From Zhongshania sp. (GTDB lineage Bacteria; Pseudomonadota; Gammaproteobacteria; Pseudomonadales; Spongiibacteraceae), in the NCBI GenBank assembly GCA_018066965.1, contig JAGPVP010000083.1:1-64000 (forward strand): DNA of 64,000 nucleotides, read 5' to 3'. The position numbers and the translations under genes were made by a program. Below, piece after piece: positions 1-64,000 of this stretch (its first letter is position 1; the number at the start of each line of letters is the position of its first letter). The notes under the pieces were generated by a model, which saw only the letters and a list, made by a program, of their open reading frames with translations, was not told the DNA's origin and searched no databases.

Positions 1-161
1 TCAAAGTGCGCCATTTCAGCTTGAGCTTGATTGAAATACATCACTCGCTGGGCAATTTGATACCAAGACACCACGGAAGCGAGTAGTAATATCAGCATGA
101 TAAGCTGCACAAATAAACTGGCTTGGCTAACTAGTTGCCAAATGGAAAGCTCTTGTCCCAC
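1..161 (-). CDS. tolQ: TolQ N-terminal fragment (truncated by window start)
   Basis: Reverse strand reads GTG-start VGQELSIWQLVSQASLFVQLIMLILLLASVVSWYQIAQRV..., a TolQ/ExbB-like first TM; lies directly downstream of ybgC as in tol-pal operons. Confidence 0.75.
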   Translation of the reverse strand, partial: MGQELSIWQLVSQASLFVQLIMLILLLASVVSWYQIAQRVMYFNQAQAEMAHF

Positions 162-200
162 AGTTAACTCCTGTTGTTTCTTGTTTTCACATTGTTGTTT

Positions 201-596
201 TTAAAGAGTAAGCACTGATAACAATGCTTCCGGTATACGTTTTGGTTTTAAAGTTACTTTGTCTACACAAGCCAAGCTGACCTGAGCTTTACACAGCACT
301 TCATTGCCACTATAAACTTGCTGTTCAAAACTTAGTGAGGCTTTTGCCGCCGCTATGACCGTGGCTGTTACAATAAGTTGCTCGTCCAGCTTAGCCGGGC
401 GCAAATATTTTGTCGTCAGGCTGGTCACGACAAACATTAACGATTCATCAATGAATGCCGCCTTATGAAATCCAAGAGCACGCATGTATTCTGTACGCGC
501 ACGCTCAAAAAACTTTAAATAATTAACATAAAAAACGATACCGCCAGCGTCCGTGTCCTCCATGTAGACCCGCAAGGGCATCTTGAATTCCATCAA
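201..596 (-). CDS. ybgC: tol-pal associated acyl-CoA thioesterase YbgC (hotdog fold)
   Basis: [34 protein letters not shown], YbgC/4-HBT signature; next to tolQ. Confidence 0.93.
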
Positions 597-1633
597 CCTT
601 TGCCGCCATTTTCGGTAATATCGCCGCTTTTCGGCAATTCTAAACCAAAATGCCGATACGCATGATTGGTAACTACCCGCCCTCTTGGCGTCCGCATAAT
701 AAAACCTTGCTGAATCAGGTAAGGCTCCAATACATCTTCTATGGTGCCACGCTCTTCGCTAATAGCAGCCGCAAGACTGTCTACTCCCACCGGCCCGCCG
801 TCGAATCGCTCTATCATCGCCAACAATAACCGGCGATCAAGATGATCAAAGCCACTGCTATCTACGTTAAGCATATTTAATGCCTGATCAGCGATGTCTT
901 TACTCACCACGCCATCTGACTTTACTTCGGCGTAATCACGCACACGACGCAACAAGCGGTTGGCGATGCGCGGCGTGCCTCGCGACCGCAATGCGATCTC
1001 ATGGGCCCCCTCTGCATCTAACTGCATCCCCAAAATCTTGGCCGAGCGCGCAACAATCGTTGTAAGATCCTTAACGCCGTAGAACTCCAAACGCTGCACA
1101 ATACCAAAACGATCACGCAGCGGTGAGGTGAGTAAACCCGCACGCGTTGTTGCCCCAACCAAAGTAAACGGCGGCAAATCTAATTTAATCGATCTGGCGG
1201 CAGGTCCTTCACCAATCATAATATCTAGCTGATAATCTTCCATCGCCGGATAAAGTATCTCTTCTATATTTGGACTGAGGCGATGAATCTCATCGATAAA
1301 CAATACGTCGCCAGCATCAAGATTGGTCATCAATGCAGCAAGATCACCCGCTTTTTCCAGCACCGGCCCGGATGTCGTCTTAAGTGACACCCCCATTTCA
1401 TTGGCTAAAATATTTGCTAGGGTGGTTTTACCTAGGCCCGGCGGGCCAAATATCAGAGTGTGATCCAACGGTTCATTGCGCATCCGCGCCGCGCTCACAA
1501 ATATATTCATTTGCTCACACACCGCGGGCTGACCAATATAATCAGCTAAGGTTTTTGGCCGTATTGCACGATCAAAGCGCTCCTCTAGTGGTTCGCTAGC
1601 ATCGGGCGCCACAAGGCGATCAATTTCTATCAT
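593..1633 (-). CDS. ruvB: Holliday junction branch migration ATPase RuvB
   Basis: [46 protein letters not shown]. Confidence 0.98.
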
Positions 1634-1648
1634 GGCAGTTTAAGGTCT

Positions 1649-2248
1649 TCACTTGATCATGTTTTTTAAAGCGGCACGAATCAATTCTTCGCTACTCGCG
1701 TCATCTGCTTTTAATGCACTAATGGCTTTACTGGCTTCTTGGGGTTTATAACCCAACGCCACCAGCGCCGCCTCTGCTTCAGCAATATTCACTTTTACCG
1801 AGCTGACTGAACCAGCAACTTTGCCAGTCGACGTCGGTAACTCCCAATCCTTCAGACGATCACGCATTTCAATTACTAGGCGATCTGCGGTCTTTTTACC
1901 CACCCCCGGCAGTCGCACCAAGGCCGCAGTATTCCCCTCTTGCACACACTGAACAAATTCATCGCTGTCGATGCCAGACATAATAGTCAGCGCCAATTTT
2001 GGACCAACGCCGTTAACCTTGATTAAGTCGCGAAACAAGCGCCGCGACGCCACATCGCTAAAACCAAACAACTGCTGTACATCTTCGCGAACTATAAACT
2101 GGGTGTAAAGTGACACCACCTGCCCCAACGCGGGCAAGCCATAAAGTGTCGTCATCGGCACCTGCACCTCGTAACCGACGCCATTCACGTCTATCACAAT
2201 TTCCGGTGCTTGCTTTTCAATCAGTACGCCACGCAATCGGCCAATCAT
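1649..2248 (-). CDS. ruvA: Holliday junction branch migration protein RuvA
   Basis: [31 protein letters not shown], HhH motifs, ruvCAB order. Confidence 0.98.
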
Positions 2249-2260
2249 GATCTTCCCTTA

Positions 2261-2785
2261 TTATTTAAGACGGCCACGACGCAGACGCATCGCGGGTTCA
2301 GCAGCCATGCTTTGTAGCCCTTGACGCGCATTGGCATGGCAAATTGCTGCAGCCAAGGCATCGGCGGCATCTTCCTGCGGCATCGCCGGCAGCTTGAGTA
2401 ATATTTTAACCATGTGCTGTACTTGTGCTTTGTCTGCAGCGCCGGTGCCAACCACCGCCTTCTTAATTTGCCTTGCGGTGTATTCCGCTACCAACAAGCC
2501 ATTACTAACACAGGCCACCACGGCGGCGCCCCGCGCCTGCCCTAGCTTAAGCGCCGAGCCGGCGCTTTTAGCCATAAAGACTTCTTCTACCACTGCCTCA
2601 ACGGGAGAGTATTCAGCAATAATAGTGCATAAACTTTTAAAAATAATATCTAGGCGCGCAGGTAAGGCGCCCTGAGGCAAACGAATAACGCCGCTAGTGA
2701 CGTAGCGGTGATGATTGCCATTTACCTCAATCACACCGAAACCGGTTTTCTGCGATCCGGGGTCGACCCCCAAAATAATAGTCAT
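2261..2785 (-). CDS. ruvC: Crossover junction endodeoxyribonuclease RuvC
   Basis: [28 protein letters not shown]. Confidence 0.98.
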
Positions 2786-3013
2786 AGATCCTAATGCATT
2801 CGCTTCTTACTGACACAAGTAAGGAATGAGCACGTTATTCATACCCTAGGCGCAAAACCTAGCAGTACAGATAAGCTGCACATCTATTAATCCTGAAAAT
2901 TGGGGTCAACAAATACGCGCGTACAGCGCAGGCCATCCCCGCGAGTATTATGCACAGATTTAAAGGAATAATGACACGCTAGCAACGATGGTGCGTGAAC
3001 GACATTTGATAAC

Positions 3014-3038
3014 CCCCACCGCCGTGCAGGCAGTGGGG
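3014..3038 (-). terminator. Hairpin downstream of aspS (10-bp stem CCCCACCGCC/GGCAGTGGGG, 5-nt loop)
   Basis: Stem read directly; 23 bp past the aspS stop; no clear U-tract. Confidence 0.5.
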
Positions 3039-3060
3039 ATAAGTATTGCAGTCAGCGCTA

Positions 3061-4833
3061 TTATTTTTCTTCTAATTTACGCAAACGGATATTTAACTCG
3101 CTTAGTTGTTTGCTCTCTACAACACCCGGCGCGTCAGTCATTACACAGGCTGCGCTCTGGGTTTTAGGGAAAGCAATAACGTCGCGAATAGATTTGGCGC
3201 CGGTCATCAGCATCACTAAACGATCTAGACCAAAAGCCAAGCCACCGTGTGGCGGCGCACCGTATTTCAATGCATCTAACAAGAAACCAAACTTCTCTTC
3301 CGACTCTTCAGGACCAATACCTAATACACGGAATACCGCTTTCTGCATATCGCTGCGATGGATACGAACCGAACCACCACCCAGCTCGGTGCCATTCAGA
3401 ACCATATCGTAGGCGATCGACAAGGCTTCGCCTGGCGCTTTTTCAAGCTCTTCAGGTGTGCACGACGGCGCAGTAAAGGGATGGTGTAAAGACGTCCAAT
3501 TGCCACTGCCGTCCTGCTCAAACATCGGGAAGTCTACAACCCACAGTGGCGCCCATTGGCAGGTGTATAATTTGAGATCTTCGCCCAACTTACAGCGCAG
3601 AGCACCAAGAGCTTCATTTACAATCTTGGTGGTATCAGCGCCGAAGAAGATAAGATCGCCGTTTTCCGCATCTAAGCGTTCCAAAATTGCAGCGCGCACT
3701 GGCTCGGGCAAAAATTTCACAATCGGTGATTGCAGGCCGTTTTCTAAATCAGATTTATCGTTGACCTTAATATAAGCCAAGCCCTTGGCACCGTAGATAC
3801 CAACAAACTTGGTGTATTCATCAATTTGCTTACGTGTCAGCGCCTCATTACCACCAGGTACTTTTAACGCCGCAACACGGCCATCGGCACTTTTGGCAGG
3901 GCCGGAGAACACTTTAAATTCAACGTCCTGCATCAGATCGCCGACATCAACCATTTCTAATGGAATACGCAGATCCGGCTTGTCGCTACCAAAACGCGAC
4001 ATCGCCTCCGCATATTTCATGGTTGGGAAGCTACCGAGATCAATATTCATTACTTCTTTAAATAGATCGCTAATCATGCCTTCGGTGACAGCCATGATTT
4101 GCTTGTCATCCATAAAGGAGGTTTCAATATCGATCTGGGTAAATTCCGGCTGGCGGTCAGCACGCAGGTCTTCGTCACGGAAGCACTTGGCAATTTGATA
4201 ATAACGGTCGAAACCAGACACCATTAATAACTGCTTAAACAACTGTGGCGACTGCGGCAAAGCAAAGAATTTGCCTGCATGAGTACGGCTAGGCACCAAA
4301 TAATCGCGAGCCCCCTCAGGCGTGGCCCGGGTCAAAATAGGGGTTTCGATATCGAGGAAGTTCTGGCTGTCTAGGTAACGGCGCAATACCGACGTAATCT
4401 TCGCACGCAAGCGCAATTTGTCAGAAATCTGCGGCCGACGTAAATCTAAGTAGCGATAGCGCAAACGTACATCTTCGCCAACATTGGTGTGATCATCTAG
4501 CTGAAATGGCGGCGTTTCTGACTCATTCAGAATTTCCAGCTCTTTACCGAGTATTTCAATCTCACCAGTTTTCATATTGGCGTTAACGGTCGCGCCGGCA
4601 CGCGCACGAACTCGGCCGCGAATACGCAGTACATACTCACCACGAACACGGTCAGCAGTGCGGAAATGCTCTTCGGTATCTGGGTCAAAAACAACCTGAA
4701 CAATACCTTCGCGATCACGCATATCGAGGAAGATAACCCCGCCATGATCACGACGACGATCAACCCAACCACACAAGGTTACCTCTTGATCGATATGTTC
4801 ACTACCTAAGCTGCCGCAATAATGACTGCGCAT
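3061..4833 (-). CDS. aspS: Aspartate--tRNA(Asp/Asn) ligase
   Basis: [40 protein letters not shown]; class II motifs [31 protein letters not shown]. Confidence 0.98.
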
Positions 4834-4948
4834 GTGTTCAATTCTCTCTATATAAAAATGTATCTAACTTAATCCATTAGCACTTTACTTTCGGTGCCAA
4901 TCACTCGGTTTTGCAAGCGCCCGAAGCCATCTCCCGCTGAGTTGAATG

Positions 4949-5197
4949 CTAGGCCTCTGATGCTGAGGACGATCCACCCGCAGAGCCTTCGCCCGCTAAA
5001 TTCTTCTTTTTGCCGCTACTTTTGAAATCAGTTTCGTACCAGCCACCGCCTTTCAAGCGAAAACCCGCTGCCGAAATCTTTTTCACCAACTCAGCCGCAC
5101 CGCACTTTGGGCAGTCTTTTAAAGCAGCATCACTCATTTTCTGTAGCGCTTCATGTTCATGTTGACACGCTTGGCACTGGTATTCATAAATCGGCAT
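4949..5197 (-). CDS. FmdB family zinc-ribbon protein (likely start at MPIYEYQC)
   Basis: MPIYEYQCQACQHEHEALQKMSDAALKDCPKCGA; internal Met chosen over the 5218 ORF start. Confidence 0.9.
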   Translation of the reverse strand: MPIYEYQCQACQHEHEALQKMSDAALKDCPKCGAAELVKKISAAGFRLKGGGWYETDFKSSGKKKNLAGEGSAGGSSSASEA

Positions 5198-5389
5198 AGG
5201 AAAACTCCCCAAATTCAAATCAGATAAAAGAAGTCATATCGAGCCAAGCGGCACAAAAGGAGCGGGATTATAACGCAAAGCGGGGGCGGCAATAAATGCA
5301 GCAGTGAATTTGAAGGGTAAATAAACAATCAGAGCTGGAAATTCAGCCTCGAACACCCATAAAGATGCCGAGGCTGAGGAGAATCAGAC

Positions 5390-5818
5390 TTAAATAGCGA
5401 AGTCTTTCAGCTTTTTCAGAGGGCGAACCTTAACCGCAACGCTGGCGGGTTTGGCTTTGAACATGGTTTCTGCGCCAGTAAATGGATTAATCCCTTTACG
5501 CGCCTTGGTAGCAGGCTTTTTCACTGTGGTAATTTTCATCAACCCTGGGATTGTGAACTCACCCAGCGCACGCTTTTTAACACTGCGTTCGATCAGCACT
5601 TCCAGCTCTTCAAGAACATCACCAACCTGCTTGCGAGTCAGATTAGTATTTTCAGCAATTTCAGTAAGAATTTGAGTTTTGGTCATTTTCTCAGAGATAG
5701 CTGTAGTTTTGCGCTTAGGTGCGGCAGCGGCAGCAGCAGAGGCAGCAACCTTAGCTTTAGCTGGGGCTGGAGCTTTTTTTGCGGCAGCTTTTTTGGGAGC
5801 AGCTTTTTTTATCGCCAT
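5390..5818 (-). CDS. HU/IHF-family DNA-binding protein with Lys/Ala/Pro-rich N-terminal tail
   Basis: Tail MAIKKAAPKKAAAKKAPAPAKAK followed by HU-like KTQILTEIAENTNLTRKQVGDVLEEL...INPFTGAETMFKAKPASVAVKVRPLKKLKD. Confidence 0.88.
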   Translation of the reverse strand: MAIKKAAPKKAAAKKAPAPAKAKVAASAAAAAAPKRKTTAISEKMTKTQILTEIAENTNLTRKQVGDVLEELEVLIERSVKKRALGEFTIPGLMKITTVKKPATKARKGINPFTGAETMFKAKPASVAVKVRPLKKLKDFAI

Positions 5819-6126
5819 TAGAATATTCCTGTATCACACGTTAAGTTTTATTGGCCTAAATACGGTTTTAAGCACCAACCAGCAAGTACCGCATGCTAAT
5901 CACGAATCTGTGCCTGCGACTATCTATAGTAGATTGTGTTAACCAATACAAGATTAAAGCGCTTTTTTTCGCCTAAAACGCTATAAAAAAAGCATTTTTT
6001 GTATTCTGAACACCTTTATCGGCTAAAAGTTGCGCAAAGATATAAGCCTCAACGAACCGTACAGAGCGGCCGTTTATTCCCAAACACTAACAAACCATTG
6101 CACAACCGCCAATCCCACAGCGGGCC

Positions 6127-6606
6127 TTAGCCGACCAATAAGGCAATGTCGCTAGCGGCATAAGCTGCACGCAATTGATTCAAGCATGTACCCAGGGCAT
6201 TACCCTCATAAGGCTTGGCGGGAAGCAGCCCCCACACCGGCTTCGGCCACGCCGCATCAGCAGCAAAACGAGCGATGTGATGAATATGTAACTGCGGCAC
6301 CATATTACCAAGCGCGCCAACATTGAGTTTTTCAGCCGCGAATACACTACGTAAAATAGCGCAGGTAGTATTCGATTCATGTAGATATAGCTGCTGATCA
6401 GCCGTATTTAAATCGCACACCTCACGCAGCGCCTCGCGCCGCGGCACCAATATTAGCCATGGGTACTGGCTATCATTCATCAACAGCACCCTACACAGTG
6501 GCAAATCCCCAACTACAGCACAATCTCGGGCTAAAGCATCATGTAATTTGAACATCACTTCTCCTGCGGCCTGTACCGCGCTACCGATCAATCGTAAAAT
6601 GCGCAA
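6127..6606 (-). CDS. HIT domain protein
   Basis: [16 protein letters not shown]...[32 protein letters not shown] (HxHxH-type). Confidence 0.9.
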
Positions 6607-6635
6607 ACTCTGATAAACAAGGCCAGAATTACACC

Positions 6636-8360
6636 ATGCGCGCTAGCCAATTCCTGATCGCAACCCAAAAAGAAACTCCAGCCGACGCTGAAGTCATTAG
6701 CCACCAACTTATGTTACGAGCGGGCATGATACGCAAGCTCGCGACAGGTCTCTATACATGGCTGCCAATGGGCCTGCGGGTGCTGCGTAAAGTTGAAAAT
6801 ATCGTTCGCCAAGAAATGGACCGCAGCGGCGCAATGGAAGTGATGATGCCGGTTGTTCAGCCCGCCGAGCTATGGGAAGAATCTGGCCGCTGGGAGCAAT
6901 ACGGCGCTGAACTGCTGCGCATTGGTGACCGCCACAACCGCGCTTTCTGCCTTGGCCCCACCCACGAAGAAGTTATTACCGACCTAATTCGCAATGAAAT
7001 TAAAAGCTATAAGCAGCTGCCCGCCAATTTCTACCAGATTCAAACCAAGTTCCGTGACGAAATTCGCCCCCGCTTTGGCGTAATGCGCTCACGGGAATTT
7101 ATTATGAAAGACGCCTACTCCTTTCATAATGACCAAGAATCACTGCAAGCCACTTACGACGTTATGCACGCCACCTATACCCGCATATTTACCCGTCTGG
7201 GCTTAGATTTCCGTCCCGTCATTGCCGATACCGGCTCTATCGGCGGCAGCGGTTCGCACGAGTTTCACGTTCTGGCATCTTCTGGCGAAGACGATATCGC
7301 CTTCTCTGACACCTCTGACTATGCCGCTAACGTCGAAATGGCTGAAGCACTCGCCCCTGCCGGCGCACGCCCAACCGCCAACCGCACGGTCGAAAAAATT
7401 GCCACCCCCGGCGCGCATACTATTGATGAAGTGAGCGCAGTCCTGAAGGTCGCCGCAGCACAAATTCTGAAGACATTAATTGTATACAGCGACGCTGACG
7501 AAAACGGCAACAAGGAGCTCGTCGCATTGGTCGTGCGTGGCGATCATAATTTAAACGAAATAAAAGCCGAGAAAATTGCTGGCGTCGCCTCGCCCCTCAC
7601 CTTCGCTAGCGAAGAAGACATTCAAGCCAAGCTGAACTGCAAACCCGGCTCTATCGGACCAGTTAGTTTAAGCATTCGCGTTATTGCCGATCGCAGTGCC
7701 GCACATAGCGCCGACTTTGTTTGCGGCGCAAACGAAGATGGCTTCCACTTGAGCGGCGTGAACTGGGATCGAGACGTAAGCTTTAATGAAACTGCAGATC
7801 TGCGCGACGTTGTCGAAGGTGACCCTAGTCCCGATGGCCAAGGCAGCTTACTCATTAAGCGCGGCATCGAAGTCGGCCACATTTTCCAACTTGGCACCAA
7901 GTACTCAGAGGCAATGAAGGCCACCGTACTCAATGAAAATGGCAAAGATCAAACCATGATCATGGGTTGCTATGGTATTGGCGTCACCCGTGTTGTCGCT
8001 TCAGCCATTGAACAAAACAATGATGACAAGGGCATTATTTGGCCAGCCAGCATCGCGCCATTTGAAATCGCCATCGTGCCATTAAACATTCAAAAATCTG
8101 AGCGCGTTCGCGAACACGCAGAGCAACTCTATGCCACTTTACGTGGACTGGGTTACGATGTATTGCTTGACGATCGCAACGAACGTCCCGGTGTTAAATT
8201 TGCTGACATGGAGCTGGTAGGCATCCCCCACCGCATCGTGATTGGCGACCGTGGTTTAGACAATGGCATGCTGGAATATAAAAACCGCAGCGCAAGCGAC
8301 AACGAAGATGTTGCGATTGACGGTATCGTGGACTTTATTCAGCAGCAACTGCCGCGCTAA
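6636..8360 (+). CDS. proS: Proline--tRNA ligase
   Basis: [61 protein letters not shown]; full-length bacterial ProS. Confidence 0.98.
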
Positions 8361-9014
8361 ATGAGCGAATCGCGGGGCGCACTAGGCAAGCTCGATGTAT
8401 TAGCATCGAGCTTGCTCCTGCTAGTATTAATTACACACCCAGCACTAAGCCATGCCAACGCCGAGCCTAACACTGCATCGGCGACATTGACCGCTGAGCA
8501 ACAAGAGCGCGAAGAACTACGTATTTTTCTGAAGCAAGCCATCGCCGAAGCGGGCAGCTTTAAAGACCGCTTCGACGCTGAGGTTTGGCTATTCGACATG
8601 TCCAGCCGTATGACAAGATACGTCGGTGATCCGCAAGAGCGACTAACTTTTTTGCGCAGTGTTCATCGCGAGGCGAGTGCCGCGGGACTTAGCCCAGAGC
8701 TAGTATTGGCGCTGATTGAAGTAGAAAGTTATTTTGACCGCTTTGCGGTATCTCGCGTTGGTGCACAAGGCTTAATGCAAGTGATGCCGTTCTGGAAAAA
8801 AGAAATCGGCCGTCCCGACGACAACCTAACTAATGCCGACACGAATTTACGTTACGGCTGTCAGATTTTGCAGTTTTATTTACAGAAAGAAAAAGGCAAT
8901 CTTCACCGCGCTCTGGCTCGTTACAATGGCAGCCTAGGTAAAAGCTGGTATCCAGAGCGGGTGTTTGATCGATGGCGACGCCATTGGTATAACGGCGAAT
9001 TAGCAAACTACTAG
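8361..9014 (+). CDS. Lytic transglycosylase (SLT domain), secreted
   Basis: Signal-like N-terminus; LSPELVLALIEVESYFDRFAVSRVGAQGLMQVMPFW ... LRYGCQILQFYLQ; starts immediately after the proS stop. Confidence 0.9.
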   Translation: MSESRGALGKLDVLASSLLLLVLITHPALSHANAEPNTASATLTAEQQEREELRIFLKQAIAEAGSFKDRFDAEVWLFDMSSRMTRYVGDPQERLTFLRSVHREASAAGLSPELVLALIEVESYFDRFAVSRVGAQGLMQVMPFWKKEIGRPDDNLTNADTNLRYGCQILQFYLQKEKGNLHRALARYNGSLGKSWYPERVFDRWRRHWYNGELANY

Positions 9015-9493
9015 CGTGGTGGTCTCTCGCCATTACGGTCAGGGGAGTCAGGTCTTGGTGGTTTGTTTTGCATCCGCCCCAATTCCCGCAGCGCAAATTT
9101 CAATCGTTGCTCTGGCGGTAATGTCGCTAACACCGTCGCCAATACTTCATGGCTCACCTGCTTTAAATTATTATCAGCAATACGAATTGCTTTAAAGCCG
9201 CCACTAATATCAGCTTCTGTTGCTTGATCCTGCTTTAGAATACCGACCATATCCCGCTTGGCAGAGCGTAGTTTTCGATACGCCTTTGCCATATCTTTGC
9301 GATGCATTTCCAGCACCTGACGCATGGGTTCCGCTAGTTCGTTCGGCTCATCTTTTAGCAGTTGCTTTGCCATACCATGCATGGCGTGGCGCTCTTCACC
9401 CATCAAACGGTGGCCAACATATAGGCCAACCAATATGCCGTTTAGCACTAGCGAAACAAACAACGCAATAACAAGGCCTTTACGTGCATTCAT
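9011..9493 (-). CDS. Periplasmic heavy-metal-sensor / CnrX-Spy-like protein, membrane anchored
   Basis: N-terminal TM MNARKGLVIALFVSLVLNGILVGLYVGHRL then Met/His-containing helices; RQVLEMHRKDMAKAYRKLRSAKRDMVGIL; LPPEQRLKFALREL (Spy-like). ATGA overlap with upstream gene. Confidence 0.7.
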   Translation of the reverse strand: MNARKGLVIALFVSLVLNGILVGLYVGHRLMGEERHAMHGMAKQLLKDEPNELAEPMRQVLEMHRKDMAKAYRKLRSAKRDMVGILKQDQATEADISGGFKAIRIADNNLKQVSHEVLATVLATLPPEQRLKFALRELGRMQNKPPRPDSPDRNGERPPR

Positions 9494-9924
9494 AAATCCG
9501 TACCTGCAATCCAATTACTCACTTCGTAACTCGCTGTTGCATCAAAAGTATAAGTATCTGGGTCCGTATAATCAGCAAAATAGCCTCCAGCGCCGAGCAC
9601 AACACCCAGTAGCGCCGAGGCCATAGCTGCTGCAAAACTCATACGCCACATGGGCATGAAAGATTCTCGAACCGGCTGCCGACGCGGACGAGCAATGGCA
9701 GCTAAACGCGCTTGCAAGGCCACACTTGGCTCCAAATCCTGCACATCACTTTTATACAATGCTCGTAAACTTCGCTCTTCATCCTGTGCCTTGTGCCAAC
9801 GTAAAGAGCAGGAATCTAGACATAAAAAAGCCGGCAATAGCAGGCGCAACAAGAAGGGCCAACGTGCGGCATCAGCACCGTGCCGCGCTAATAGCGCGGC
9901 GAATATCCGTACTGCCAATGTCAT
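9490..9924 (-). CDS. Single-TM putative anti-sigma factor (CnrY-like position)
   Basis: About 90-aa cytoplasmic N-terminus, one TM (FAAAMASALLGVVLGAGGYF), short tail; ATGA overlap with the ECF sigma gene; function inferred from context. Confidence 0.5.
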   Translation of the reverse strand: MTLAVRIFAALLARHGADAARWPFLLRLLLPAFLCLDSCSLRWHKAQDEERSLRALYKSDVQDLEPSVALQARLAAIARPRRQPVRESFMPMWRMSFAAAMASALLGVVLGAGGYFADYTDPDTYTFDATASYEVSNWIAGTDL

Positions 9925-10457
9925 TCCCGACCTCCTAATCGCGTTCGGAGCTGCTGCTTCGCTCGGCTTATTAATGATTCCACTGCTTTAGCCGACAAGC
10001 CCATAATCACCGCAATATCTTTCACTGAAACATCTTGATAGAAACGAAATGCCATCACTGTTCGCTGATTGTCCGGAAGCGACTGCAATGCGTCGAATAC
10101 CTCGGCATTGTCGTCATCGCCTACGGATTCTTCTGGTGCAGCACTATCAACAATAAATTCAACCAAACCATCATCTAACACATGGCGCTGCTGAACTCGT
10201 TGGTGGTAATTAAGCGCCAAATTGCTCGCTACGCGATAAAGCCAGGTTGTTAATTTGGCATCGTCTCGCCACGCTGGCGCCTGCGTCCAAAGTCGTTCAA
10301 ACACTTCTTGGCAAAGGTCTTCTGCGTCATCTCGCGAAAGTACAATACGATATGCAAGATTCAATACCATTTTACTGTGGCGATCCAACAGCGTTGAAAA
10401 CGCATGTTGGTCGCCGTCCGCTACTCGCCGCATCAATTCGATATCAGATAACTGCAC
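9921..10457 (-). CDS. ECF (RpoE-like) RNA polymerase sigma factor
   Basis: Region 2 AEDLCQEVFERLWTQAPAWRDDAKLTTWLYRVASNLALNYHQR; region 4 QSLPDNQRTVMAFRFYQDVSVKDIAVIMGLSAKAVESLISRAKQQLR. Confidence 0.95.
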   Translation of the reverse strand: MQLSDIELMRRVADGDQHAFSTLLDRHSKMVLNLAYRIVLSRDDAEDLCQEVFERLWTQAPAWRDDAKLTTWLYRVASNLALNYHQRVQQRHVLDDGLVEFIVDSAAPEESVGDDDNAEVFDALQSLPDNQRTVMAFRFYQDVSVKDIAVIMGLSAKAVESLISRAKQQLRTRLGGRE

Positions 10458-10493
10458 GCTGAATCCTAAGAGTTGGCGAAAGCGGAGTGCTAA

Positions 10494-10946
10494 TTACGCG
10501 CCGTCACGATCTTTACGGTGCTCGCCATCATGACGGTCACCACCGTGATCACGCATTGCCTTAAACATTTCACGACGATCGATTATACCGTCACCATTGC
10601 GATCCATTCGCTTTGCCATGCCATCCGAACTCGCGGCAAATTCCTCAGCAGAAATCTGACCGTCTTCATTGGCATCGGCACGATCAAAACGATCTTTCTT
10701 ATTTGCCTCGCGCTCTGCCTTCATCTTTGCCTTGTATTCGGTCATTTCTTCGCGGGTTAAATTACCGTCGCTATTTAAATCCATTTTTGCAAACATGGCC
10801 TGACGGTGCTGAGACAACTCTTCGGTACTTACCGAACCGTCGCCGTTCAGATCGAAATTAGGACGTTGCTTTCCCTCTTCGCCAGCGATAGCCGACATTG
10901 CAGCCAAAGAAACGATAACGCTTAATACTTTTTGTGCTGTATTCAT
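10494..10946 (-). CDS. Secreted EF-hand calcium-binding protein (four EF-hand loops)
   Basis: Signal peptide MNTAQKVLSVIVSLAAMSAIAG; loops DLNGDGSVSTEE, DLNSDGNLTREE, DANEDGQISAEE, DRNGDGIIDRRE. Confidence 0.9.
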   Translation of the reverse strand: MNTAQKVLSVIVSLAAMSAIAGEEGKQRPNFDLNGDGSVSTEELSQHRQAMFAKMDLNSDGNLTREEMTEYKAKMKAEREANKKDRFDRADANEDGQISAEEFAASSDGMAKRMDRNGDGIIDRREMFKAMRDHGGDRHDGEHRKDRDGA

Positions 10947-11076
10947 GATGGGTACTCCCAAGAATCATAGTTCAGAATTTTGCTTCATTGTTACGGCCGT
11001 TAATGATTAAACACGGCGAACAAAAAAATCCTTCGCAGGGAGTTAAAAATAATTTTTAGCCATAAGTACTTTGCTA

Positions 11077-11745
11077 TTAGCTAGCACTGAAGTCATAGCG
11101 CCACACACCATCCTCTAAATAACAGCGGTTCCGTGGACCATCCGCATTGGGATCAGTGGTATCGTAGCCCGCATCCCCACCATATAGCATGCAAATCACA
11201 TCATTGTGTGACGATATTCTAGGCTCAAAATACGGTACAGCGCGGCTGGTATAGAACTGCTTCGCGCCTATTAATGTCACACAACTGGCCAGCTCGGTAA
11301 GCGTAACAACCGTGGGCGGCATAAGCGCCAATTCCCCTTGACGATGAAGGTCTAGAAAATAACTCGGCGCCCCCCAGCTGTAGTCGTCCATCTCTTCACC
11401 GTCGACAACGACGTCTGCTTGATTTCCTTCAACGAGATAAAACCAAGTGGCAAAGCGCCGCCCCATTGTTGGGGGCGTCGTCCAGTGCGACAGCAGTAAC
11501 ATATCCTCAGCACGCAACTCGATACCCGCCTCCTCCTGCGTCTCTCGCACTGCCGCCGCTCGCGCTGCCTGCTCGTCGGTTTCGGTGCCGATAGTGTCTT
11601 CCGGGTCTACTGTTCCACCAGGAAACACCCAGTGCCCGCCGCCAACCTTAAGCTGCGTATGCCTGCGCAATAACAAGGTTTCTATGCCCTTATCACTATC
11701 ACGAACCAGTATTGCGGTTGCTGCTGCTCGAATATCTGTTGTCAT
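11077..11745 (-). CDS. NUDIX hydrolase
   Basis: GGTVDPEDTIGTETDEQAARAAAVRETQEEAGIEL (Nudix box). Confidence 0.93.
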   Translation of the reverse strand: MTTDIRAAATAILVRDSDKGIETLLLRRHTQLKVGGGHWVFPGGTVDPEDTIGTETDEQAARAAAVRETQEEAGIELRAEDMLLLSHWTTPPTMGRRFATWFYLVEGNQADVVVDGEEMDDYSWGAPSYFLDLHRQGELALMPPTVVTLTELASCVTLIGAKQFYTSRAVPYFEPRISSHNDVICMLYGGDAGYDTTDPNADGPRNRCYLEDGVWRYDFSAS

Positions 11746-11763
11746 CTATTAAAACCTATCCCG

Positions 11764-12612
11764 CTATACCCACGTTTGGTCTAGCGTATCTATTAATGCT
11801 TCTGCACGCGGCCGAATTCGGAAATTATCCGTTAGATCGACATAAATAATGTTGCCACCCTCATCCGTCATCAATACGGTAGGCAACACGGTATCTTGGC
11901 CGTAACCGAGTATTCCCAACGGCACGCCGTAACGATGAACAATGCCGAGGCTTCGCGCAACCTGATTATCCACATCTGCGTAGAATTGCATCGGCACACC
12001 AAGGCGCGCCTGCTGCTCGGCGCTTTTCGCGCGGCTTTGAGGACTGATTAGTACGATTTCAACACCGCGCTCACAGAGCGCATCGTATTGTTTAGCCAAA
12101 TCTGCTAATTGTGCCTGGCACATCGGACACCAATTACCGCGGAAAAACACCCATAAAACTTTTCGTCCTAAAAAGCTCGATGCAGAAATCGACTCGCCGC
12201 CCATAGTCGTCAAGGTAAAGTCCGCTAACTGAGCACCTTTTCTTAGTAAAACATTGTCACTGCGATCTAAATAGGTATACCAAAACACGTATACCAACAC
12301 GCCACCCAGCCCGAAAAACAAGGTATAAAATGTCGGCAGAGGTCTCATTTCGATGACCGTCAACACCGAACCCAGCAGCGCCATAACGACAGGAAGGGCA
12401 ATAAAACGCACAACTCGCGTGTATGGCAAGGAATAAACCACACTCATAAACAGCACTAATGGCCCAACAGCAACGGCGGCCCCCAACCAAGACACGCTAA
12501 ATACCGCGTCAGTCAAAAGGTGGTAAATACTTTGGATGGAAACCGCAATACACAAAAACAGATAGGGAATTGCATACCAGCGCTTAAGCCGAGATATCAG
12601 ACCCTTTATCAT
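11764..12612 (-). CDS. Membrane-anchored peroxiredoxin-like (AhpC/TSA, redoxin) protein
   Basis: Several N-terminal TM segments then LADFTLTTMGGESISASSFLGRKVLWVFFRGNWCPMCQAQLADL. Confidence 0.85.
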   Translation of the reverse strand: MIKGLISRLKRWYAIPYLFLCIAVSIQSIYHLLTDAVFSVSWLGAAVAVGPLVLFMSVVYSLPYTRVVRFIALPVVMALLGSVLTVIEMRPLPTFYTLFFGLGGVLVYVFWYTYLDRSDNVLLRKGAQLADFTLTTMGGESISASSFLGRKVLWVFFRGNWCPMCQAQLADLAKQYDALCERGVEIVLISPQSRAKSAEQQARLGVPMQFYADVDNQVARSLGIVHRYGVPLGILGYGQDTVLPTVLMTDEGGNIIYVDLTDNFRIRPRAEALIDTLDQTWV

Positions 12613-12874
12613 GCGTTCTTATTCCTGTTATTCACCAAACATCTAGCCTTTCGCTATGAAACTTACTTATTGTGTTGTAGCGTGAGCTTACATAAGAATA
12701 ATACTAAGCAATTGACCGAAAATTATCGCTGCCAAAAAATCCGGCAATAGCCAATAAAAATATTAAGACATAAACTAATTCGTATCCAATTGCATAGCTT
12801 ACGCCTCAGCGAATTAAAAAAACACAACAACGCTAAATATATCAGATAGTTGCAAATACAGGGTGTGGAAACAA

Positions 12875-14284
12875 ATGGCAAAACTTTCAGTAATGGATTT
12901 AGCTTTTTTTCTAACCGAAACCGACGCGAGCCCCAAGCATGTTGGCGGCTTGCTCATGTTTCGCAAGCCAGCAAAGGCGCCCGCCAACTATGTTGAGCAA
13001 CTAGTTGACGAATACGCGGGCAATATCGATGAAATTCGCGCCCCCTTTAATCAAATAATTCAGTTCTCAGCCTTTAGTGCACCGCGCTGGAAATGCGACT
13101 TAGATTTCGACATCAATAACCATGTCTTTTTTCACACTATAAGCGGCGACGACTTTCGTGAGAGACTTTACGATTTAATCGGCAGTTTACATAGTGTTCG
13201 TATGGACCGCGCCCGTCCTATGTGGGAAATGCATGTTATTCAAGGTATTGATGACGAGCGCTTTGCGATCTACACCAAGCTGCACCACGCCTATGCCGAC
13301 GGCGTCACCATGTCGTCATGGCTGGTAAATAGTTTAAGTAAATCTGCACGAACTAAAGCGGTTACACCAATCTGGTCTGTACTACCCCAGAAGCGCCTGC
13401 AAAATACAGCAGATAGCATTTCCATCATGAAAGTACTAACTCAGCTCGGCGGGCGTTCTGGCGACTATATAAAAGCGGTCACCGGCCTCACCAAGCTCAG
13501 CGCACAATTGGCTTTAGAGACATTAAACCTTACCAAAAACGCAGTTGCAGTGCCGTTTAAAGCCAATAGCTCAACGCCATTAACTGGGCAAGTCAGCGCT
13601 GGCCGGCAAATTGCCACCGCCGCAGTTGATATGGAGCGCGTGCATCGCCTGCGCAAACTCACTCGGTCTACCCTCAACCACATTGCCTTAACGTGTATTG
13701 ATGGCGCACTGCATCGCTACCTACAGGACTGCGGAACCGACATTAACGAACCCATCACTATCCAGATGCCGGTAAATTTGCGCCAGAGCGGCGATGATAG
13801 CTTCGGCAATAAAATCGGCATTGTCTTGGTCGAGTTGGCCAATAAAACCACCGACCCCTATGAACGGCTACGTGAAATCGGCTTTACACTCCGCAACGTA
13901 CGCTACCAAATCGATGGCGTGCCGCCCGCATCAGTAATGGCTTACACGGTATTACTTGGGGGAGTATCGCTGATTGCCGAAGCACTGAAACTTGGCGATG
14001 TACTGCCGCCACTAGGCAATACCTTGGTCTCAAATGTACCCGGTCCTGCTAAGGCGCTTTATTTGAAAGGGGCAAAATTAGAAGAAATGTACCCCATTAG
14101 CGCCTTAACACCGAGCAACCATCTCAATATTACGCTATACAGTTATGACGGCCGTTTACAATTTGGCTTGGTAGCCACCACCGCCATGCCAAACCTCGAG
14201 ATTCTCGGCAACTATATACACGATGCCTTTGACGACCTCGAAGAGGCCGTCTCGCCATCTGTGCTTGCAAAATCTAAAAAATAA
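12875..14284 (+). CDS. Wax ester synthase / diacylglycerol acyltransferase (WS/DGAT)
   Basis: MAKLSVMDLAFFLTETDASPKHVGGLLMF; catalytic HHxxxDG (KLHHAYADGVTMS); C-terminal PLGNTLVSNVPGPAKALYL. ORF track extends to a GTG at 12863. Confidence 0.93.
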   Translation: MAKLSVMDLAFFLTETDASPKHVGGLLMFRKPAKAPANYVEQLVDEYAGNIDEIRAPFNQIIQFSAFSAPRWKCDLDFDINNHVFFHTISGDDFRERLYDLIGSLHSVRMDRARPMWEMHVIQGIDDERFAIYTKLHHAYADGVTMSSWLVNSLSKSARTKAVTPIWSVLPQKRLQNTADSISIMKVLTQLGGRSGDYIKAVTGLTKLSAQLALETLNLTKNAVAVPFKANSSTPLTGQVSAGRQIATAAVDMERVHRLRKLTRSTLNHIALTCIDGALHRYLQDCGTDINEPITIQMPVNLRQSGDDSFGNKIGIVLVELANKTTDPYERLREIGFTLRNVRYQIDGVPPASVMAYTVLLGGVSLIAEALKLGDVLPPLGNTLVSNVPGPAKALYLKGAKLEEMYPISALTPSNHLNITLYSYDGRLQFGLVATTAMPNLEILGNYIHDAFDDLEEAVSPSVLAKSKK

Positions 14285-14329
14285 CAAAGCCATAGATACA
14301 GAGCATTCAAAGAAACTTGGAGATTTACC

Positions 14330-16318
14330 ATGAGCTATTTTGTCACCGGCGGCACCGGTTTTATTGGCCGCTTCTTAATCGAGCGTCTTGCCAAACGTAA
14401 AGGCACGATCTATGTATTAGTGCGCCGAGGTTCAAAACAAAAATACAAAGACCTTCTTGAGAGAACGGGACTTAGTGCGGACCGCTTAGTCGCCATAAAT
14501 GGCGACCTGTCAAAACCGCGCTTGGGCATTAGCGCTAAAGATATGACCACACTAAAGGGGTCGGTTAAGCACTTTTATCATCTTGCAGCGATTTACGATC
14601 TAAAAGCTGATGCTGCAAGCCAAGAGATTGCCAATGTAGAGGGCACTAAAAATGCCATCGCCGCTGCTGAGGCAATGTCTGCCAAATGCTTCCACCTAGC
14701 AAGCTCAATTGCTGCCGCCGGTTTGTACCGAGGTACATTTAGAGAAGACATGTTCGAAGAGGCCAAAGGCCTTGATCATGCTTACTTCCGCACCAAGCAC
14801 GTGTCAGAAGGACTGGTACGCAACGAGTGCAAAATACCTTACCGCATTTATCGCCCCGCGATGGTGGTGGGCGATTCTAAAACTGGCGAAATCGACAAAA
14901 TCGACGGCCCGTATTATTTCTTTAAATTACTTCAAAAGTTGCGCAACCGTATTCCGCAGTGGGTGCCGCTGATTGGCGTAGAAGGCGGACAAATGAATAT
15001 TGTCCCCGTTGACTACGTTGCTGATGCAATGGATTTCTTATCGCATAAAGCTGGGCTAGACGGCCGCTGTTTCCACTTGGTTAATCCTGAGTCGCAGCAA
15101 GTGGGCGAAGTACTCAATATTTTCTCACAAGCAGCACACGCGCCCCGCTTCGCGCTGCGTATTGATATGCGGATGTTTGCCTTCATCCCCGCTTCTATTC
15201 TTAACCTTTTAAAAGGACTGCCACCGGTTCGCCGAATCATAAACGCCATCTTAGCGGATTATCATATCCCGCAAGACGCCGTTAGCTTTATGAATATGCC
15301 GACTCGCTTTGACACCCGCGATACCCTCAAAGCCCTTAAGGGAAGTGGTATTTCACCACCAGCTTTAGAAGATTACGCGCACAAAATTTGGGATTACTGG
15401 GAGCGTAATCTCGACCCAGACTTATTTAAAGACCGCTCATTGCGCGGCAATGTAAAAGACAAAGTCATTGTGATTACCGGCGCCTCGTCAGGTATCGGTA
15501 AAGCCGCCGCGTTTAAACTTGCCAGTGCCGGCGCCAAGGTCGTTCTCGTTGCCCGATCACTCGAAAAATTAGAAGAAACCCAAAAGGAAATCGCTGACAA
15601 AGGCGGTACCAGCTACGCCTACAGCTGTGACGTGTCTGACTTGGAATCTTGCGATAAATTAGTCGCGACCTTGCTAGAAAATCATGGCAAAGTCGATGTG
15701 CTTGTTAACAATGCCGGACGTTCAATTCGTCGCTCACTTGAGTTAACCTTCGACCGCTTCCACGATTTTGAACGTACCATGCAGCTCAACTACTTTGGCG
15801 CAATTCGTTTAATTATGGGCTTGGCGCCGTCGATGCTAGAACGCAAAGCCGGTCATGTGATCAACATTTCTTCTATTGCCGTTATTGTTGGTACATCGCC
15901 ACGCTTCTCTGCGTACGCGGCTTCAAAATCGGCGTTAGATGCATTTTCACGAGCCGCAGCAGCAGAGTTTTCTGACCGGAACATCGCCTTTACCACCATT
16001 AATATGCCACTAGTTAGAACGCCAATGATTGGGCCAACCTCAATCTACAACTCGGTGCCCACATTGTCGCCAGACGAAGCCGCAGATATGATCTGCGATG
16101 CCATTATTCGCAGACCAAAACGTATTGCGACTGGCCTTGGTATCACCATGCAAGTACTTAACGCCATTATGCCCAAAGCCGTAGAAATCATCATGAACAC
16201 GGTTTTCCGCACCTTCCCAGACTCTTCTGCCGCCAAAGGGGACGGCGAGGAGAACAAAACTGAGGTATCTTCTGAGCAAATGGCGCTAGCTGCTGTACTC
16301 AAAGGTATCCACGTCTAA
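14330..16318 (+). CDS. Two-domain fatty acyl-CoA / aldehyde reductase (FAR; NAD_binding_4 plus SDR)
   Basis: N-terminal YFVTGGTGFIGRFLIERL; C-terminal VIVITGASSGIGKAA and YAASKSALDAF; length and motif order match the recalled Marinobacter fatty acyl reductase Maqu_2507. Confidence 0.88.
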   Translation: MSYFVTGGTGFIGRFLIERLAKRKGTIYVLVRRGSKQKYKDLLERTGLSADRLVAINGDLSKPRLGISAKDMTTLKGSVKHFYHLAAIYDLKADAASQEIANVEGTKNAIAAAEAMSAKCFHLASSIAAAGLYRGTFREDMFEEAKGLDHAYFRTKHVSEGLVRNECKIPYRIYRPAMVVGDSKTGEIDKIDGPYYFFKLLQKLRNRIPQWVPLIGVEGGQMNIVPVDYVADAMDFLSHKAGLDGRCFHLVNPESQQVGEVLNIFSQAAHAPRFALRIDMRMFAFIPASILNLLKGLPPVRRIINAILADYHIPQDAVSFMNMPTRFDTRDTLKALKGSGISPPALEDYAHKIWDYWERNLDPDLFKDRSLRGNVKDKVIVITGASSGIGKAAAFKLASAGAKVVLVARSLEKLEETQKEIADKGGTSYAYSCDVSDLESCDKLVATLLENHGKVDVLVNNAGRSIRRSLELTFDRFHDFERTMQLNYFGAIRLIMGLAPSMLERKAGHVINISSIAVIVGTSPRFSAYAASKSALDAFSRAAAAEFSDRNIAFTTINMPLVRTPMIGPTSIYNSVPTLSPDEAADMICDAIIRRPKRIATGLGITMQVLNAIMPKAVEIIMNTVFRTFPDSSAAKGDGEENKTEVSSEQMALAAVLKGIHV

Positions 16319-16331
16319 GTCTCGCGCACAT

Positions 16332-16366
16332 TAGGTAACAAGAGGCCTTAGACCTCTTGTTACCTA
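16332..16366 (+). terminator. 14-bp perfect inverted repeat after the FAR gene (TAGGTAACAAGAGG / CCTCTTGTTACCTA, 7-nt loop)
   Basis: Read directly; 13 bp past the stop; no T-run after the stem. Confidence 0.6.
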
Positions 16367-16505
16367 CCCTTCGAACACTCCTCTCGCTGTACTATTGATC
16401 AAAACTCAAAATTAACTGATTTCTATTGGCAGTAACTTAGTTTTGTCAGTTAGGATTAGTCCCTTCATAAAAATACGACACACTAAAAGTACCTAGGAGC
16501 ACTTC

Positions 16506-17807
16506 ATGGTCAGTATGATCGGCTTAGTTGGCGGCTTACTGTTGCTGACAACTCTCGCGTTACGCGGATGGAACCTGTTCATTGCCGCGCCCCTATGCGC
16601 ACTCATTGTGGGTTTAAGCGGCGGCATCCCAGTGTTCCCCAACGATGGGCCGAACGCCTTCGTCACTACCTACATGAATGGCTTTGCAGGCTTTGTAGGC
16701 GCATGGTTTCTAATGTTTTTGCTGGGCAGCTTGTTCGGCAAATTCATGGAAGATACCGGTACCGCCGACAGTCTCGCCCGCTGGATTATTGGCAAAATAG
16801 GTATGAAGCACGCCGTTGCGGCGGTGGTTTTGGCGTGCGCGGTATTAACCTACGGTGGCGTCAGTGTTTATGTCGTCGCGTTTTCTGTTTACCCAATGGC
16901 CTTAGGCCTATTCAAAGACGCCAACCTACCACGGCGCTTTATTCCCGGCGCTCTCGCGTTTGGCTCTATCACCTTTACGATGACTACCGCCGGCTCGCCA
17001 GAAATCCAAAACTGGATTCCAGTTAAATTTTTGCACACCAGCCCCTACGCCGCGTGGGAAGTTAGCTTTATTGTGGCGATATTTATGGCCGTCTGCGGAT
17101 TTTTCTGGATTAACCGAATGATTCGCAAGGCCGTTGCCAACGGCGAACACTTTGAGCATCGTGCAACTGACCCTGATATTCCAGAGCGGGATTATCCTAA
17201 TCCAATCACCGGCTTACTACCGTTATTGGTTGTACTTGGTGTGTCGTTTTTCTTCCATGAGTCTCTACAGCAATATGCACTGATACTCGCCTTACTCAGT
17301 GGCTGTATATGTATCATAGTCATTAATTTCAAACACTTTCACAATATGAACAAGGCGATAAATGAAGGCACCACGGGTGCACTGATCGCCATAGGTAATA
17401 CCGCCGCCGTGGTGGGATTCGGCACTATGGCAAAAGCGTCTCCTGCCTTTGCCGTTGCTGTAGATGCAATGACAGGCATTCCGGGTAATGAGCTAATCGG
17501 TGCCGCAATCGCTGTCACTACCATTGCCGGACTTACTGGCTCGGCATCTGGCGGTCTATCTATCGCATTGCCCGTATTGGGCCCGCACTATACTGACTTA
17601 GGTGTGAATCCAGATCAGCTCCACAGAATCTCATCCATAGCATCAGGTGCACTAGATTCACTGCCTCACAATGGGTATATCGTGACTACGGTAAGAGCAA
17701 TTTGCGGTGAAACCCATAAGAGCGCGTATTGGCCCATCGCCGCCTTAACAATAGCGATCCCTACGGTAGGTTTAATCCTCGCAGTGACACTGATGCAGTT
17801 TTTTTAA
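16506..17807 (+). CDS. GntP-family permease (gluconate/organic acid type)
   Basis: About 12 TM; GLVGGLLLLTTLALRGWNLFIAAPLCALIVGLSGGIP; GLTGSASGGLSIALPVLGPHY; SGALDSLPHNGYIVT. Confidence 0.88.
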   Translation: MVSMIGLVGGLLLLTTLALRGWNLFIAAPLCALIVGLSGGIPVFPNDGPNAFVTTYMNGFAGFVGAWFLMFLLGSLFGKFMEDTGTADSLARWIIGKIGMKHAVAAVVLACAVLTYGGVSVYVVAFSVYPMALGLFKDANLPRRFIPGALAFGSITFTMTTAGSPEIQNWIPVKFLHTSPYAAWEVSFIVAIFMAVCGFFWINRMIRKAVANGEHFEHRATDPDIPERDYPNPITGLLPLLVVLGVSFFFHESLQQYALILALLSGCICIIVINFKHFHNMNKAINEGTTGALIAIGNTAAVVGFGTMAKASPAFAVAVDAMTGIPGNELIGAAIAVTTIAGLTGSASGGLSIALPVLGPHYTDLGVNPDQLHRISSIASGALDSLPHNGYIVTTVRAICGETHKSAYWPIAALTIAIPTVGLILAVTLMQFF

Positions 17808-17832
17808 TCGATACAGAGAGGAGCTTGCTACC

Positions 17833-17882
17833 TCTATGAGTGAATCAAGCTTTAGAACTCGAAGCGTCTAATCACTTATAGA
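17833..17882. terminator. Bidirectional hairpin between convergent genes (TCTATGAGTGA / TCACTTATAGA plus inner TTAGA/TCTAA)
   Basis: 11-bp arms with one G-U, nested 5-bp inner arms, between the stops at 17807 and 17898. Confidence 0.5.
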
Positions 17883-17897
17883 GAGGGTTGAGCAAAA

Positions 17898-18086
17898 TTA
17901 GTGGATGCCGCTCATCCAGGCTAACAACAAGGCACCGGCCGAAATCGTCGACACCATAATCAGTAAAATACCAAGCAGCTTTAATGGTCGGTAAGGCTTG
18001 CGCTCAACATTGTTGTAACCCTGCTTTAAGTAGGCATCTACCTTGGCCTGATCTTCTGGGTACAATTTATTGTGTTCGTTTTCCAT
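17898..18086 (-). CDS. DUF3094 family small membrane protein
   Basis: MENEHNKLYPEDQAKVDAYLKQGYNNVERKPYRPLKLLGILLIMVSTISAGALLLAWMSGIH; internal Met chosen over the 18116 ORF start. Confidence 0.8.
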   Translation of the reverse strand: MENEHNKLYPEDQAKVDAYLKQGYNNVERKPYRPLKLLGILLIMVSTISAGALLLAWMSGIH

Positions 18087-18143
18087 TATTCCACCACAAG
18101 CAATTAAAAATGGCATTACCTGCGCTTTATTCAGGCAATAAAA

Positions 18144-18175
18144 AAGGCGGCACCATTATCGCAAGTTGCCGCCTT
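18144..18175 (-). terminator. Intrinsic terminator downstream of acyl-CoA dehydrogenase
   Basis: Stem AAGGCGGCA/TGCCGCCTT with A-run on the + side (U-tract on the - strand). Confidence 0.75.
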
Positions 18176-18205
18176 ATTCACCAGTTTTACCGTGGCTATA
18201 CCAAA

Positions 18206-19996
18206 TTAGGCAAATGCCTCCTCAGGAATATCCATCAAGCTGGCACTGCCGTTGCGGATTGACTCGCTCAAACCCTTTGCCTGCGGCAGTAATCGTTGAA
18301 TAAAGAAGCGCGCCGTGTGCAGCTTGGCTTGCGAGAACGCTTCACCCTGCTGGCTTTCACCACTTAGCACGGTACGCGTCATCATTGCCCACATATAGGT
18401 GTAAAGCGTAAAGCCCATCACATGCAGAAATTCAACCGATGCCGCGCCAATGGCATTTGCATCACCGGCTTGCGCCTGCGCCAAAACAAACTCAGACAGC
18501 GATTCAAGATTATTAACCGCATCATTTAATGGCGTTAAAAACTCATCCATACCATTTACTGATGCCGCGGAGCCCGCAAATTCACGCATCTCTGCTATCA
18601 ATATACTAAGGTTTTGCGCGCCATTGGCTGCAATTTTGCGACCCATTAAATCAAGCGCTTGAATGCCGTTGGTACCTTCGTAAATCTGGCTAATACGCAC
18701 ATCGCGCACTAACTGTTCCATACCCCATTCACGAATATAGCCATGGCCGCCAAATATTTGCTGGCCCGCTACCGTGCCTTCTAAACCTTTATCTGTAAGG
18801 AAAGCTTTAGCGATAGGCGTGAGTAACTCGACCATACCCTCGGCTTTAGCTTTAACCTCACCGCTGCCGAATTTAGACTCATCTAGCTGCTTACCCACAT
18901 AGACGGCAAAGGCACGACCAGCCTCAACATACGCCTTTTGAGTTAATAACATACGGCGAACATCAGGGTGCACAATAATAGGATCAGCTGCGCCAGCACT
19001 ATTAACCGGCCCAGACGGGGCACGACTTTGCAGACGCTCACGTGCGTATATTGAAGACCATTGGTAGGCGGCCTCTGCTGCGCTCAAACCTTGAATGCCC
19101 ACCGACAGGCGCTCGTAGTTCATCATGGTAAACATACCCTGCAAACCACGATTAATCTCGCCAACAAGATAACCCTGCGCACCATCGAAATTCATTACGC
19201 AGGTTGCCGAGGCATTGATACCCATTTTGTGTTCTATGCTACCGCAGTGAACACCGTTGTTTTCACCGCTGCTACCATCTTCATTGACCTTCATTTTAGG
19301 GACAAGGAATAAGGAAATACCTTTGGAGCCAGCAGGCGCATCTGGCAATTTAGCTAACACCAAATGAATAATATTCTCAGTTAAATCTTGGTCACCACCA
19401 GTAATAAATATTTTAGTACCTGTGATACTGTAACTGCCATCCGCTAACGGCTCTGCTTTAGTACGAATCATACCGAGATCCGTACCCGCATGACTTTCCG
19501 TTAGGCACATGGCTCCAGCCCACTTACCAGAATACATATTGGGTAGATATTTAGTTTTAAGCTCATCAGTCGCATGACTGGCAATGGCCAAAGCCGCGCC
19601 GGACGTCAGTGTTAAATATAGGCCCATCGCAATGTTTGAGGAGTACAACATCTCTTCAAACAAGAGAACCAACATTTTCGGCATAGTCTGACCGCCGTAC
19701 TCCGGCGCACCAGATAAACCACCCCAGCCGCCCTCGGCTAGTTGGCGAAATGCTTCAGGGTAACCTTTAGGCGTAGTAACAACACCATCTGTCCACTTCA
19801 CCCCGTCTTCGTGCCCAGGCTGACTGAGTGGCGCAACCAAGGTTTCATTGATTTTTGCACCCTCTTCGAGGATGGCATCAGCAAGTTCTCGGTTTACATC
19901 TTCCATAGCAGGCATGGTTTGCCACAGGTTTTCAGCTTTAAAAACCTCGTGTAAAACAAACTGCATATCACGGAGGGGGGCTTTATATTCAGGCAT
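18206..19996 (-). CDS. Acyl-CoA dehydrogenase (about 596 aa, FadE5-like class)
   Basis: AGAMCLTESHAGTDLGMIRTKA, KIFITGGDQDLTENIIHLVLA, QIFGGHGYIREWGMEQLVRDVRISQIYEGTNGIQALDL. Confidence 0.93.
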   Translation of the reverse strand: MPEYKAPLRDMQFVLHEVFKAENLWQTMPAMEDVNRELADAILEEGAKINETLVAPLSQPGHEDGVKWTDGVVTTPKGYPEAFRQLAEGGWGGLSGAPEYGGQTMPKMLVLLFEEMLYSSNIAMGLYLTLTSGAALAIASHATDELKTKYLPNMYSGKWAGAMCLTESHAGTDLGMIRTKAEPLADGSYSITGTKIFITGGDQDLTENIIHLVLAKLPDAPAGSKGISLFLVPKMKVNEDGSSGENNGVHCGSIEHKMGINASATCVMNFDGAQGYLVGEINRGLQGMFTMMNYERLSVGIQGLSAAEAAYQWSSIYARERLQSRAPSGPVNSAGAADPIIVHPDVRRMLLTQKAYVEAGRAFAVYVGKQLDESKFGSGEVKAKAEGMVELLTPIAKAFLTDKGLEGTVAGQQIFGGHGYIREWGMEQLVRDVRISQIYEGTNGIQALDLMGRKIAANGAQNLSILIAEMREFAGSAASVNGMDEFLTPLNDAVNNLESLSEFVLAQAQAGDANAIGAASVEFLHVMGFTLYTYMWAMMTRTVLSGESQQGEAFSQAKLHTARFFIQRLLPQAKGLSESIRNGSASLMDIPEEAFA

Positions 19997-20060
19997 GAGT
20001 TGCTCCTTTAAATCAGCACGACGGCCTATAGGCCGCCGTTAATCTACTCGACACAATATA

Positions 20061-21848
20061 TTAAAACGCGAACGACTCTTCAGGCATCGCCATCACACTG
20101 TCTGCCCCATTAAGCATCGCGAGCTTATGAGATTCAGTGCGCGGCAAAATACGCTGGTAGTAGAACTGAGCGGTTTGGATTTTTGCTTTAAGGAAAGCAT
20201 CATCGGCGTCACCGTCTAAGGCAATAGACGCCATGCGTGCCCACATAAAGGCCAGTGATACATAACCTGAGTACATCAAATAATCGACTGATGCAGCGCC
20301 AACTTCATCGGCATTACTCATGGCTTTTTCACCCAATTTACCGGTGATGTCGCCCCACTCTGCGTTCAGCGTTTGTAATTGCTCAACAAATGGCGCCATG
20401 CCAGGTTTGTCTTGCTGCTCTTTGCAGAATTGGTGAATAATTTTAGTAAACACCATTAACTGCTTACCACCGCTACCCATCACCTTACGACCAAGTAGAT
20501 CTAATGCTTGAATACCTGTCGTGCCTTCATAGAGTGTAGAGATACGTAAATCGCGGACGATTTGCTCCATACCCCACTCAGAAATAAATCCATGACCACC
20601 AAACACCTGCATACCGTAGTTAGCAGACTCTAAACCAGTTTCAGTAACAAATGCCTTCGCAATTGGCGTGAGTAACTCAGAAAGTTCTTCGGCCTTATTG
20701 CGTTCTTCTTCATCACCTGAGAAATAGAAGGTATCGACAAGCTGCGCCACCCAATAGATAAACGCACGGCTACCCTCAGCAAAGGCCTTTTGGGTTAACA
20801 GCATGCGACGGACATCTGCATGAACAATCAACGGGTCAGCAGGACCATCAGGATTTTTTGGCCCGCTCAGTGAACGCATTTGCAAACGATCGCGCGCGTA
20901 TGCCAAAGCACCTTGGAACGATGCTTCGCCTGCAGACAAGCCTTGCAAGGCAGTACCTAGGCGAGCCGAGTTCATCATGTGGAACATGGCATTAAGACCG
21001 CGATTTTCTTCGCCGACTAAAAAGCCTTTCGCGCTGTCAAAGTTCATCACACAAGTTGCTGATGCCTTGATACCCATCTTATGCTCGATACTGCCGCAGT
21101 GAACGCCATTACGCTCACCCACTTCGCCGTTTTCGTCAGGTAAGAATTTGGGCACTACAAATAATGAGATGCCTTTTGTACCAGCCGGCGCACCTTCTAC
21201 ACGAGCCAATACAAGATGGATGATATTTTCCATCATGTCGTGCTCGCCACCAGAAATGAATATCTTGGTACCGGTAACGTTATAGCTACCATCGGCATTC
21301 ATATCCGCTTTCGTTCTTAGCAAGCCGAGATCGGAACCGCAATGCGACTCGGTTAAACACATTGTGCCGCCCCAAGTACCATCGGTCATTTTAGCCAGAT
21401 AGGTTTCCTGCAACTCATCACTGGCATAAGCCTCAAGTAAGCGCGCGGCAGACTGTGACAAACCGGTATACATACCCCAAGCCCAACAGGCTGAACTCAC
21501 CATCTCAGTTACAACTAAACCCAGCGAATTCGGCAAACCTTGGCCGCCAAATTGTGGATTAGCCGTCATGGAGGGCCAGCCACCTTCCGCAAACTGCTGG
21601 TAAGCTTCTTTAAAGCCTTCTGGCGTAGTCACGCCCGATTCTGACCAAGTACAACCCTGCTGGTCACCAATTTGATTTAAAGGTGACAAGACATTTTCTG
21701 AAAATTTGGCGCCTTCGGAAATAATGGCGTCCATCAAGTCTTCGCTTACCTCTTCACGGGTTGCAAGACTGGCAAAGTGTTTATCGCAATTAAGTACTTC
21801 TTTCAGCACAAAATTGATATCGCGAAGTGGCGCTGTATATTGCGGCAT
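20061..21848 (-). CDS. Acyl-CoA dehydrogenase (about 595 aa), paralog of the adjacent gene
   Basis: GGTMCLTESHCGSDLGLLRTKA, QVFGGHGFISEWGMEQIVRDLRISTLYEGTTGIQALDL. Confidence 0.93.
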   Translation of the reverse strand: MPQYTAPLRDINFVLKEVLNCDKHFASLATREEVSEDLMDAIISEGAKFSENVLSPLNQIGDQQGCTWSESGVTTPEGFKEAYQQFAEGGWPSMTANPQFGGQGLPNSLGLVVTEMVSSACWAWGMYTGLSQSAARLLEAYASDELQETYLAKMTDGTWGGTMCLTESHCGSDLGLLRTKADMNADGSYNVTGTKIFISGGEHDMMENIIHLVLARVEGAPAGTKGISLFVVPKFLPDENGEVGERNGVHCGSIEHKMGIKASATCVMNFDSAKGFLVGEENRGLNAMFHMMNSARLGTALQGLSAGEASFQGALAYARDRLQMRSLSGPKNPDGPADPLIVHADVRRMLLTQKAFAEGSRAFIYWVAQLVDTFYFSGDEEERNKAEELSELLTPIAKAFVTETGLESANYGMQVFGGHGFISEWGMEQIVRDLRISTLYEGTTGIQALDLLGRKVMGSGGKQLMVFTKIIHQFCKEQQDKPGMAPFVEQLQTLNAEWGDITGKLGEKAMSNADEVGAASVDYLMYSGYVSLAFMWARMASIALDGDADDAFLKAKIQTAQFYYQRILPRTESHKLAMLNGADSVMAMPEESFAF

Positions 21849-22038
21849 GACAATGACCTCATGAACAAGAATATCGCGGGCAGCTAAATACCCACCAATG
21901 TTGACAGTGACAACTATAGCGTTTTTATTACGTCTTGCAAGTTATTTTGGATTACGAGATTCTCAAAGCACCTCGAGCTTTATAACGTCCAACCTTATAA
22001 AAGCTAATAAAATCAAAATACTAGGAGCTCTGGGCAAA

Positions 22039-22064
22039 AAAAACCCCGGAATACCGGGGTTTTT
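22039..22064 (-). terminator. Intrinsic terminator for the TSP3 lipoprotein gene
   Basis: AAAAACCCCGG-AATA-CCGGGGTTTTT, perfect 11-bp stem flanked by A-run / T-run. Confidence 0.92.
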
Positions 22065-22094
22065 AAATCAGCGATTACTCACCAGAATCCGCAC

Positions 22095-25000
22095 TCAACC
22101 GCCACCGAACAAGCCAGCAAGTAAAGTTGCAAGGGAGGTTGGATCAGCTATCAAGCCAGAAATTGCATCGCTTACCGCAGTGGGGTCAGCCAAATCGGTT
22201 AACGTTCCTAACAATGCTGCCTGATCACCTAAGGGGAGATCTGACAGAAGTGCAATGAACTCTTCTGGGTTGGGCGTACCCTCTCCGCCACCAGCCAAAC
22301 CACCAAGAATAGCAAGTAGTTCTTCGGGGCCTGGGGTGCCTTCACCGCCACCGGCCAAACCAGTCAAAATCGCAATCAGCTCTTCTGGACCAGGGGTGCC
22401 TTCACCGCCACCGGCCAAGCCAGTCAAAATTGCAATCAGCTCTTCTGGACCAGGGGTACCTTCACCGCCACCGGCCAAACCAGTCAAAATTGCAATCAGC
22501 TCTTCCGGACCTGGGGTACCTTCACCGCCACCGGCCAAACCAGTCAAAATCGCAATCAGCTCTTCTGGGCCAGGAGTACCTTCTCCGCCACCAGCTAAAC
22601 CAGTCAGAATTGCAAGCAACTCTTCAGGGCCAGGGGTGCCTTCTCCGCCACCAGCCAAATCAGTCAGAATCGCAAGCAATTCTTCAGGGCCAGGTGTACC
22701 TTCATCGCCGCCGGCCAAACCAGTTAATAAAGCGATGAAATCCTGTACTTGTTCCGGAGTTTGCTCAGTAAACATCGCAAACAGGGCCTCAAGCTGCTCT
22801 TGACTTGGCTCTTCGCCCAGCGCATCTAACAATACTTGAAGCTCTTCAGGTGCGTTCTCTGACAACATTGTAATAACGCCGGCTACCGCATCGGGATCAG
22901 CAATCGTTTCGAACAAATCCTGCAACTGCGCCGCGGGATCACTGCTACCGTTTCCTGGCACCGCTGGATCAATCGCATCAGCAGGTGCAGCAGCCACACA
23001 GGTTTCATACACTTTCACTGCTTCAGTTAAATCAACGGTTAGCAGTTGTGCATCGATCACCAGCTCTATGCGGTCGTAATCATTGGGAGCAATGAACCCC
23101 AGCAGATACTTAGTTTCGCTATTTGACGCAGTAGGATCAGGGAAGCTAAATGCACCTGGATCAAATGTCGAAGCTGGATCAGAAGGATCGAATGCTGGGA
23201 ACAAGGCATCATTGGAGCGAATCAAACCTTGTCCAAGCAACGAAATCTCAGTGTTTTCACCAATACCAGCACCACCATTCTGGACACCATTCAAGTAAGT
23301 TTTAACGCTAATCCGACGCGTAATACTCAGATCAACCGTACCGTTGGGAATACTGATAATGAAGCCCGCAACCTGACCCGCAGGAATTGCAGCGGGCATA
23401 GTCACTTGTAAAGTTTGCGAACCCGTTACACCTAGGCCGCCATCCCCGAGCAAAGAATCAAGTAAACCAACATCGTAATTAATTATGGCAAATGATCCTA
23501 AATCGAGATCTATCGCATTATCTGGCGATACCACTGAACAACCGTCCAACAAGGGAGCGGTTAAATTAGTTAGTCCGCAAACAAGACCTGTTTCAGGTGC
23601 TGCAACGCTAGAGCCAGCAGGCGCGCCAGCAGTACATGCAAAGTTTTCTGCAATTGCGGCTACGTTACACGCTACCGCATTGCCGCTAGCGTCTACTTCC
23701 TGACCGGGGTTAGGCAATGGGCAATTGTCAGTGCCGTTAGGAACGGTATCACCATCGATATCGTCATCACAAACATCGCCAATATCATCACCGTCGAAAT
23801 CAGCTTGATCGGTATTTGCAACAGTAGGGCAATTATCAACATCGTCTAAAACGTTATCGGCATCGTTGTCAGCTTCACAAGCATCGCCCACACCATTATT
23901 GCCGGCGTCGTCCTGATCCAAGTTTGGCACTAAAGGGCAATTATCGAAGTCGTCAAGTACGCCATCGCCGTCATCATCGATATCGCAGGCATCACCCTCA
24001 CCGTCACCATTGGTATCAACCTGACTTGTATTGGCAACCAATGGGCAATTGTCCGCATTATCGACCAAACCATCGGTATCGGTATCATCACAAGCGTCGC
24101 CAATACCATTTACAGTAACGGTATCTGCTTGGTCAACGTTGGGGGTGTTCGGACAGTTGTCATTTACATCAGCAATTGAATCGCCATCGGTATCAATCTG
24201 GCAAGCATCACCAATCCCATCAAGATCAGAATCGGTTTGATCGGCATTTACGACCAGCGGACAGTTATCCAGTGGCTCTCCAGCTGCGTTTTTATCGTCA
24301 ACGCCATCGCCATCGACATCTGCATCACAAACATCGCCTTTGCCATCGGCATCCAAGTCTTGCTGACCGGAGTTTGCGTTAACACGGCAATTATCGACAG
24401 TATCTAGAACACCATCAGCGTCAGAGTCATCACAGGCATCGCCAATGCCATCTCCATCAACATCAGCCTGATTCGTGTTGGCAACAAATGGGCAATTATC
24501 AACGCTGTTTAGTACACCATCGCTATCCGCGTCTGCTTCGCACGCGTCGCCGGTACCGTCGCTATCAGAATCCAACTGATTTTGATTAGCCACTAGCGGA
24601 CAGTTGTCTGCACCATCTAGAACCGTATCATTGTCATCGTCATTATCGCAGACATCACCTAAACCATCGTTGTCGGTGTCTACTTGGCCAGCATTTGAGA
24701 TTGTTGGGCAGTTGTCTACTACATCAAAAACACCATCCGAATCGGTGTCCTCACAAGCATCACCGATCCCATCAGTGTCAGTATCTTCTTGACTAAGGTT
24801 AGGTATTAAGGGGCAATTATCTACCGTATTTAGAACACCGTCGCCGTCAGAGTCGCCCTGACAAACATCGCCGACACCATCACTATCGGCATCTTCTTGA
24901 CCCGGGTTAGATACGAGTGGGCAGTTATCTACGCCATCGTTTTTGCCGTCGTTGTCGTCGTCAATATCACAGGCATCACCAAGACCATCAGAATCAGTGT

Positions 25001-25520
25001 CGCGCTGATTGACATTCGATATCGCTGGGCAATTATCGACATTATCCAAGATCGAGTCGTTATCGCTATCGTCGCAGGCATCGCCAACACTATTGTTAGG
25101 CGTAATCGCATTCTCTTGAAGGGGATTTACTATGAGCGGGCAATTATCGACCCCATCTAATATGCCATCACCGTCATTGTCAGGGTCACACACATCGCCC
25201 TGACCGTTCGAATCTGTATCACGCTGATCAACATTTGGAGTGTTGGGGCAATTATCAATCGTATCCGCAATACCATCGCCATCAGTATCTTCGTCGCAGG
25301 CATCACCCCGCGAGTCACCGTCAGAATCTAGCTGACCTGGATTCGCCACGTTAGGGCAATTATCGACAGTATCTAAAATACCGTCACCATCGCTATCGGT
25401 TTGGGTAGCTGGCGGATTGCCCCCCCCAGACTTTCCGTCGTTGGCTGACTTACACGCGGTTAACTGGAACGACGTGGCCATTACTATCAGCAATGCCACA
25501 ACTAACTTCTGCAAATGCAT
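22095..25520 (-). CDS. Large lipoprotein with 16 thrombospondin type 3 (Ca-binding) repeats and a C-terminal 20-aa tandem repeat
   Basis: Lipobox LTAC in MHLQKLVVALLIVMATSFQLTACKS; DxDxDG..DNCP repeats; 8 units of GGGEGTPGPEELIAILTGLA. Confidence 0.9.
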   Translation of the reverse strand: MHLQKLVVALLIVMATSFQLTACKSANDGKSGGGNPPATQTDSDGDGILDTVDNCPNVANPGQLDSDGDSRGDACDEDTDGDGIADTIDNCPNTPNVDQRDTDSNGQGDVCDPDNDGDGILDGVDNCPLIVNPLQENAITPNNSVGDACDDSDNDSILDNVDNCPAISNVNQRDTDSDGLGDACDIDDDNDGKNDGVDNCPLVSNPGQEDADSDGVGDVCQGDSDGDGVLNTVDNCPLIPNLSQEDTDTDGIGDACEDTDSDGVFDVVDNCPTISNAGQVDTDNDGLGDVCDNDDDNDTVLDGADNCPLVANQNQLDSDSDGTGDACEADADSDGVLNSVDNCPFVANTNQADVDGDGIGDACDDSDADGVLDTVDNCRVNANSGQQDLDADGKGDVCDADVDGDGVDDKNAAGEPLDNCPLVVNADQTDSDLDGIGDACQIDTDGDSIADVNDNCPNTPNVDQADTVTVNGIGDACDDTDTDGLVDNADNCPLVANTSQVDTNGDGEGDACDIDDDGDGVLDDFDNCPLVPNLDQDDAGNNGVGDACEADNDADNVLDDVDNCPTVANTDQADFDGDDIGDVCDDDIDGDTVPNGTDNCPLPNPGQEVDASGNAVACNVAAIAENFACTAGAPAGSSVAAPETGLVCGLTNLTAPLLDGCSVVSPDNAIDLDLGSFAIINYDVGLLDSLLGDGGLGVTGSQTLQVTMPAAIPAGQVAGFIISIPNGTVDLSITRRISVKTYLNGVQNGGAGIGENTEISLLGQGLIRSNDALFPAFDPSDPASTFDPGAFSFPDPTASNSETKYLLGFIAPNDYDRIELVIDAQLLTVDLTEAVKVYETCVAAAPADAIDPAVPGNGSSDPAAQLQDLFETIADPDAVAGVITMLSENAPEELQVLLDALGEEPSQEQLEALFAMFTEQTPEQVQDFIALLTGLAGGDEGTPGPEELLAILTDLAGGGEGTPGPEELLAILTGLAGGGEGTPGPEELIAILTGLAGGGEGTPGPEELIAILTGLAGGGEGTPGPEELIAILTGLAGGGEGTPGPEELIAILTGLAGGGEGTPGPEELLAILGGLAGGGEGTPNPEEFIALLSDLPLGDQAALLGTLTDLADPTAVSDAISGLIADPTSLATLLAGLFGGG
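22250..22740 (-). repeat. Exact 60-bp in-frame tandem repeat, about 8 units
   Basis: The motif recurs at the same column of consecutive 60-nt lines 22321-22681; encodes GGGEGTPGPEEL(I/L)AILTGLA. Confidence 0.95.
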
Positions 25521-25548
25521 GCCCTGCTCCTTCAAGCGATTTTATTAA

Positions 25549-26604
25549 TTACCGAGTAGTTAAACGAAACTCAACTCGTCGATTTGTTGCCCGCCCAGTT
25601 GGCGTATCATTACTAGCTATTGGTGATATTTCGCCATAGCCCTTCGCGACTAAGCGGTATGACGCAATACCATTACCAACCAAAAATTGTTTCACAGACG
25701 CTGCGCGCTGCTGTGACAGGCTCAGATTATAGGTATCTGCGCCAACGCTATCGGTGTGCCCTGCAATTTCAACATTTACGTTGTTTTGACTTTCTAGAAA
25801 CGACACAGCCGACATCAAAGTGTTTTTACCAAACGGGGTAAGTTGGGCCGAGCCGGTTTCAAAAGTAATGTTGGCAATATTGATGACTTGCTGTTCAATC
25901 ACACAACCGCGACCGTCTACACGCGCTCCTGGCAGGGTGTTCGGACATTCATCGTACTGATCTACAACACGGTCACCGTCAGTATCTACCGGCTGAACCT
26001 GAACCTGCTTATATATGACCTTTTCTACAACGACTTCCTTTTTCTGCTGAACCGTGCCTAAGGCAATCTCTAAACCCAAACCAAAACGCACATCGCTGCG
26101 TCCATCGAGGTAATCATCCTGAACATAACGCGCCTCACCGCGGTAACGCAGCCATTGCAAGTCGAAGAGACGGCCGACAAAGCCAACACCCACATTCCAA
26201 TAAAATGAATCTTCATCTAGTGCATCTGGAACAACGTCATTTTCTGCACCACCAATCCCTGCCAATACAAAGGGTGTGAACTGCTCCCTATTACCGAATC
26301 CGTACTGGAGATCTAAGCCACCGCCAGACTGGTAAAAATCACTGCCATTGTTATCGCCAGTTTCAAAGGTATTGTCAAAATACACACCTTCAATGTAGAG
26401 GCGCTCGGTTAACGGGTAACCAAATCCGAGCTGCCAACCGTTATTTGTAGAGTCAACATTTCGATCAGAATCGGTGTTTGTGGCCGTGCCCAAGGCATAG
26501 ATATGCGGATATACCGAGTCTTCCGCTGCAAAAACAGAGGCGGAAGTACCGGCAATCAGACAAACAAACAAAAATGAAATAGTAAGACCAATGTCTCTAT
26601 ACAT
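25549..26604 (-). CDS. OmpA-family outer membrane protein with TSP3-like linker
   Basis: Signal peptide, beta-barrel, DTDGDRVVDQYDECPNTLPGARVDGRGCV, OmpA C-terminal domain NVEIAGHTDSVGADTYNLSLSQQRAASVKQFLV. Confidence 0.92.
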   Translation of the reverse strand: MYRDIGLTISFLFVCLIAGTSASVFAAEDSVYPHIYALGTATNTDSDRNVDSTNNGWQLGFGYPLTERLYIEGVYFDNTFETGDNNGSDFYQSGGGLDLQYGFGNREQFTPFVLAGIGGAENDVVPDALDEDSFYWNVGVGFVGRLFDLQWLRYRGEARYVQDDYLDGRSDVRFGLGLEIALGTVQQKKEVVVEKVIYKQVQVQPVDTDGDRVVDQYDECPNTLPGARVDGRGCVIEQQVINIANITFETGSAQLTPFGKNTLMSAVSFLESQNNVNVEIAGHTDSVGADTYNLSLSQQRAASVKQFLVGNGIASYRLVAKGYGEISPIASNDTPTGRATNRRVEFRLTTR

Positions 26605-26970
26605 CCCTAAACCTCTTTATTGTTGCTACTTTTCCGTGTCGCAGTATTGGTTATTCAAGGCGTCAACCAAGGTAAGTACAATCACTTATTGAGCTTACAT
26701 TTAGTTCCAGAGTATTACTTAAATTTAACCTCCTGTTAATGGCGAATGATAAAAATTCCGCATTTGTTACTAATTCGACCGAAAAAAACCTCTTCGCTGG
26801 CTATATTTTGAGCAACCAATGCGTAGCCTGATATGCAAAGAACACAAAACATCGCAATTTTAGACATATATAAGCAAACAGCAGGATTCAAACCGGTCGC
26901 AGCTAACAAAAATAGTTATAGCACTTAAGGCACAAAGGCACACAAGATTCGCGAATAATTCAGACAACGA

Positions 26971-27660
26971 TCACAAAAAAGCAATATTTAGCTTAGCCCC
27001 GACTGTGTCGGCGCTTCGTTCATGTTCGGGCAGGTAAGGCACTACACCAAGGCAAGGAGCCGCCAACATTGCGTTTAGCGACGATAGGTTTTCATCAAAA
27101 CAGGCCATGTCGGGGTCAATTCGGTTTGCCACCCAACCCGCAAGACGCAAGCCATCAGCGCGAATGGCCTCGGCAGTAAGTAAAGCATGATTAATACAGC
27201 CTAATTTCATACCCACAACTAGAATAACCGGCGCCTGTAATTCAATGGCTAAGGCCGACAGTAATTCCTGACGATTTAATGGTACCCGCCAGCCACCAGC
27301 GCCCTCCACCAAAACAAAGTCTGCGGGCTGCATCATGGCGCCACGGCATAATCCCGCAAGCTGCGCCGCGCTAATGCGCTTACCGACTTGCTCCGCGGCA
27401 ATATGCGGCGCGATTGGCGGTTCCAGTAAAACTGGGTTCACTTGTTGGTAAGGTAGTTTTTCGGTCATTGCCGCCATTAACATGACCGCATCTTGATTTC
27501 GCAATCCGTCAGCAGTGCGTTCAGCACCCGCTGCGATAGGCTTTATTGCCAGCGTTCGCAAGCCTTGTGCTTCAGCCGCTTTAAGCAGGCCACAAGCAAC
27601 CAAGGTTTTTCCGACATCGGTATCGGTACCTGCAATGAAGTAATGTCGGCTACTCAACAT
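26971..27660 (-). CDS. bioD: Dethiobiotin synthetase
   Basis: HYFIAGTDTDVGKTLVACGLLKA; VEGAGGWRVPLN. Confidence 0.96.
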   Translation of the reverse strand: MLSSRHYFIAGTDTDVGKTLVACGLLKAAEAQGLRTLAIKPIAAGAERTADGLRNQDAVMLMAAMTEKLPYQQVNPVLLEPPIAPHIAAEQVGKRISAAQLAGLCRGAMMQPADFVLVEGAGGWRVPLNRQELLSALAIELQAPVILVVGMKLGCINHALLTAEAIRADGLRLAGWVANRIDPDMACFDENLSSLNAMLAAPCLGVVPYLPEHERSADTVGAKLNIAFL

Positions 27661-27740
27661 AAATGAAGTCCATCATACAAATTAATATTATTTTCCAGTA
27701 ACACCAAGAATTAGTCATGCCAAACAAAGGCGCAGAGTAG

Positions 27741-29324
27741 CTACTCCTGTTTTTCACACCGCAAATACCAGACCTGATAGGTCGCTGGCAACAAACCATC
27801 TTGCCTTCTAAATTGCTCATATGCGGCGGCCAATGCCTTAATCCGCCCACGACTAGTCAGCCCTTCTGGGCGGCCGCTATTCACATTGTGAGCGCCAATA
27901 TTTTTCAGTTCGCGAGTTAATTCAGGTAAGCGCTCGTACTCCATAACTTCCCGCGCCTCTTGCCACACTTCAACTTTGAGACCTGAATATTGAATCGCAG
28001 CCTGTATTGCTGATTGCGGAGCAAATTCATTCACATGCGCATATTCATCAACCTGCCGCCATGCTTCACGCAATTCATATAGGGTATCGGGCCCCAGAGT
28101 GGCGATAACTGCCGTGCCACCAGGTTTTAGCACCCTTTCGATTTCAGCATATACAGCAGGTAAATTTTCACACCACTGTAAAGCCAAGCTCGAAAATATT
28201 TGCCCCACGCTATTATCTGCCAAGGGCAGATCCTCAGCGTCACCGCAAACCCAACCGTCTACTATATTGATGTGGTGATCTTTCGCATAAGCCAGCATGC
28301 CTGGAGCGAGATCCACCGCAAGCAGCCGTCCATCACCCACAGATTGTCGTAAGGCTGACAAGCTATAGCCTGTTCCGCAACCCAAATCCATTAGCGGCAA
28401 GTTCAGCGAGCGGGGTAAAAATGTCAGTAAGCGATCTGCAATCCGCCGCTGAAGCATGGCTGCACCATCGTAACTAGACGCCGCTCGACTGAACGACCGG
28501 CCCACATCAGTTTTATCTAGTAAATAAGGTCTAGCGTCGCCAAATAGCTGCTGTGACTGAGCAAACTCTGTGACAGTGGCGACAAATTCTTGCGGCGCCG
28601 ACAAAAATGGCAAATGACCGCAGCCAGCCATAACCTTGCGCTTATGATCAGGATAGTTGGCGGCAAACAGCTCAGCGGCTTGGACTGGAACGAGTGCATC
28701 CTCTGCGCCAAAAATATGTATTACTGGGCACACCACTTTAGCCAAAGAGCGGCGATTATCTATGCGCTCTAAGCACCCCAACCCCGTTATCAGCGCTACC
28801 GAGCCTGCAGATACATTTTGATTATTTAATATAGTCCGCACGTCGCTCGCACGTTGGTCACCATGTAACTGCAACAAACCAAATCGACGTAGACCTTTAG
28901 CGGCATTGTTTTCAATTGACGCATAAAACATAGCGAAGTCGCGCTGCGACATTGCCGCAGGCCAATGCGCATTTTCAACAAATACCGCATTGGTCGCGAC
29001 AGTAATCAAGCCGCTCACTCGCTCAGGATGTTCTGCCGCAAGCGCGGTAGCCAGCATGCCTCCCAATGACCATCCGCAATAAATGGCAGATTCAGGAAGC
29101 ACAGGTAAAAGTTGCTGGATCGCGTCTGCGGCATTAACACCAACATCGCAAGCCACGCTGCGGCCGAAGCCGGGAAGGTCAATCAGGGTAATATGAAAAT
29201 AACGGCGCAAAGCCGGAATTAAACTTCGCCAAATTTCTGAGTCGCTAGCCCAACCATGAAGCAACACCAATTCTGCAGCGTCACTTCGATAAGCCGCCAA
29301 ATGCTCGCGATAAATAACCGTCAT
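27741..29324 (-). CDS. bioHC: Bifunctional BioH-BioC (pimeloyl-ACP methyl ester esterase plus malonyl-ACP O-methyltransferase)
   Basis: N-terminal alpha/beta hydrolase [23 protein letters not shown]-terminal SAM methyltransferase [44 protein letters not shown]. Confidence 0.93.
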
Positions 29325-30511
29325 AATTGCGGCAGCGCAACACGTAGTTCAGCAGGGACAACCTTATGCAGCGCAGCAAGCAAAGCATCAATATCTGCCG
29401 TTGAATGCGCTGCAGTTATGGTAATACGAAGACGAGATTGCCCAGCCGCTACCGTCGGTGGACGGATTGCCGAGACCAAAACCCCCTCGGCCTCCAAGCC
29501 CGCGCTAATCGCCATTGCCAACGACTCATCGCCCACTAGTAAAGGCTGAATCGCAGTGTCTGACGGCATTAAAGGCAATGCTATTTGTGCAGCGCCCGAT
29601 TTAAATCGTTTAATCAACGCGCGTAAATGATCGCGGCGCCAAGACTCAGAACGCAGTAACTCTAAGCTAGCTAAACTGGCCGCTGCCACCGCAGGTGGCA
29701 TCGCTGTTGTGTAGATATAAGGCCGAGCAAATTGAATAAGGCTTTCAATCAACACCTCACTGCCCGCGACAAAGGCGCCAAAACTACCGATGCCCTTACC
29801 CAAGGTGCCCATCAATATCGGCAACCGCTCTTGATCTAGCCCGAAAAATTCGCCACTTCCGGCGCCGCTTTGGCCTAATACTCCAAAGCCGTGAGCATCG
29901 TCAGCCATCAAATACGCATCGTATTTTTTAGCCAAAGCTGCTAATTCAGGCAGGGGCGCCATATCACCGTCCATACTAAAAACCGCGTCCACCACAATCA
30001 AACGCTGGCCCTCGTCAGGCAGTTTTTGTAGGCGACGCTCAAGATCGTTTAAATCATTATGATGAAAACGTTGGAATTTCGCCCCACTCAACAAGCCCGC
30101 ATCGAGTAATGAGGCATGATTTAAGCGGTCTTCTAAAATATGATCGCCCTTACCCACCAGCGCGGTAACGGTGCCAAGATTGGCCATATAGCCCGTGGAA
30201 AATAGTATGGCGCGGTCTCGACCAGTAATCTCGGCAAGACCCTCCTCTAGCTGGTGATGCAGGGCAGAATGACCACACACCAAATGCGAGGCCCCTCCGC
30301 CAACGCCATATTGCTGAGCAGCATTCTGCATCGCGGCAATAAGCTGCGGATGATTTGCCAAACCGAGGTAGTCATTACTGCAGAACAATAAGAATTCGCG
30401 CCCATCAACAACAACCCTCGGACCCTGTGCGGTTTCCAGCACGCGGCGCTTGCGATAACGGGATTGTTGGCGGCGCTCTGCTAGCCGGCGCTGCAGAGCT
30501 TCAGTCATCAT
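29321..30511 (-). CDS. bioF: 8-amino-7-oxononanoate synthase
   Basis: [50 protein letters not shown]. Confidence 0.96.
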
Positions 30512-30531
30512 GATGAATCAACCGTAGCGGC

Positions 30532-31590
30532 TTAGGCCGTTGCGTCGTAAAAGAAGCGGTCGTTCTTAGCCTGCTCAACTGCGCCTAACAAGGCATCGCT
30601 TTGCGCTTCGTCGTCATGGTCAACATGACGCTCTTCTGGTTTTATTCCCAAGCGGCCAAATAATTCCAAATCTTTATTGGCTTTTGGGTTTGGCGTGGTC
30701 AGTAGCTTCTCGCCGTAGAAAATCGAATTTGCACCAGCAAAATAAGCCAAGGCATGCATTTCTTCGTTCATCGACTCGCGACCTGCCGACAAACGCACAT
30801 GGGATTTCGGCATAATAATCCGCGCTACCGCGATCGTCCGAATAAAATCAAAGGGGTCTAAGTCAGCGACATTTGCCATCGGTGTGCCTTCGACTTTCAC
30901 CAGCATATTGATCGGAACGCTCTCTGGCTGCACAGGTAAATTCGCCAACTGCAACAGCAGACCGGCACGATCTTTAATCGACTCGCCCATACCCACAATG
31001 CCACCGCTGCAGACTTTAATGCCGGCGTCACGAACATTACCCAAAGTCCCCAGACGATCTTGGTAGGTGCGTGTGGTAATAATCTCGCCATAAAACTCCG
31101 GCGAAGTGTCTAAATTATGGTTGTAATAGTCTAAACCTGCCTCGGCAAGTTCAGATGCCTGCTCACCCGTTAACATGCCCAAAGTCATGCAGGTCTCTAG
31201 CCCCATTTCTTTTACGCCCCGCACCATCGCGGTCACGTAGGGCATATCCTTTTTCTTAGGTGAGCGCCACGCGGCACCCATACAAAAACGAGTTGTGCCC
31301 GAAGCCTTCGCAGCGCGCGCTTCGGCAAGCACTTTCTCAACTTCCATTAGCTTTTCTTTTTCAAGCCCGGTGTCATAACGGTTGCTTTGCGGGCAGTACT
31401 TGCAGTCTTCAGGACAGGCGCCAGTTTTAATAGACAGCAAGGTGCTTACTTGAACCGCATTGGGGTCAAAATTAGCGCGGTGAACTGTTTGCGCTTGAAA
31501 CAACAAATCATTAAATGGCAGGGCGAATAAAGCCTGAACTTCTTTGCTAGTCCAGTCTGTGCGAATTGTCGTTAAAGCGGCGGTAGTCAT
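30532..31590 (-). CDS. bioB: Biotin synthase
   Basis: [17 protein letters not shown] radical SAM CxxxCxx[15 protein letters not shown] at 31590 preferred. Confidence 0.97.
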
Positions 31591-31631
31591 GATAAAGTCC
31601 AACGTGAAATTTGCAGTGTTTCAAGACCACA

Positions 31632-31659
31632 ATGATAAAGGCTTATCGCAAGCTGTCAA
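31632..31659 (-). promoter_or_regulatory. Predicted sigma-70 promoter of the bio operon (TTGACA, 16 bp, TATCAT)
   Basis: Reverse strand TTGACA-N16-TATCAT upstream of bioB. Confidence 0.65.
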
Positions 31660-31685
31660 CCAGCAAGGATGCTCATGGTTAACAG
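31653..31685. promoter_or_regulatory. BirA-like biotin operator CTGTCAACC-N15-GGTTAACAG
   Basis: Matches the recalled proteobacterial BirA box TTGTAAACC-N14/15-GGTTTACAA in half-sites and spacing; overlaps the predicted bioB -35. Confidence 0.75.
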
Positions 31686-32394
31686 GTTTAATGTACACAG
31701 TGCCCACAAACTAAGCTATCAGTTTGCTCCGGGGCGCTGTATTTTATGCCAAAGCCCCAGCCTACGGGACTTAGACTTATGCTTAGGCTGCGAAAATGAG
31801 CTGCCATGGCTAAGCAGCCGCTGTGCACGTTGCGCGCTGCCATTACCACAAAACCACGACCAAACTCACTGCGGACAATGCCTGCGCAAACCGCCAGCCT
31901 TTAGTCACTGCATCACCGCCTTGCGCTACGATTTCCCGGTCGACCGCCTCATTGCCGGTTTTAAACACCAGAAGAAACTCAATTACGGCGCTGTCTTAGC
32001 CGCGCTCTGGTTGAGCCGTTGCCAAAGCCAACTCGACACACTACCAGACCAATTAATACCTGTGCCGATGCACTGGCGGCGTCGAATTCTGCGCGGCTTC
32101 AATCAATCTCTTCTATTGGCCAAGGACTTTAGTAACACCCTTGGCATTCCCGTTAACCACGCCATTAACCACCCCCGCGCCAGCCACTCACAACAAGGTT
32201 TAAGTGCTGCTGCGCGCCGTAAAAATTTGCAGCAAGCCTTTGCGTTTGTAAAAGGCGCTGACGTTAAAGGCAAACACCTTGCGGTGATCGACGATGTGGT
32301 TACAACGACCGCGACAGCCAACACCTTGGCCGCTATACTGGCGCGCAACGGCGCTGCCCGTGTAGATATTTGGTGTCTAGCCCGCACCCCTTAA
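31669..32394 (+). CDS. ComF family protein (phosphoribosyltransferase-like, GntX/ComF); true start may be further in
   Basis: CILCQSPSLRDLDLCLGCENELPW, zinc-finger Cys; PRT motif LAVIDDVVTTTATANTLA. Confidence 0.9.
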   Translation: MLMVNRFNVHSAHKLSYQFAPGRCILCQSPSLRDLDLCLGCENELPWLSSRCARCALPLPQNHDQTHCGQCLRKPPAFSHCITALRYDFPVDRLIAGFKHQKKLNYGAVLAALWLSRCQSQLDTLPDQLIPVPMHWRRRILRGFNQSLLLAKDFSNTLGIPVNHAINHPRASHSQQGLSAAARRKNLQQAFAFVKGADVKGKHLAVIDDVVTTTATANTLAAILARNGAARVDIWCLARTP

Positions 32395-32468
32395 AGCAAT
32401 ATAGTTTTTATGGAGGACACTTTAATGCTCAGTCACCGCGCCCTCCACCCTAGCTTGCGAGTCTTTAC

Positions 32469-33170
32469 ATGAGCCATAACGACTGGCTCGCCATTACGCT
32501 AACCCTCAAGCTAGCCGGCTTAACCACCCTTATTTTATTACTTATTGGCACACCACTCGCGTGGTGGCTGGCCCATACCCGCATCCGTATCAAACCTATT
32601 TTAGAGGCGGTCATTGCGCTGCCACTGGTTTTACCACCCACCGTGCTGGGATTTTATTTACTCATCGCCTTTGCGCCCAACTCTGGCATTGCCCAACTCT
32701 GGCAATTCCTCACCGGCGGCACCTTGGCTTTCAGTTTTAGCGCGCTGGTTATCGCCTCGGTACTGTATTCACTGCCTTTTGTGGTGCAGCCCTTACAAAG
32801 TGGTTTTCAGCAACTGCCCAAACCCTTAATAGACACCGCCGCCAGCCTTGGCGCTGGCCCCATCGACCGATTTTTTAGTGTGATTTTGCCGCTGTGTCGC
32901 AGCAACTTTCTGGTAGCCAGCACTCTCGGCTTTGCCCACACCGTGGGTGAATTCGGGGTAGTGCTAATGATCGGCGGCAATATACCAGGCCAAACCCAAG
33001 TACTCTCTATCGCGCTGTACGAGCGTGTAGAGTCATTACAATATGAGACCGCACATTGGATGGCCGGCGGCCTTATCGCCTTTTCGCTTCTGGTTCTCAG
33101 CATCGTATATTTAGTCAACAATTACCGCGGTCTCACCTCGCTGGCACACAATAGCGAGACCGCCAAATGA
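32469..33170 (+). CDS. modB: Molybdate ABC transporter permease ModB
   Basis: TLKLAGLTTLILLLIGTPLAWWLA, GLGLxxPxxVxGF-type region, GEFGVVLMIGGNIPGQTQVLSIALY. Confidence 0.93.
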   Translation: MSHNDWLAITLTLKLAGLTTLILLLIGTPLAWWLAHTRIRIKPILEAVIALPLVLPPTVLGFYLLIAFAPNSGIAQLWQFLTGGTLAFSFSALVIASVLYSLPFVVQPLQSGFQQLPKPLIDTAASLGAGPIDRFFSVILPLCRSNFLVASTLGFAHTVGEFGVVLMIGGNIPGQTQVLSIALYERVESLQYETAHWMAGGLIAFSLLVLSIVYLVNNYRGLTSLAHNSETAK

Positions 33171-34264
33171 GCCTGCTCATATCGCTACACCTGCAACGTG
33201 GTCAGTTCAACCTCGATATTGACACCGCATTACCCACCAGCGGCATCACCGCAATTTGTGGGCCCAGCGGCAGCGGCAAAACCACCTTACTCCGCTGTAT
33301 TGCCGGTCTCGATACCGCCCCCAATGGCATGGTGCAATTTAGCGGACAAGACTGGCAAACCGAGCGCGCCATGCTTAAAACCGAACAGCGCGGCATTGGC
33401 CTAGTTTTTCAAGACGCCCAGCTATTTCCGCACCTCACCGTGGCGGGCAATCTCGATTATGCTCGCAAACGCCAATTCAATACCGCAGGTCCGTCCACTG
33501 CCGAGGTTTGCGACTGGCTGCACATCACGCCATTGCTAAACCGTGCGGTGGACAAACTTTCTGGTGGTGAATGCAAGCGCGTTGCCATCGCCCGCGCCCT
33601 GCTTCGCCACCCGCAATTACTGCTGATGGACGAACCCTTGGCGGGATTACACGACCATGCCAGAGAGCAAATGCTGGATGTGTTACAAACCCTGCCCAAG
33701 CACTTAGATATTCCCGTGTTATACGTCAGTCATAGTTTTCATGAAATTAGCCGGCTTGCCGACCATGTGCTTTTATTAGACAAAGGTCAGCTCATTGCCG
33801 AGGGCGATCTAATTAGTTTAAGCACTCGCTTAGACCTTCCCATCAGCCATCAGCAAGGGGCCGGCGCGGTACTCACCGCGCAGTTGCGCGAACACGACCC
33901 GGAGTATCAGCTCAGCACCTTATCGATAGACCGCCAGCACCAACTCAGCATCAAGCAAATTGCCGCCGACCACGGCCAAACCGTGCGGCTATTTGTGGCC
34001 GCAAGAGATGTCAGTATCTGTCTAGACGCCCCTACGCAAAGCAGCATATTGAATATATTGCCGTGCACAATCGATACCATAGAACAGCAGTCACCGGCAT
34101 CTTTAGCCGCCCAGCTTACCATTCGTCTTAAGCTTAATGAGCAATATTTATTAGCGCACATTACCCGTAAATCCTGCGACCGCTTACTACTTCAAGAAGG
34201 CCAACAGGTCTTTGCGCAGATTAAAACCGTCGCCTTAATCAACGAATACGGGCTTACACCATGA
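33167..34264 (+). CDS. modC: Molybdate ABC transporter ATPase ModC (with C-terminal TOBE/MOP domain)
   Basis: GPSGSGKTTLLRCIAGLD, LSGGECKRVAIARALL, ILNILPCTIDTIEQQSPASLAAQLTIRL. Confidence 0.93.
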   Translation: MSLLISLHLQRGQFNLDIDTALPTSGITAICGPSGSGKTTLLRCIAGLDTAPNGMVQFSGQDWQTERAMLKTEQRGIGLVFQDAQLFPHLTVAGNLDYARKRQFNTAGPSTAEVCDWLHITPLLNRAVDKLSGGECKRVAIARALLRHPQLLLMDEPLAGLHDHAREQMLDVLQTLPKHLDIPVLYVSHSFHEISRLADHVLLLDKGQLIAEGDLISLSTRLDLPISHQQGAGAVLTAQLREHDPEYQLSTLSIDRQHQLSIKQIAADHGQTVRLFVAARDVSICLDAPTQSSILNILPCTIDTIEQQSPASLAAQLTIRLKLNEQYLLAHITRKSCDRLLLQEGQQVFAQIKTVALINEYGLTP

Positions 34265-35250
34265 CTAGTATGGAACAAACAGATTTCGCCAACCTTACCC
34301 CAGATCGAGTTATTGACGCGGTTGAAAGCCTTGGCTACGTCAGCGACTTACGGGTTTTTGCACTTAACAGTTACGAAAATCGTGTTTATCAATTTGGGTT
34401 AGAAGAACAAGCGCCAATAGTGGTTAAGTTCTATCGCCCGGAGCGCTGGAGCGACGAGCAAATACTAGAAGAACACCAATTTACACAGCAGCTTGCAGAT
34501 ACCGATATTGCCGTTATTCCGCCTTGGCGAAATACCGCCGGCGACAGCCTGTTTCATTTTGAAGGCTACCGCTTTGCACTCTACCCACGCCGCGGCGGGC
34601 ATGCACCGGCGCTGGACGACATGGACAACCTCTTCCAGTTAGGCCGCCTATTTGGCCGCCTACATTTGGTGGGCGCTAGCGCCGAATATAAATTTCGGCC
34701 CAAATTAGATGTGGCAAGTTTTGGTGATGACAGCCGCCGCGACATCTTGGCCGATGTGATTCCCGCTAGCCTGCGGGAGTCCTATTCGACGATCAGCGAA
34801 GATCTTCTCCATCGTGTACGGCAACGCTTTACCGAGATAAACCCGACCTATATTCGCAGTCACGGCGACGGCCATGTGGGTAATATTCTGTCGCGCAATG
34901 ATGAAACGTGGCTGGTGGACTTTGACGACAGTCGCATGACCCCGGCCATTCAAGATTTATGGATGTTCCTCTCTGGCGAGCCGGACGCGCAGCAACGTGC
35001 CATTATGGAGTTAGTGGAAGGCTATCAAGAGTTTTACGACTTTAACCCCCGCGAACTAGGGCTAATTGAAGCCCTGCGCAGCCTAAGAATTATGCACCAC
35101 GCCGCTTGGCTAGCGCGTCGCTGGCAAGACCCCGCCTTTCCCAAAGCCTTCCCCTGGTTTAATACCGAACGCTACTGGGGCGAGCACATTTTGCAATTAC
35201 GAGAGCAACTCGCGTTAATGCAAGAACCGCCACTGCGCATGCCCTACTAG
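34261..35250 (+). CDS. srkA: Stress response Ser/Thr kinase SrkA (YihE/RdoA family)
   Basis: NLTPDRVIDAVESLGYVSDLRVFALNSYENRVYQFGLE; SHGDGHVGNIL, LVDFDDSRMTPAIQDLWMF. Confidence 0.93.
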   Translation: MTSMEQTDFANLTPDRVIDAVESLGYVSDLRVFALNSYENRVYQFGLEEQAPIVVKFYRPERWSDEQILEEHQFTQQLADTDIAVIPPWRNTAGDSLFHFEGYRFALYPRRGGHAPALDDMDNLFQLGRLFGRLHLVGASAEYKFRPKLDVASFGDDSRRDILADVIPASLRESYSTISEDLLHRVRQRFTEINPTYIRSHGDGHVGNILSRNDETWLVDFDDSRMTPAIQDLWMFLSGEPDAQQRAIMELVEGYQEFYDFNPRELGLIEALRSLRIMHHAAWLARRWQDPAFPKAFPWFNTERYWGEHILQLREQLALMQEPPLRMPY

Positions 35251-35271
35251 CGCAAAACTCGCGCGCCCGTC

Positions 35272-35332
35272 ACGTGTAAACACTCAAACAGCGACTATCT
35301 GTAGCTATGATCTAGCGCCAGTGTTTACACGT
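35272..35332. promoter_or_regulatory. Inverted 13-bp operator-like pair ACGTGTAAACACT-N35-AGTGTTTACACGT
   Basis: Perfect inverted repeat; each arm carries an internal GTGT-N2-ACAC dyad; upstream of the Mo-hydroxylase operon. Confidence 0.6.
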
Positions 35333-35544
35333 ATAACATCAACTGCTATTTTGTGAGTTCACAGATAACAGCAAGCGTTAGACCATCAATTATCAACGAC
35401 GCTAACCATCACAATAAACATGCAGAACAAACCTGCATAAAATGTAAGCCACAATAAACCAGCCCACTGCCGCGACAATATTAAGCGCAGCGCTACGTGG
35501 TTAAACATAATAAAAACCGCTCTAACAAGAGCGCAGGAGCCAGA

Positions 35545-36003
35545 ATGTTTACCATCCGCGTGAACGGTATTGCACATACCGTCGATGCCAGCGAAGACAA
35601 ACCTTTACTATGGGTACTCAGAGAAAATCTTAAACTCACCGGCACTAAATACGGTTGCGGCCAAGCGCTGTGTGGCGCCTGCACCGTGCATATCGACGGC
35701 CAACCTACCCGCTCCTGTGTAATGCCCATCAGCGCCGTTGGCGAAAAACAAGTTCGCACCATTGAAGACATCGGCAACGAACATATTGGCAGCCTAGTCC
35801 AGCAGACCTGGCAAACCCTAAATATCCCCCAATGTGGCTACTGCCAGTCTGGGCAAATTATGGCCGCAACGGCGCTACTAAAAGATAACGCCTCACCCAA
35901 CGACCAAGATATTGATAAAGCCATGTCTGGCAATATCTGTCGCTGCGGCACCTACCCACGCATACGCAAGGCCATTCATAAAATTGCCACCGAACAACTA
36001 TAG
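35545..36003 (+). CDS. (2Fe-2S)-binding subunit of aldehyde/isoquinoline oxidoreductase (IorA-like)
   Basis: [54 protein letters not shown]. Confidence 0.94.
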
Positions 36004-36014
36004 GGGTTGCCGCA

Positions 36015-38237
36015 ATGACTGATTTCAAAAACCTATCGCGTCGCCATTTTATTCGCGTTAGCGTCATGGCCGGCGGCGGGCTACTAGTCTCGTGCGGTGG
36101 TGGTTCCAGCTCATCTGGCGGCAACACTAGCGGCAATCCACCTACCGAGAATGGCGGATCGCCAGTCACCCCTGCAGAAGCCTTTCAAGTCGGTCAGTTC
36201 ATGCGCATCAGCACTGACAACAAAATTACCGTTCTAGTCGGCGCCGCAGAACTTGGCCAAGGCGCACTGACCGCCATCCCCATGATTGTCGCCGAAGAGC
36301 TCGACGCCGACTGGAGCCAAGTCAACGCAGAACTATCTCCCGTTGCCGCTACCTTCAACAATCCTTACTTTCAAAGCCTGCTGCAATTTACCGTCGCCAG
36401 CTCTGCCGTTCGCGGTTACTTTGAAGGCCAGCGCAGTGTCGGCGCCGCAGTTCGGCAAATGCTAATCAACGCCGCCGCCAAACTATGGAACGTTCAAGCA
36501 AATACTTTGCGCACCGAAGCCAGCTACGTGATTGACGATATTGGCGGACGCCGCGCAAGTTATGGCGAACTCTCTAGCGCGGCAGCAGAAGAAGCCGTCC
36601 CCAATAATCCACCACTGAAAGATCCCGCAAACTACCGCATCATTGGCACCTCGCCGCAGCGCTTAGACGCCGCTGACAAAACCGACGGTAGCTTTAAATA
36701 CGGCATGGATGTTGATATCCCCAATATGCTCACCGCCGTGATTGCCAGACCACCCAGATTCAATGGCCAAGCCCTTAATGTCGATGACAATGCCGCCCTC
36801 GCCGTTCCCGGTGTTCGCAGCGTTCACACCATTCTCGGCGGTGTCGCCGTTGTTGCTGATGACTTTTGGGCGGCGGATAAAGGCCGCAAAGCCCTCATTG
36901 TTCAATGGAACGAGTTGCTTGCGGGCCGTACAGATTCAGACCTTCAGCGCAGCGCCTACAATCTAAGATTAAATCTACCCGGCCTGCCCATTAGGGTCGA
37001 TGGCTTGCCACTTCTTGCCCAAACCTTAGCCAGCGAAACCCTCAGTGCAGACTACTATTTTCCCTTCATGGCCCACGCCGCGATGGAGCCGCTAAACGTT
37101 GTAGTCGACTATGACGGTAGCAGCGCCGAAATATGGACTGGCACTCAATCCGCCACTTTAGACAAAATCTTTGCAGGCCTCATACTTGGCCTATTGCCAA
37201 ACCAAATCACCTTTCATTCCATGCCCTCCGGTGGTGGTTTTGGTCGTAGGGGTAATCCCCTCGCCGATTTTGTACGCGATGCCTGTGCCGTGGCCAAGGT
37301 ATTGAGGCAACCAGTGAAAGTGATCTGGACGCGAGAAGACGATATGAAAGGCGGTTTTTACCGGCCCGCTGCCGCCGTTAGAGTTTCGGCGTCTATCGAT
37401 AACGCGAATAATATTAGCGCGTGGACCCACCGCTCAGTCACCCAAGATGTCACCGCATTACTGTATGCAGAAAACCTTTTGGACAGCCTCGCAGAATTCA
37501 AACTACCACCACTCAAAGAACTCACCGACTTTGAAACCGGCATGCCCTATAAAATCGACAATGTCTTGATGGACGCCCACCTCACCGTCAACCTTGCCAT
37601 GCCGGCGCTGTGGATGCGCTCAGTCAACAAGTTCTCAGACGTTTTCGCCCAAGAAACATTTATCGACGAACTCGCCATGAAAGTCGGCAAAAATCCCTAT
37701 AATTTCCGCCGCGATCTGCTCTCAGAAAAACCACGTCACCGCGCGGTATTAGATGCTGTTGCCGACGCCGCCGGTTGGGGCTTTAGTAATAGCGGAATAA
37801 GCCAGGGCATCGCCGTTATGGGCCACTGGAATAGTTTTGTCGCCCAAGTCGTTGAAGTCTCTGTTTCGGCGAACCGAGAACTCACGGTTCACCGTGTCGT
37901 CAGCGCCGTCGATTGCGGCACCGCAGTTAATCCAGACTTGGTAATAGCACAGGTCGAATCGGCCATTATTTTCGCGCTTTCAAGCATTCTATTTGGTGAG
38001 ATTTTGCTAGAAGACGGCGTCGTTCAACAAAGCAATTTTGACGATTACCCCGTGTTGCGCATGCATCAAACACCCGTGATTGAAACCGTCATAGTGAACA
38101 GCGAAAACCCGGTCGGCGGGGTCGGTGAACTGGGCGTGCCCTGCGTAGGTCCAGCACTGGCCAATGCCATTTTCGGTGCCATCGGTGAGCGTATTCGCGA
38201 ACTGCCACTCACCCGTAGCAATTTTAAAATCGCCTAA
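36015..38237 (+). CDS. Molybdopterin-binding subunit of aldehyde/isoquinoline oxidoreductase (IorB-like), Tat signal with lipobox
   Basis: SRRHFIRVSVMAGGGLLVSC; GGGFGRRGNPLADFV; PVGGVGELGVPCVGPALANAI. Confidence 0.93.
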   Translation: MTDFKNLSRRHFIRVSVMAGGGLLVSCGGGSSSSGGNTSGNPPTENGGSPVTPAEAFQVGQFMRISTDNKITVLVGAAELGQGALTAIPMIVAEELDADWSQVNAELSPVAATFNNPYFQSLLQFTVASSAVRGYFEGQRSVGAAVRQMLINAAAKLWNVQANTLRTEASYVIDDIGGRRASYGELSSAAAEEAVPNNPPLKDPANYRIIGTSPQRLDAADKTDGSFKYGMDVDIPNMLTAVIARPPRFNGQALNVDDNAALAVPGVRSVHTILGGVAVVADDFWAADKGRKALIVQWNELLAGRTDSDLQRSAYNLRLNLPGLPIRVDGLPLLAQTLASETLSADYYFPFMAHAAMEPLNVVVDYDGSSAEIWTGTQSATLDKIFAGLILGLLPNQITFHSMPSGGGFGRRGNPLADFVRDACAVAKVLRQPVKVIWTREDDMKGGFYRPAAAVRVSASIDNANNISAWTHRSVTQDVTALLYAENLLDSLAEFKLPPLKELTDFETGMPYKIDNVLMDAHLTVNLAMPALWMRSVNKFSDVFAQETFIDELAMKVGKNPYNFRRDLLSEKPRHRAVLDAVADAAGWGFSNSGISQGIAVMGHWNSFVAQVVEVSVSANRELTVHRVVSAVDCGTAVNPDLVIAQVESAIIFALSSILFGEILLEDGVVQQSNFDDYPVLRMHQTPVIETVIVNSENPVGGVGELGVPCVGPALANAIFGAIGERIRELPLTRSNFKIA

Positions 38238-38251
38238 TCAGGGAGCTGACT

Positions 38252-38803
38252 ATGACACCAACAATCGCACCTACCGCTCGCCTGATATTCGCCCTCGCAC
38301 TACTAGCCACTGTGAGCCTGACAACAAACAGTGCACTCGCGCAATCCGCCTTATTTCAGCCGCTGTATGAGGTGTTAACACACCCGCGCTGCATGAACTG
38401 TCATACCGTTACCGACTTTCCCCGCCAAGGTGACGACCGGCGCCGCCACGCACAATTAGTGGTTAGAGGCACTGAAAATCAAGGCGCTCCGACCCTGCAG
38501 TGCGCTGCTTGCCATCAAGACCAAAATGTCGCGGACGACGCCGTGCCTGGCGCACCGCACTGGGGGCTAGCGCCACTGAGTATGGGTTGGGAGGGCTTAA
38601 ACGCCAACCAACTTTGTCAGGCATTAAAGGACACCAGCAAAAATGGCAATCGCAGTCTTGCAGACCTATTCAAACATATGAGTGAGGACGAACTAGTACT
38701 GTGGGGATGGACGCCAGGTGGTAATCGCACCACGCCGCCACTCAGCCAGCCTGACTTTGTAGAAGCCTTAAAAGCGTGGGTCGATGCCGGTGGGCCCTGC
38801 TAA
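38252..38803 (+). CDS. Di-haem c-type cytochrome partner (periplasmic)
   Basis: Signal peptide; CMNCH and CAACH haem motifs; adjacent to iorAB-like genes. Confidence 0.85.
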   Translation: MTPTIAPTARLIFALALLATVSLTTNSALAQSALFQPLYEVLTHPRCMNCHTVTDFPRQGDDRRRHAQLVVRGTENQGAPTLQCAACHQDQNVADDAVPGAPHWGLAPLSMGWEGLNANQLCQALKDTSKNGNRSLADLFKHMSEDELVLWGWTPGGNRTTPPLSQPDFVEALKAWVDAGGPC

Positions 38804-38827
38804 TTTTCGCGCAACGCCAACTGACTG

Positions 38828-38877
38828 ACCGACACTACAAACACCGAAGCGGAAGTATTCAGTGCTAGTAAGTCGGT
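38828..38877 (+). terminator. Hairpin after the Mo-hydroxylase operon (ACCGACACTA / TAGTaaGTCGGT followed by ATTTTT)
   Basis: Read directly between convergent stops 38803 and 38916. Confidence 0.5.
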
Positions 38878-38915
38878 ATTTTTGAGGGTGGTTTGTAAGA
38901 AAATTTAAAATCTAA

Positions 38916-41288
38916 TTATAAGGGTTTGTCTTTCATGTCACGTAAATTACTAATCACCGACTCTAAAGCGCGGTCAAACAAACGATCATCATCAATCAGC
39001 ATAACGGACTGCTCAATAAGTGCCGCTTCTAGCTCATCGCGATTAAGCTCGGCAACTTTAATACCCGAGCGATTTACAAAAATATACTTACCAATGCCAT
39101 TAATCACCGCTGCTAAACGGCAGCGCAGCATACGGCCGTCGTCCTGACGAAAATCTACCCAATTACCCACTCGCAAGGTTTGTATACGACTGACTAAGGG
39201 CTCTGCCTGTGAATCCGCTGGCGTGACATTTTCAGCAGCCGACGTTAAAGGCACAGAGTGAACCGGCGCCGCTGTCCACTCGGTATCATCACCAAGGCTT
39301 TCAGCCAAGGACGCGTCTAAACTCGCTAGATCGCTCGCCTCTGTACTTGCGTGAATGTTTGCGTCAATACCAACAGGCTCTTCATTTGACGCTGTTGAAT
39401 CAGCAGCATCTTTCTGTTGAATGTCTAAAACTGGCTTTTGCAATGCGGGTGGCGCAGCCACACGGGGCTCTTTGCGGCTAAGTTTGGCAAGATGCAAACG
39501 CTCTAATTGCTCAAACCAACGATCAGTTTCAAAGGAATTTAGCGAGACTCGCGTAAACCCTAAACGTAGGGTTTCGACCAGCACCGGCAGTGCCGAAATC
39601 AGCTCATTGCGATGACCTACATCATCAGATGGCAGCACACTCCAGAGTAAGCGTTCGATCAGCCCCGCATCATCGCTAAAATGTTCACTGTCCTTGCCAT
39701 GCTGGATAAAACTTAAAAACAGCACTTTGCTCCAGCCCAACTGCAAAATTTTAGTCACCACCGGCGGGCAATCAACGCCCCCCAATTTACTTTCTAAAAT
39801 AGCAGCAATATACATCCGTGCATTTTCGGCGGCGGCTTTGCCGTCTTCGGTGTCAACCGTTCTACGCGCAACCAATTCGGCGCGACGCTTGGCCTTTTCG
39901 TGAAAGGCCGAAAAATCGTCGTAGGCGTCCACAAAGACTTGGGTATCAACACCGAAATCTCGCAAAATACGCATAACCACGTCTTCGAACTTTTTGTATA
40001 GCGGATCTCGGTCAACACTACCCACTGGCGACCAACCAATGCCAGCACTGACTAAAGAGCTTAATAATTTACGTGCGGGATGCTCGTCATAGCTAAAAAA
40101 GCCCTTGTCCAGCATCGCCATTTTCAAAACGGGGATCTGTAGTCGTGCAATAAGGCCTTTTAATGGTTCGGCTAAACCATCACCATCCAGAATAAACTGG
40201 AACAAGGCGCCAACAAAATTAATGGTATCTTGATCGCGCTGATACGAGAGTGCTGACACATCCGTGTTGGCAACCCAATTTACCTGCTGTAAGCGCGCCA
40301 CTAACTTATGCGCCATGGCAGTAAAATCAGTGTGAACTTCGCCGTCCAACGGCACTTTTATATTAAATTGCGTAAATTGTTCGTGCTGCATTTCCTGCAG
40401 CGCAACCATGAATGATGGCTTAGACAGAGCTGACTTAACACCACCTACTTCGCTTTTCTCGTTACCCAGCAAGCTGTCTAAGGCATCGAATAGCCGTGTC
40501 ACCAGCTCTGCGGACTGCGAGTGATTTGGCGCCGCTTCCTGTTCCTGCCTTGCGGAGTGCTGAATAGGACTCTGAGTATTAGCTCGGCGATTTGCAGGTT
40601 TGTTTTCAAGCTTTTCAAGCGGCAAACCCTGTGACTCTAATACCGGTACAAGTAATTCATAAAGCTCGCCAAAGGCCGCAATGACATGGGTATCGAATAA
40701 CTTAAAAATCACCAGCTTGGCTTTAATATCGATATCTAATAGCTGGCAGGCAATACCTAAAGCAGCCGCGATTTTGGCTGGCCCCATGGGTAATTCTTTA
40801 GCCGCCACCACTGGACCACTAACCACATGCTGCCAGGCGGTGCATAAAATCCACACCTCATGCAGAAAACGCCGCTCCGCTTTATTAGCCATGCCCTCAA
40901 GCGCAACCAACTCCTCTAGCGCTTCAGACTCCAACAATTTGAGTTTTGCCTGACCGCGCTCAAGCGATGACGCCGCGCGAACATCAGCGGCCATAATGGC
41001 AAAAGTATTGATAAAGACTTCAGAGAAACGTTTTTCAATACTCTCGCGCTTAACCCTAATTTCCCGCATTGCATCAAAGTACACATGCTGTTCACGGGCG
41101 TTACTTGCCTCATCGGCCAATTCAAATAATGTGTCATCAACCTCGTCGAGAAATACCGACATGCGTCCCTGTAAAAATCCACTGGCCTTATCACGCAAGG
41201 CCACCAGCGCGTCAGGCAGCGGCGTAGCAGACACCCCCGACTCTCGTCGCGAGTTTAATTCCACTACTTTTGAGGGTTGATCAATCAT
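38916..41288 (-). CDS. DUF1631 family protein
   Basis: 790-aa helical protein with C-terminal LRVGNWVDFRQDDGRMLRCRLAAVINGIGKYIFVNRSGIKVAEL; divergent from nadC. Confidence 0.8.
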   Translation of the reverse strand: MIDQPSKVVELNSRRESGVSATPLPDALVALRDKASGFLQGRMSVFLDEVDDTLFELADEASNAREQHVYFDAMREIRVKRESIEKRFSEVFINTFAIMAADVRAASSLERGQAKLKLLESEALEELVALEGMANKAERRFLHEVWILCTAWQHVVSGPVVAAKELPMGPAKIAAALGIACQLLDIDIKAKLVIFKLFDTHVIAAFGELYELLVPVLESQGLPLEKLENKPANRRANTQSPIQHSARQEQEAAPNHSQSAELVTRLFDALDSLLGNEKSEVGGVKSALSKPSFMVALQEMQHEQFTQFNIKVPLDGEVHTDFTAMAHKLVARLQQVNWVANTDVSALSYQRDQDTINFVGALFQFILDGDGLAEPLKGLIARLQIPVLKMAMLDKGFFSYDEHPARKLLSSLVSAGIGWSPVGSVDRDPLYKKFEDVVMRILRDFGVDTQVFVDAYDDFSAFHEKAKRRAELVARRTVDTEDGKAAAENARMYIAAILESKLGGVDCPPVVTKILQLGWSKVLFLSFIQHGKDSEHFSDDAGLIERLLWSVLPSDDVGHRNELISALPVLVETLRLGFTRVSLNSFETDRWFEQLERLHLAKLSRKEPRVAAPPALQKPVLDIQQKDAADSTASNEEPVGIDANIHASTEASDLASLDASLAESLGDDTEWTAAPVHSVPLTSAAENVTPADSQAEPLVSRIQTLRVGNWVDFRQDDGRMLRCRLAAVINGIGKYIFVNRSGIKVAELNRDELEAALIEQSVMLIDDDRLFDRALESVISNLRDMKDKPL

Positions 41289-41496
41289 ACATTCTCATTA
41301 TTTTTTATTGCCCCAGAGTAACTATAGCATTGCCATACTAAGTAAAACTGCACATAACTTATCGTAACTTGCGACAAACGCCAAGCATGATATAGATATA
41401 CGTTAAAAAGTCTTCTCTCGGCCATTGCTAAAACTACTTATAGAGCCCGCAAAACCACACAAAAGGCGCACATTCCAAAATGTGCTGATAGAATAG

Positions 41497-42378
<882 letters not shown>

Positions 42379-42428
42379 ACCACAGAGTAATAGAGATACT
42401 TTTAGCAAGCTAAACCTAGGAGAAGTTT

Positions 42429-43238
42429 GTGCAAAATAATGTGCTTGGCAATAAAGCCACCAGACTATTTATTATGCTCGGTGGTTTTTTTGTTGCCAAT
42501 GCCGTACTCGCAGAGTTGATTGGCGTCAAGATTTTCTCCCTAGAGCACAGCCTTGGTATTGCGCCACTAGACTTAAATGTATTTGGTATAGACGGCCTCT
42601 CTTTTAATTTAACGACGGGGGTTTTGCTGTGGCCCTTTGTGTTTGTACTCACAGATTTAATTAACGAGTACTACGGTAAACGCGGCGTTCGCCTACTCTC
42701 ATATTTAACGGCTGGACTTATCGTTTACGCCTTTGCCATGGTCTTTGTCGGCATACACCTCACCCCCGCCGATTTCTGGTCGCAATCTCACATAAACCCA
42801 AACCTTCCCCTAGAAGAACAAGCATTACTTCGCAGCCAGGTTGGGAATTATGACGCGGCATTTAGATTGGTTTTTGGTCAAGGTCTGTGGATTATCATTG
42901 GCTCTTTAGTTGCTTTTTTGGTCGGCCAGATTATTGATATCACAATTTTTCAGCGTATAAAGCAAATCACCGGCGAGCGCATGATCTGGCTCAGAGCGAC
43001 TGGCTCGACGCTTGTTAGCCAATTCATCGACAGTTTTGTGGTGTTATTTATCGCTTTTTACATCGGCGCCGACTGGAGCTTACAACTCGTACTCGCCATC
43101 GGCGTGGTAAATTATATCTACAAGTTTCTGATGGCGATTGTGATGACGCCACTGCTATACGCAGTGCACTACATCATTGAGCGATATTTAGGAAATGAAA
43201 CCGCGACCGCGATGAAACAAGACGCTTTGCTTGATTAA
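42429..43238 (+). CDS. Queuosine precursor transporter (YhhQ/VUT family), GTG start
   Basis: FVANAVLAELIGVKIFSLE; FVLTDLINEYYGKRGVRLLSYLTAGL; SQFIDSFVVLFIAFY. Confidence 0.9.
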   Translation: MQNNVLGNKATRLFIMLGGFFVANAVLAELIGVKIFSLEHSLGIAPLDLNVFGIDGLSFNLTTGVLLWPFVFVLTDLINEYYGKRGVRLLSYLTAGLIVYAFAMVFVGIHLTPADFWSQSHINPNLPLEEQALLRSQVGNYDAAFRLVFGQGLWIIIGSLVAFLVGQIIDITIFQRIKQITGERMIWLRATGSTLVSQFIDSFVVLFIAFYIGADWSLQLVLAIGVVNYIYKFLMAIVMTPLLYAVHYIIERYLGNETATAMKQDALLD

Positions 43239-43241
43239 TGC

Positions 43242-43967
43242 TTAACTACTGATATGCCCCGACTGAGGGCGCAACACCATATCTTCTACCACTACGTTGC
43301 GATCCATGCAGTAAATCTCTAAAAACGCACGGGCAACATCTTCTGCCGGCATCAGCTGCTCTTTAGAAACCCCTGAAGCATGCCACGATGGTGAATAGGT
43401 AGGGCCAGGCGATATACACGATACTCGAATACCTTTGCCTCGCACCTCTTCTCGCAACGCCTTGGTAAAACCACTTACCGCATGTTTCGCCGCGCAGTAC
43501 GCCGAGACACCCGCATAACCTTCAAGCCCCGCGGTTGATGACATATTAAAAATATCGCCGGATTGGCGTTTTAACATACTGGGCAACACCATCTGGCTTA
43601 AAAGAAACGTGCTACGTAAATTGACCGCTATGACGCGATCAAAATCAGCAACCGCCATCTCTTGAACCGGCGCCCCGTGCCAACTCCCAGCATTATTAAT
43701 TAATACGCTAACATCGCCCATATCGCGAAATAAGGCCGTTGAAAAGGTCTGTACTTGCTGCTCATCGCTAACATCAACCGAATAGCAGCGAACTTCCTGA
43801 GCGCGGCTACAACTGACTGCCACCTCCTCGAGCGCCGATTTATTTCGCGCTACTAAGGCCAATCGAACCGGGAAATCGGCGTCGGCAAAACACTGCGCTA
43901 TCGCCGCGCCAATACCTTGTGATGCACCGCTTATTACAATGAGAGGTACTTGGGGTTGCTCAGACAT
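43242..43967 (-). CDS. Short-chain dehydrogenase/reductase
   Basis: LIVISGASQGIGAAIAQCFA, NNAG, YCAAKHAVSGFTKALREEV. Confidence 0.9.
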   Translation of the reverse strand: MSEQPQVPLIVISGASQGIGAAIAQCFADADFPVRLALVARNKSALEEVAVSCSRAQEVRCYSVDVSDEQQVQTFSTALFRDMGDVSVLINNAGSWHGAPVQEMAVADFDRVIAVNLRSTFLLSQMVLPSMLKRQSGDIFNMSSTAGLEGYAGVSAYCAAKHAVSGFTKALREEVRGKGIRVSCISPGPTYSPSWHASGVSKEQLMPAEDVARAFLEIYCMDRNVVVEDMVLRPQSGHISS

Positions 43968-44112
43968 ATAAGCTCACAAAGTAATACATCACGCGCTCAC
44001 ATAAATACCAAAGAATAAACATGAAACTAGCAATAAACCGCCGTGAATTATTTTTAGAACGAAATTGTGGCGCCGCACGCAACAGCTTGGCACGCGCCAC
44101 AATGAAACAGAA

Positions 44113-45114
44113 CTACAATGACTTTAACAAGCTCAAATCCACTTGTTTGTCTGCGTGGTAAGACGAGCGAACCAGAGGACCACTAGCCACACTTTTAAAA
44201 CCAAGCTCTTTGGCTATGCGACCAAACTCGTCGAACTCTTCCGGGGTTACAAAGCGCTCAACCGCCAAGTGATCACGGCTGGGCTGTAAATATTGGCCCA
44301 TAGTAATCATGTCGATATTATGGGCGCGCATATCTTTCATGACCTGAATAAGCTCTTCTGCCGTTTCACCCAAACCCAGCATCAAGCCAGACTTGGTTAA
44401 CACATCTGGGCGGCGCTCTTTGTATTTTTTAAGTAAGTCTAGCGACCATTGATAGTCCGAACCCGGGCGAATTTTTTTATACAGACTCGGCACCGATTCA
44501 AGATTGTGGTTAAACACATCTGGCGCTTCTTGTTCTAAAATATCTAATGCGATGTCCATGCGCCCGCGAAAATCTGGCACTAAGACTTCAATACGAATCT
44601 CTGGGCTGCGAGCGCGGGTTTCGCGAATACAGTCAGCAAAATGCTGGGCGCCGCCATCACGTAAATCATCGCGATCCACCGACGTGACCACCACATACTT
44701 CAAATTCATTTCGGCAATGGCTTCGGCCAACTCACGCGGCTCGTTTTCGTCAAGCGCGTTGGGGCGGCCATGAGCAACATCGCAAAATGGGCAACGACGA
44801 GTACAGATCTCGCCCATAATCATAAACGTAGCCGTACCGCCGCTAAAACATTCGCCTAAATTTGGGCAGGCCGCTTCTTCGCACACCGAGGCCAATTTAT
44901 GCTTACGCAACACCGCTTTAATACGGCTGACCTCTGGGCCGGTCGACATTTTGACCCGAATCCACGACGGCTTTGTCGGCAACTCAACGGTGGGAATCAC
45001 TTTAATCGGAATACGTGCGACTTTCTCCGCACCGCGCAGCTTCTCGCCTTGAACAACTTTTTTCGCCGCCGCTTTCGGCACAACGCCTACTACGCTTCCA
45101 CTTTCTGATGTCAT
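44113..45114 (-). CDS. lipA: Lipoyl synthase
   Basis: [41 protein letters not shown]. Confidence 0.98.
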
Positions 45115-45794
45115 AAAACCCCCGAGGCGTCAGGTAAGCTATGTTCGCTTACTTCCCGACAATGTAAATAACCCAGTAAACCTGCCAATTCCGTGCTAAG
45201 CATACCGGTAAGTTCATTCTGTGACAGCGGTTCCGCTGCGCTTTGACGGCGAATATCTGTTACTTCCATACCCTGATGACCGCAGGGGTTTATGCGTTGA
45301 AACACGCTGAGATCCATATCGATGTTCAAGCTCAAACCGTGGAAGGTACTGCCGCGCCGCACCCGTAAACCGAGTTGAGCAATTTTAGCCCCGCTTTCAA
45401 CGTACACGCCGGGAGCGTCTGGACGAGGATGCGCCGCAATATCTAAGCGAGCCAATACTGCAACAATACTATTTTCTATCGCGGTTACAAGGTCGCGAAT
45501 GCCCATACCCAAGCGGCGCAAATCCACTAGCACATAGCCAACCAACTGGCCTGGGCCGTGGTAAGTAACTTGACCACCGCGATCTACTTGAACAACAGGA
45601 ATATCACCGGGCATTAGAATATGTTCGGCCTTGCCGGCCTGGCCCTGTGTAAACACCGCATCGTGTTCTACAAACCACAGTTCATCTGGGCTGTCTGCAT
45701 CGCGAATATCGGTATAGTGCTGCATTGCACGCCATACTGGCTCATAATTTTGGCGACCAAGTTTGCGCAGCCAAAGTGTCTCTGGCCGATTCAT
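45111..45794 (-). CDS. lipB: Octanoyltransferase
   Basis: [28 protein letters not shown]. Confidence 0.97.
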
Positions 45795-46087
45795 TACAAC
45801 ACCATCTTAACAATGCCCGTTGCTTTCAATTCGGCAAATATTGTGTCGAGCTGCGGTTTTCCCGTTGCGGTAATAACCACCGTTACAGATAAAAACCGAC
45901 CCTCGCTACTTTCACGCTCGGCAATTTGCGACTCATCAATATCGCCCGCGTTGGCTCGCATAATCTCGATGACTCGCTGGCGCAAGTTTTGATCAGCAAC
46001 ACCAATGACTTTAATAGGATATTGGCAGGGAAACTCCAGCGTGGGTTTACCGCCTTCGTTGGATTCGGTCATGGTAAATTTATTCAT
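45794..46087 (-). CDS. DUF493 family protein (YbeD)
   Basis: [33 protein letters not shown]; lipB-ybeD-dac synteny; start approximate. Confidence 0.9.
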
Positions 46088-46128
46088 AATACAGCTCGCG
46101 CGGGGGTCGCCCGCGCACAATCAAATAA

Positions 46129-47322
46129 TCAAGAAATCAGGTTCACAAAGAACAAGACAATACTGTCCCAAAGACGTTTTAAAATACCGCCCTCTTCCAC
46201 TGCATCTAAAGCCACAAGTGGCACTCGCATTTTTTCCGCACCTGCCAAACTGACAACCAGCTCGCCATGCTCCTGACCGGCAGCAATCGGCGCAATCAGT
46301 ACTTCATCGACATTTAGCTGCGCATCAAGAGCGTCGCTTTTACCGCGCGGAATGGTAATAAAGACGTCTTTTTGTACGCCCAAACTCACCACATCGCTGT
46401 CGCCCTTCCAGACCTTAGAGCTAGCCAATTCGGTACCGGCTCCGTAAAGCTGATGGGTTTCAAAATAACGGAAGCCATAAGATAGTAGTTTTTGAGTTTC
46501 ACGCTCGCGCGCTTGGGTGCTACTCGTTCCCATCACCACCGCAATCAAGCGCATGCCTTCGCGCTTAGCGGATGTAACCAAGCAATACCCTGCGGTGGTA
46601 GTGTGGCCGGTTTTCAAACCATCTACACTCGGATCGCTCCACAACAAGCCATTGCGATTACTTTGACGAATATTATTGAAAATAAAGTCGTGCTCGCTAT
46701 ACAAGGCATATTCATTTTTATAGGCGATGATCGCCTTAGACAGAATGGCCAAGTCTCGCGCCGAGGTGTAATGATCTGGGTCAGGCAAGCCATGCGAGTT
46801 CACAAAGTGGCTATTGGTCATGCCCAATCTCGCCGCATGCTGGTTCATCATGCCGGCAAACGCATCTTCACTGCCGGCAACATGCTCTGCCACCGCGACA
46901 CTGGCATCATTACCAGAAGAAATCACCACGCCCTTGTGCAGTTCGCCCAGCGGAACTTGTTTACCCACTTCGATCCACATTAATGACGAACCGTTAAAAA
47001 TCGGGTTTTGTGCCCATGCGTTACTGCTAATGGTCACCATATCATCATTGCTAACCTGGCCACGCTCAAGCTCGTAAGACAACACGTAGCTGGTCATTAA
47101 CTTGGTTAAACTGGCTGGCGGCAAACGTTCATCGGCATTGTGCTCAATCAACACCTCGCCACTGTTGGCATCCATTAGGAAATAGGCCGACGCCGCGACA
47201 CCTGGTGCGGCAGGAACCATATCTGACTGAGCCATAGCACCTGAAGACATAACTACCGCTGCCGCAAAGGCTGCAAATACTTGCTTAAACATAAGACCCT
47301 TATCTGTTTTCGTTAACTTCAT
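46129..47322 (-). CDS. dacA: D-alanyl-D-alanine carboxypeptidase (PBP5/6 family)
   Basis: LPPASLTKLMTSYVL (SxxK), SGNDASVA (SxN), KTGHT (KTG). Confidence 0.95.
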   Translation of the reverse strand: MKLTKTDKGLMFKQVFAAFAAAVVMSSGAMAQSDMVPAAPGVAASAYFLMDANSGEVLIEHNADERLPPASLTKLMTSYVLSYELERGQVSNDDMVTISSNAWAQNPIFNGSSLMWIEVGKQVPLGELHKGVVISSGNDASVAVAEHVAGSEDAFAGMMNQHAARLGMTNSHFVNSHGLPDPDHYTSARDLAILSKAIIAYKNEYALYSEHDFIFNNIRQSNRNGLLWSDPSVDGLKTGHTTTAGYCLVTSAKREGMRLIAVVMGTSSTQARERETQKLLSYGFRYFETHQLYGAGTELASSKVWKGDSDVVSLGVQKDVFITIPRGKSDALDAQLNVDEVLIAPIAAGQEHGELVVSLAGAEKMRVPLVALDAVEEGGILKRLWDSIVLFFVNLIS

Positions 47323-48182
47323 GAGTCACCGGCTTCGACCACTAAATGGGACTCGCCGGACCATTGTTCTTGTAATACTTTTTTCGCTGCCTGCGCTGAC
47401 GAATAATCTACAAACGGCCCCACTCTGACACGGTGCATTGCCGACCTGCTTTTGACGCTGGTGGCAATCACCACCGGATAACTTAAGTCGGCGCTTAATT
47501 GCTGCTGCAAGGCATTGGCTGCCGCCAACTGCGTAAAGGCCGCAACCTGCAAATAATAACGTGCTGTCTCGCCACTGGCGGTAGCATGGGTATTATCCGT
47601 ATCAATGACTTCAATTTCCACCCGCGCAGTGCCCCGATCTGCATAGCCTAGCTTTACCGCCGCCGCGTATGACAGATCAATGATGCGATCAGAGTGGAAT
47701 GGGCCTCGATCATTCACCCGCACAATAGCAGTTCGACCATTATCCAAATTAGTCACTTTGACATAAATAGGTATAGGCAAGGTGCGATGGGCCGCGCTCA
47801 TTTCATAAAGACTATACGTTTCACCATTCGAGGTTGAGTGGCCGTGAAATTTTGTGCCATACCACGACGCAGTGCCCCGCTCTTTAAAACCACGATACTG
47901 CTCTAATAATCGGTACTCTGTGCCGTTAACGGTATACGGACTGATATTTCCCGCCACCCGCAATATTTCAGGGCGCGGCTGAGCGTCAACAATCGTATTT
48001 GGATCTAATTTCTGTAACGGCGCACCGTCTTTATCAAACTGATAACGGGATTTACCATGGGCAGTCGCTGGCGCCTTTTTGCTAGTGCCCGCAGACGGTG
48101 TTCCCGCTTGTTCAACCTGTGGCAGCGGCGCACACGCAGCCGCTGCCATCAACACTGCTACTGCAAGAGCGCGATAGATCAA
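47319..48182 (-). CDS. rlpA: Septal ring lytic transglycosylase RlpA with SPOR domain
   Basis: GTASWYGTKFHGHSTSNGETYSLYEMSAAHRTLPIP; C-terminal SPOR; lipobox. Confidence 0.95.
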   Translation of the reverse strand: MIYRALAVAVLMAAAACAPLPQVEQAGTPSAGTSKKAPATAHGKSRYQFDKDGAPLQKLDPNTIVDAQPRPEILRVAGNISPYTVNGTEYRLLEQYRGFKERGTASWYGTKFHGHSTSNGETYSLYEMSAAHRTLPIPIYVKVTNLDNGRTAIVRVNDRGPFHSDRIIDLSYAAAVKLGYADRGTARVEIEVIDTDNTHATASGETARYYLQVAAFTQLAAANALQQQLSADLSYPVVIATSVKSRSAMHRVRVGPFVDYSSAQAAKKVLQEQWSGESHLVVEAGDS

Positions 48183-49213
48183 GATCCCGGCGCCTCGCGC
48201 ATTCCAGCTTCAATCAGCTGACTTAACTGGTACGCGGCCATTGCATACATTGCGCTGTGGTTGTAGCGCGTAATGACATAAAAATTCTGCAAGCCAATCC
48301 AGTACTCGTCGCCTTTTTCACCCTCTAACTTCATCGCAGTGGCTTTTTGAGTTGGCTCTAAAACGCGATCACTGCCTATGCCTGCCTTACTGAGCTCGGC
48401 AAGGGTTTTCACTGGCTTAAGATCGGCGTTAAATAAACTTTGATCCGCACCTTGTTTTAAAATGGCACTGCTCACGACAGGCTCACCATAACGCCAACCA
48501 TGACGCTTAAAGTAGTTAGCCACACTGCCAATAGCATCAACCGTGCTATTTACGATATCTATTTTGCCGTCGCCATCAAAATCAACTGCATAGGCGCGGT
48601 AACTGCTGGGGATAAACTGGCCGTAGCCCATCGCTCCGGCGTAAGAACCTTTTAAACTAAAGGGTTCGATACCTTGCTCACGCGCCATCAACATATATTC
48701 TTCCAACTGACCAAGAAAGAATGTGCTGCGACGCGGAAAATCAAAACCTAAGGTTGCCAGCGCGTCAACCACGCGGTAGCTCCCCATATTACGACCAAAA
48801 CGCGTTTCGACCCCGATAATACCGACGATCATTGACGCCGGAACACCGTATTCTTTCTCAGCCCGCGCTAACTCTTCGCGATGCTCCTTCCAAAACTCCA
48901 CACCTTGGGTAACACGGGAATCTTGAATAAAAATATTGCGGTAGCGGCCCCAGGTCATCACTGACTCTGCGGGTCGTGACATCGCATCTAAAATCGACTG
49001 TTTGGGCTCGGCCTGCTTCAATATAGCCAACACCCAATCACGATCAAAATTGTGCTTTTCGACCATTGTTTTGATAAACGCTTCTGCGCCGGGATTACTA
49101 CTGTAATCCGCCTGTGCAGTAACAGAAATCAGCAGCGCAGCAACTGCACCACTGAATAATTTTTTAACGATATGTCTTTGCTTATTTTGTGTTTTCACGT
49201 TGTGTCCTATCAT
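48179..49213 (-). CDS. mltB: Membrane-bound lytic murein transglycosylase B
   Basis: YGVPASMIVGIIGVETRFGRNMGSYRVVDALATLGFDFPRR. Confidence 0.95.
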   Translation of the reverse strand: MIGHNVKTQNKQRHIVKKLFSGAVAALLISVTAQADYSSNPGAEAFIKTMVEKHNFDRDWVLAILKQAEPKQSILDAMSRPAESVMTWGRYRNIFIQDSRVTQGVEFWKEHREELARAEKEYGVPASMIVGIIGVETRFGRNMGSYRVVDALATLGFDFPRRSTFFLGQLEEYMLMAREQGIEPFSLKGSYAGAMGYGQFIPSSYRAYAVDFDGDGKIDIVNSTVDAIGSVANYFKRHGWRYGEPVVSSAILKQGADQSLFNADLKPVKTLAELSKAGIGSDRVLEPTQKATAMKLEGEKGDEYWIGLQNFYVITRYNHSAMYAMAAYQLSQLIEAGMREAPGS

Positions 49214-50358
49214 TATTGATGTACTAAACGCTCATCTGCGCAAATACCCATCAAAACTCCAAACCCCACTAATAAGGTGACCAGCGAGGTACCGCCTTGG
49301 CTTACCAATGGCAGGGGAACACCCACCACTGGCAGTAAACCTGACACCATGCCCATGTTTACGAATACATAGACAAAGAAAGTGAGAATAATACTCCCGC
49401 CCAACAGACGGCCGAAGCAATGTTTTGCCTGCGAGGCAATCCATAAGCCTCGGCTAATGATCAAGCCATAGAGTAACAATAACAGTAATACCCCCCTGAG
49501 GCCGAATTCTTCTGCCAAAACCGCGATGATGAAATCGGTATGGCTTTCCGGCAAAAAATCTAAATGCGACTGGGTTCCCAGCAACCAACCTTTGCCCTCA
49601 AACCCACCAGAACCAATCGCCGTTTTAGACTGAATGATATTCCAACCAGCGCCCAATTTGTCGAGTTCGGGGTTCAACAAGGTCAAGATACGTTGGCGCT
49701 GATAATCATGGAGCACAAACTCCCACATTGGGTAGGCCATCAATGCAAATAAGCCTAGGCAGCAGGCAATAAACGTCCAACTTATGCCCGCCAAAAACAA
49801 CACAAAAATGCCCGACGTTGCTATTAATATAGACGTGCCCAAATCCGGCTGCATCACAATCAAAACCGTCGGCAGCAAAATCAATACTAGGCTTATAAAC
49901 GTGTGCCGAATCCCCGGTGGCAAGGGGTGTGTTGATAAATACCACGCCACCGCCATCGGCAGCACTAACTTGGCAATTTCTGATGGCTGAAAACGAAAGC
50001 CTCCCACACCAAGCCAGCGCTGGGCGCCTTTCGCGCCCACACCCACAAAATCCACCGCCAGCAATAAAATCAACACCCCTATATAGGCAAACGGCGCCCA
50101 GCGCTGCAACTGATCGGGATGGATTTGGGCAACAAGAATCATGACGACAAACGCCACCGATAAAAAGCGCCCCTGCCTTAATACGGTATCCATGCTGCCA
50201 TCGCTGGCGCTATATAACACCGTTAAACCGACACCACTTAAAATAAGCAGCAATATTAGTAACGGTATATCGATATGCAGGCGCTGACTAATACTGCGCT
50301 GACCACTCATGCTCCGGCTACCGCCGGGCATTTGGCGCAAAAAGTCAGAATTACTCAT
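49213..50358 (-). CDS. rodA: Rod shape-determining protein RodA
   Basis: SEDS protein; RFQPSEIAKLVLPM; LPESHTDFIIAVLAEEFG; PLPLVSQGGTSLVT. Confidence 0.97.
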   Translation of the reverse strand: MSNSDFLRQMPGGSRSMSGQRSISQRLHIDIPLLILLLILSGVGLTVLYSASDGSMDTVLRQGRFLSVAFVVMILVAQIHPDQLQRWAPFAYIGVLILLLAVDFVGVGAKGAQRWLGVGGFRFQPSEIAKLVLPMAVAWYLSTHPLPPGIRHTFISLVLILLPTVLIVMQPDLGTSILIATSGIFVLFLAGISWTFIACCLGLFALMAYPMWEFVLHDYQRQRILTLLNPELDKLGAGWNIIQSKTAIGSGGFEGKGWLLGTQSHLDFLPESHTDFIIAVLAEEFGLRGVLLLLLLYGLIISRGLWIASQAKHCFGRLLGGSIILTFFVYVFVNMGMVSGLLPVVGVPLPLVSQGGTSLVTLLVGFGVLMGICADERLVHQ

Positions 50359-52261
50359 TAGCTTCGGCTCCCGCTAACGCGCCCAATACCGGCCCGCTGC
50401 TGTCAGTTTCAGGAACAATCTCTGGCACCGGCTTACCCAATAAATACGCATCAATCACTTTACGCGCCGCCGGCCCTGCAACACTGCCGCCATGTTCACC
50501 GTTTTCAATGACCACTGCCACCGCAATTTGCGGATCGTCTGCGGGTGCAAAGGCGATAAACAAGGCGTGATCTCGGTTGCGAGCATGCAGGGCACTTGAA
50601 TCATATTTTTGCCCCGCGGCAATACCAACGACCTGCGCGGTACCGCTCTTAGCCGCCATGCGGTATGTCAAACCTGCTTTTAAGCCCCGACCGGTTCCTT
50701 GCGCACTGTTCACTACCTGCTCCATAGAATGAGTAACTACGTCCCACTGAGCATTAGAAACATTTTCCATTTTACCTAGTAGTGGTGCCGACGCTACCGG
50801 GCCATCGCCCACGGCTGCCACCAAGCGTGGCGCGCGCAATTCGCCGCGAGAAGCAATAACTGACGTCGCCACTGCCAATTGCAATGGCGTTGCCAACATA
50901 AAGCCCTGGCCGATGCCGACGTTAATCGTTTCGCCTGGATACCAGTGCCCACCCCGAATTTTTTCCTTCCACTCTCGCGACGGCATCAAACCCGCTCGCT
51001 CATTGGTATTATCAATACCCGTTACGTCGCCCAGACCAAAGCGCGTGGCGAAGCTATGTAAGCGATCTATGCCTAACTTATAAGCCAGCTCATAAAAATA
51101 AACATCGCAGGACTGCACCACAGCCTGCTCCAAATTCACCGACGTGCCATGTCCACCACGTTTCCAGTCGCGATACTTACGACTGTCATCTGGCAAACTA
51201 AACCAACCGGGGTCATAAATTCGGGTAGTCGGTGTCACCACGCCGTAATGCAAACCGGCCAGCCCCCATATCGGTTTAATGGTGGATGCCGGTGGATATT
51301 GCCCCTGTAAAGCGCGGTTATACAGAGGCAGATCTGGGTCATTTTGCAGCGCATTGTAGTCCGTCGTACTGATCCCATTAACGAACAAATTGGTGTCGTA
51401 GCCCGGCGCGCTGACCATAGCGATAACGCCACCGGTGCGTGGATTCAGCGCAACAATCGCGCCACGCTGACCTTTTAAAGCCTCGTAAGCAACCTCTTGC
51501 ACATAGGCATCGACACTTAAAGTAATATCGCCACCCGGCAGGGGATCGTGCCGTTCAAGAACACGTAAAATACGGCCGTGAGCATTACTTTCTACGTTTT
51601 GATAACCCACCGTGCCATGCAGTAATTCCTCGTAATATTTTTCGAGACCAATTTTACCAATATGGTGGGTGCCGCTGTAATTGACTGGATCGATAACATC
51701 GACCTCGCGTTCACTAATACGCCCCACATAGCCCAGCATATGAGAAAACAATTCGCCCTGCGGATAATGTCGCACTAGTTGAGCATCAATTTCCACCCCC
51801 GGCACGCGGTAGCGGTTTACCGCCAACTTAGCGATATCTTCATCGCTCACTCGGAATTTTAGAGGCACGGCTTCGTAGGGCCGACGACGGCTTAGGCGTT
51901 TGCGAAACTGCTCTATATCATCGTCGCTAAGGGGAATAATTTCATTGATGACCGCCAAGGTATCATCCAGCGACTGCACCCGCTCCTTCACCACGGTAAG
52001 GGTATAGCTGGGAATATTCTCGGCGAGTAGCAGGCCATTGCGATCAAAAATCAGCCCGCGTTTAGGGGCAATAGGCAATAACTGAATACGATTGCGATCT
52101 GACTGGGTTTTATAAATATCGTAATCTGAAATTTGTAATTGGGAGTAACGACCAACCACAATCATGGTCATGACCAACAATATCAAAATGGATAATGTAA
52201 CGCGGTGACGGTAAACACGACGTTCATAAAAAGTATTTTTCAGCTGCTGGCGTCGTCTCAT
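50351..52261 (-). CDS. mrdA: Penicillin-binding protein 2
   Basis: YPPASTIKPIWGLAGL, AAKSGTAQVVG. Confidence 0.97.
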   Translation of the reverse strand: MRRRQQLKNTFYERRVYRHRVTLSILILLVMTMIVVGRYSQLQISDYDIYKTQSDRNRIQLLPIAPKRGLIFDRNGLLLAENIPSYTLTVVKERVQSLDDTLAVINEIIPLSDDDIEQFRKRLSRRRPYEAVPLKFRVSDEDIAKLAVNRYRVPGVEIDAQLVRHYPQGELFSHMLGYVGRISEREVDVIDPVNYSGTHHIGKIGLEKYYEELLHGTVGYQNVESNAHGRILRVLERHDPLPGGDITLSVDAYVQEVAYEALKGQRGAIVALNPRTGGVIAMVSAPGYDTNLFVNGISTTDYNALQNDPDLPLYNRALQGQYPPASTIKPIWGLAGLHYGVVTPTTRIYDPGWFSLPDDSRKYRDWKRGGHGTSVNLEQAVVQSCDVYFYELAYKLGIDRLHSFATRFGLGDVTGIDNTNERAGLMPSREWKEKIRGGHWYPGETINVGIGQGFMLATPLQLAVATSVIASRGELRAPRLVAAVGDGPVASAPLLGKMENVSNAQWDVVTHSMEQVVNSAQGTGRGLKAGLTYRMAAKSGTAQVVGIAAGQKYDSSALHARNRDHALFIAFAPADDPQIAVAVVIENGEHGGSVAGPAARKVIDAYLLGKPVPEIVPETDSSGPVLGALAGAEANE

Positions 52262-52273
52262 TTCACTCAGCCA

Positions 52274-52741
52274 TTAGCGATGATAGGGATGATTATTGAG
52301 AATAGTCCAAGCGCGGTAAAGCTGCTCGGCAAATATCACCCGCACCAGCGGGTGCGGCAAAGTCATCGCCGACAACGACCACTTCTGTTTTGCTAAAGCC
52401 AAGCATGAGGCACTTAAGCCGTCGGGGCCACCCACCAATATACTGATGTTGTCGCCGTCCATCTGCCAGCTCCGCAGGGCCTCTGACAAACCATCTGTGC
52501 TTACCGCTTTGCCTAACACATCTAAGGCAATGACTTTGTCACCAGCGGGAATTGCCGCTGTCATCGCCTCGCCCTCTTGGGCGATAGCACGACGAATATC
52601 AGTATTCTTGCCCCGTTTAGGCAGGGGCAATTCTTTAATCTCAAAATTAATTTCCGCCGGAAGGCGTTTGCGATATTCCGCTACGCCGTCCTCAACCCAC
52701 GCCGGCATTTTAGTGCCGATGCAAATTAGGCTAACTCTCAT
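52274..52741 (-). CDS. rlmH: 23S rRNA (pseudouridine1915-N3)-methyltransferase RlmH
   Basis: [37 protein letters not shown]. Confidence 0.97.
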
Positions 52742-53075
52742 CGCTTCCCGGCACAGGAACTTGCCACAAGCGCTCTAGATCGTAGAATAAGCGCGCTTCT
52801 GGCAACATCACATGCACCACAACATCGCCCAAGTCTACCAAGACCCAATCGCCGGTATTCTCACCTTCCATACCCAGCGGCACGATTCCGCGCTTTTTCA
52901 CTTCAACCCAAACATTATCTGCCAGGGATTTTACGTGACGATTAGAGGTGCCACTGCACACCACCATAAAGTCGGTTACGCCGCTCATGTCACGCACATC
53001 TAAGGCCACAATATCGCGACCTTTTACATCTTCAAGCGAGTCGATAACCAGCTTCTTTAGTTGTTCAGCATCCAT
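52731..53075 (-). CDS. rsfS: Ribosomal silencing factor RsfS (start near [10 protein letters not shown])
   Basis: [39 protein letters not shown]. Confidence 0.95.
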
Positions 53076-53100
53076 CAAACAGGAATTCCTATGTCTTACT

Positions 53101-53778
53101 CTATGTATATAAACCGTGTTCAGCGATATAGTCCGCGACAACGTCGGGAACAAGGTAACGAATCGACCTGCCGGAGGCCAGCCGCTGTCTAATATCGGTT
53201 GCCGAAATGGGCAGCTGAATCAGACCTAACTCATAAAAACCACCGGCGCTCACCGCCGTTAACGCACTGGCCTCGGCGACCCGCCGCGCCTCAACAAACT
53301 CTGTCACTGCGATGTTAGCCGCCAAAGGGTAATCTGCCCTGTGCAACAACAGCACATTCGCCAAATCAAACAACGACTGCCAATCCTGCCAACGATGCAA
53401 TTGATTAAACGCATCGCTGCCCATCACCACCGTAAGTGATACGGCCAAACCCAATTCTGCGCGTAAATCACGCAGCGTATCGACCGTATACGACGGCCCA
53501 TCACGCAATAACTCGCGGTCATCGCTACACAGACCTGGCTCACCCGCGATTGCAGCGTTTACCATCGCTAAGCGCTGGCGACTTTCGGCACCAGGCTTGT
53601 CACGTAAAGGGGGGCGATGACTCGGCATTAAGCGCAGCTCATCGACACCCAGCGATTCTTTTATCTCAATTGCCGAACGCAAATGACCGTTGTGCACAGG
53701 GTCAAACGTGCCGCCAAATATCGCGACTGAGCACCCTGTAGTATTTATCCCTGATGTTTGCTGCGACAAGTCTGTCAT
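53101..53778 (-). CDS. nadD: Nicotinate-nucleotide adenylyltransferase
   Basis: [43 protein letters not shown]. Confidence 0.97.
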
Positions 53779-55113
53779 TTAGCCACGAATATGGCCGTCG
53801 CCTAACACGATATATTTCTGCGAGGTCAGACCTTCTAAACCCACTGGCCCGCGGGCGTGAATCTTGTCAGTCGAAATACCAATTTCAGCACCAAGACCAT
53901 ATTCAAAGCCATCGGCAAAGCGCGTCGAGGCATTAATCATCACTGAGCTTGAATCCACTTCACGCAAAAACCGACGACCCGTGGTGTAATTCTCGGTAAC
54001 AATCGACTCGGTATGACCCGAGCTATATTGGGCAATATGGTCCATCGCCTGCTCTAGTCCAGCGACGACCCGAATAGACAAAATGGGTGCCAGATATTCC
54101 GTCGCCCAATCTTCATCCGTCGCCTCAGCCGCGCCCATCAGAACCTGACGAGTGCGCGGACAGCCGCGCAATTCCACGCCTTTTTCGATCATCGCATCAG
54201 CGATTCTAGGCAATAATTCTTCTGCTCGACTCTCGGCAATAAGCAGGGTTTCCATGGTATTGCAGGTGCCGTAGCGATGGGTCTTGGCATTTAAAGCAAT
54301 ATTAAACGCCTTATCCGCATCGGCTGCGTCATCAATATAGACATGACAAATACCGTCTAGATGCTTAATCACTGTGACGGTGGCGTCGCGCGCAATACGT
54401 TCGATCAGCCCTTTACCGCCGCGTGGCACCACCACATCGACAAATTCTGGCATGGTGATTAATTCACCAACTGCGGCGCGATCAGTGGTTTCTAATACTT
54501 GGACAGCGGTTTCAGGCAAGCCCGCCGCGACCAAGCCTTCACGAATACACAGCGCCAACGCTTGGTTGGAGTGAATCGCCTCAGAACCACCGCGTAAAAT
54601 CGCGGCGTTACCGGATTTCAAACACAGGCTGGCGGCCTCTAAGGTCACATTGGGACGCGACTCATAAATAATACCAATGACGCCAAGCGGCACCCGCATT
54701 TTGCCCACTTGAATGCCGCTGGGCCGATAATTCATATCGCTAATGGCGCCAACTGGGTCGGCCAATGCAGCAACTTGCTGCAAACCTTCGATAATACCGT
54801 CGATGCCTTTAGCATCTAACGCCAAACGATCCATCAGCGCGGGCTCTAAACCATTTGCTTCGCCGGCGGCGAGATCCTTGGCATTAGCGGCAATAATGGC
54901 GTCGCGATGCGCATCAACGGCGGCAGCCATGGCTAACAAGGCGCGATTTTTCACGCCACTGTCGGCAGCGGCAACTGCGCGGGAGGCTTGTCGAGCCTGA
55001 CGGCCCAGCTGACTCATGTATTGTTTAATGTCCATCGACCTTGTCTTCCCCACGCCGCGTGCGTCAAAACACGCGGACTTAATCACTAATATCGTCGTAG
55101 CAAAACGCCACAA
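53779..55113 (-). CDS. proA: Glutamate-5-semialdehyde dehydrogenase (internal start [11 protein letters not shown] likely)
   Basis: [67 protein letters not shown]. Confidence 0.96.
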
Positions 55114-55219
55114 AACGAAAACCGCAGCGAAGAGACTCCGCTGAGGATAAAAAAAGAGGGCTAGTATAACGGATTGGAAATGGTCTCACTATCGACAATA
55201 TCGGTCTGCGGAATTAAGA

Positions 55220-55837
55220 CTAGCTAGCGAGACCGTCAAGAACCTCATGCAAGGCATCTAAACGCCGCAAAGGCTCGTCAATACTCAATAGTTGATATGA
55301 CTGTTCTTCTGGCAAAGGCAAAAGTTGGGCGAGTCGATTAGCTAGGGCACCCGCCTCATCAACATCCAGCACCATACCTAAACGCTGAACATGGGGATGT
55401 TCGCCTAATTGGCTCAATAGCTCGTGCAATTCTTCGCTGCGCGGCGGCAGCGGTTGATCCAACTGCTCGGGCAGCCATTCAATATCGCCCATATACAAGC
55501 CACCATCGGCCTGCCGAGCGTGATTAATTTTAAAACGTCGACCGCCTTCAACCACCACACTTAAAAGACCATCGGCCGTTTGATCCCAGTCGGCAATACG
55601 CGCCTCAGTACCGATTATTGCCAGAGTTGCAGGACGCTCGCCGGGCGACAACACTTCTTTGCCACCCTCGGGCATCCAGACAATACCAAAGCTCGCCTGT
55701 GCTCGCAGCGTATCGCGCACCATGTCTAAATACCGGCGCTCAAAAATCCGCAGCCCCATCCGACCACCAGGAAATAGCACCGTGCGCAGCGGAAACAGCG
55801 GCAACTCAATACTATTATTGGCAACGGCATCTGACAT
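55220..55837 (-). CDS. LON substrate-binding (N-terminal) domain protein
   Basis: ELPLFPLRTVLFPGGRMGLRIFERRYLDMV. Confidence 0.9.
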   Translation of the reverse strand: MSDAVANNSIELPLFPLRTVLFPGGRMGLRIFERRYLDMVRDTLRAQASFGIVWMPEGGKEVLSPGERPATLAIIGTEARIADWDQTADGLLSVVVEGGRRFKINHARQADGGLYMGDIEWLPEQLDQPLPPRSEELHELLSQLGEHPHVQRLGMVLDVDEAGALANRLAQLLPLPEEQSYQLLSIDEPLRRLDALHEVLDGLAS

Positions 55838-58377
55838 CAGCCCTTGTCTCCCGCTTCTGGTCCCAATGGTTTAATCAGTAAAATGAGCTTTGGCAGCAAC
55901 AGCATAGCGCCCAATAAAGCGGCAAGCATCGCGAGTCCAGTCAACAAACCGAAGTAGATACTGGGCGTGAAATTAGACAACGCCAAAATCGAAAAGCCAA
56001 AGACGATAATGATGGAGGTGTAATACATAGCCTTACCGATGCTGGCATGACTGCGGTACATGGCCGCAAGGTAATTGCGATCGTGGGCAAACTCTTCCTT
56101 AAAGCGATGAACATAATGAATGGTGTCATCCACACCAATACCCACGGTAATCGCCGCAATAGTGATGGTCATCATATCTAGTGGTATACCCACCAAACCC
56201 ATACCGCCCAATACCGCGCCTGCAGCAAGCAGGTTTGGGGTCAGCGCGATAAAGGCCAAACTCAAGGAGCGGAACAGCACCACGAACATGGCTAGAATTG
56301 CCACAAACACCGCACTTAAAGTCATAATTTGAGAGGTAAACAGGCTTTGCAGCATATTGTTATACAGCACCAACATACCCGTGAGATGAACCTGCTCTGG
56401 CTCAAAACCCAAGTCGTCAATCAAGTGCGCGCGAATATCGGTTAATAACTGCTGACGGTGCAGCGTGCGACTGGTTTCTTTCACCCGCACACTAATACGT
56501 ACCTGATCGACCTCGGCAGATAAATACGGATCAATCAATATTGACGTAATCGACTCTGGCAGCGAACGCTGAGCTAAGGCCAATTGCAGATCATCAACAT
56601 TGCCCATCACGATCTGCATCACCTCGTAGAAAGTCGCCAGAGACAGCACCTTACCGGTCTCAGGCAAGCCATCAACGTACTCGTGCACTGACTGAATACG
56701 CTTCATACCGGCAACCGTAAACCATTCACTCTGCGACGCGCCCCTGCCACCACCAAAGTCGTCGCCGCCAAAATCATCACCGAAGTCATCGCTAAAATCG
56801 TCGGCAAAATCATTGCTAAAATCATCTGTCGCGGCAGCGGGTTTAGCTGCAACCGGCTTGGCTTTAGGCAAATCTAAAATGATATCTAGCGGAATAGTGC
56901 CACCCAACTCAGAGTCGATAGTCTCCATGCCCTGATAAATTTCAGTGGTGTCATGGAAATAATCAATAAAGCGGTTTTCTACTTTTAGCTGGGTAATCCC
57001 CCACACGCTTAGTATTAGCAAGCCCGCCGAGACAACTAAGATTGTTTTGCCGTAGTGCTCGGTCGCCGCTGCAAAATAGCGAGTAAAGGTAGCTGAATCG
57101 TCATTTCCGCCTTTTTCTTCGCGCGGCTTTAGGATCATAAGTACACAAGGTAAAACGATAAACGTCATCGCCAATGCGGCTAGCACGCCGATCGTCATCA
57201 TCCAACCAAAATCGATGACTGGCCGAATACCACTTACTACTAAAGAAGCAAACGCCACCAAAGTCGTCAATGAAGTGTAAATACAGGGGCGCAGCATTAC
57301 GCCAACCGTTTGGGATACCAAAGTAAATTGATCCGCATTCGGCTGTGCCGCGGCATACTCGCGAAAACGCACTACCAAATGGATGGTGACCGACAGGGTA
57401 ATAATTAGTAGCAAGGCCACGAAATTGGCGGAAATAACCGTTAAATGCCAGTCTAAAAAGCTGAGTAAGCCCAACATAAATGTCACGGTGAGCACGCAGG
57501 TCGACAGCGGTAATAGCATCCAGCGCCAGCTGCGGAAAATAGCGACTAATAGCACAACGATAAAAAGCAAAATACCCGTGCCGAATACACGTAAATCACT
57601 TTTCACAAAGTCGATCATATCCACGGCAATCATCGGCACGCCGCCGAGAAACACAGTCGCATCGCCACGGTAGTCTTTAACGATATCCCGCGCCTTGGCG
57701 ACCAAGTCTGCCTGCCGCTCATGCGCCTCGCTAGTGTAATCGGCAAAGGTTTTCTCAAGCGTAGCGAGCTCGTCGTGTTCTGCGCTACTTAACTCATTAT
57801 TTGCCGCCTTTGCACGCAGTGCATCGCGCTCATTCAGCAATTGGTAATAACGCTCATCGCGCTTGAGGTTAACCTGAATCGCGGTGGTAGTGCCGTCAAC
57901 GCTAGTTAGTAATGATTTATAAATTGGGCTACTCGCCAACTCTCTTTTTACTTGTTCGATATCAATTCCCGGCGTACGCAGAGTCGGAATATCGCCAGCC
58001 GTGACTTGGCTTAGCGACACTCGCGGACTTTGCAGCAAGGGGATATCGAGAATAGAATTCACCGACGAGACGTTGGGCAAGGTTGCCATGCGGCCGCGCA
58101 GCTCATCGAGGGTGTTTAACTGCTCAGGAGCAAAGAGGTCGCCGTTGGGCTGATAAGTGACGAGTAAAAAGTCTTCCGAGCCGTAGCGCTTACTAATTTC
58201 GCGGTAGTACTCCAGCGAGGTGTCGCCCTCTAGCACCAGCGCATCTGCAGACGCGTCCATTTTCATGGAGGGAATATACGTTGCCAACCAGCCTATACCG
58301 ACCAGCAATAACACCATCACCCAGAATGCATTTTTTAAAACAATGCGTTGATACAATGAAAACAGCGCCGCAGCCAT
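55837..58377 (-). CDS. RND/MMPL family transporter
   Basis: 12-TM RND topology; GIGVDDTIHYVHRFKEEF; FARSWRWMLLPL-type region. Confidence 0.92.
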   Translation of the reverse strand: MAAALFSLYQRIVLKNAFWVMVLLLVGIGWLATYIPSMKMDASADALVLEGDTSLEYYREISKRYGSEDFLLVTYQPNGDLFAPEQLNTLDELRGRMATLPNVSSVNSILDIPLLQSPRVSLSQVTAGDIPTLRTPGIDIEQVKRELASSPIYKSLLTSVDGTTTAIQVNLKRDERYYQLLNERDALRAKAANNELSSAEHDELATLEKTFADYTSEAHERQADLVAKARDIVKDYRGDATVFLGGVPMIAVDMIDFVKSDLRVFGTGILLFIVVLLVAIFRSWRWMLLPLSTCVLTVTFMLGLLSFLDWHLTVISANFVALLLIITLSVTIHLVVRFREYAAAQPNADQFTLVSQTVGVMLRPCIYTSLTTLVAFASLVVSGIRPVIDFGWMMTIGVLAALAMTFIVLPCVLMILKPREEKGGNDDSATFTRYFAAATEHYGKTILVVSAGLLILSVWGITQLKVENRFIDYFHDTTEIYQGMETIDSELGGTIPLDIILDLPKAKPVAAKPAAATDDFSNDFADDFSDDFGDDFGGDDFGGGRGASQSEWFTVAGMKRIQSVHEYVDGLPETGKVLSLATFYEVMQIVMGNVDDLQLALAQRSLPESITSILIDPYLSAEVDQVRISVRVKETSRTLHRQQLLTDIRAHLIDDLGFEPEQVHLTGMLVLYNNMLQSLFTSQIMTLSAVFVAILAMFVVLFRSLSLAFIALTPNLLAAGAVLGGMGLVGIPLDMMTITIAAITVGIGVDDTIHYVHRFKEEFAHDRNYLAAMYRSHASIGKAMYYTSIIIVFGFSILALSNFTPSIYFGLLTGLAMLAALLGAMLLLPKLILLIKPLGPEAGDKG

Positions 58378-58473
58378 GCCAAACCCTCAATAAGCCGTTT
58401 CTTACCAGATTGCATATACACGCATCCGGTCCTTTTTTAAAATATTCGCTACTTGCGCAGCCTAAAAACTCAG

Positions 58474-59076
58474 CTACTCGCCCCAACGCGGCAATAAAGT
58501 TTGCTCTATGCCGAGGTGATCGAGAATACGTGCCACCACAAAATCGACCAGATCAGCCACGCTTTGCGGCTGCCGATAAAAGCCCGGCGACGCCGGCATA
58601 ATAGTCGCGCCCATTTGCGTCAAGCTGAGCATGTGTTGCAAATGAATTGCCGATAAGGGCATTTCTCTTGGCACCAGTATAAGCTGGCGGCGCTCTTTGA
58701 GTGCGACATCAGCCGCGCGTTCAATTAAATTATTACTCGCGCCGCAGGCAATGGCAGACAATGTACCCGTACTCGCCGGACACACCACCATTGACGATGG
58801 CGCCCCGCTGCCAGAGGCTACCGGCGCCATCCAATCTTCTGGGCCGTGCACCTTAAGTTGCTCAGGGGTGCAAGAAAAACGCTCACATAAATAAGTTAAC
58901 AAGACACTTGGCCGCGCAGGTAAAGGCTGATCGGTTTCAGTTGCGACAACCAGCAGCGCAGCCTTAGAGATCATAAAGTGCACTTCGCAACCCGCACCGA
59001 GCAAACACTCTAATAAACGCAGACCGTATTGCGCACCCGACGCGCCCGTCATGGCAAGGGTGACTGCCTTCTTCAT
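58474..59076 (-). CDS. ubiX: Flavin prenyltransferase UbiX
   Basis: [61 protein letters not shown]. Confidence 0.96.
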
Positions 59077-60455
59077 TCAGCCTGCTCCCACCGAGCTCGC
59101 AAGGCTTTAATAACGCGCTGATGCACGCCACCAAAGCCGCCATTACTCATAATAACCAAATGATCACCTTCTTTTAGCGACGTCACCAATTCACGCACGC
59201 TCGAATCCAAGTCGGTGCTCAAGCGCGCTGGCACGTGGCTATCAGCAATGACTGAGTCCAAGGACCAATCCAAACCCGGTGGCTGATACCAAATCACCTC
59301 ATCTGCACATGCTGTGGCTGGCGCCAGTCGATCTTTATACACTCCCATACGCATGGTATTGGATCGCGGTTCAATCAGCGCCACAATTCGCCCGCTATTC
59401 ACCCGTCCCCTCAAGCCCTCTAAGGTAGTCGCTATTGCTGTGGGGTGGTGCGCAAAATCATCATAAACCGCGATACCGGCAACCGTAGCTAATAATTCCA
59501 TGCGCCGTTTTACGCCGCGAAACTGACACAGTGCGGTGATGCCGTCTTTTGGTTGCACGCCAATATGATGCGCCGCAGCAAGTGTTACCAGCGCATTGCT
59601 AATATTGTGGGCGCCGGTATGTGACCACGTTACCCGCCCCTGCAACAACCCCCTATAAAATACATCAAAAATAGAGAAATCATCGCTTTGCGCTTCGGCC
59701 TGCCAGTCGGCAAGCTGGCCTCGATGACTGCTCACCTTCTCGACCTCACTCCAACAGCCCATTTCAAGCACTGCATCCAATGCCGGCTCGGAGGCAGGCA
59801 CAATAATGCGACCAATCGCAGGCACTGTGCGCACCAAATGGTGAAACTGACGCTGAATAGCCGCCAAATCATCAAAAATATCGGCGTGATCAAATTCTAA
59901 GTTATTGAGAATGGCAGTATAAGGACGGTAATGAACAAACTTAGAGCGCTTATCAAAAAAGGCGCTGTCATACTCATCCGCCTCAATAACAAAGAAGTCA
60001 GTCCCACCAAGACGAGCAGATAAACCGAAATCACCCGGCACCCCACCAATCAAAAATCCTGGCTGAAAACCGCAATCTTCCAGCACCCACGCCAACATAC
60101 TGCTAGTCGTAGTTTTGCCGTGAGTACCCGCGCACGCTAACACCCAGCGGCTTTGCAAGACATTATCGCTCAGCCACTGGGGGCCAGAGGTATAGGGAAT
60201 ACCTCGGTTCAAAACGTGCTCTACCGCGGGATTACCCCGCGACATGGCATTGCCAATAATGACGAGATCAGGCTCAGGAGATAAATGCGCAGGATCGTAG
60301 CCTTCCATCAGGGTAATGCCCTGCGCTTCAAGCTGGGTGCTCATTGGCGGATACACATTGGCATCAGAGCCCGTAACGGTATGCCCCAATTCCCGCGCGA
60401 GAATGGCCAAGCCGCCCATAAACGTACCGCAAATACCCAATATATGTAGGTGCAT
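59073..60455 (-). CDS. mpl: UDP-N-acetylmuramate:L-alanyl-gamma-D-glutamyl-meso-diaminopimelate ligase
   Basis: [60 protein letters not shown]. Confidence 0.97.
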
Positions 60456-60465
60456 AAATTAAAAC

Positions 60466-60489
60466 GCCACACAGAAAATTCTGTGTGGC
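60466..60489 (-). terminator. 11-bp hairpin GCCACACAGAA/TTCTGTGTGGC between porin gene and mpl
   Basis: Perfect stem; followed on the - strand by GTTTTAATTT, 10 nt before the mpl ATG. Confidence 0.7.
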
Positions 60490-60550
60490 ATGGTATCACC
60501 GCTATCGCGCCAGCTCTACGCTAACGCGGTGGTCTTAACAAAGTGAAGGC

Positions 60551-61798
60551 TTAGAAGTTTGCGCTAAAGCTTAGCCAAAGCTTTTGAGTGTCAACCAAGT
60601 TTAAACCGCCGCCGTTAAACGGACTGGAATCACCGGCACTGTAGCTGGCATAACGCAATTCAGCAGAGTACGGCCCCCAGCCTTTACCCACAAATCCCCC
60701 AAATTCAGAACCGAGATCGCTGCTGCCAGCGGCGTTATCCTGATCGGAGCTAAAGTCATGGTAGGCCAGCTGCCAAGTTATTCCATATGCAGCACCAGAA
60801 ACCGTCAAGTAGGCGTCGTTAAGGCCCTCACTAATATTACCCAAGCCCTTGTTCACAAAATTATCTGCCCAGCCTTGGAACTTAAACAGCGTTGCTAAAG
60901 GTGTAATGAAAAACCCATCGTCGTCTGCGCTTAAGGCTTCATAACCCAGCCCAATCACCACTGGCGCTACCTTAATGTTTGCCTCGGCTAGCATATAGTC
61001 CGCAGTGTAATCCGCGGGATTGTCCCCGGCACTTTCCTGGGTCGCATACTCAAGGTTATACGCGACGATGCCAGCCTTACCCTGCCAGCGCACACCATAG
61101 GTATCTGTGTCCATGCGCTTAAAACCAGCAAAGTTGTCGTCGGTTTCCAGCAAATAGGCGTAGCCCGTTAAACTACCGGCAGTAAAGGTGTAATTGGCGT
61201 TGATTAAATGCGAATCCATCTCGGTATCGCCTACTACGCTATCTTCTCCAAAAATACGATTCACATTTGAAATATGAGCGTAAGTAAACTTGAGCTTATC
61301 AATACTGCTATTCGCAACGGTAAACGCATCATAGGTTTGTTCATTTTGACGCCAACCAACGTGCCCCACAAAACGGTGATTATCTAAAGTTAAACGCTGG
61401 CGCCCGTATTTAAATTCCGTATCCCAATTTTTGTAGGCCACAAATACTTGATTCACTTCCGTGCCAACGGGGTCTGCTATCAAAGGCTCGGAAACATTGC
61501 CATTAACTCCGTCGTTTGAACTACCCGTGAAATTACTCACGTCGTCCATTTCGATAAAACCGGAGAAACCCTGATACGTATCAGTTTTAAAGTTCAGACG
61601 TGTCCGCAGCGTTACCGCACTACCGGTATTTTCTCCGGCGGCCATATCTTCCGTTACTGACTCATAACGCAAACGCAAATCCAAATGCACTTCACCACCA
61701 GAAAATGCCTCATTACATGACTCAGCTGCAAGAGCAGTTTTGGTGCTACACAACGCACAGATAATGAGCAGTACTCGCGGAGAGTTACCAATATTCAT
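60551..61798 (-). CDS. Outer-membrane porin of the alginate-export (AlgE-like) family
   Basis: Signal peptide; GGEVHLDLRLRYESVTEDMAAGENTGSAVTLRTRLNFKTDTYQGFSGFIEMDDV; C-terminal Phe (LWLSFSANF). Confidence 0.82.
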   Translation of the reverse strand: MNIGNSPRVLLIICALCSTKTALAAESCNEAFSGGEVHLDLRLRYESVTEDMAAGENTGSAVTLRTRLNFKTDTYQGFSGFIEMDDVSNFTGSSNDGVNGNVSEPLIADPVGTEVNQVFVAYKNWDTEFKYGRQRLTLDNHRFVGHVGWRQNEQTYDAFTVANSSIDKLKFTYAHISNVNRIFGEDSVVGDTEMDSHLINANYTFTAGSLTGYAYLLETDDNFAGFKRMDTDTYGVRWQGKAGIVAYNLEYATQESAGDNPADYTADYMLAEANIKVAPVVIGLGYEALSADDDGFFITPLATLFKFQGWADNFVNKGLGNISEGLNDAYLTVSGAAYGITWQLAYHDFSSDQDNAAGSSDLGSEFGGFVGKGWGPYSAELRYASYSAGDSSPFNGGGLNLVDTQKLWLSFSANF

Positions 61799-61888
61799 AA
61801 ACACCTCAGAATTAAGTAGTCTTTCGCGCCATTATGTTGCGAGGTATCGCAAACCACTTGCTGTAAATAACTGGCACGCAGACGCAAA

Positions 61889-61904
61889 AGCAAAGAGGGG
61901 GCCA
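61889..61904 (-). promoter_or_regulatory. Predicted sigma-54 promoter TGGCCCC-CTCT-TTGCT upstream of the porin
   Basis: 10 of 12 positions of TGGCACG-N4-TTGCW, with exact GG-N10-GC spacing. Confidence 0.6.
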
Positions 61905-61987
61905 AAATTGAAAAATATGTGCAACTAAATATTTAACACTTTAATATCAAATAGTTACAACTAAAAGATTCACACAAAATCATAATA

Positions 61988-62047
61988 TGCACCAACTTAG
62001 ACCCATCAAAAAATAAGCAAGTTTGATGTTGGTGCAAAAATGCACCA
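61988..62047. promoter_or_regulatory. Enhancer-like cluster of three TGCACCA elements incl. dyad TGGTGCA-AAAA-TGCACCA
   Basis: Perfect 7-bp dyad 62030-62047 plus TGCACCAAC at 61988, which pairs with GTTGGTGCA at 62028. Confidence 0.55.
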
Positions 62048-62499
62048 CTAGAACACACATAAAAGGCACGCTAGATTACAGGGCATAAACAATGCGCACT
62101 TATAGCTCAAGATTTAGGAGCCATACCGTCTATAGAAATTTTCCGGAAATTTGCAAAGGCATTTATAACTAGCCTGCACATAAACCAATTTGTTATTCCG
62201 ATAACCGTCAACATTAATTTAATAGCGTCCACATCTTCGCAAATAACCACTATACGAAAGGGCGCAGAATTGAAGGTCGAAAGCCTTAAAAAAACGACAG
62301 CAAAATACTGTGTTCTCAGGTGAGAGCTAAGGGAAAGAAAGGAAAGAAGGTAGCTAACCTACTGGCGAAAAAGGCAGGCCTGTTTACCATGAACTATATG
62401 CAATTTTTAAAGGAGTTAATTAAACACACAATTTTATATTGTTATTAGTTTGATAATTACTAGGTATACAAATTGAGGCGGGCTGTATTTATAGATAAA

Positions 62500-62532
62500 C
62501 CGCCCGTTAAACTCCTTATCGTGCCCGGGCGG
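62500..62532 (-). terminator. Hairpin CCGCCCG/CGGGCGG downstream of the cupredoxin gene
   Basis: 7-bp perfect stem, followed on the - strand by TTTATCTATAAAT. Confidence 0.6.
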
Positions 62533-62550
62533 AATAATAGATAGACTTAA

Positions 62551-63345
62551 TTACTTAACAATAATTTTTCCTGACATTTTATCGCCGTGAATACCGCAAA
62601 TATACGAATACTCACCAGGCTTATCAAAGATATGAGAGAAGCCCACATGCTGATGAAGCCTTGGGCTACGAACATCCCCCATTAGAATAATATGATTAGA
62701 GCCATCAAGGTTATTCCATGTAACCTCAGTGCCCGCCGTCACGGTCAACACCTCAGGGGAGAAACGCATAAAATCGACTATAGAAACAACATTTCCCGCT
62801 GCCTCTTTGCCAGCGGCATCAGCTGACACAACAACCGGACTTGGCGAGCCAATTTTCTTTATACCCGTCCCACTGCTTGCCGTAACTTTCTTTGGCACCG
62901 GCGTGGGCTTTGGCATCGACGCAGGCTTTGGTAGATTAGATGCCGCACCTGGGGCTGACGGAATTGAATGGGGCTGAGCCGAACCCGGCACCGGCATAGA
63001 TTGTCCTCCCGCCCCCGTCACATTTATGACGCCCTTCATAGAGGAGTGCAGACCACACTGATACTTGTAACTACCTGGCTCAGAAAATACCTGACTGTAA
63101 TCCGCGCCCTTACCGAGCCGATGGCTCTCTTTACCATCGATTAAAATAGTATGCGCGGAACCGTCAAGATTTTCCCAAACGACACTTTCACCGGGCTTAA
63201 CATTGACGACCTCAGGACCAAACTTATAATTTTTAATTTCAACTTTAGTCGAGTTACCTCCCGCTAATACATCCGACGATATCGCGGCACCTAAAAACAT
63301 TGTTAACGCCGCCAGCAGTGTGTAGAGACAATAATATTTTTTCAT
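62551..63345 (-). CDS. Secreted protein with two cupredoxin (plastocyanin/azurin-like) domains
   Basis: Two copies of (H)TILIDG...YKYQCGLHSSM and (H)IILMGD...YSYICGIHGDKM type-1 Cu ligand patterns joined by a Pro-rich linker; start MKKYYCLYTLLA approximate. Confidence 0.85.
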   Translation of the reverse strand: MKKYYCLYTLLAALTMFLGAAISSDVLAGGNSTKVEIKNYKFGPEVVNVKPGESVVWENLDGSAHTILIDGKESHRLGKGADYSQVFSEPGSYKYQCGLHSSMKGVINVTGAGGQSMPVPGSAQPHSIPSAPGAASNLPKPASMPKPTPVPKKVTASSGTGIKKIGSPSPVVVSADAAGKEAAGNVVSIVDFMRFSPEVLTVTAGTEVTWNNLDGSNHIILMGDVRSPRLHQHVGFSHIFDKPGEYSYICGIHGDKMSGKIIVK

Positions 63346-63406
63346 AAAAACCTCTGACACTACGCTCATCACAATTATATGTGCGAGCATAGCGTTGATT
63401 AGAAAA

Positions 63407-64000
63407 TTACTTTTTCTGACGCGAATTACGCATACGGTTAGTACGCCAAGTCATCCACACGCCAGTTATGGAAAGCAGCACTGCCGCAACACCGACAAAA
63501 TTAATTAAAGTCGTACCCATGGCCCCGAACAATCTGCCACTGTGTAAATCAATTAATACCTGTTCAAGTGCAACAGTAGGATGAGAAAACGGCTCAACAT
63601 CAGTTTTAGCTTCGTCCGACAAATTTGCCAAGGCTGACCAAGTAACTTGATCAGGAGAATCAAGTTCATTCCAAGTTAGCCCGTCTTCAGTAATATAGGT
63701 ATTCTCGCCTTGCAGGGCGAGATACGAACGACCATCCCGTTCTAACAAACCCAAACTACGAATATGACCCACCGGCAGCATATACCCGCTTTGCTCCTCA
63801 ATAACCGCACCCTCAGGAGATAGCAAAGTTAACTTGTCACTGGTTGCAACATACAAAATCTCACCTAGCGAGTTGTTAACATCTACAAAGCCGAGCGGCG
63901 ATGCAATATGTTGTTCCAATGCAATATCATCTAATACGGTATTTTCCGTAGTAGTGACCAACCAATGATCACCGGAGCGGAAGCCACTTTCTGGAACCTC
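63407..64000 (-). CDS. PepSY-associated TM domain protein (C-terminal part; continues past window end)
   Basis: C-terminal PTVALEQVLIDLHSGRLFGAMGTTLINFVGVAAVLLSITGVWMTWR; reading frame open to the window end. Confidence 0.75.
   Translation of the reverse strand, partial: EVPESGFRSGDHWLVTTTENTVLDDIALEQHIASPLGFVDVNNSLGEILYVATSDKLTLLSPEGAVIEEQSGYMLPVGHIRSLGLLERDGRSYLALQGENTYITEDGLTWNELDSPDQVTWSALANLSDEAKTDVEPFSHPTVALEQVLIDLHSGRLFGAMGTTLINFVGVAAVLLSITGVWMTWRTNRMRNSRQKK

Follow-up and report, generated by a model that had tools for sequence, protein, structure and literature searches.

A conserved four-gene ECF sigma factor locus in Alpha- and Gammaproteobacteria, homologous to CaBP-SigV, with a predicted link to RND efflux

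The stretch of Zhongshania sp. DNA analyzed here (64,000 nucleotides, referred to as the window) contains four tightly packed genes on the minus strand of a Zhongshania-type gammaproteobacterium, which encode, in order, an EF-hand protein, an ECF sigma factor, a protein with one transmembrane (TM) helix, and a membrane-anchored helical sensor. We think it probable that these genes form an ECF switch that responds to a periplasmic signal, is homologous to the CaBP-SigV circuit of Caulobacter, and controls its own operon together with an MdtABC-type RND efflux operon. The individual parts were already known; what is new is the family of four genes, together with its promoter and predicted efflux regulon. 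The locus contains the following features.

11007..11036, minus strand: predicted sigma-dependent promoter, GCGAAGGATT-N12-GTGTTTAA, with 0 mismatches to the genus pattern
10494..10946, minus strand: CaBP-like secreted EF-hand protein, 150 aa, with four Ca2+ loops of canonical type; its place immediately 5' of the sigma gene is conserved
10881..10946, minus strand: signal peptide of the EF-hand protein, residues 1-22, read from the sequence
9921..10457, minus strand: ECF sigma factor, 178 aa, GTG start, Sigma70_r2/r4
9490..9924, minus strand: membrane protein, 144 aa, probable anti-sigma factor with a YG...WP-type motif and one TM helix
9589..9648, minus strand: TM helix of the probable anti-sigma factor, residues 93-112
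9011..9493, minus strand: periplasmic sensor of the Metal_resist family, 160 aa, helical and membrane-anchored, with a CnrX/Spy-like fold
9401..9487, minus strand: N-terminal membrane helix of the sensor, residues 3-31

An earlier, sequence-only reading of this DNA had described four packed genes on one strand with two ATGA overlaps, and all of these are present, the overlaps being exact at 9921-9924 (sigma factor and TM protein) and 9490-9493 (TM protein and sensor). Two details were revised. The EF-hand gene had been started at 10961, which is an upstream TTG; the likelier start is the ATG at 10946, with a ribosome-binding GGGAG ahead of it. The sensor had been assigned 161 residues and has 160. 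A lytic transglycosylase gene (8361-9014, plus strand) runs toward the sensor gene and overlaps its end by 4 bases, and this neighborhood is kept in most, not all, of the genus. Elsewhere in the window, positions 12863-16318 of the plus strand encode an acyltransferase resembling wax ester synthases (473 aa) and, after it, a long fatty-acyl-reductase/SDR-like protein (662 aa), both named from reading the sequence.

For a comparison within the genus, 58 relatives were searched with the sigma factor and the open reading frames around the matches were compared. The EF-hand protein, sigma factor, TM protein, and sensor occur together and in the same order in 18 of 18 genomes of the genus, a set whose named members are Zhongshania, Spongiibacter, and Neomelitea, and the four-gene set is absent where the sigma factor matches in the family's other genera. 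Few relatives (3 of 274 gammaproteobacterial genomes) were recovered with a narrow sensor profile, and the sigma profile proved to be the one that worked. Contigs scanned with the sigma profile showed the same gene order in many Rhodobacteraceae, in uncultured Gammaproteobacteria, and in a Thiotrichaceae; outside the genus, 30 of 70 relatives found by sigma similarity alone among uncultured Gammaproteobacteria and Rhodobacteraceae carry both the EF-hand and the sensor gene. An even sample of Pseudomonadota, not conditioned on the EF-hand gene, yielded 46 sigma factors of the group with scores clearly apart from generic ECFs. The EF-hand gene lies upstream and the sensor gene downstream of 39 of these 46, compared with 0 of 9 generic ECF loci, and in the genus Caulobacter both genes are present at 40 of 42 loci. 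The four-gene order recurs far above chance, and from these homologies the switch appears to be conserved across two large bacterial classes, the Alpha- and Gammaproteobacteria. The EF-hand gene, which had been proposed as part of the module, is thus conserved with it and probably co-regulated; the seven sampled sigma relatives in which it was not detected indicate that the switch can in places do without it.

In the uncultured gammaproteobacterial cassettes, a small conserved gene with the signature KGKYRHFKGN.YE...HHSETQEP.V.YRALYG, presumably DUF1653-like, lies directly 3' of the sensor gene (L046:6600-6839, L047:6612-6872, L050:6596-6841, L056:6486-6821, and L109:6589-6819). Three Bacteroidota loci (L058:850-1808, L068:5792-6421, and L076:5576-6410) have a sigma factor, a TM protein, and a Metal_resist/LTXXQ protein in this order without an EF-hand gene, most clearly in L058 and L076; by their gene content they appear to follow the same three-part logic with other partners.

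The first gene encodes a secreted protein with four EF-hand loops, as had been read originally. Its signal peptide, identified by reading the sequence, has a hydrophobic core followed by SAIA-GEE; a PROSITE-type pattern places the loops at residues 32-43, 56-67, 91-102, and 115-126, and Pfam likewise finds four EF-hands. The loops begin with DLN, DLN, DAN, and DRN. Binding of lanthanides or another hard cation, which would make this a rare-earth switch, is suggested by a weak match to the lanmodulin profile of 41 bits, but the cutoff is 135 bits, position 2 of the loops holds no proline, and the loops are of the canonical Ca2+ type. On these grounds lanmodulin identity was rejected, and we consider a rare-earth switch highly improbable. 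A plasmid EF-hand match in Limimaricola was set aside, as it has no annotated sigma factor adjoining it.

A two-block motif lies upstream of the EF-hand gene and is similar in every clade. The genus version is GCGANGGNTT-N12-GTGTTTAA, in which the -35 block is similar to the GGAAN/13/CGTTCA-type promoter of Caulobacter and the -10 block is GTGTTTAA. The alphaproteobacterial version, GCGACGGAA-N14-CGTTNA, corresponds to the cabp promoter mapped by 5'RACE (PMC13171946), and many uncultured Gammaproteobacteria have CGACGGG...CGTATA. The motif is found ahead of the EF-hand gene in 18 of 18 genomes of the genus, 33 of 39 Caulobacter, 20 of 39 sampled relatives from the phylum, and at least 10 of 17 uncultured Gammaproteobacteria, with 0-1 in the controls. 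With at most one mismatch allowed, the genus pattern has 30 sites in the 18 genomes that carry the sigma factor and 2 in 39 relatives that do not, where sites within the genus are not phylogenetically independent.

Eighteen of the 30 sites precede the cassette, 10 precede genes for RND periplasmic adaptors, and 2 lie elsewhere. The genome from which the window derives has only seven RND adaptor genes, and a second exact site is situated about 104 bases before the adaptor gene of an MdtABC-type operon. The pump of this operon is of the MdtB/MdtC type and falls far below the CusA/CzcA cutoff (396 and 309 compared with 701 bits). In 61 Rhodobacteraceae genomes there are 31 motif sites, against 2 for a reversed-pattern control; 12 precede RND adaptors and 5 the cassette. 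An RND efflux target is therefore seen in two classes, with different adaptor families. Others of the Rhodobacteraceae sites precede TolC-, DedA-, cytochrome-b561-, and DUF1800-like genes, named by eye. Exact sites near position 1501 in the Rhodobacteraceae loci L261, L262, L267, L270, L271, L278, L281, and L282 have DedA-, cytochrome b561-, DUF1800-, ferric-reductase-, and TolC-like genes downstream, and such genes are possible further members of the regulon.

The conserved promoter holds GGAA...CGTT like the promoters of EcfG, and might be read by another sigma factor, either EcfG/SigT of the general stress response or RpoE. However, its GGAA-N14-CGTT spacing is unlike that of EcfG promoters, which is about N17-18, and the motif tracks the sigma factor of the cassette across genomes with and without it. 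Input from SigT has been proposed by the Caulobacter authors, but the activity of the cabp promoter is changed by both overexpression and deletion of SigV (PMC13171946). We regard recognition by another sigma factor as quite unlikely and take the cassette's own sigma factor as the one that would read the motif.

This sigma factor contains Pfam sigma regions 2 and 4, and it shares 54-87% identity with its orthologues in the remaining 17 genomes of the genus. In a sequence search of the PDB it matches AlgU, SigW, and RpoE far better than CnrH (E = 5e-17 for CnrH, compared with 9e-30 for the RNA polymerase sigma-H factor 6in7). The sensor belongs to the Pfam family Metal_resist (PF13801, E = 4e-13). 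By sequence it has weak matches only in the PDB, with NccX and Spy appearing weakly by sequence profile. The AlphaFold model (pLDDT 80) has CnrX, CpxP, NccX, and Spy as its top PDB matches in Foldseek, with probabilities of 0.96-1.00; the E-values are weak, about 0.1 (0.08), because the sensor is a small helical protein. The Spy/CnrX fold that had been proposed for the sensor is thereby borne out.

The choice of CnrX and NccX as the best fold matches raises the question of a true CnrYXH-type sensor of a transition metal (Ni, Co, Cu, or Zn), in which the sigma factor would control metal efflux and the EF-hand protein would be incidental. The Zhongshania sensors have 4-6 histidines and many methionines, and an RND pump is among the predicted targets. 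Outside the genus, however, most sensor homologues contain at most one histidine, and a metal ligand is not kept throughout at any position; a CnrX-type His/Glu/Met site was therefore rejected. The pump is of the multidrug type, and the EF-hand gene is retained in most sampled relatives (39 of 46). A transition-metal sensor of this kind thus seems unlikely, and the sensor, judged from the model and the residue comparison among homologues, appears to have a CnrX-like fold without sharing the metal chemistry of CnrX. Because these ligands are unconserved and the sigma factor resembles CnrH no more than it does other ECFs, the switch may work in a CnrYXH-like manner without being a member of that system.

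In the TM protein, a YG...WP-type motif lies in the cytoplasmic helices, which are followed by a single TM helix and a short acidic periplasmic tail. It belongs to no family in Pfam or NCBIfam and has weak matches only when compared with the PDB by sequence. Using a simple hydropathy rule, a TM open reading frame was found between the sigma and sensor genes in 121 of 138 cassettes; the charge distribution is positive-inside in 119 of these 121 homologues, and 93 contain YG...WP. The zinc anti-sigma (ZAS) motif HxxxCxxC is present in none of the 121, in agreement with the proposal of a non-ZAS anti-sigma factor. The model of the 144-residue protein is of low confidence (pLDDT 71) and gave no meaningful match; neither the sequence nor this modeled fold matches CnrY, a class II anti-sigma factor, or any known anti-sigma domain in the PDB. 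We take the TM protein as a probable anti-sigma factor.

A search of open papers for the four-gene module found only the 2026 report on cabp-sigV (CCNA_02838/CCNA_02837) of Caulobacter vibrioides, in which a periplasmic EF-hand protein and the adjacent ECF sigma factor form a mutual loop (PMC13171946). CaBP is periplasmic and shifts with Ca2+; SigV drives cabp, EGTA and acid induce it, and overexpression of CaBP raises sigV expression (PMC13171946). The two genes were reported as separate transcripts, SigT control of both was also suggested, and the membrane component of the model was left as a question mark by the authors (PMC13171946). We located Caulobacter genomes through CtrA, and three close relatives of C. 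vibrioides stood in for C. vibrioides itself. Several of the published cabp and sigV primers fit these relatives with 0-2 mismatches; Procabp5 fits exactly, and sigV-5 lies where expected and differs at one base. In all three, the EF-hand gene is followed by genes for SigV, a TM protein with YG/FG...WP, and a Metal_resist protein (E = 1.6e-15). Profile A5 finds the Caulobacter loci at E-values of 1e-54 to 1e-63; the sigma factor is homologous to SigV and the locus architecture is the same. The TM protein and the sensor are therefore candidates for the missing membrane link, and by analogy with its close relatives C. vibrioides itself presumably has both genes. This places the CaBP-SigV circuit within a conserved four-gene family with a defined promoter and gives concrete candidates for the component marked "?".

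At rest, the cytoplasmic helices of the TM protein would tether the sigma factor to the inner membrane, while the short periplasmic tail of the TM protein would be controlled by the membrane-anchored CnrX/Spy-fold sensor. Periplasmic stress would alter the sensor so that the anti-sigma factor releases the sigma factor, which may then transcribe from GCGANGG..-type promoters its own operon, with the EF-hand gene first, and the MdtABC-type RND multidrug efflux operon. The EF-hand protein, as a target of the sigma factor, would bind periplasmic Ca2+ and either buffer it or feed back on the sensor. By analogy with Caulobacter, the stress may be Ca2+ limitation, acid, or both, or the ensuing disturbance of the envelope, and these are the most likely inputs.

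A general envelope-stress switch of the Cpx/Bae kind, in which the Spy-like protein detects misfolding or damage in the envelope and the EF-hand protein serves purely as output, is a real contender to which we give somewhat less than even weight. In its favor, Spy and CpxP are among the fold matches of the sensor, some motif sites lie ahead of TolC-, DedA-, and cytochrome-b561-like genes, and in Escherichia coli MdtABC is under BaeSR together with Spy. On the other hand, EGTA and acid induce cabp in Caulobacter, and this induction, together with the rise in sigV expression upon CaBP overexpression, suggests that the EF-hand protein has a role beyond output (PMC13171946). We tentatively propose a widespread calcium-gated switch, in which a CnrX/Spy-fold sensor, a new YG-WP class of one-TM anti-sigma factors, and a sigma-induced EF-hand protein would read periplasmic Ca2+, or the resulting state of the envelope, and activate multidrug efflux of the RND type in Alpha- and Gammaproteobacteria. 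The switch would then link periplasmic Ca2+ or acid stress with multidrug efflux.

Among known systems, the ECF20-type CnrYXH of Cupriavidus metallidurans (Co/Ni resistance) likewise combines an ECF sigma factor, a small one-TM anti-sigma factor, a membrane-anchored periplasmic sensor of the CnrX fold, and an RND output, the anti-sigma factor and output being predictions here. The CnrYXH-like architecture of the sequence-only reading is supported to this extent. The gene order differs, however, and an EF-hand partner is present. Membership of CnrYXH is not supported: there is no conserved His/Met metal site, the sigma factor is nearer to AlgU, SigW, and RpoE, no similarity to CnrY was found, and the predicted target is a multidrug-type pump (MdtA/B/C-like) and not a heavy-metal RND; the promoter, the RND regulon, and the Caulobacter link were absent from that reading. 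BaeSR/CpxP/Spy-MdtABC of E. coli also joins a periplasmic protein of the Spy/CpxP fold and an MdtABC pump in envelope stress responses, but through two-component systems, in contrast to a sigma/anti-sigma pair. SigAb-AabA-AabB of Acinetobacter has an ECF sigma gene with two small genes behind it whose products have anti-sigma activity, and a link to metal stress; it differs in being copper-responsive and in having no reported EF-hand gene (PMC12153292). The closest known system is CaBP-SigV. In both, the EF-hand gene lies directly upstream of the ECF sigma gene on the same strand, the promoter has the same sequence and spacing, and the same TM protein and sensor genes follow in the relatives of C. 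vibrioides. The proteins are distant in sequence and Caulobacter has an internal sigV promoter, and whereas CaBP-SigV was described as a two-gene loop, the Zhongshania-type family adds two conserved genes and predicted RND efflux targets.
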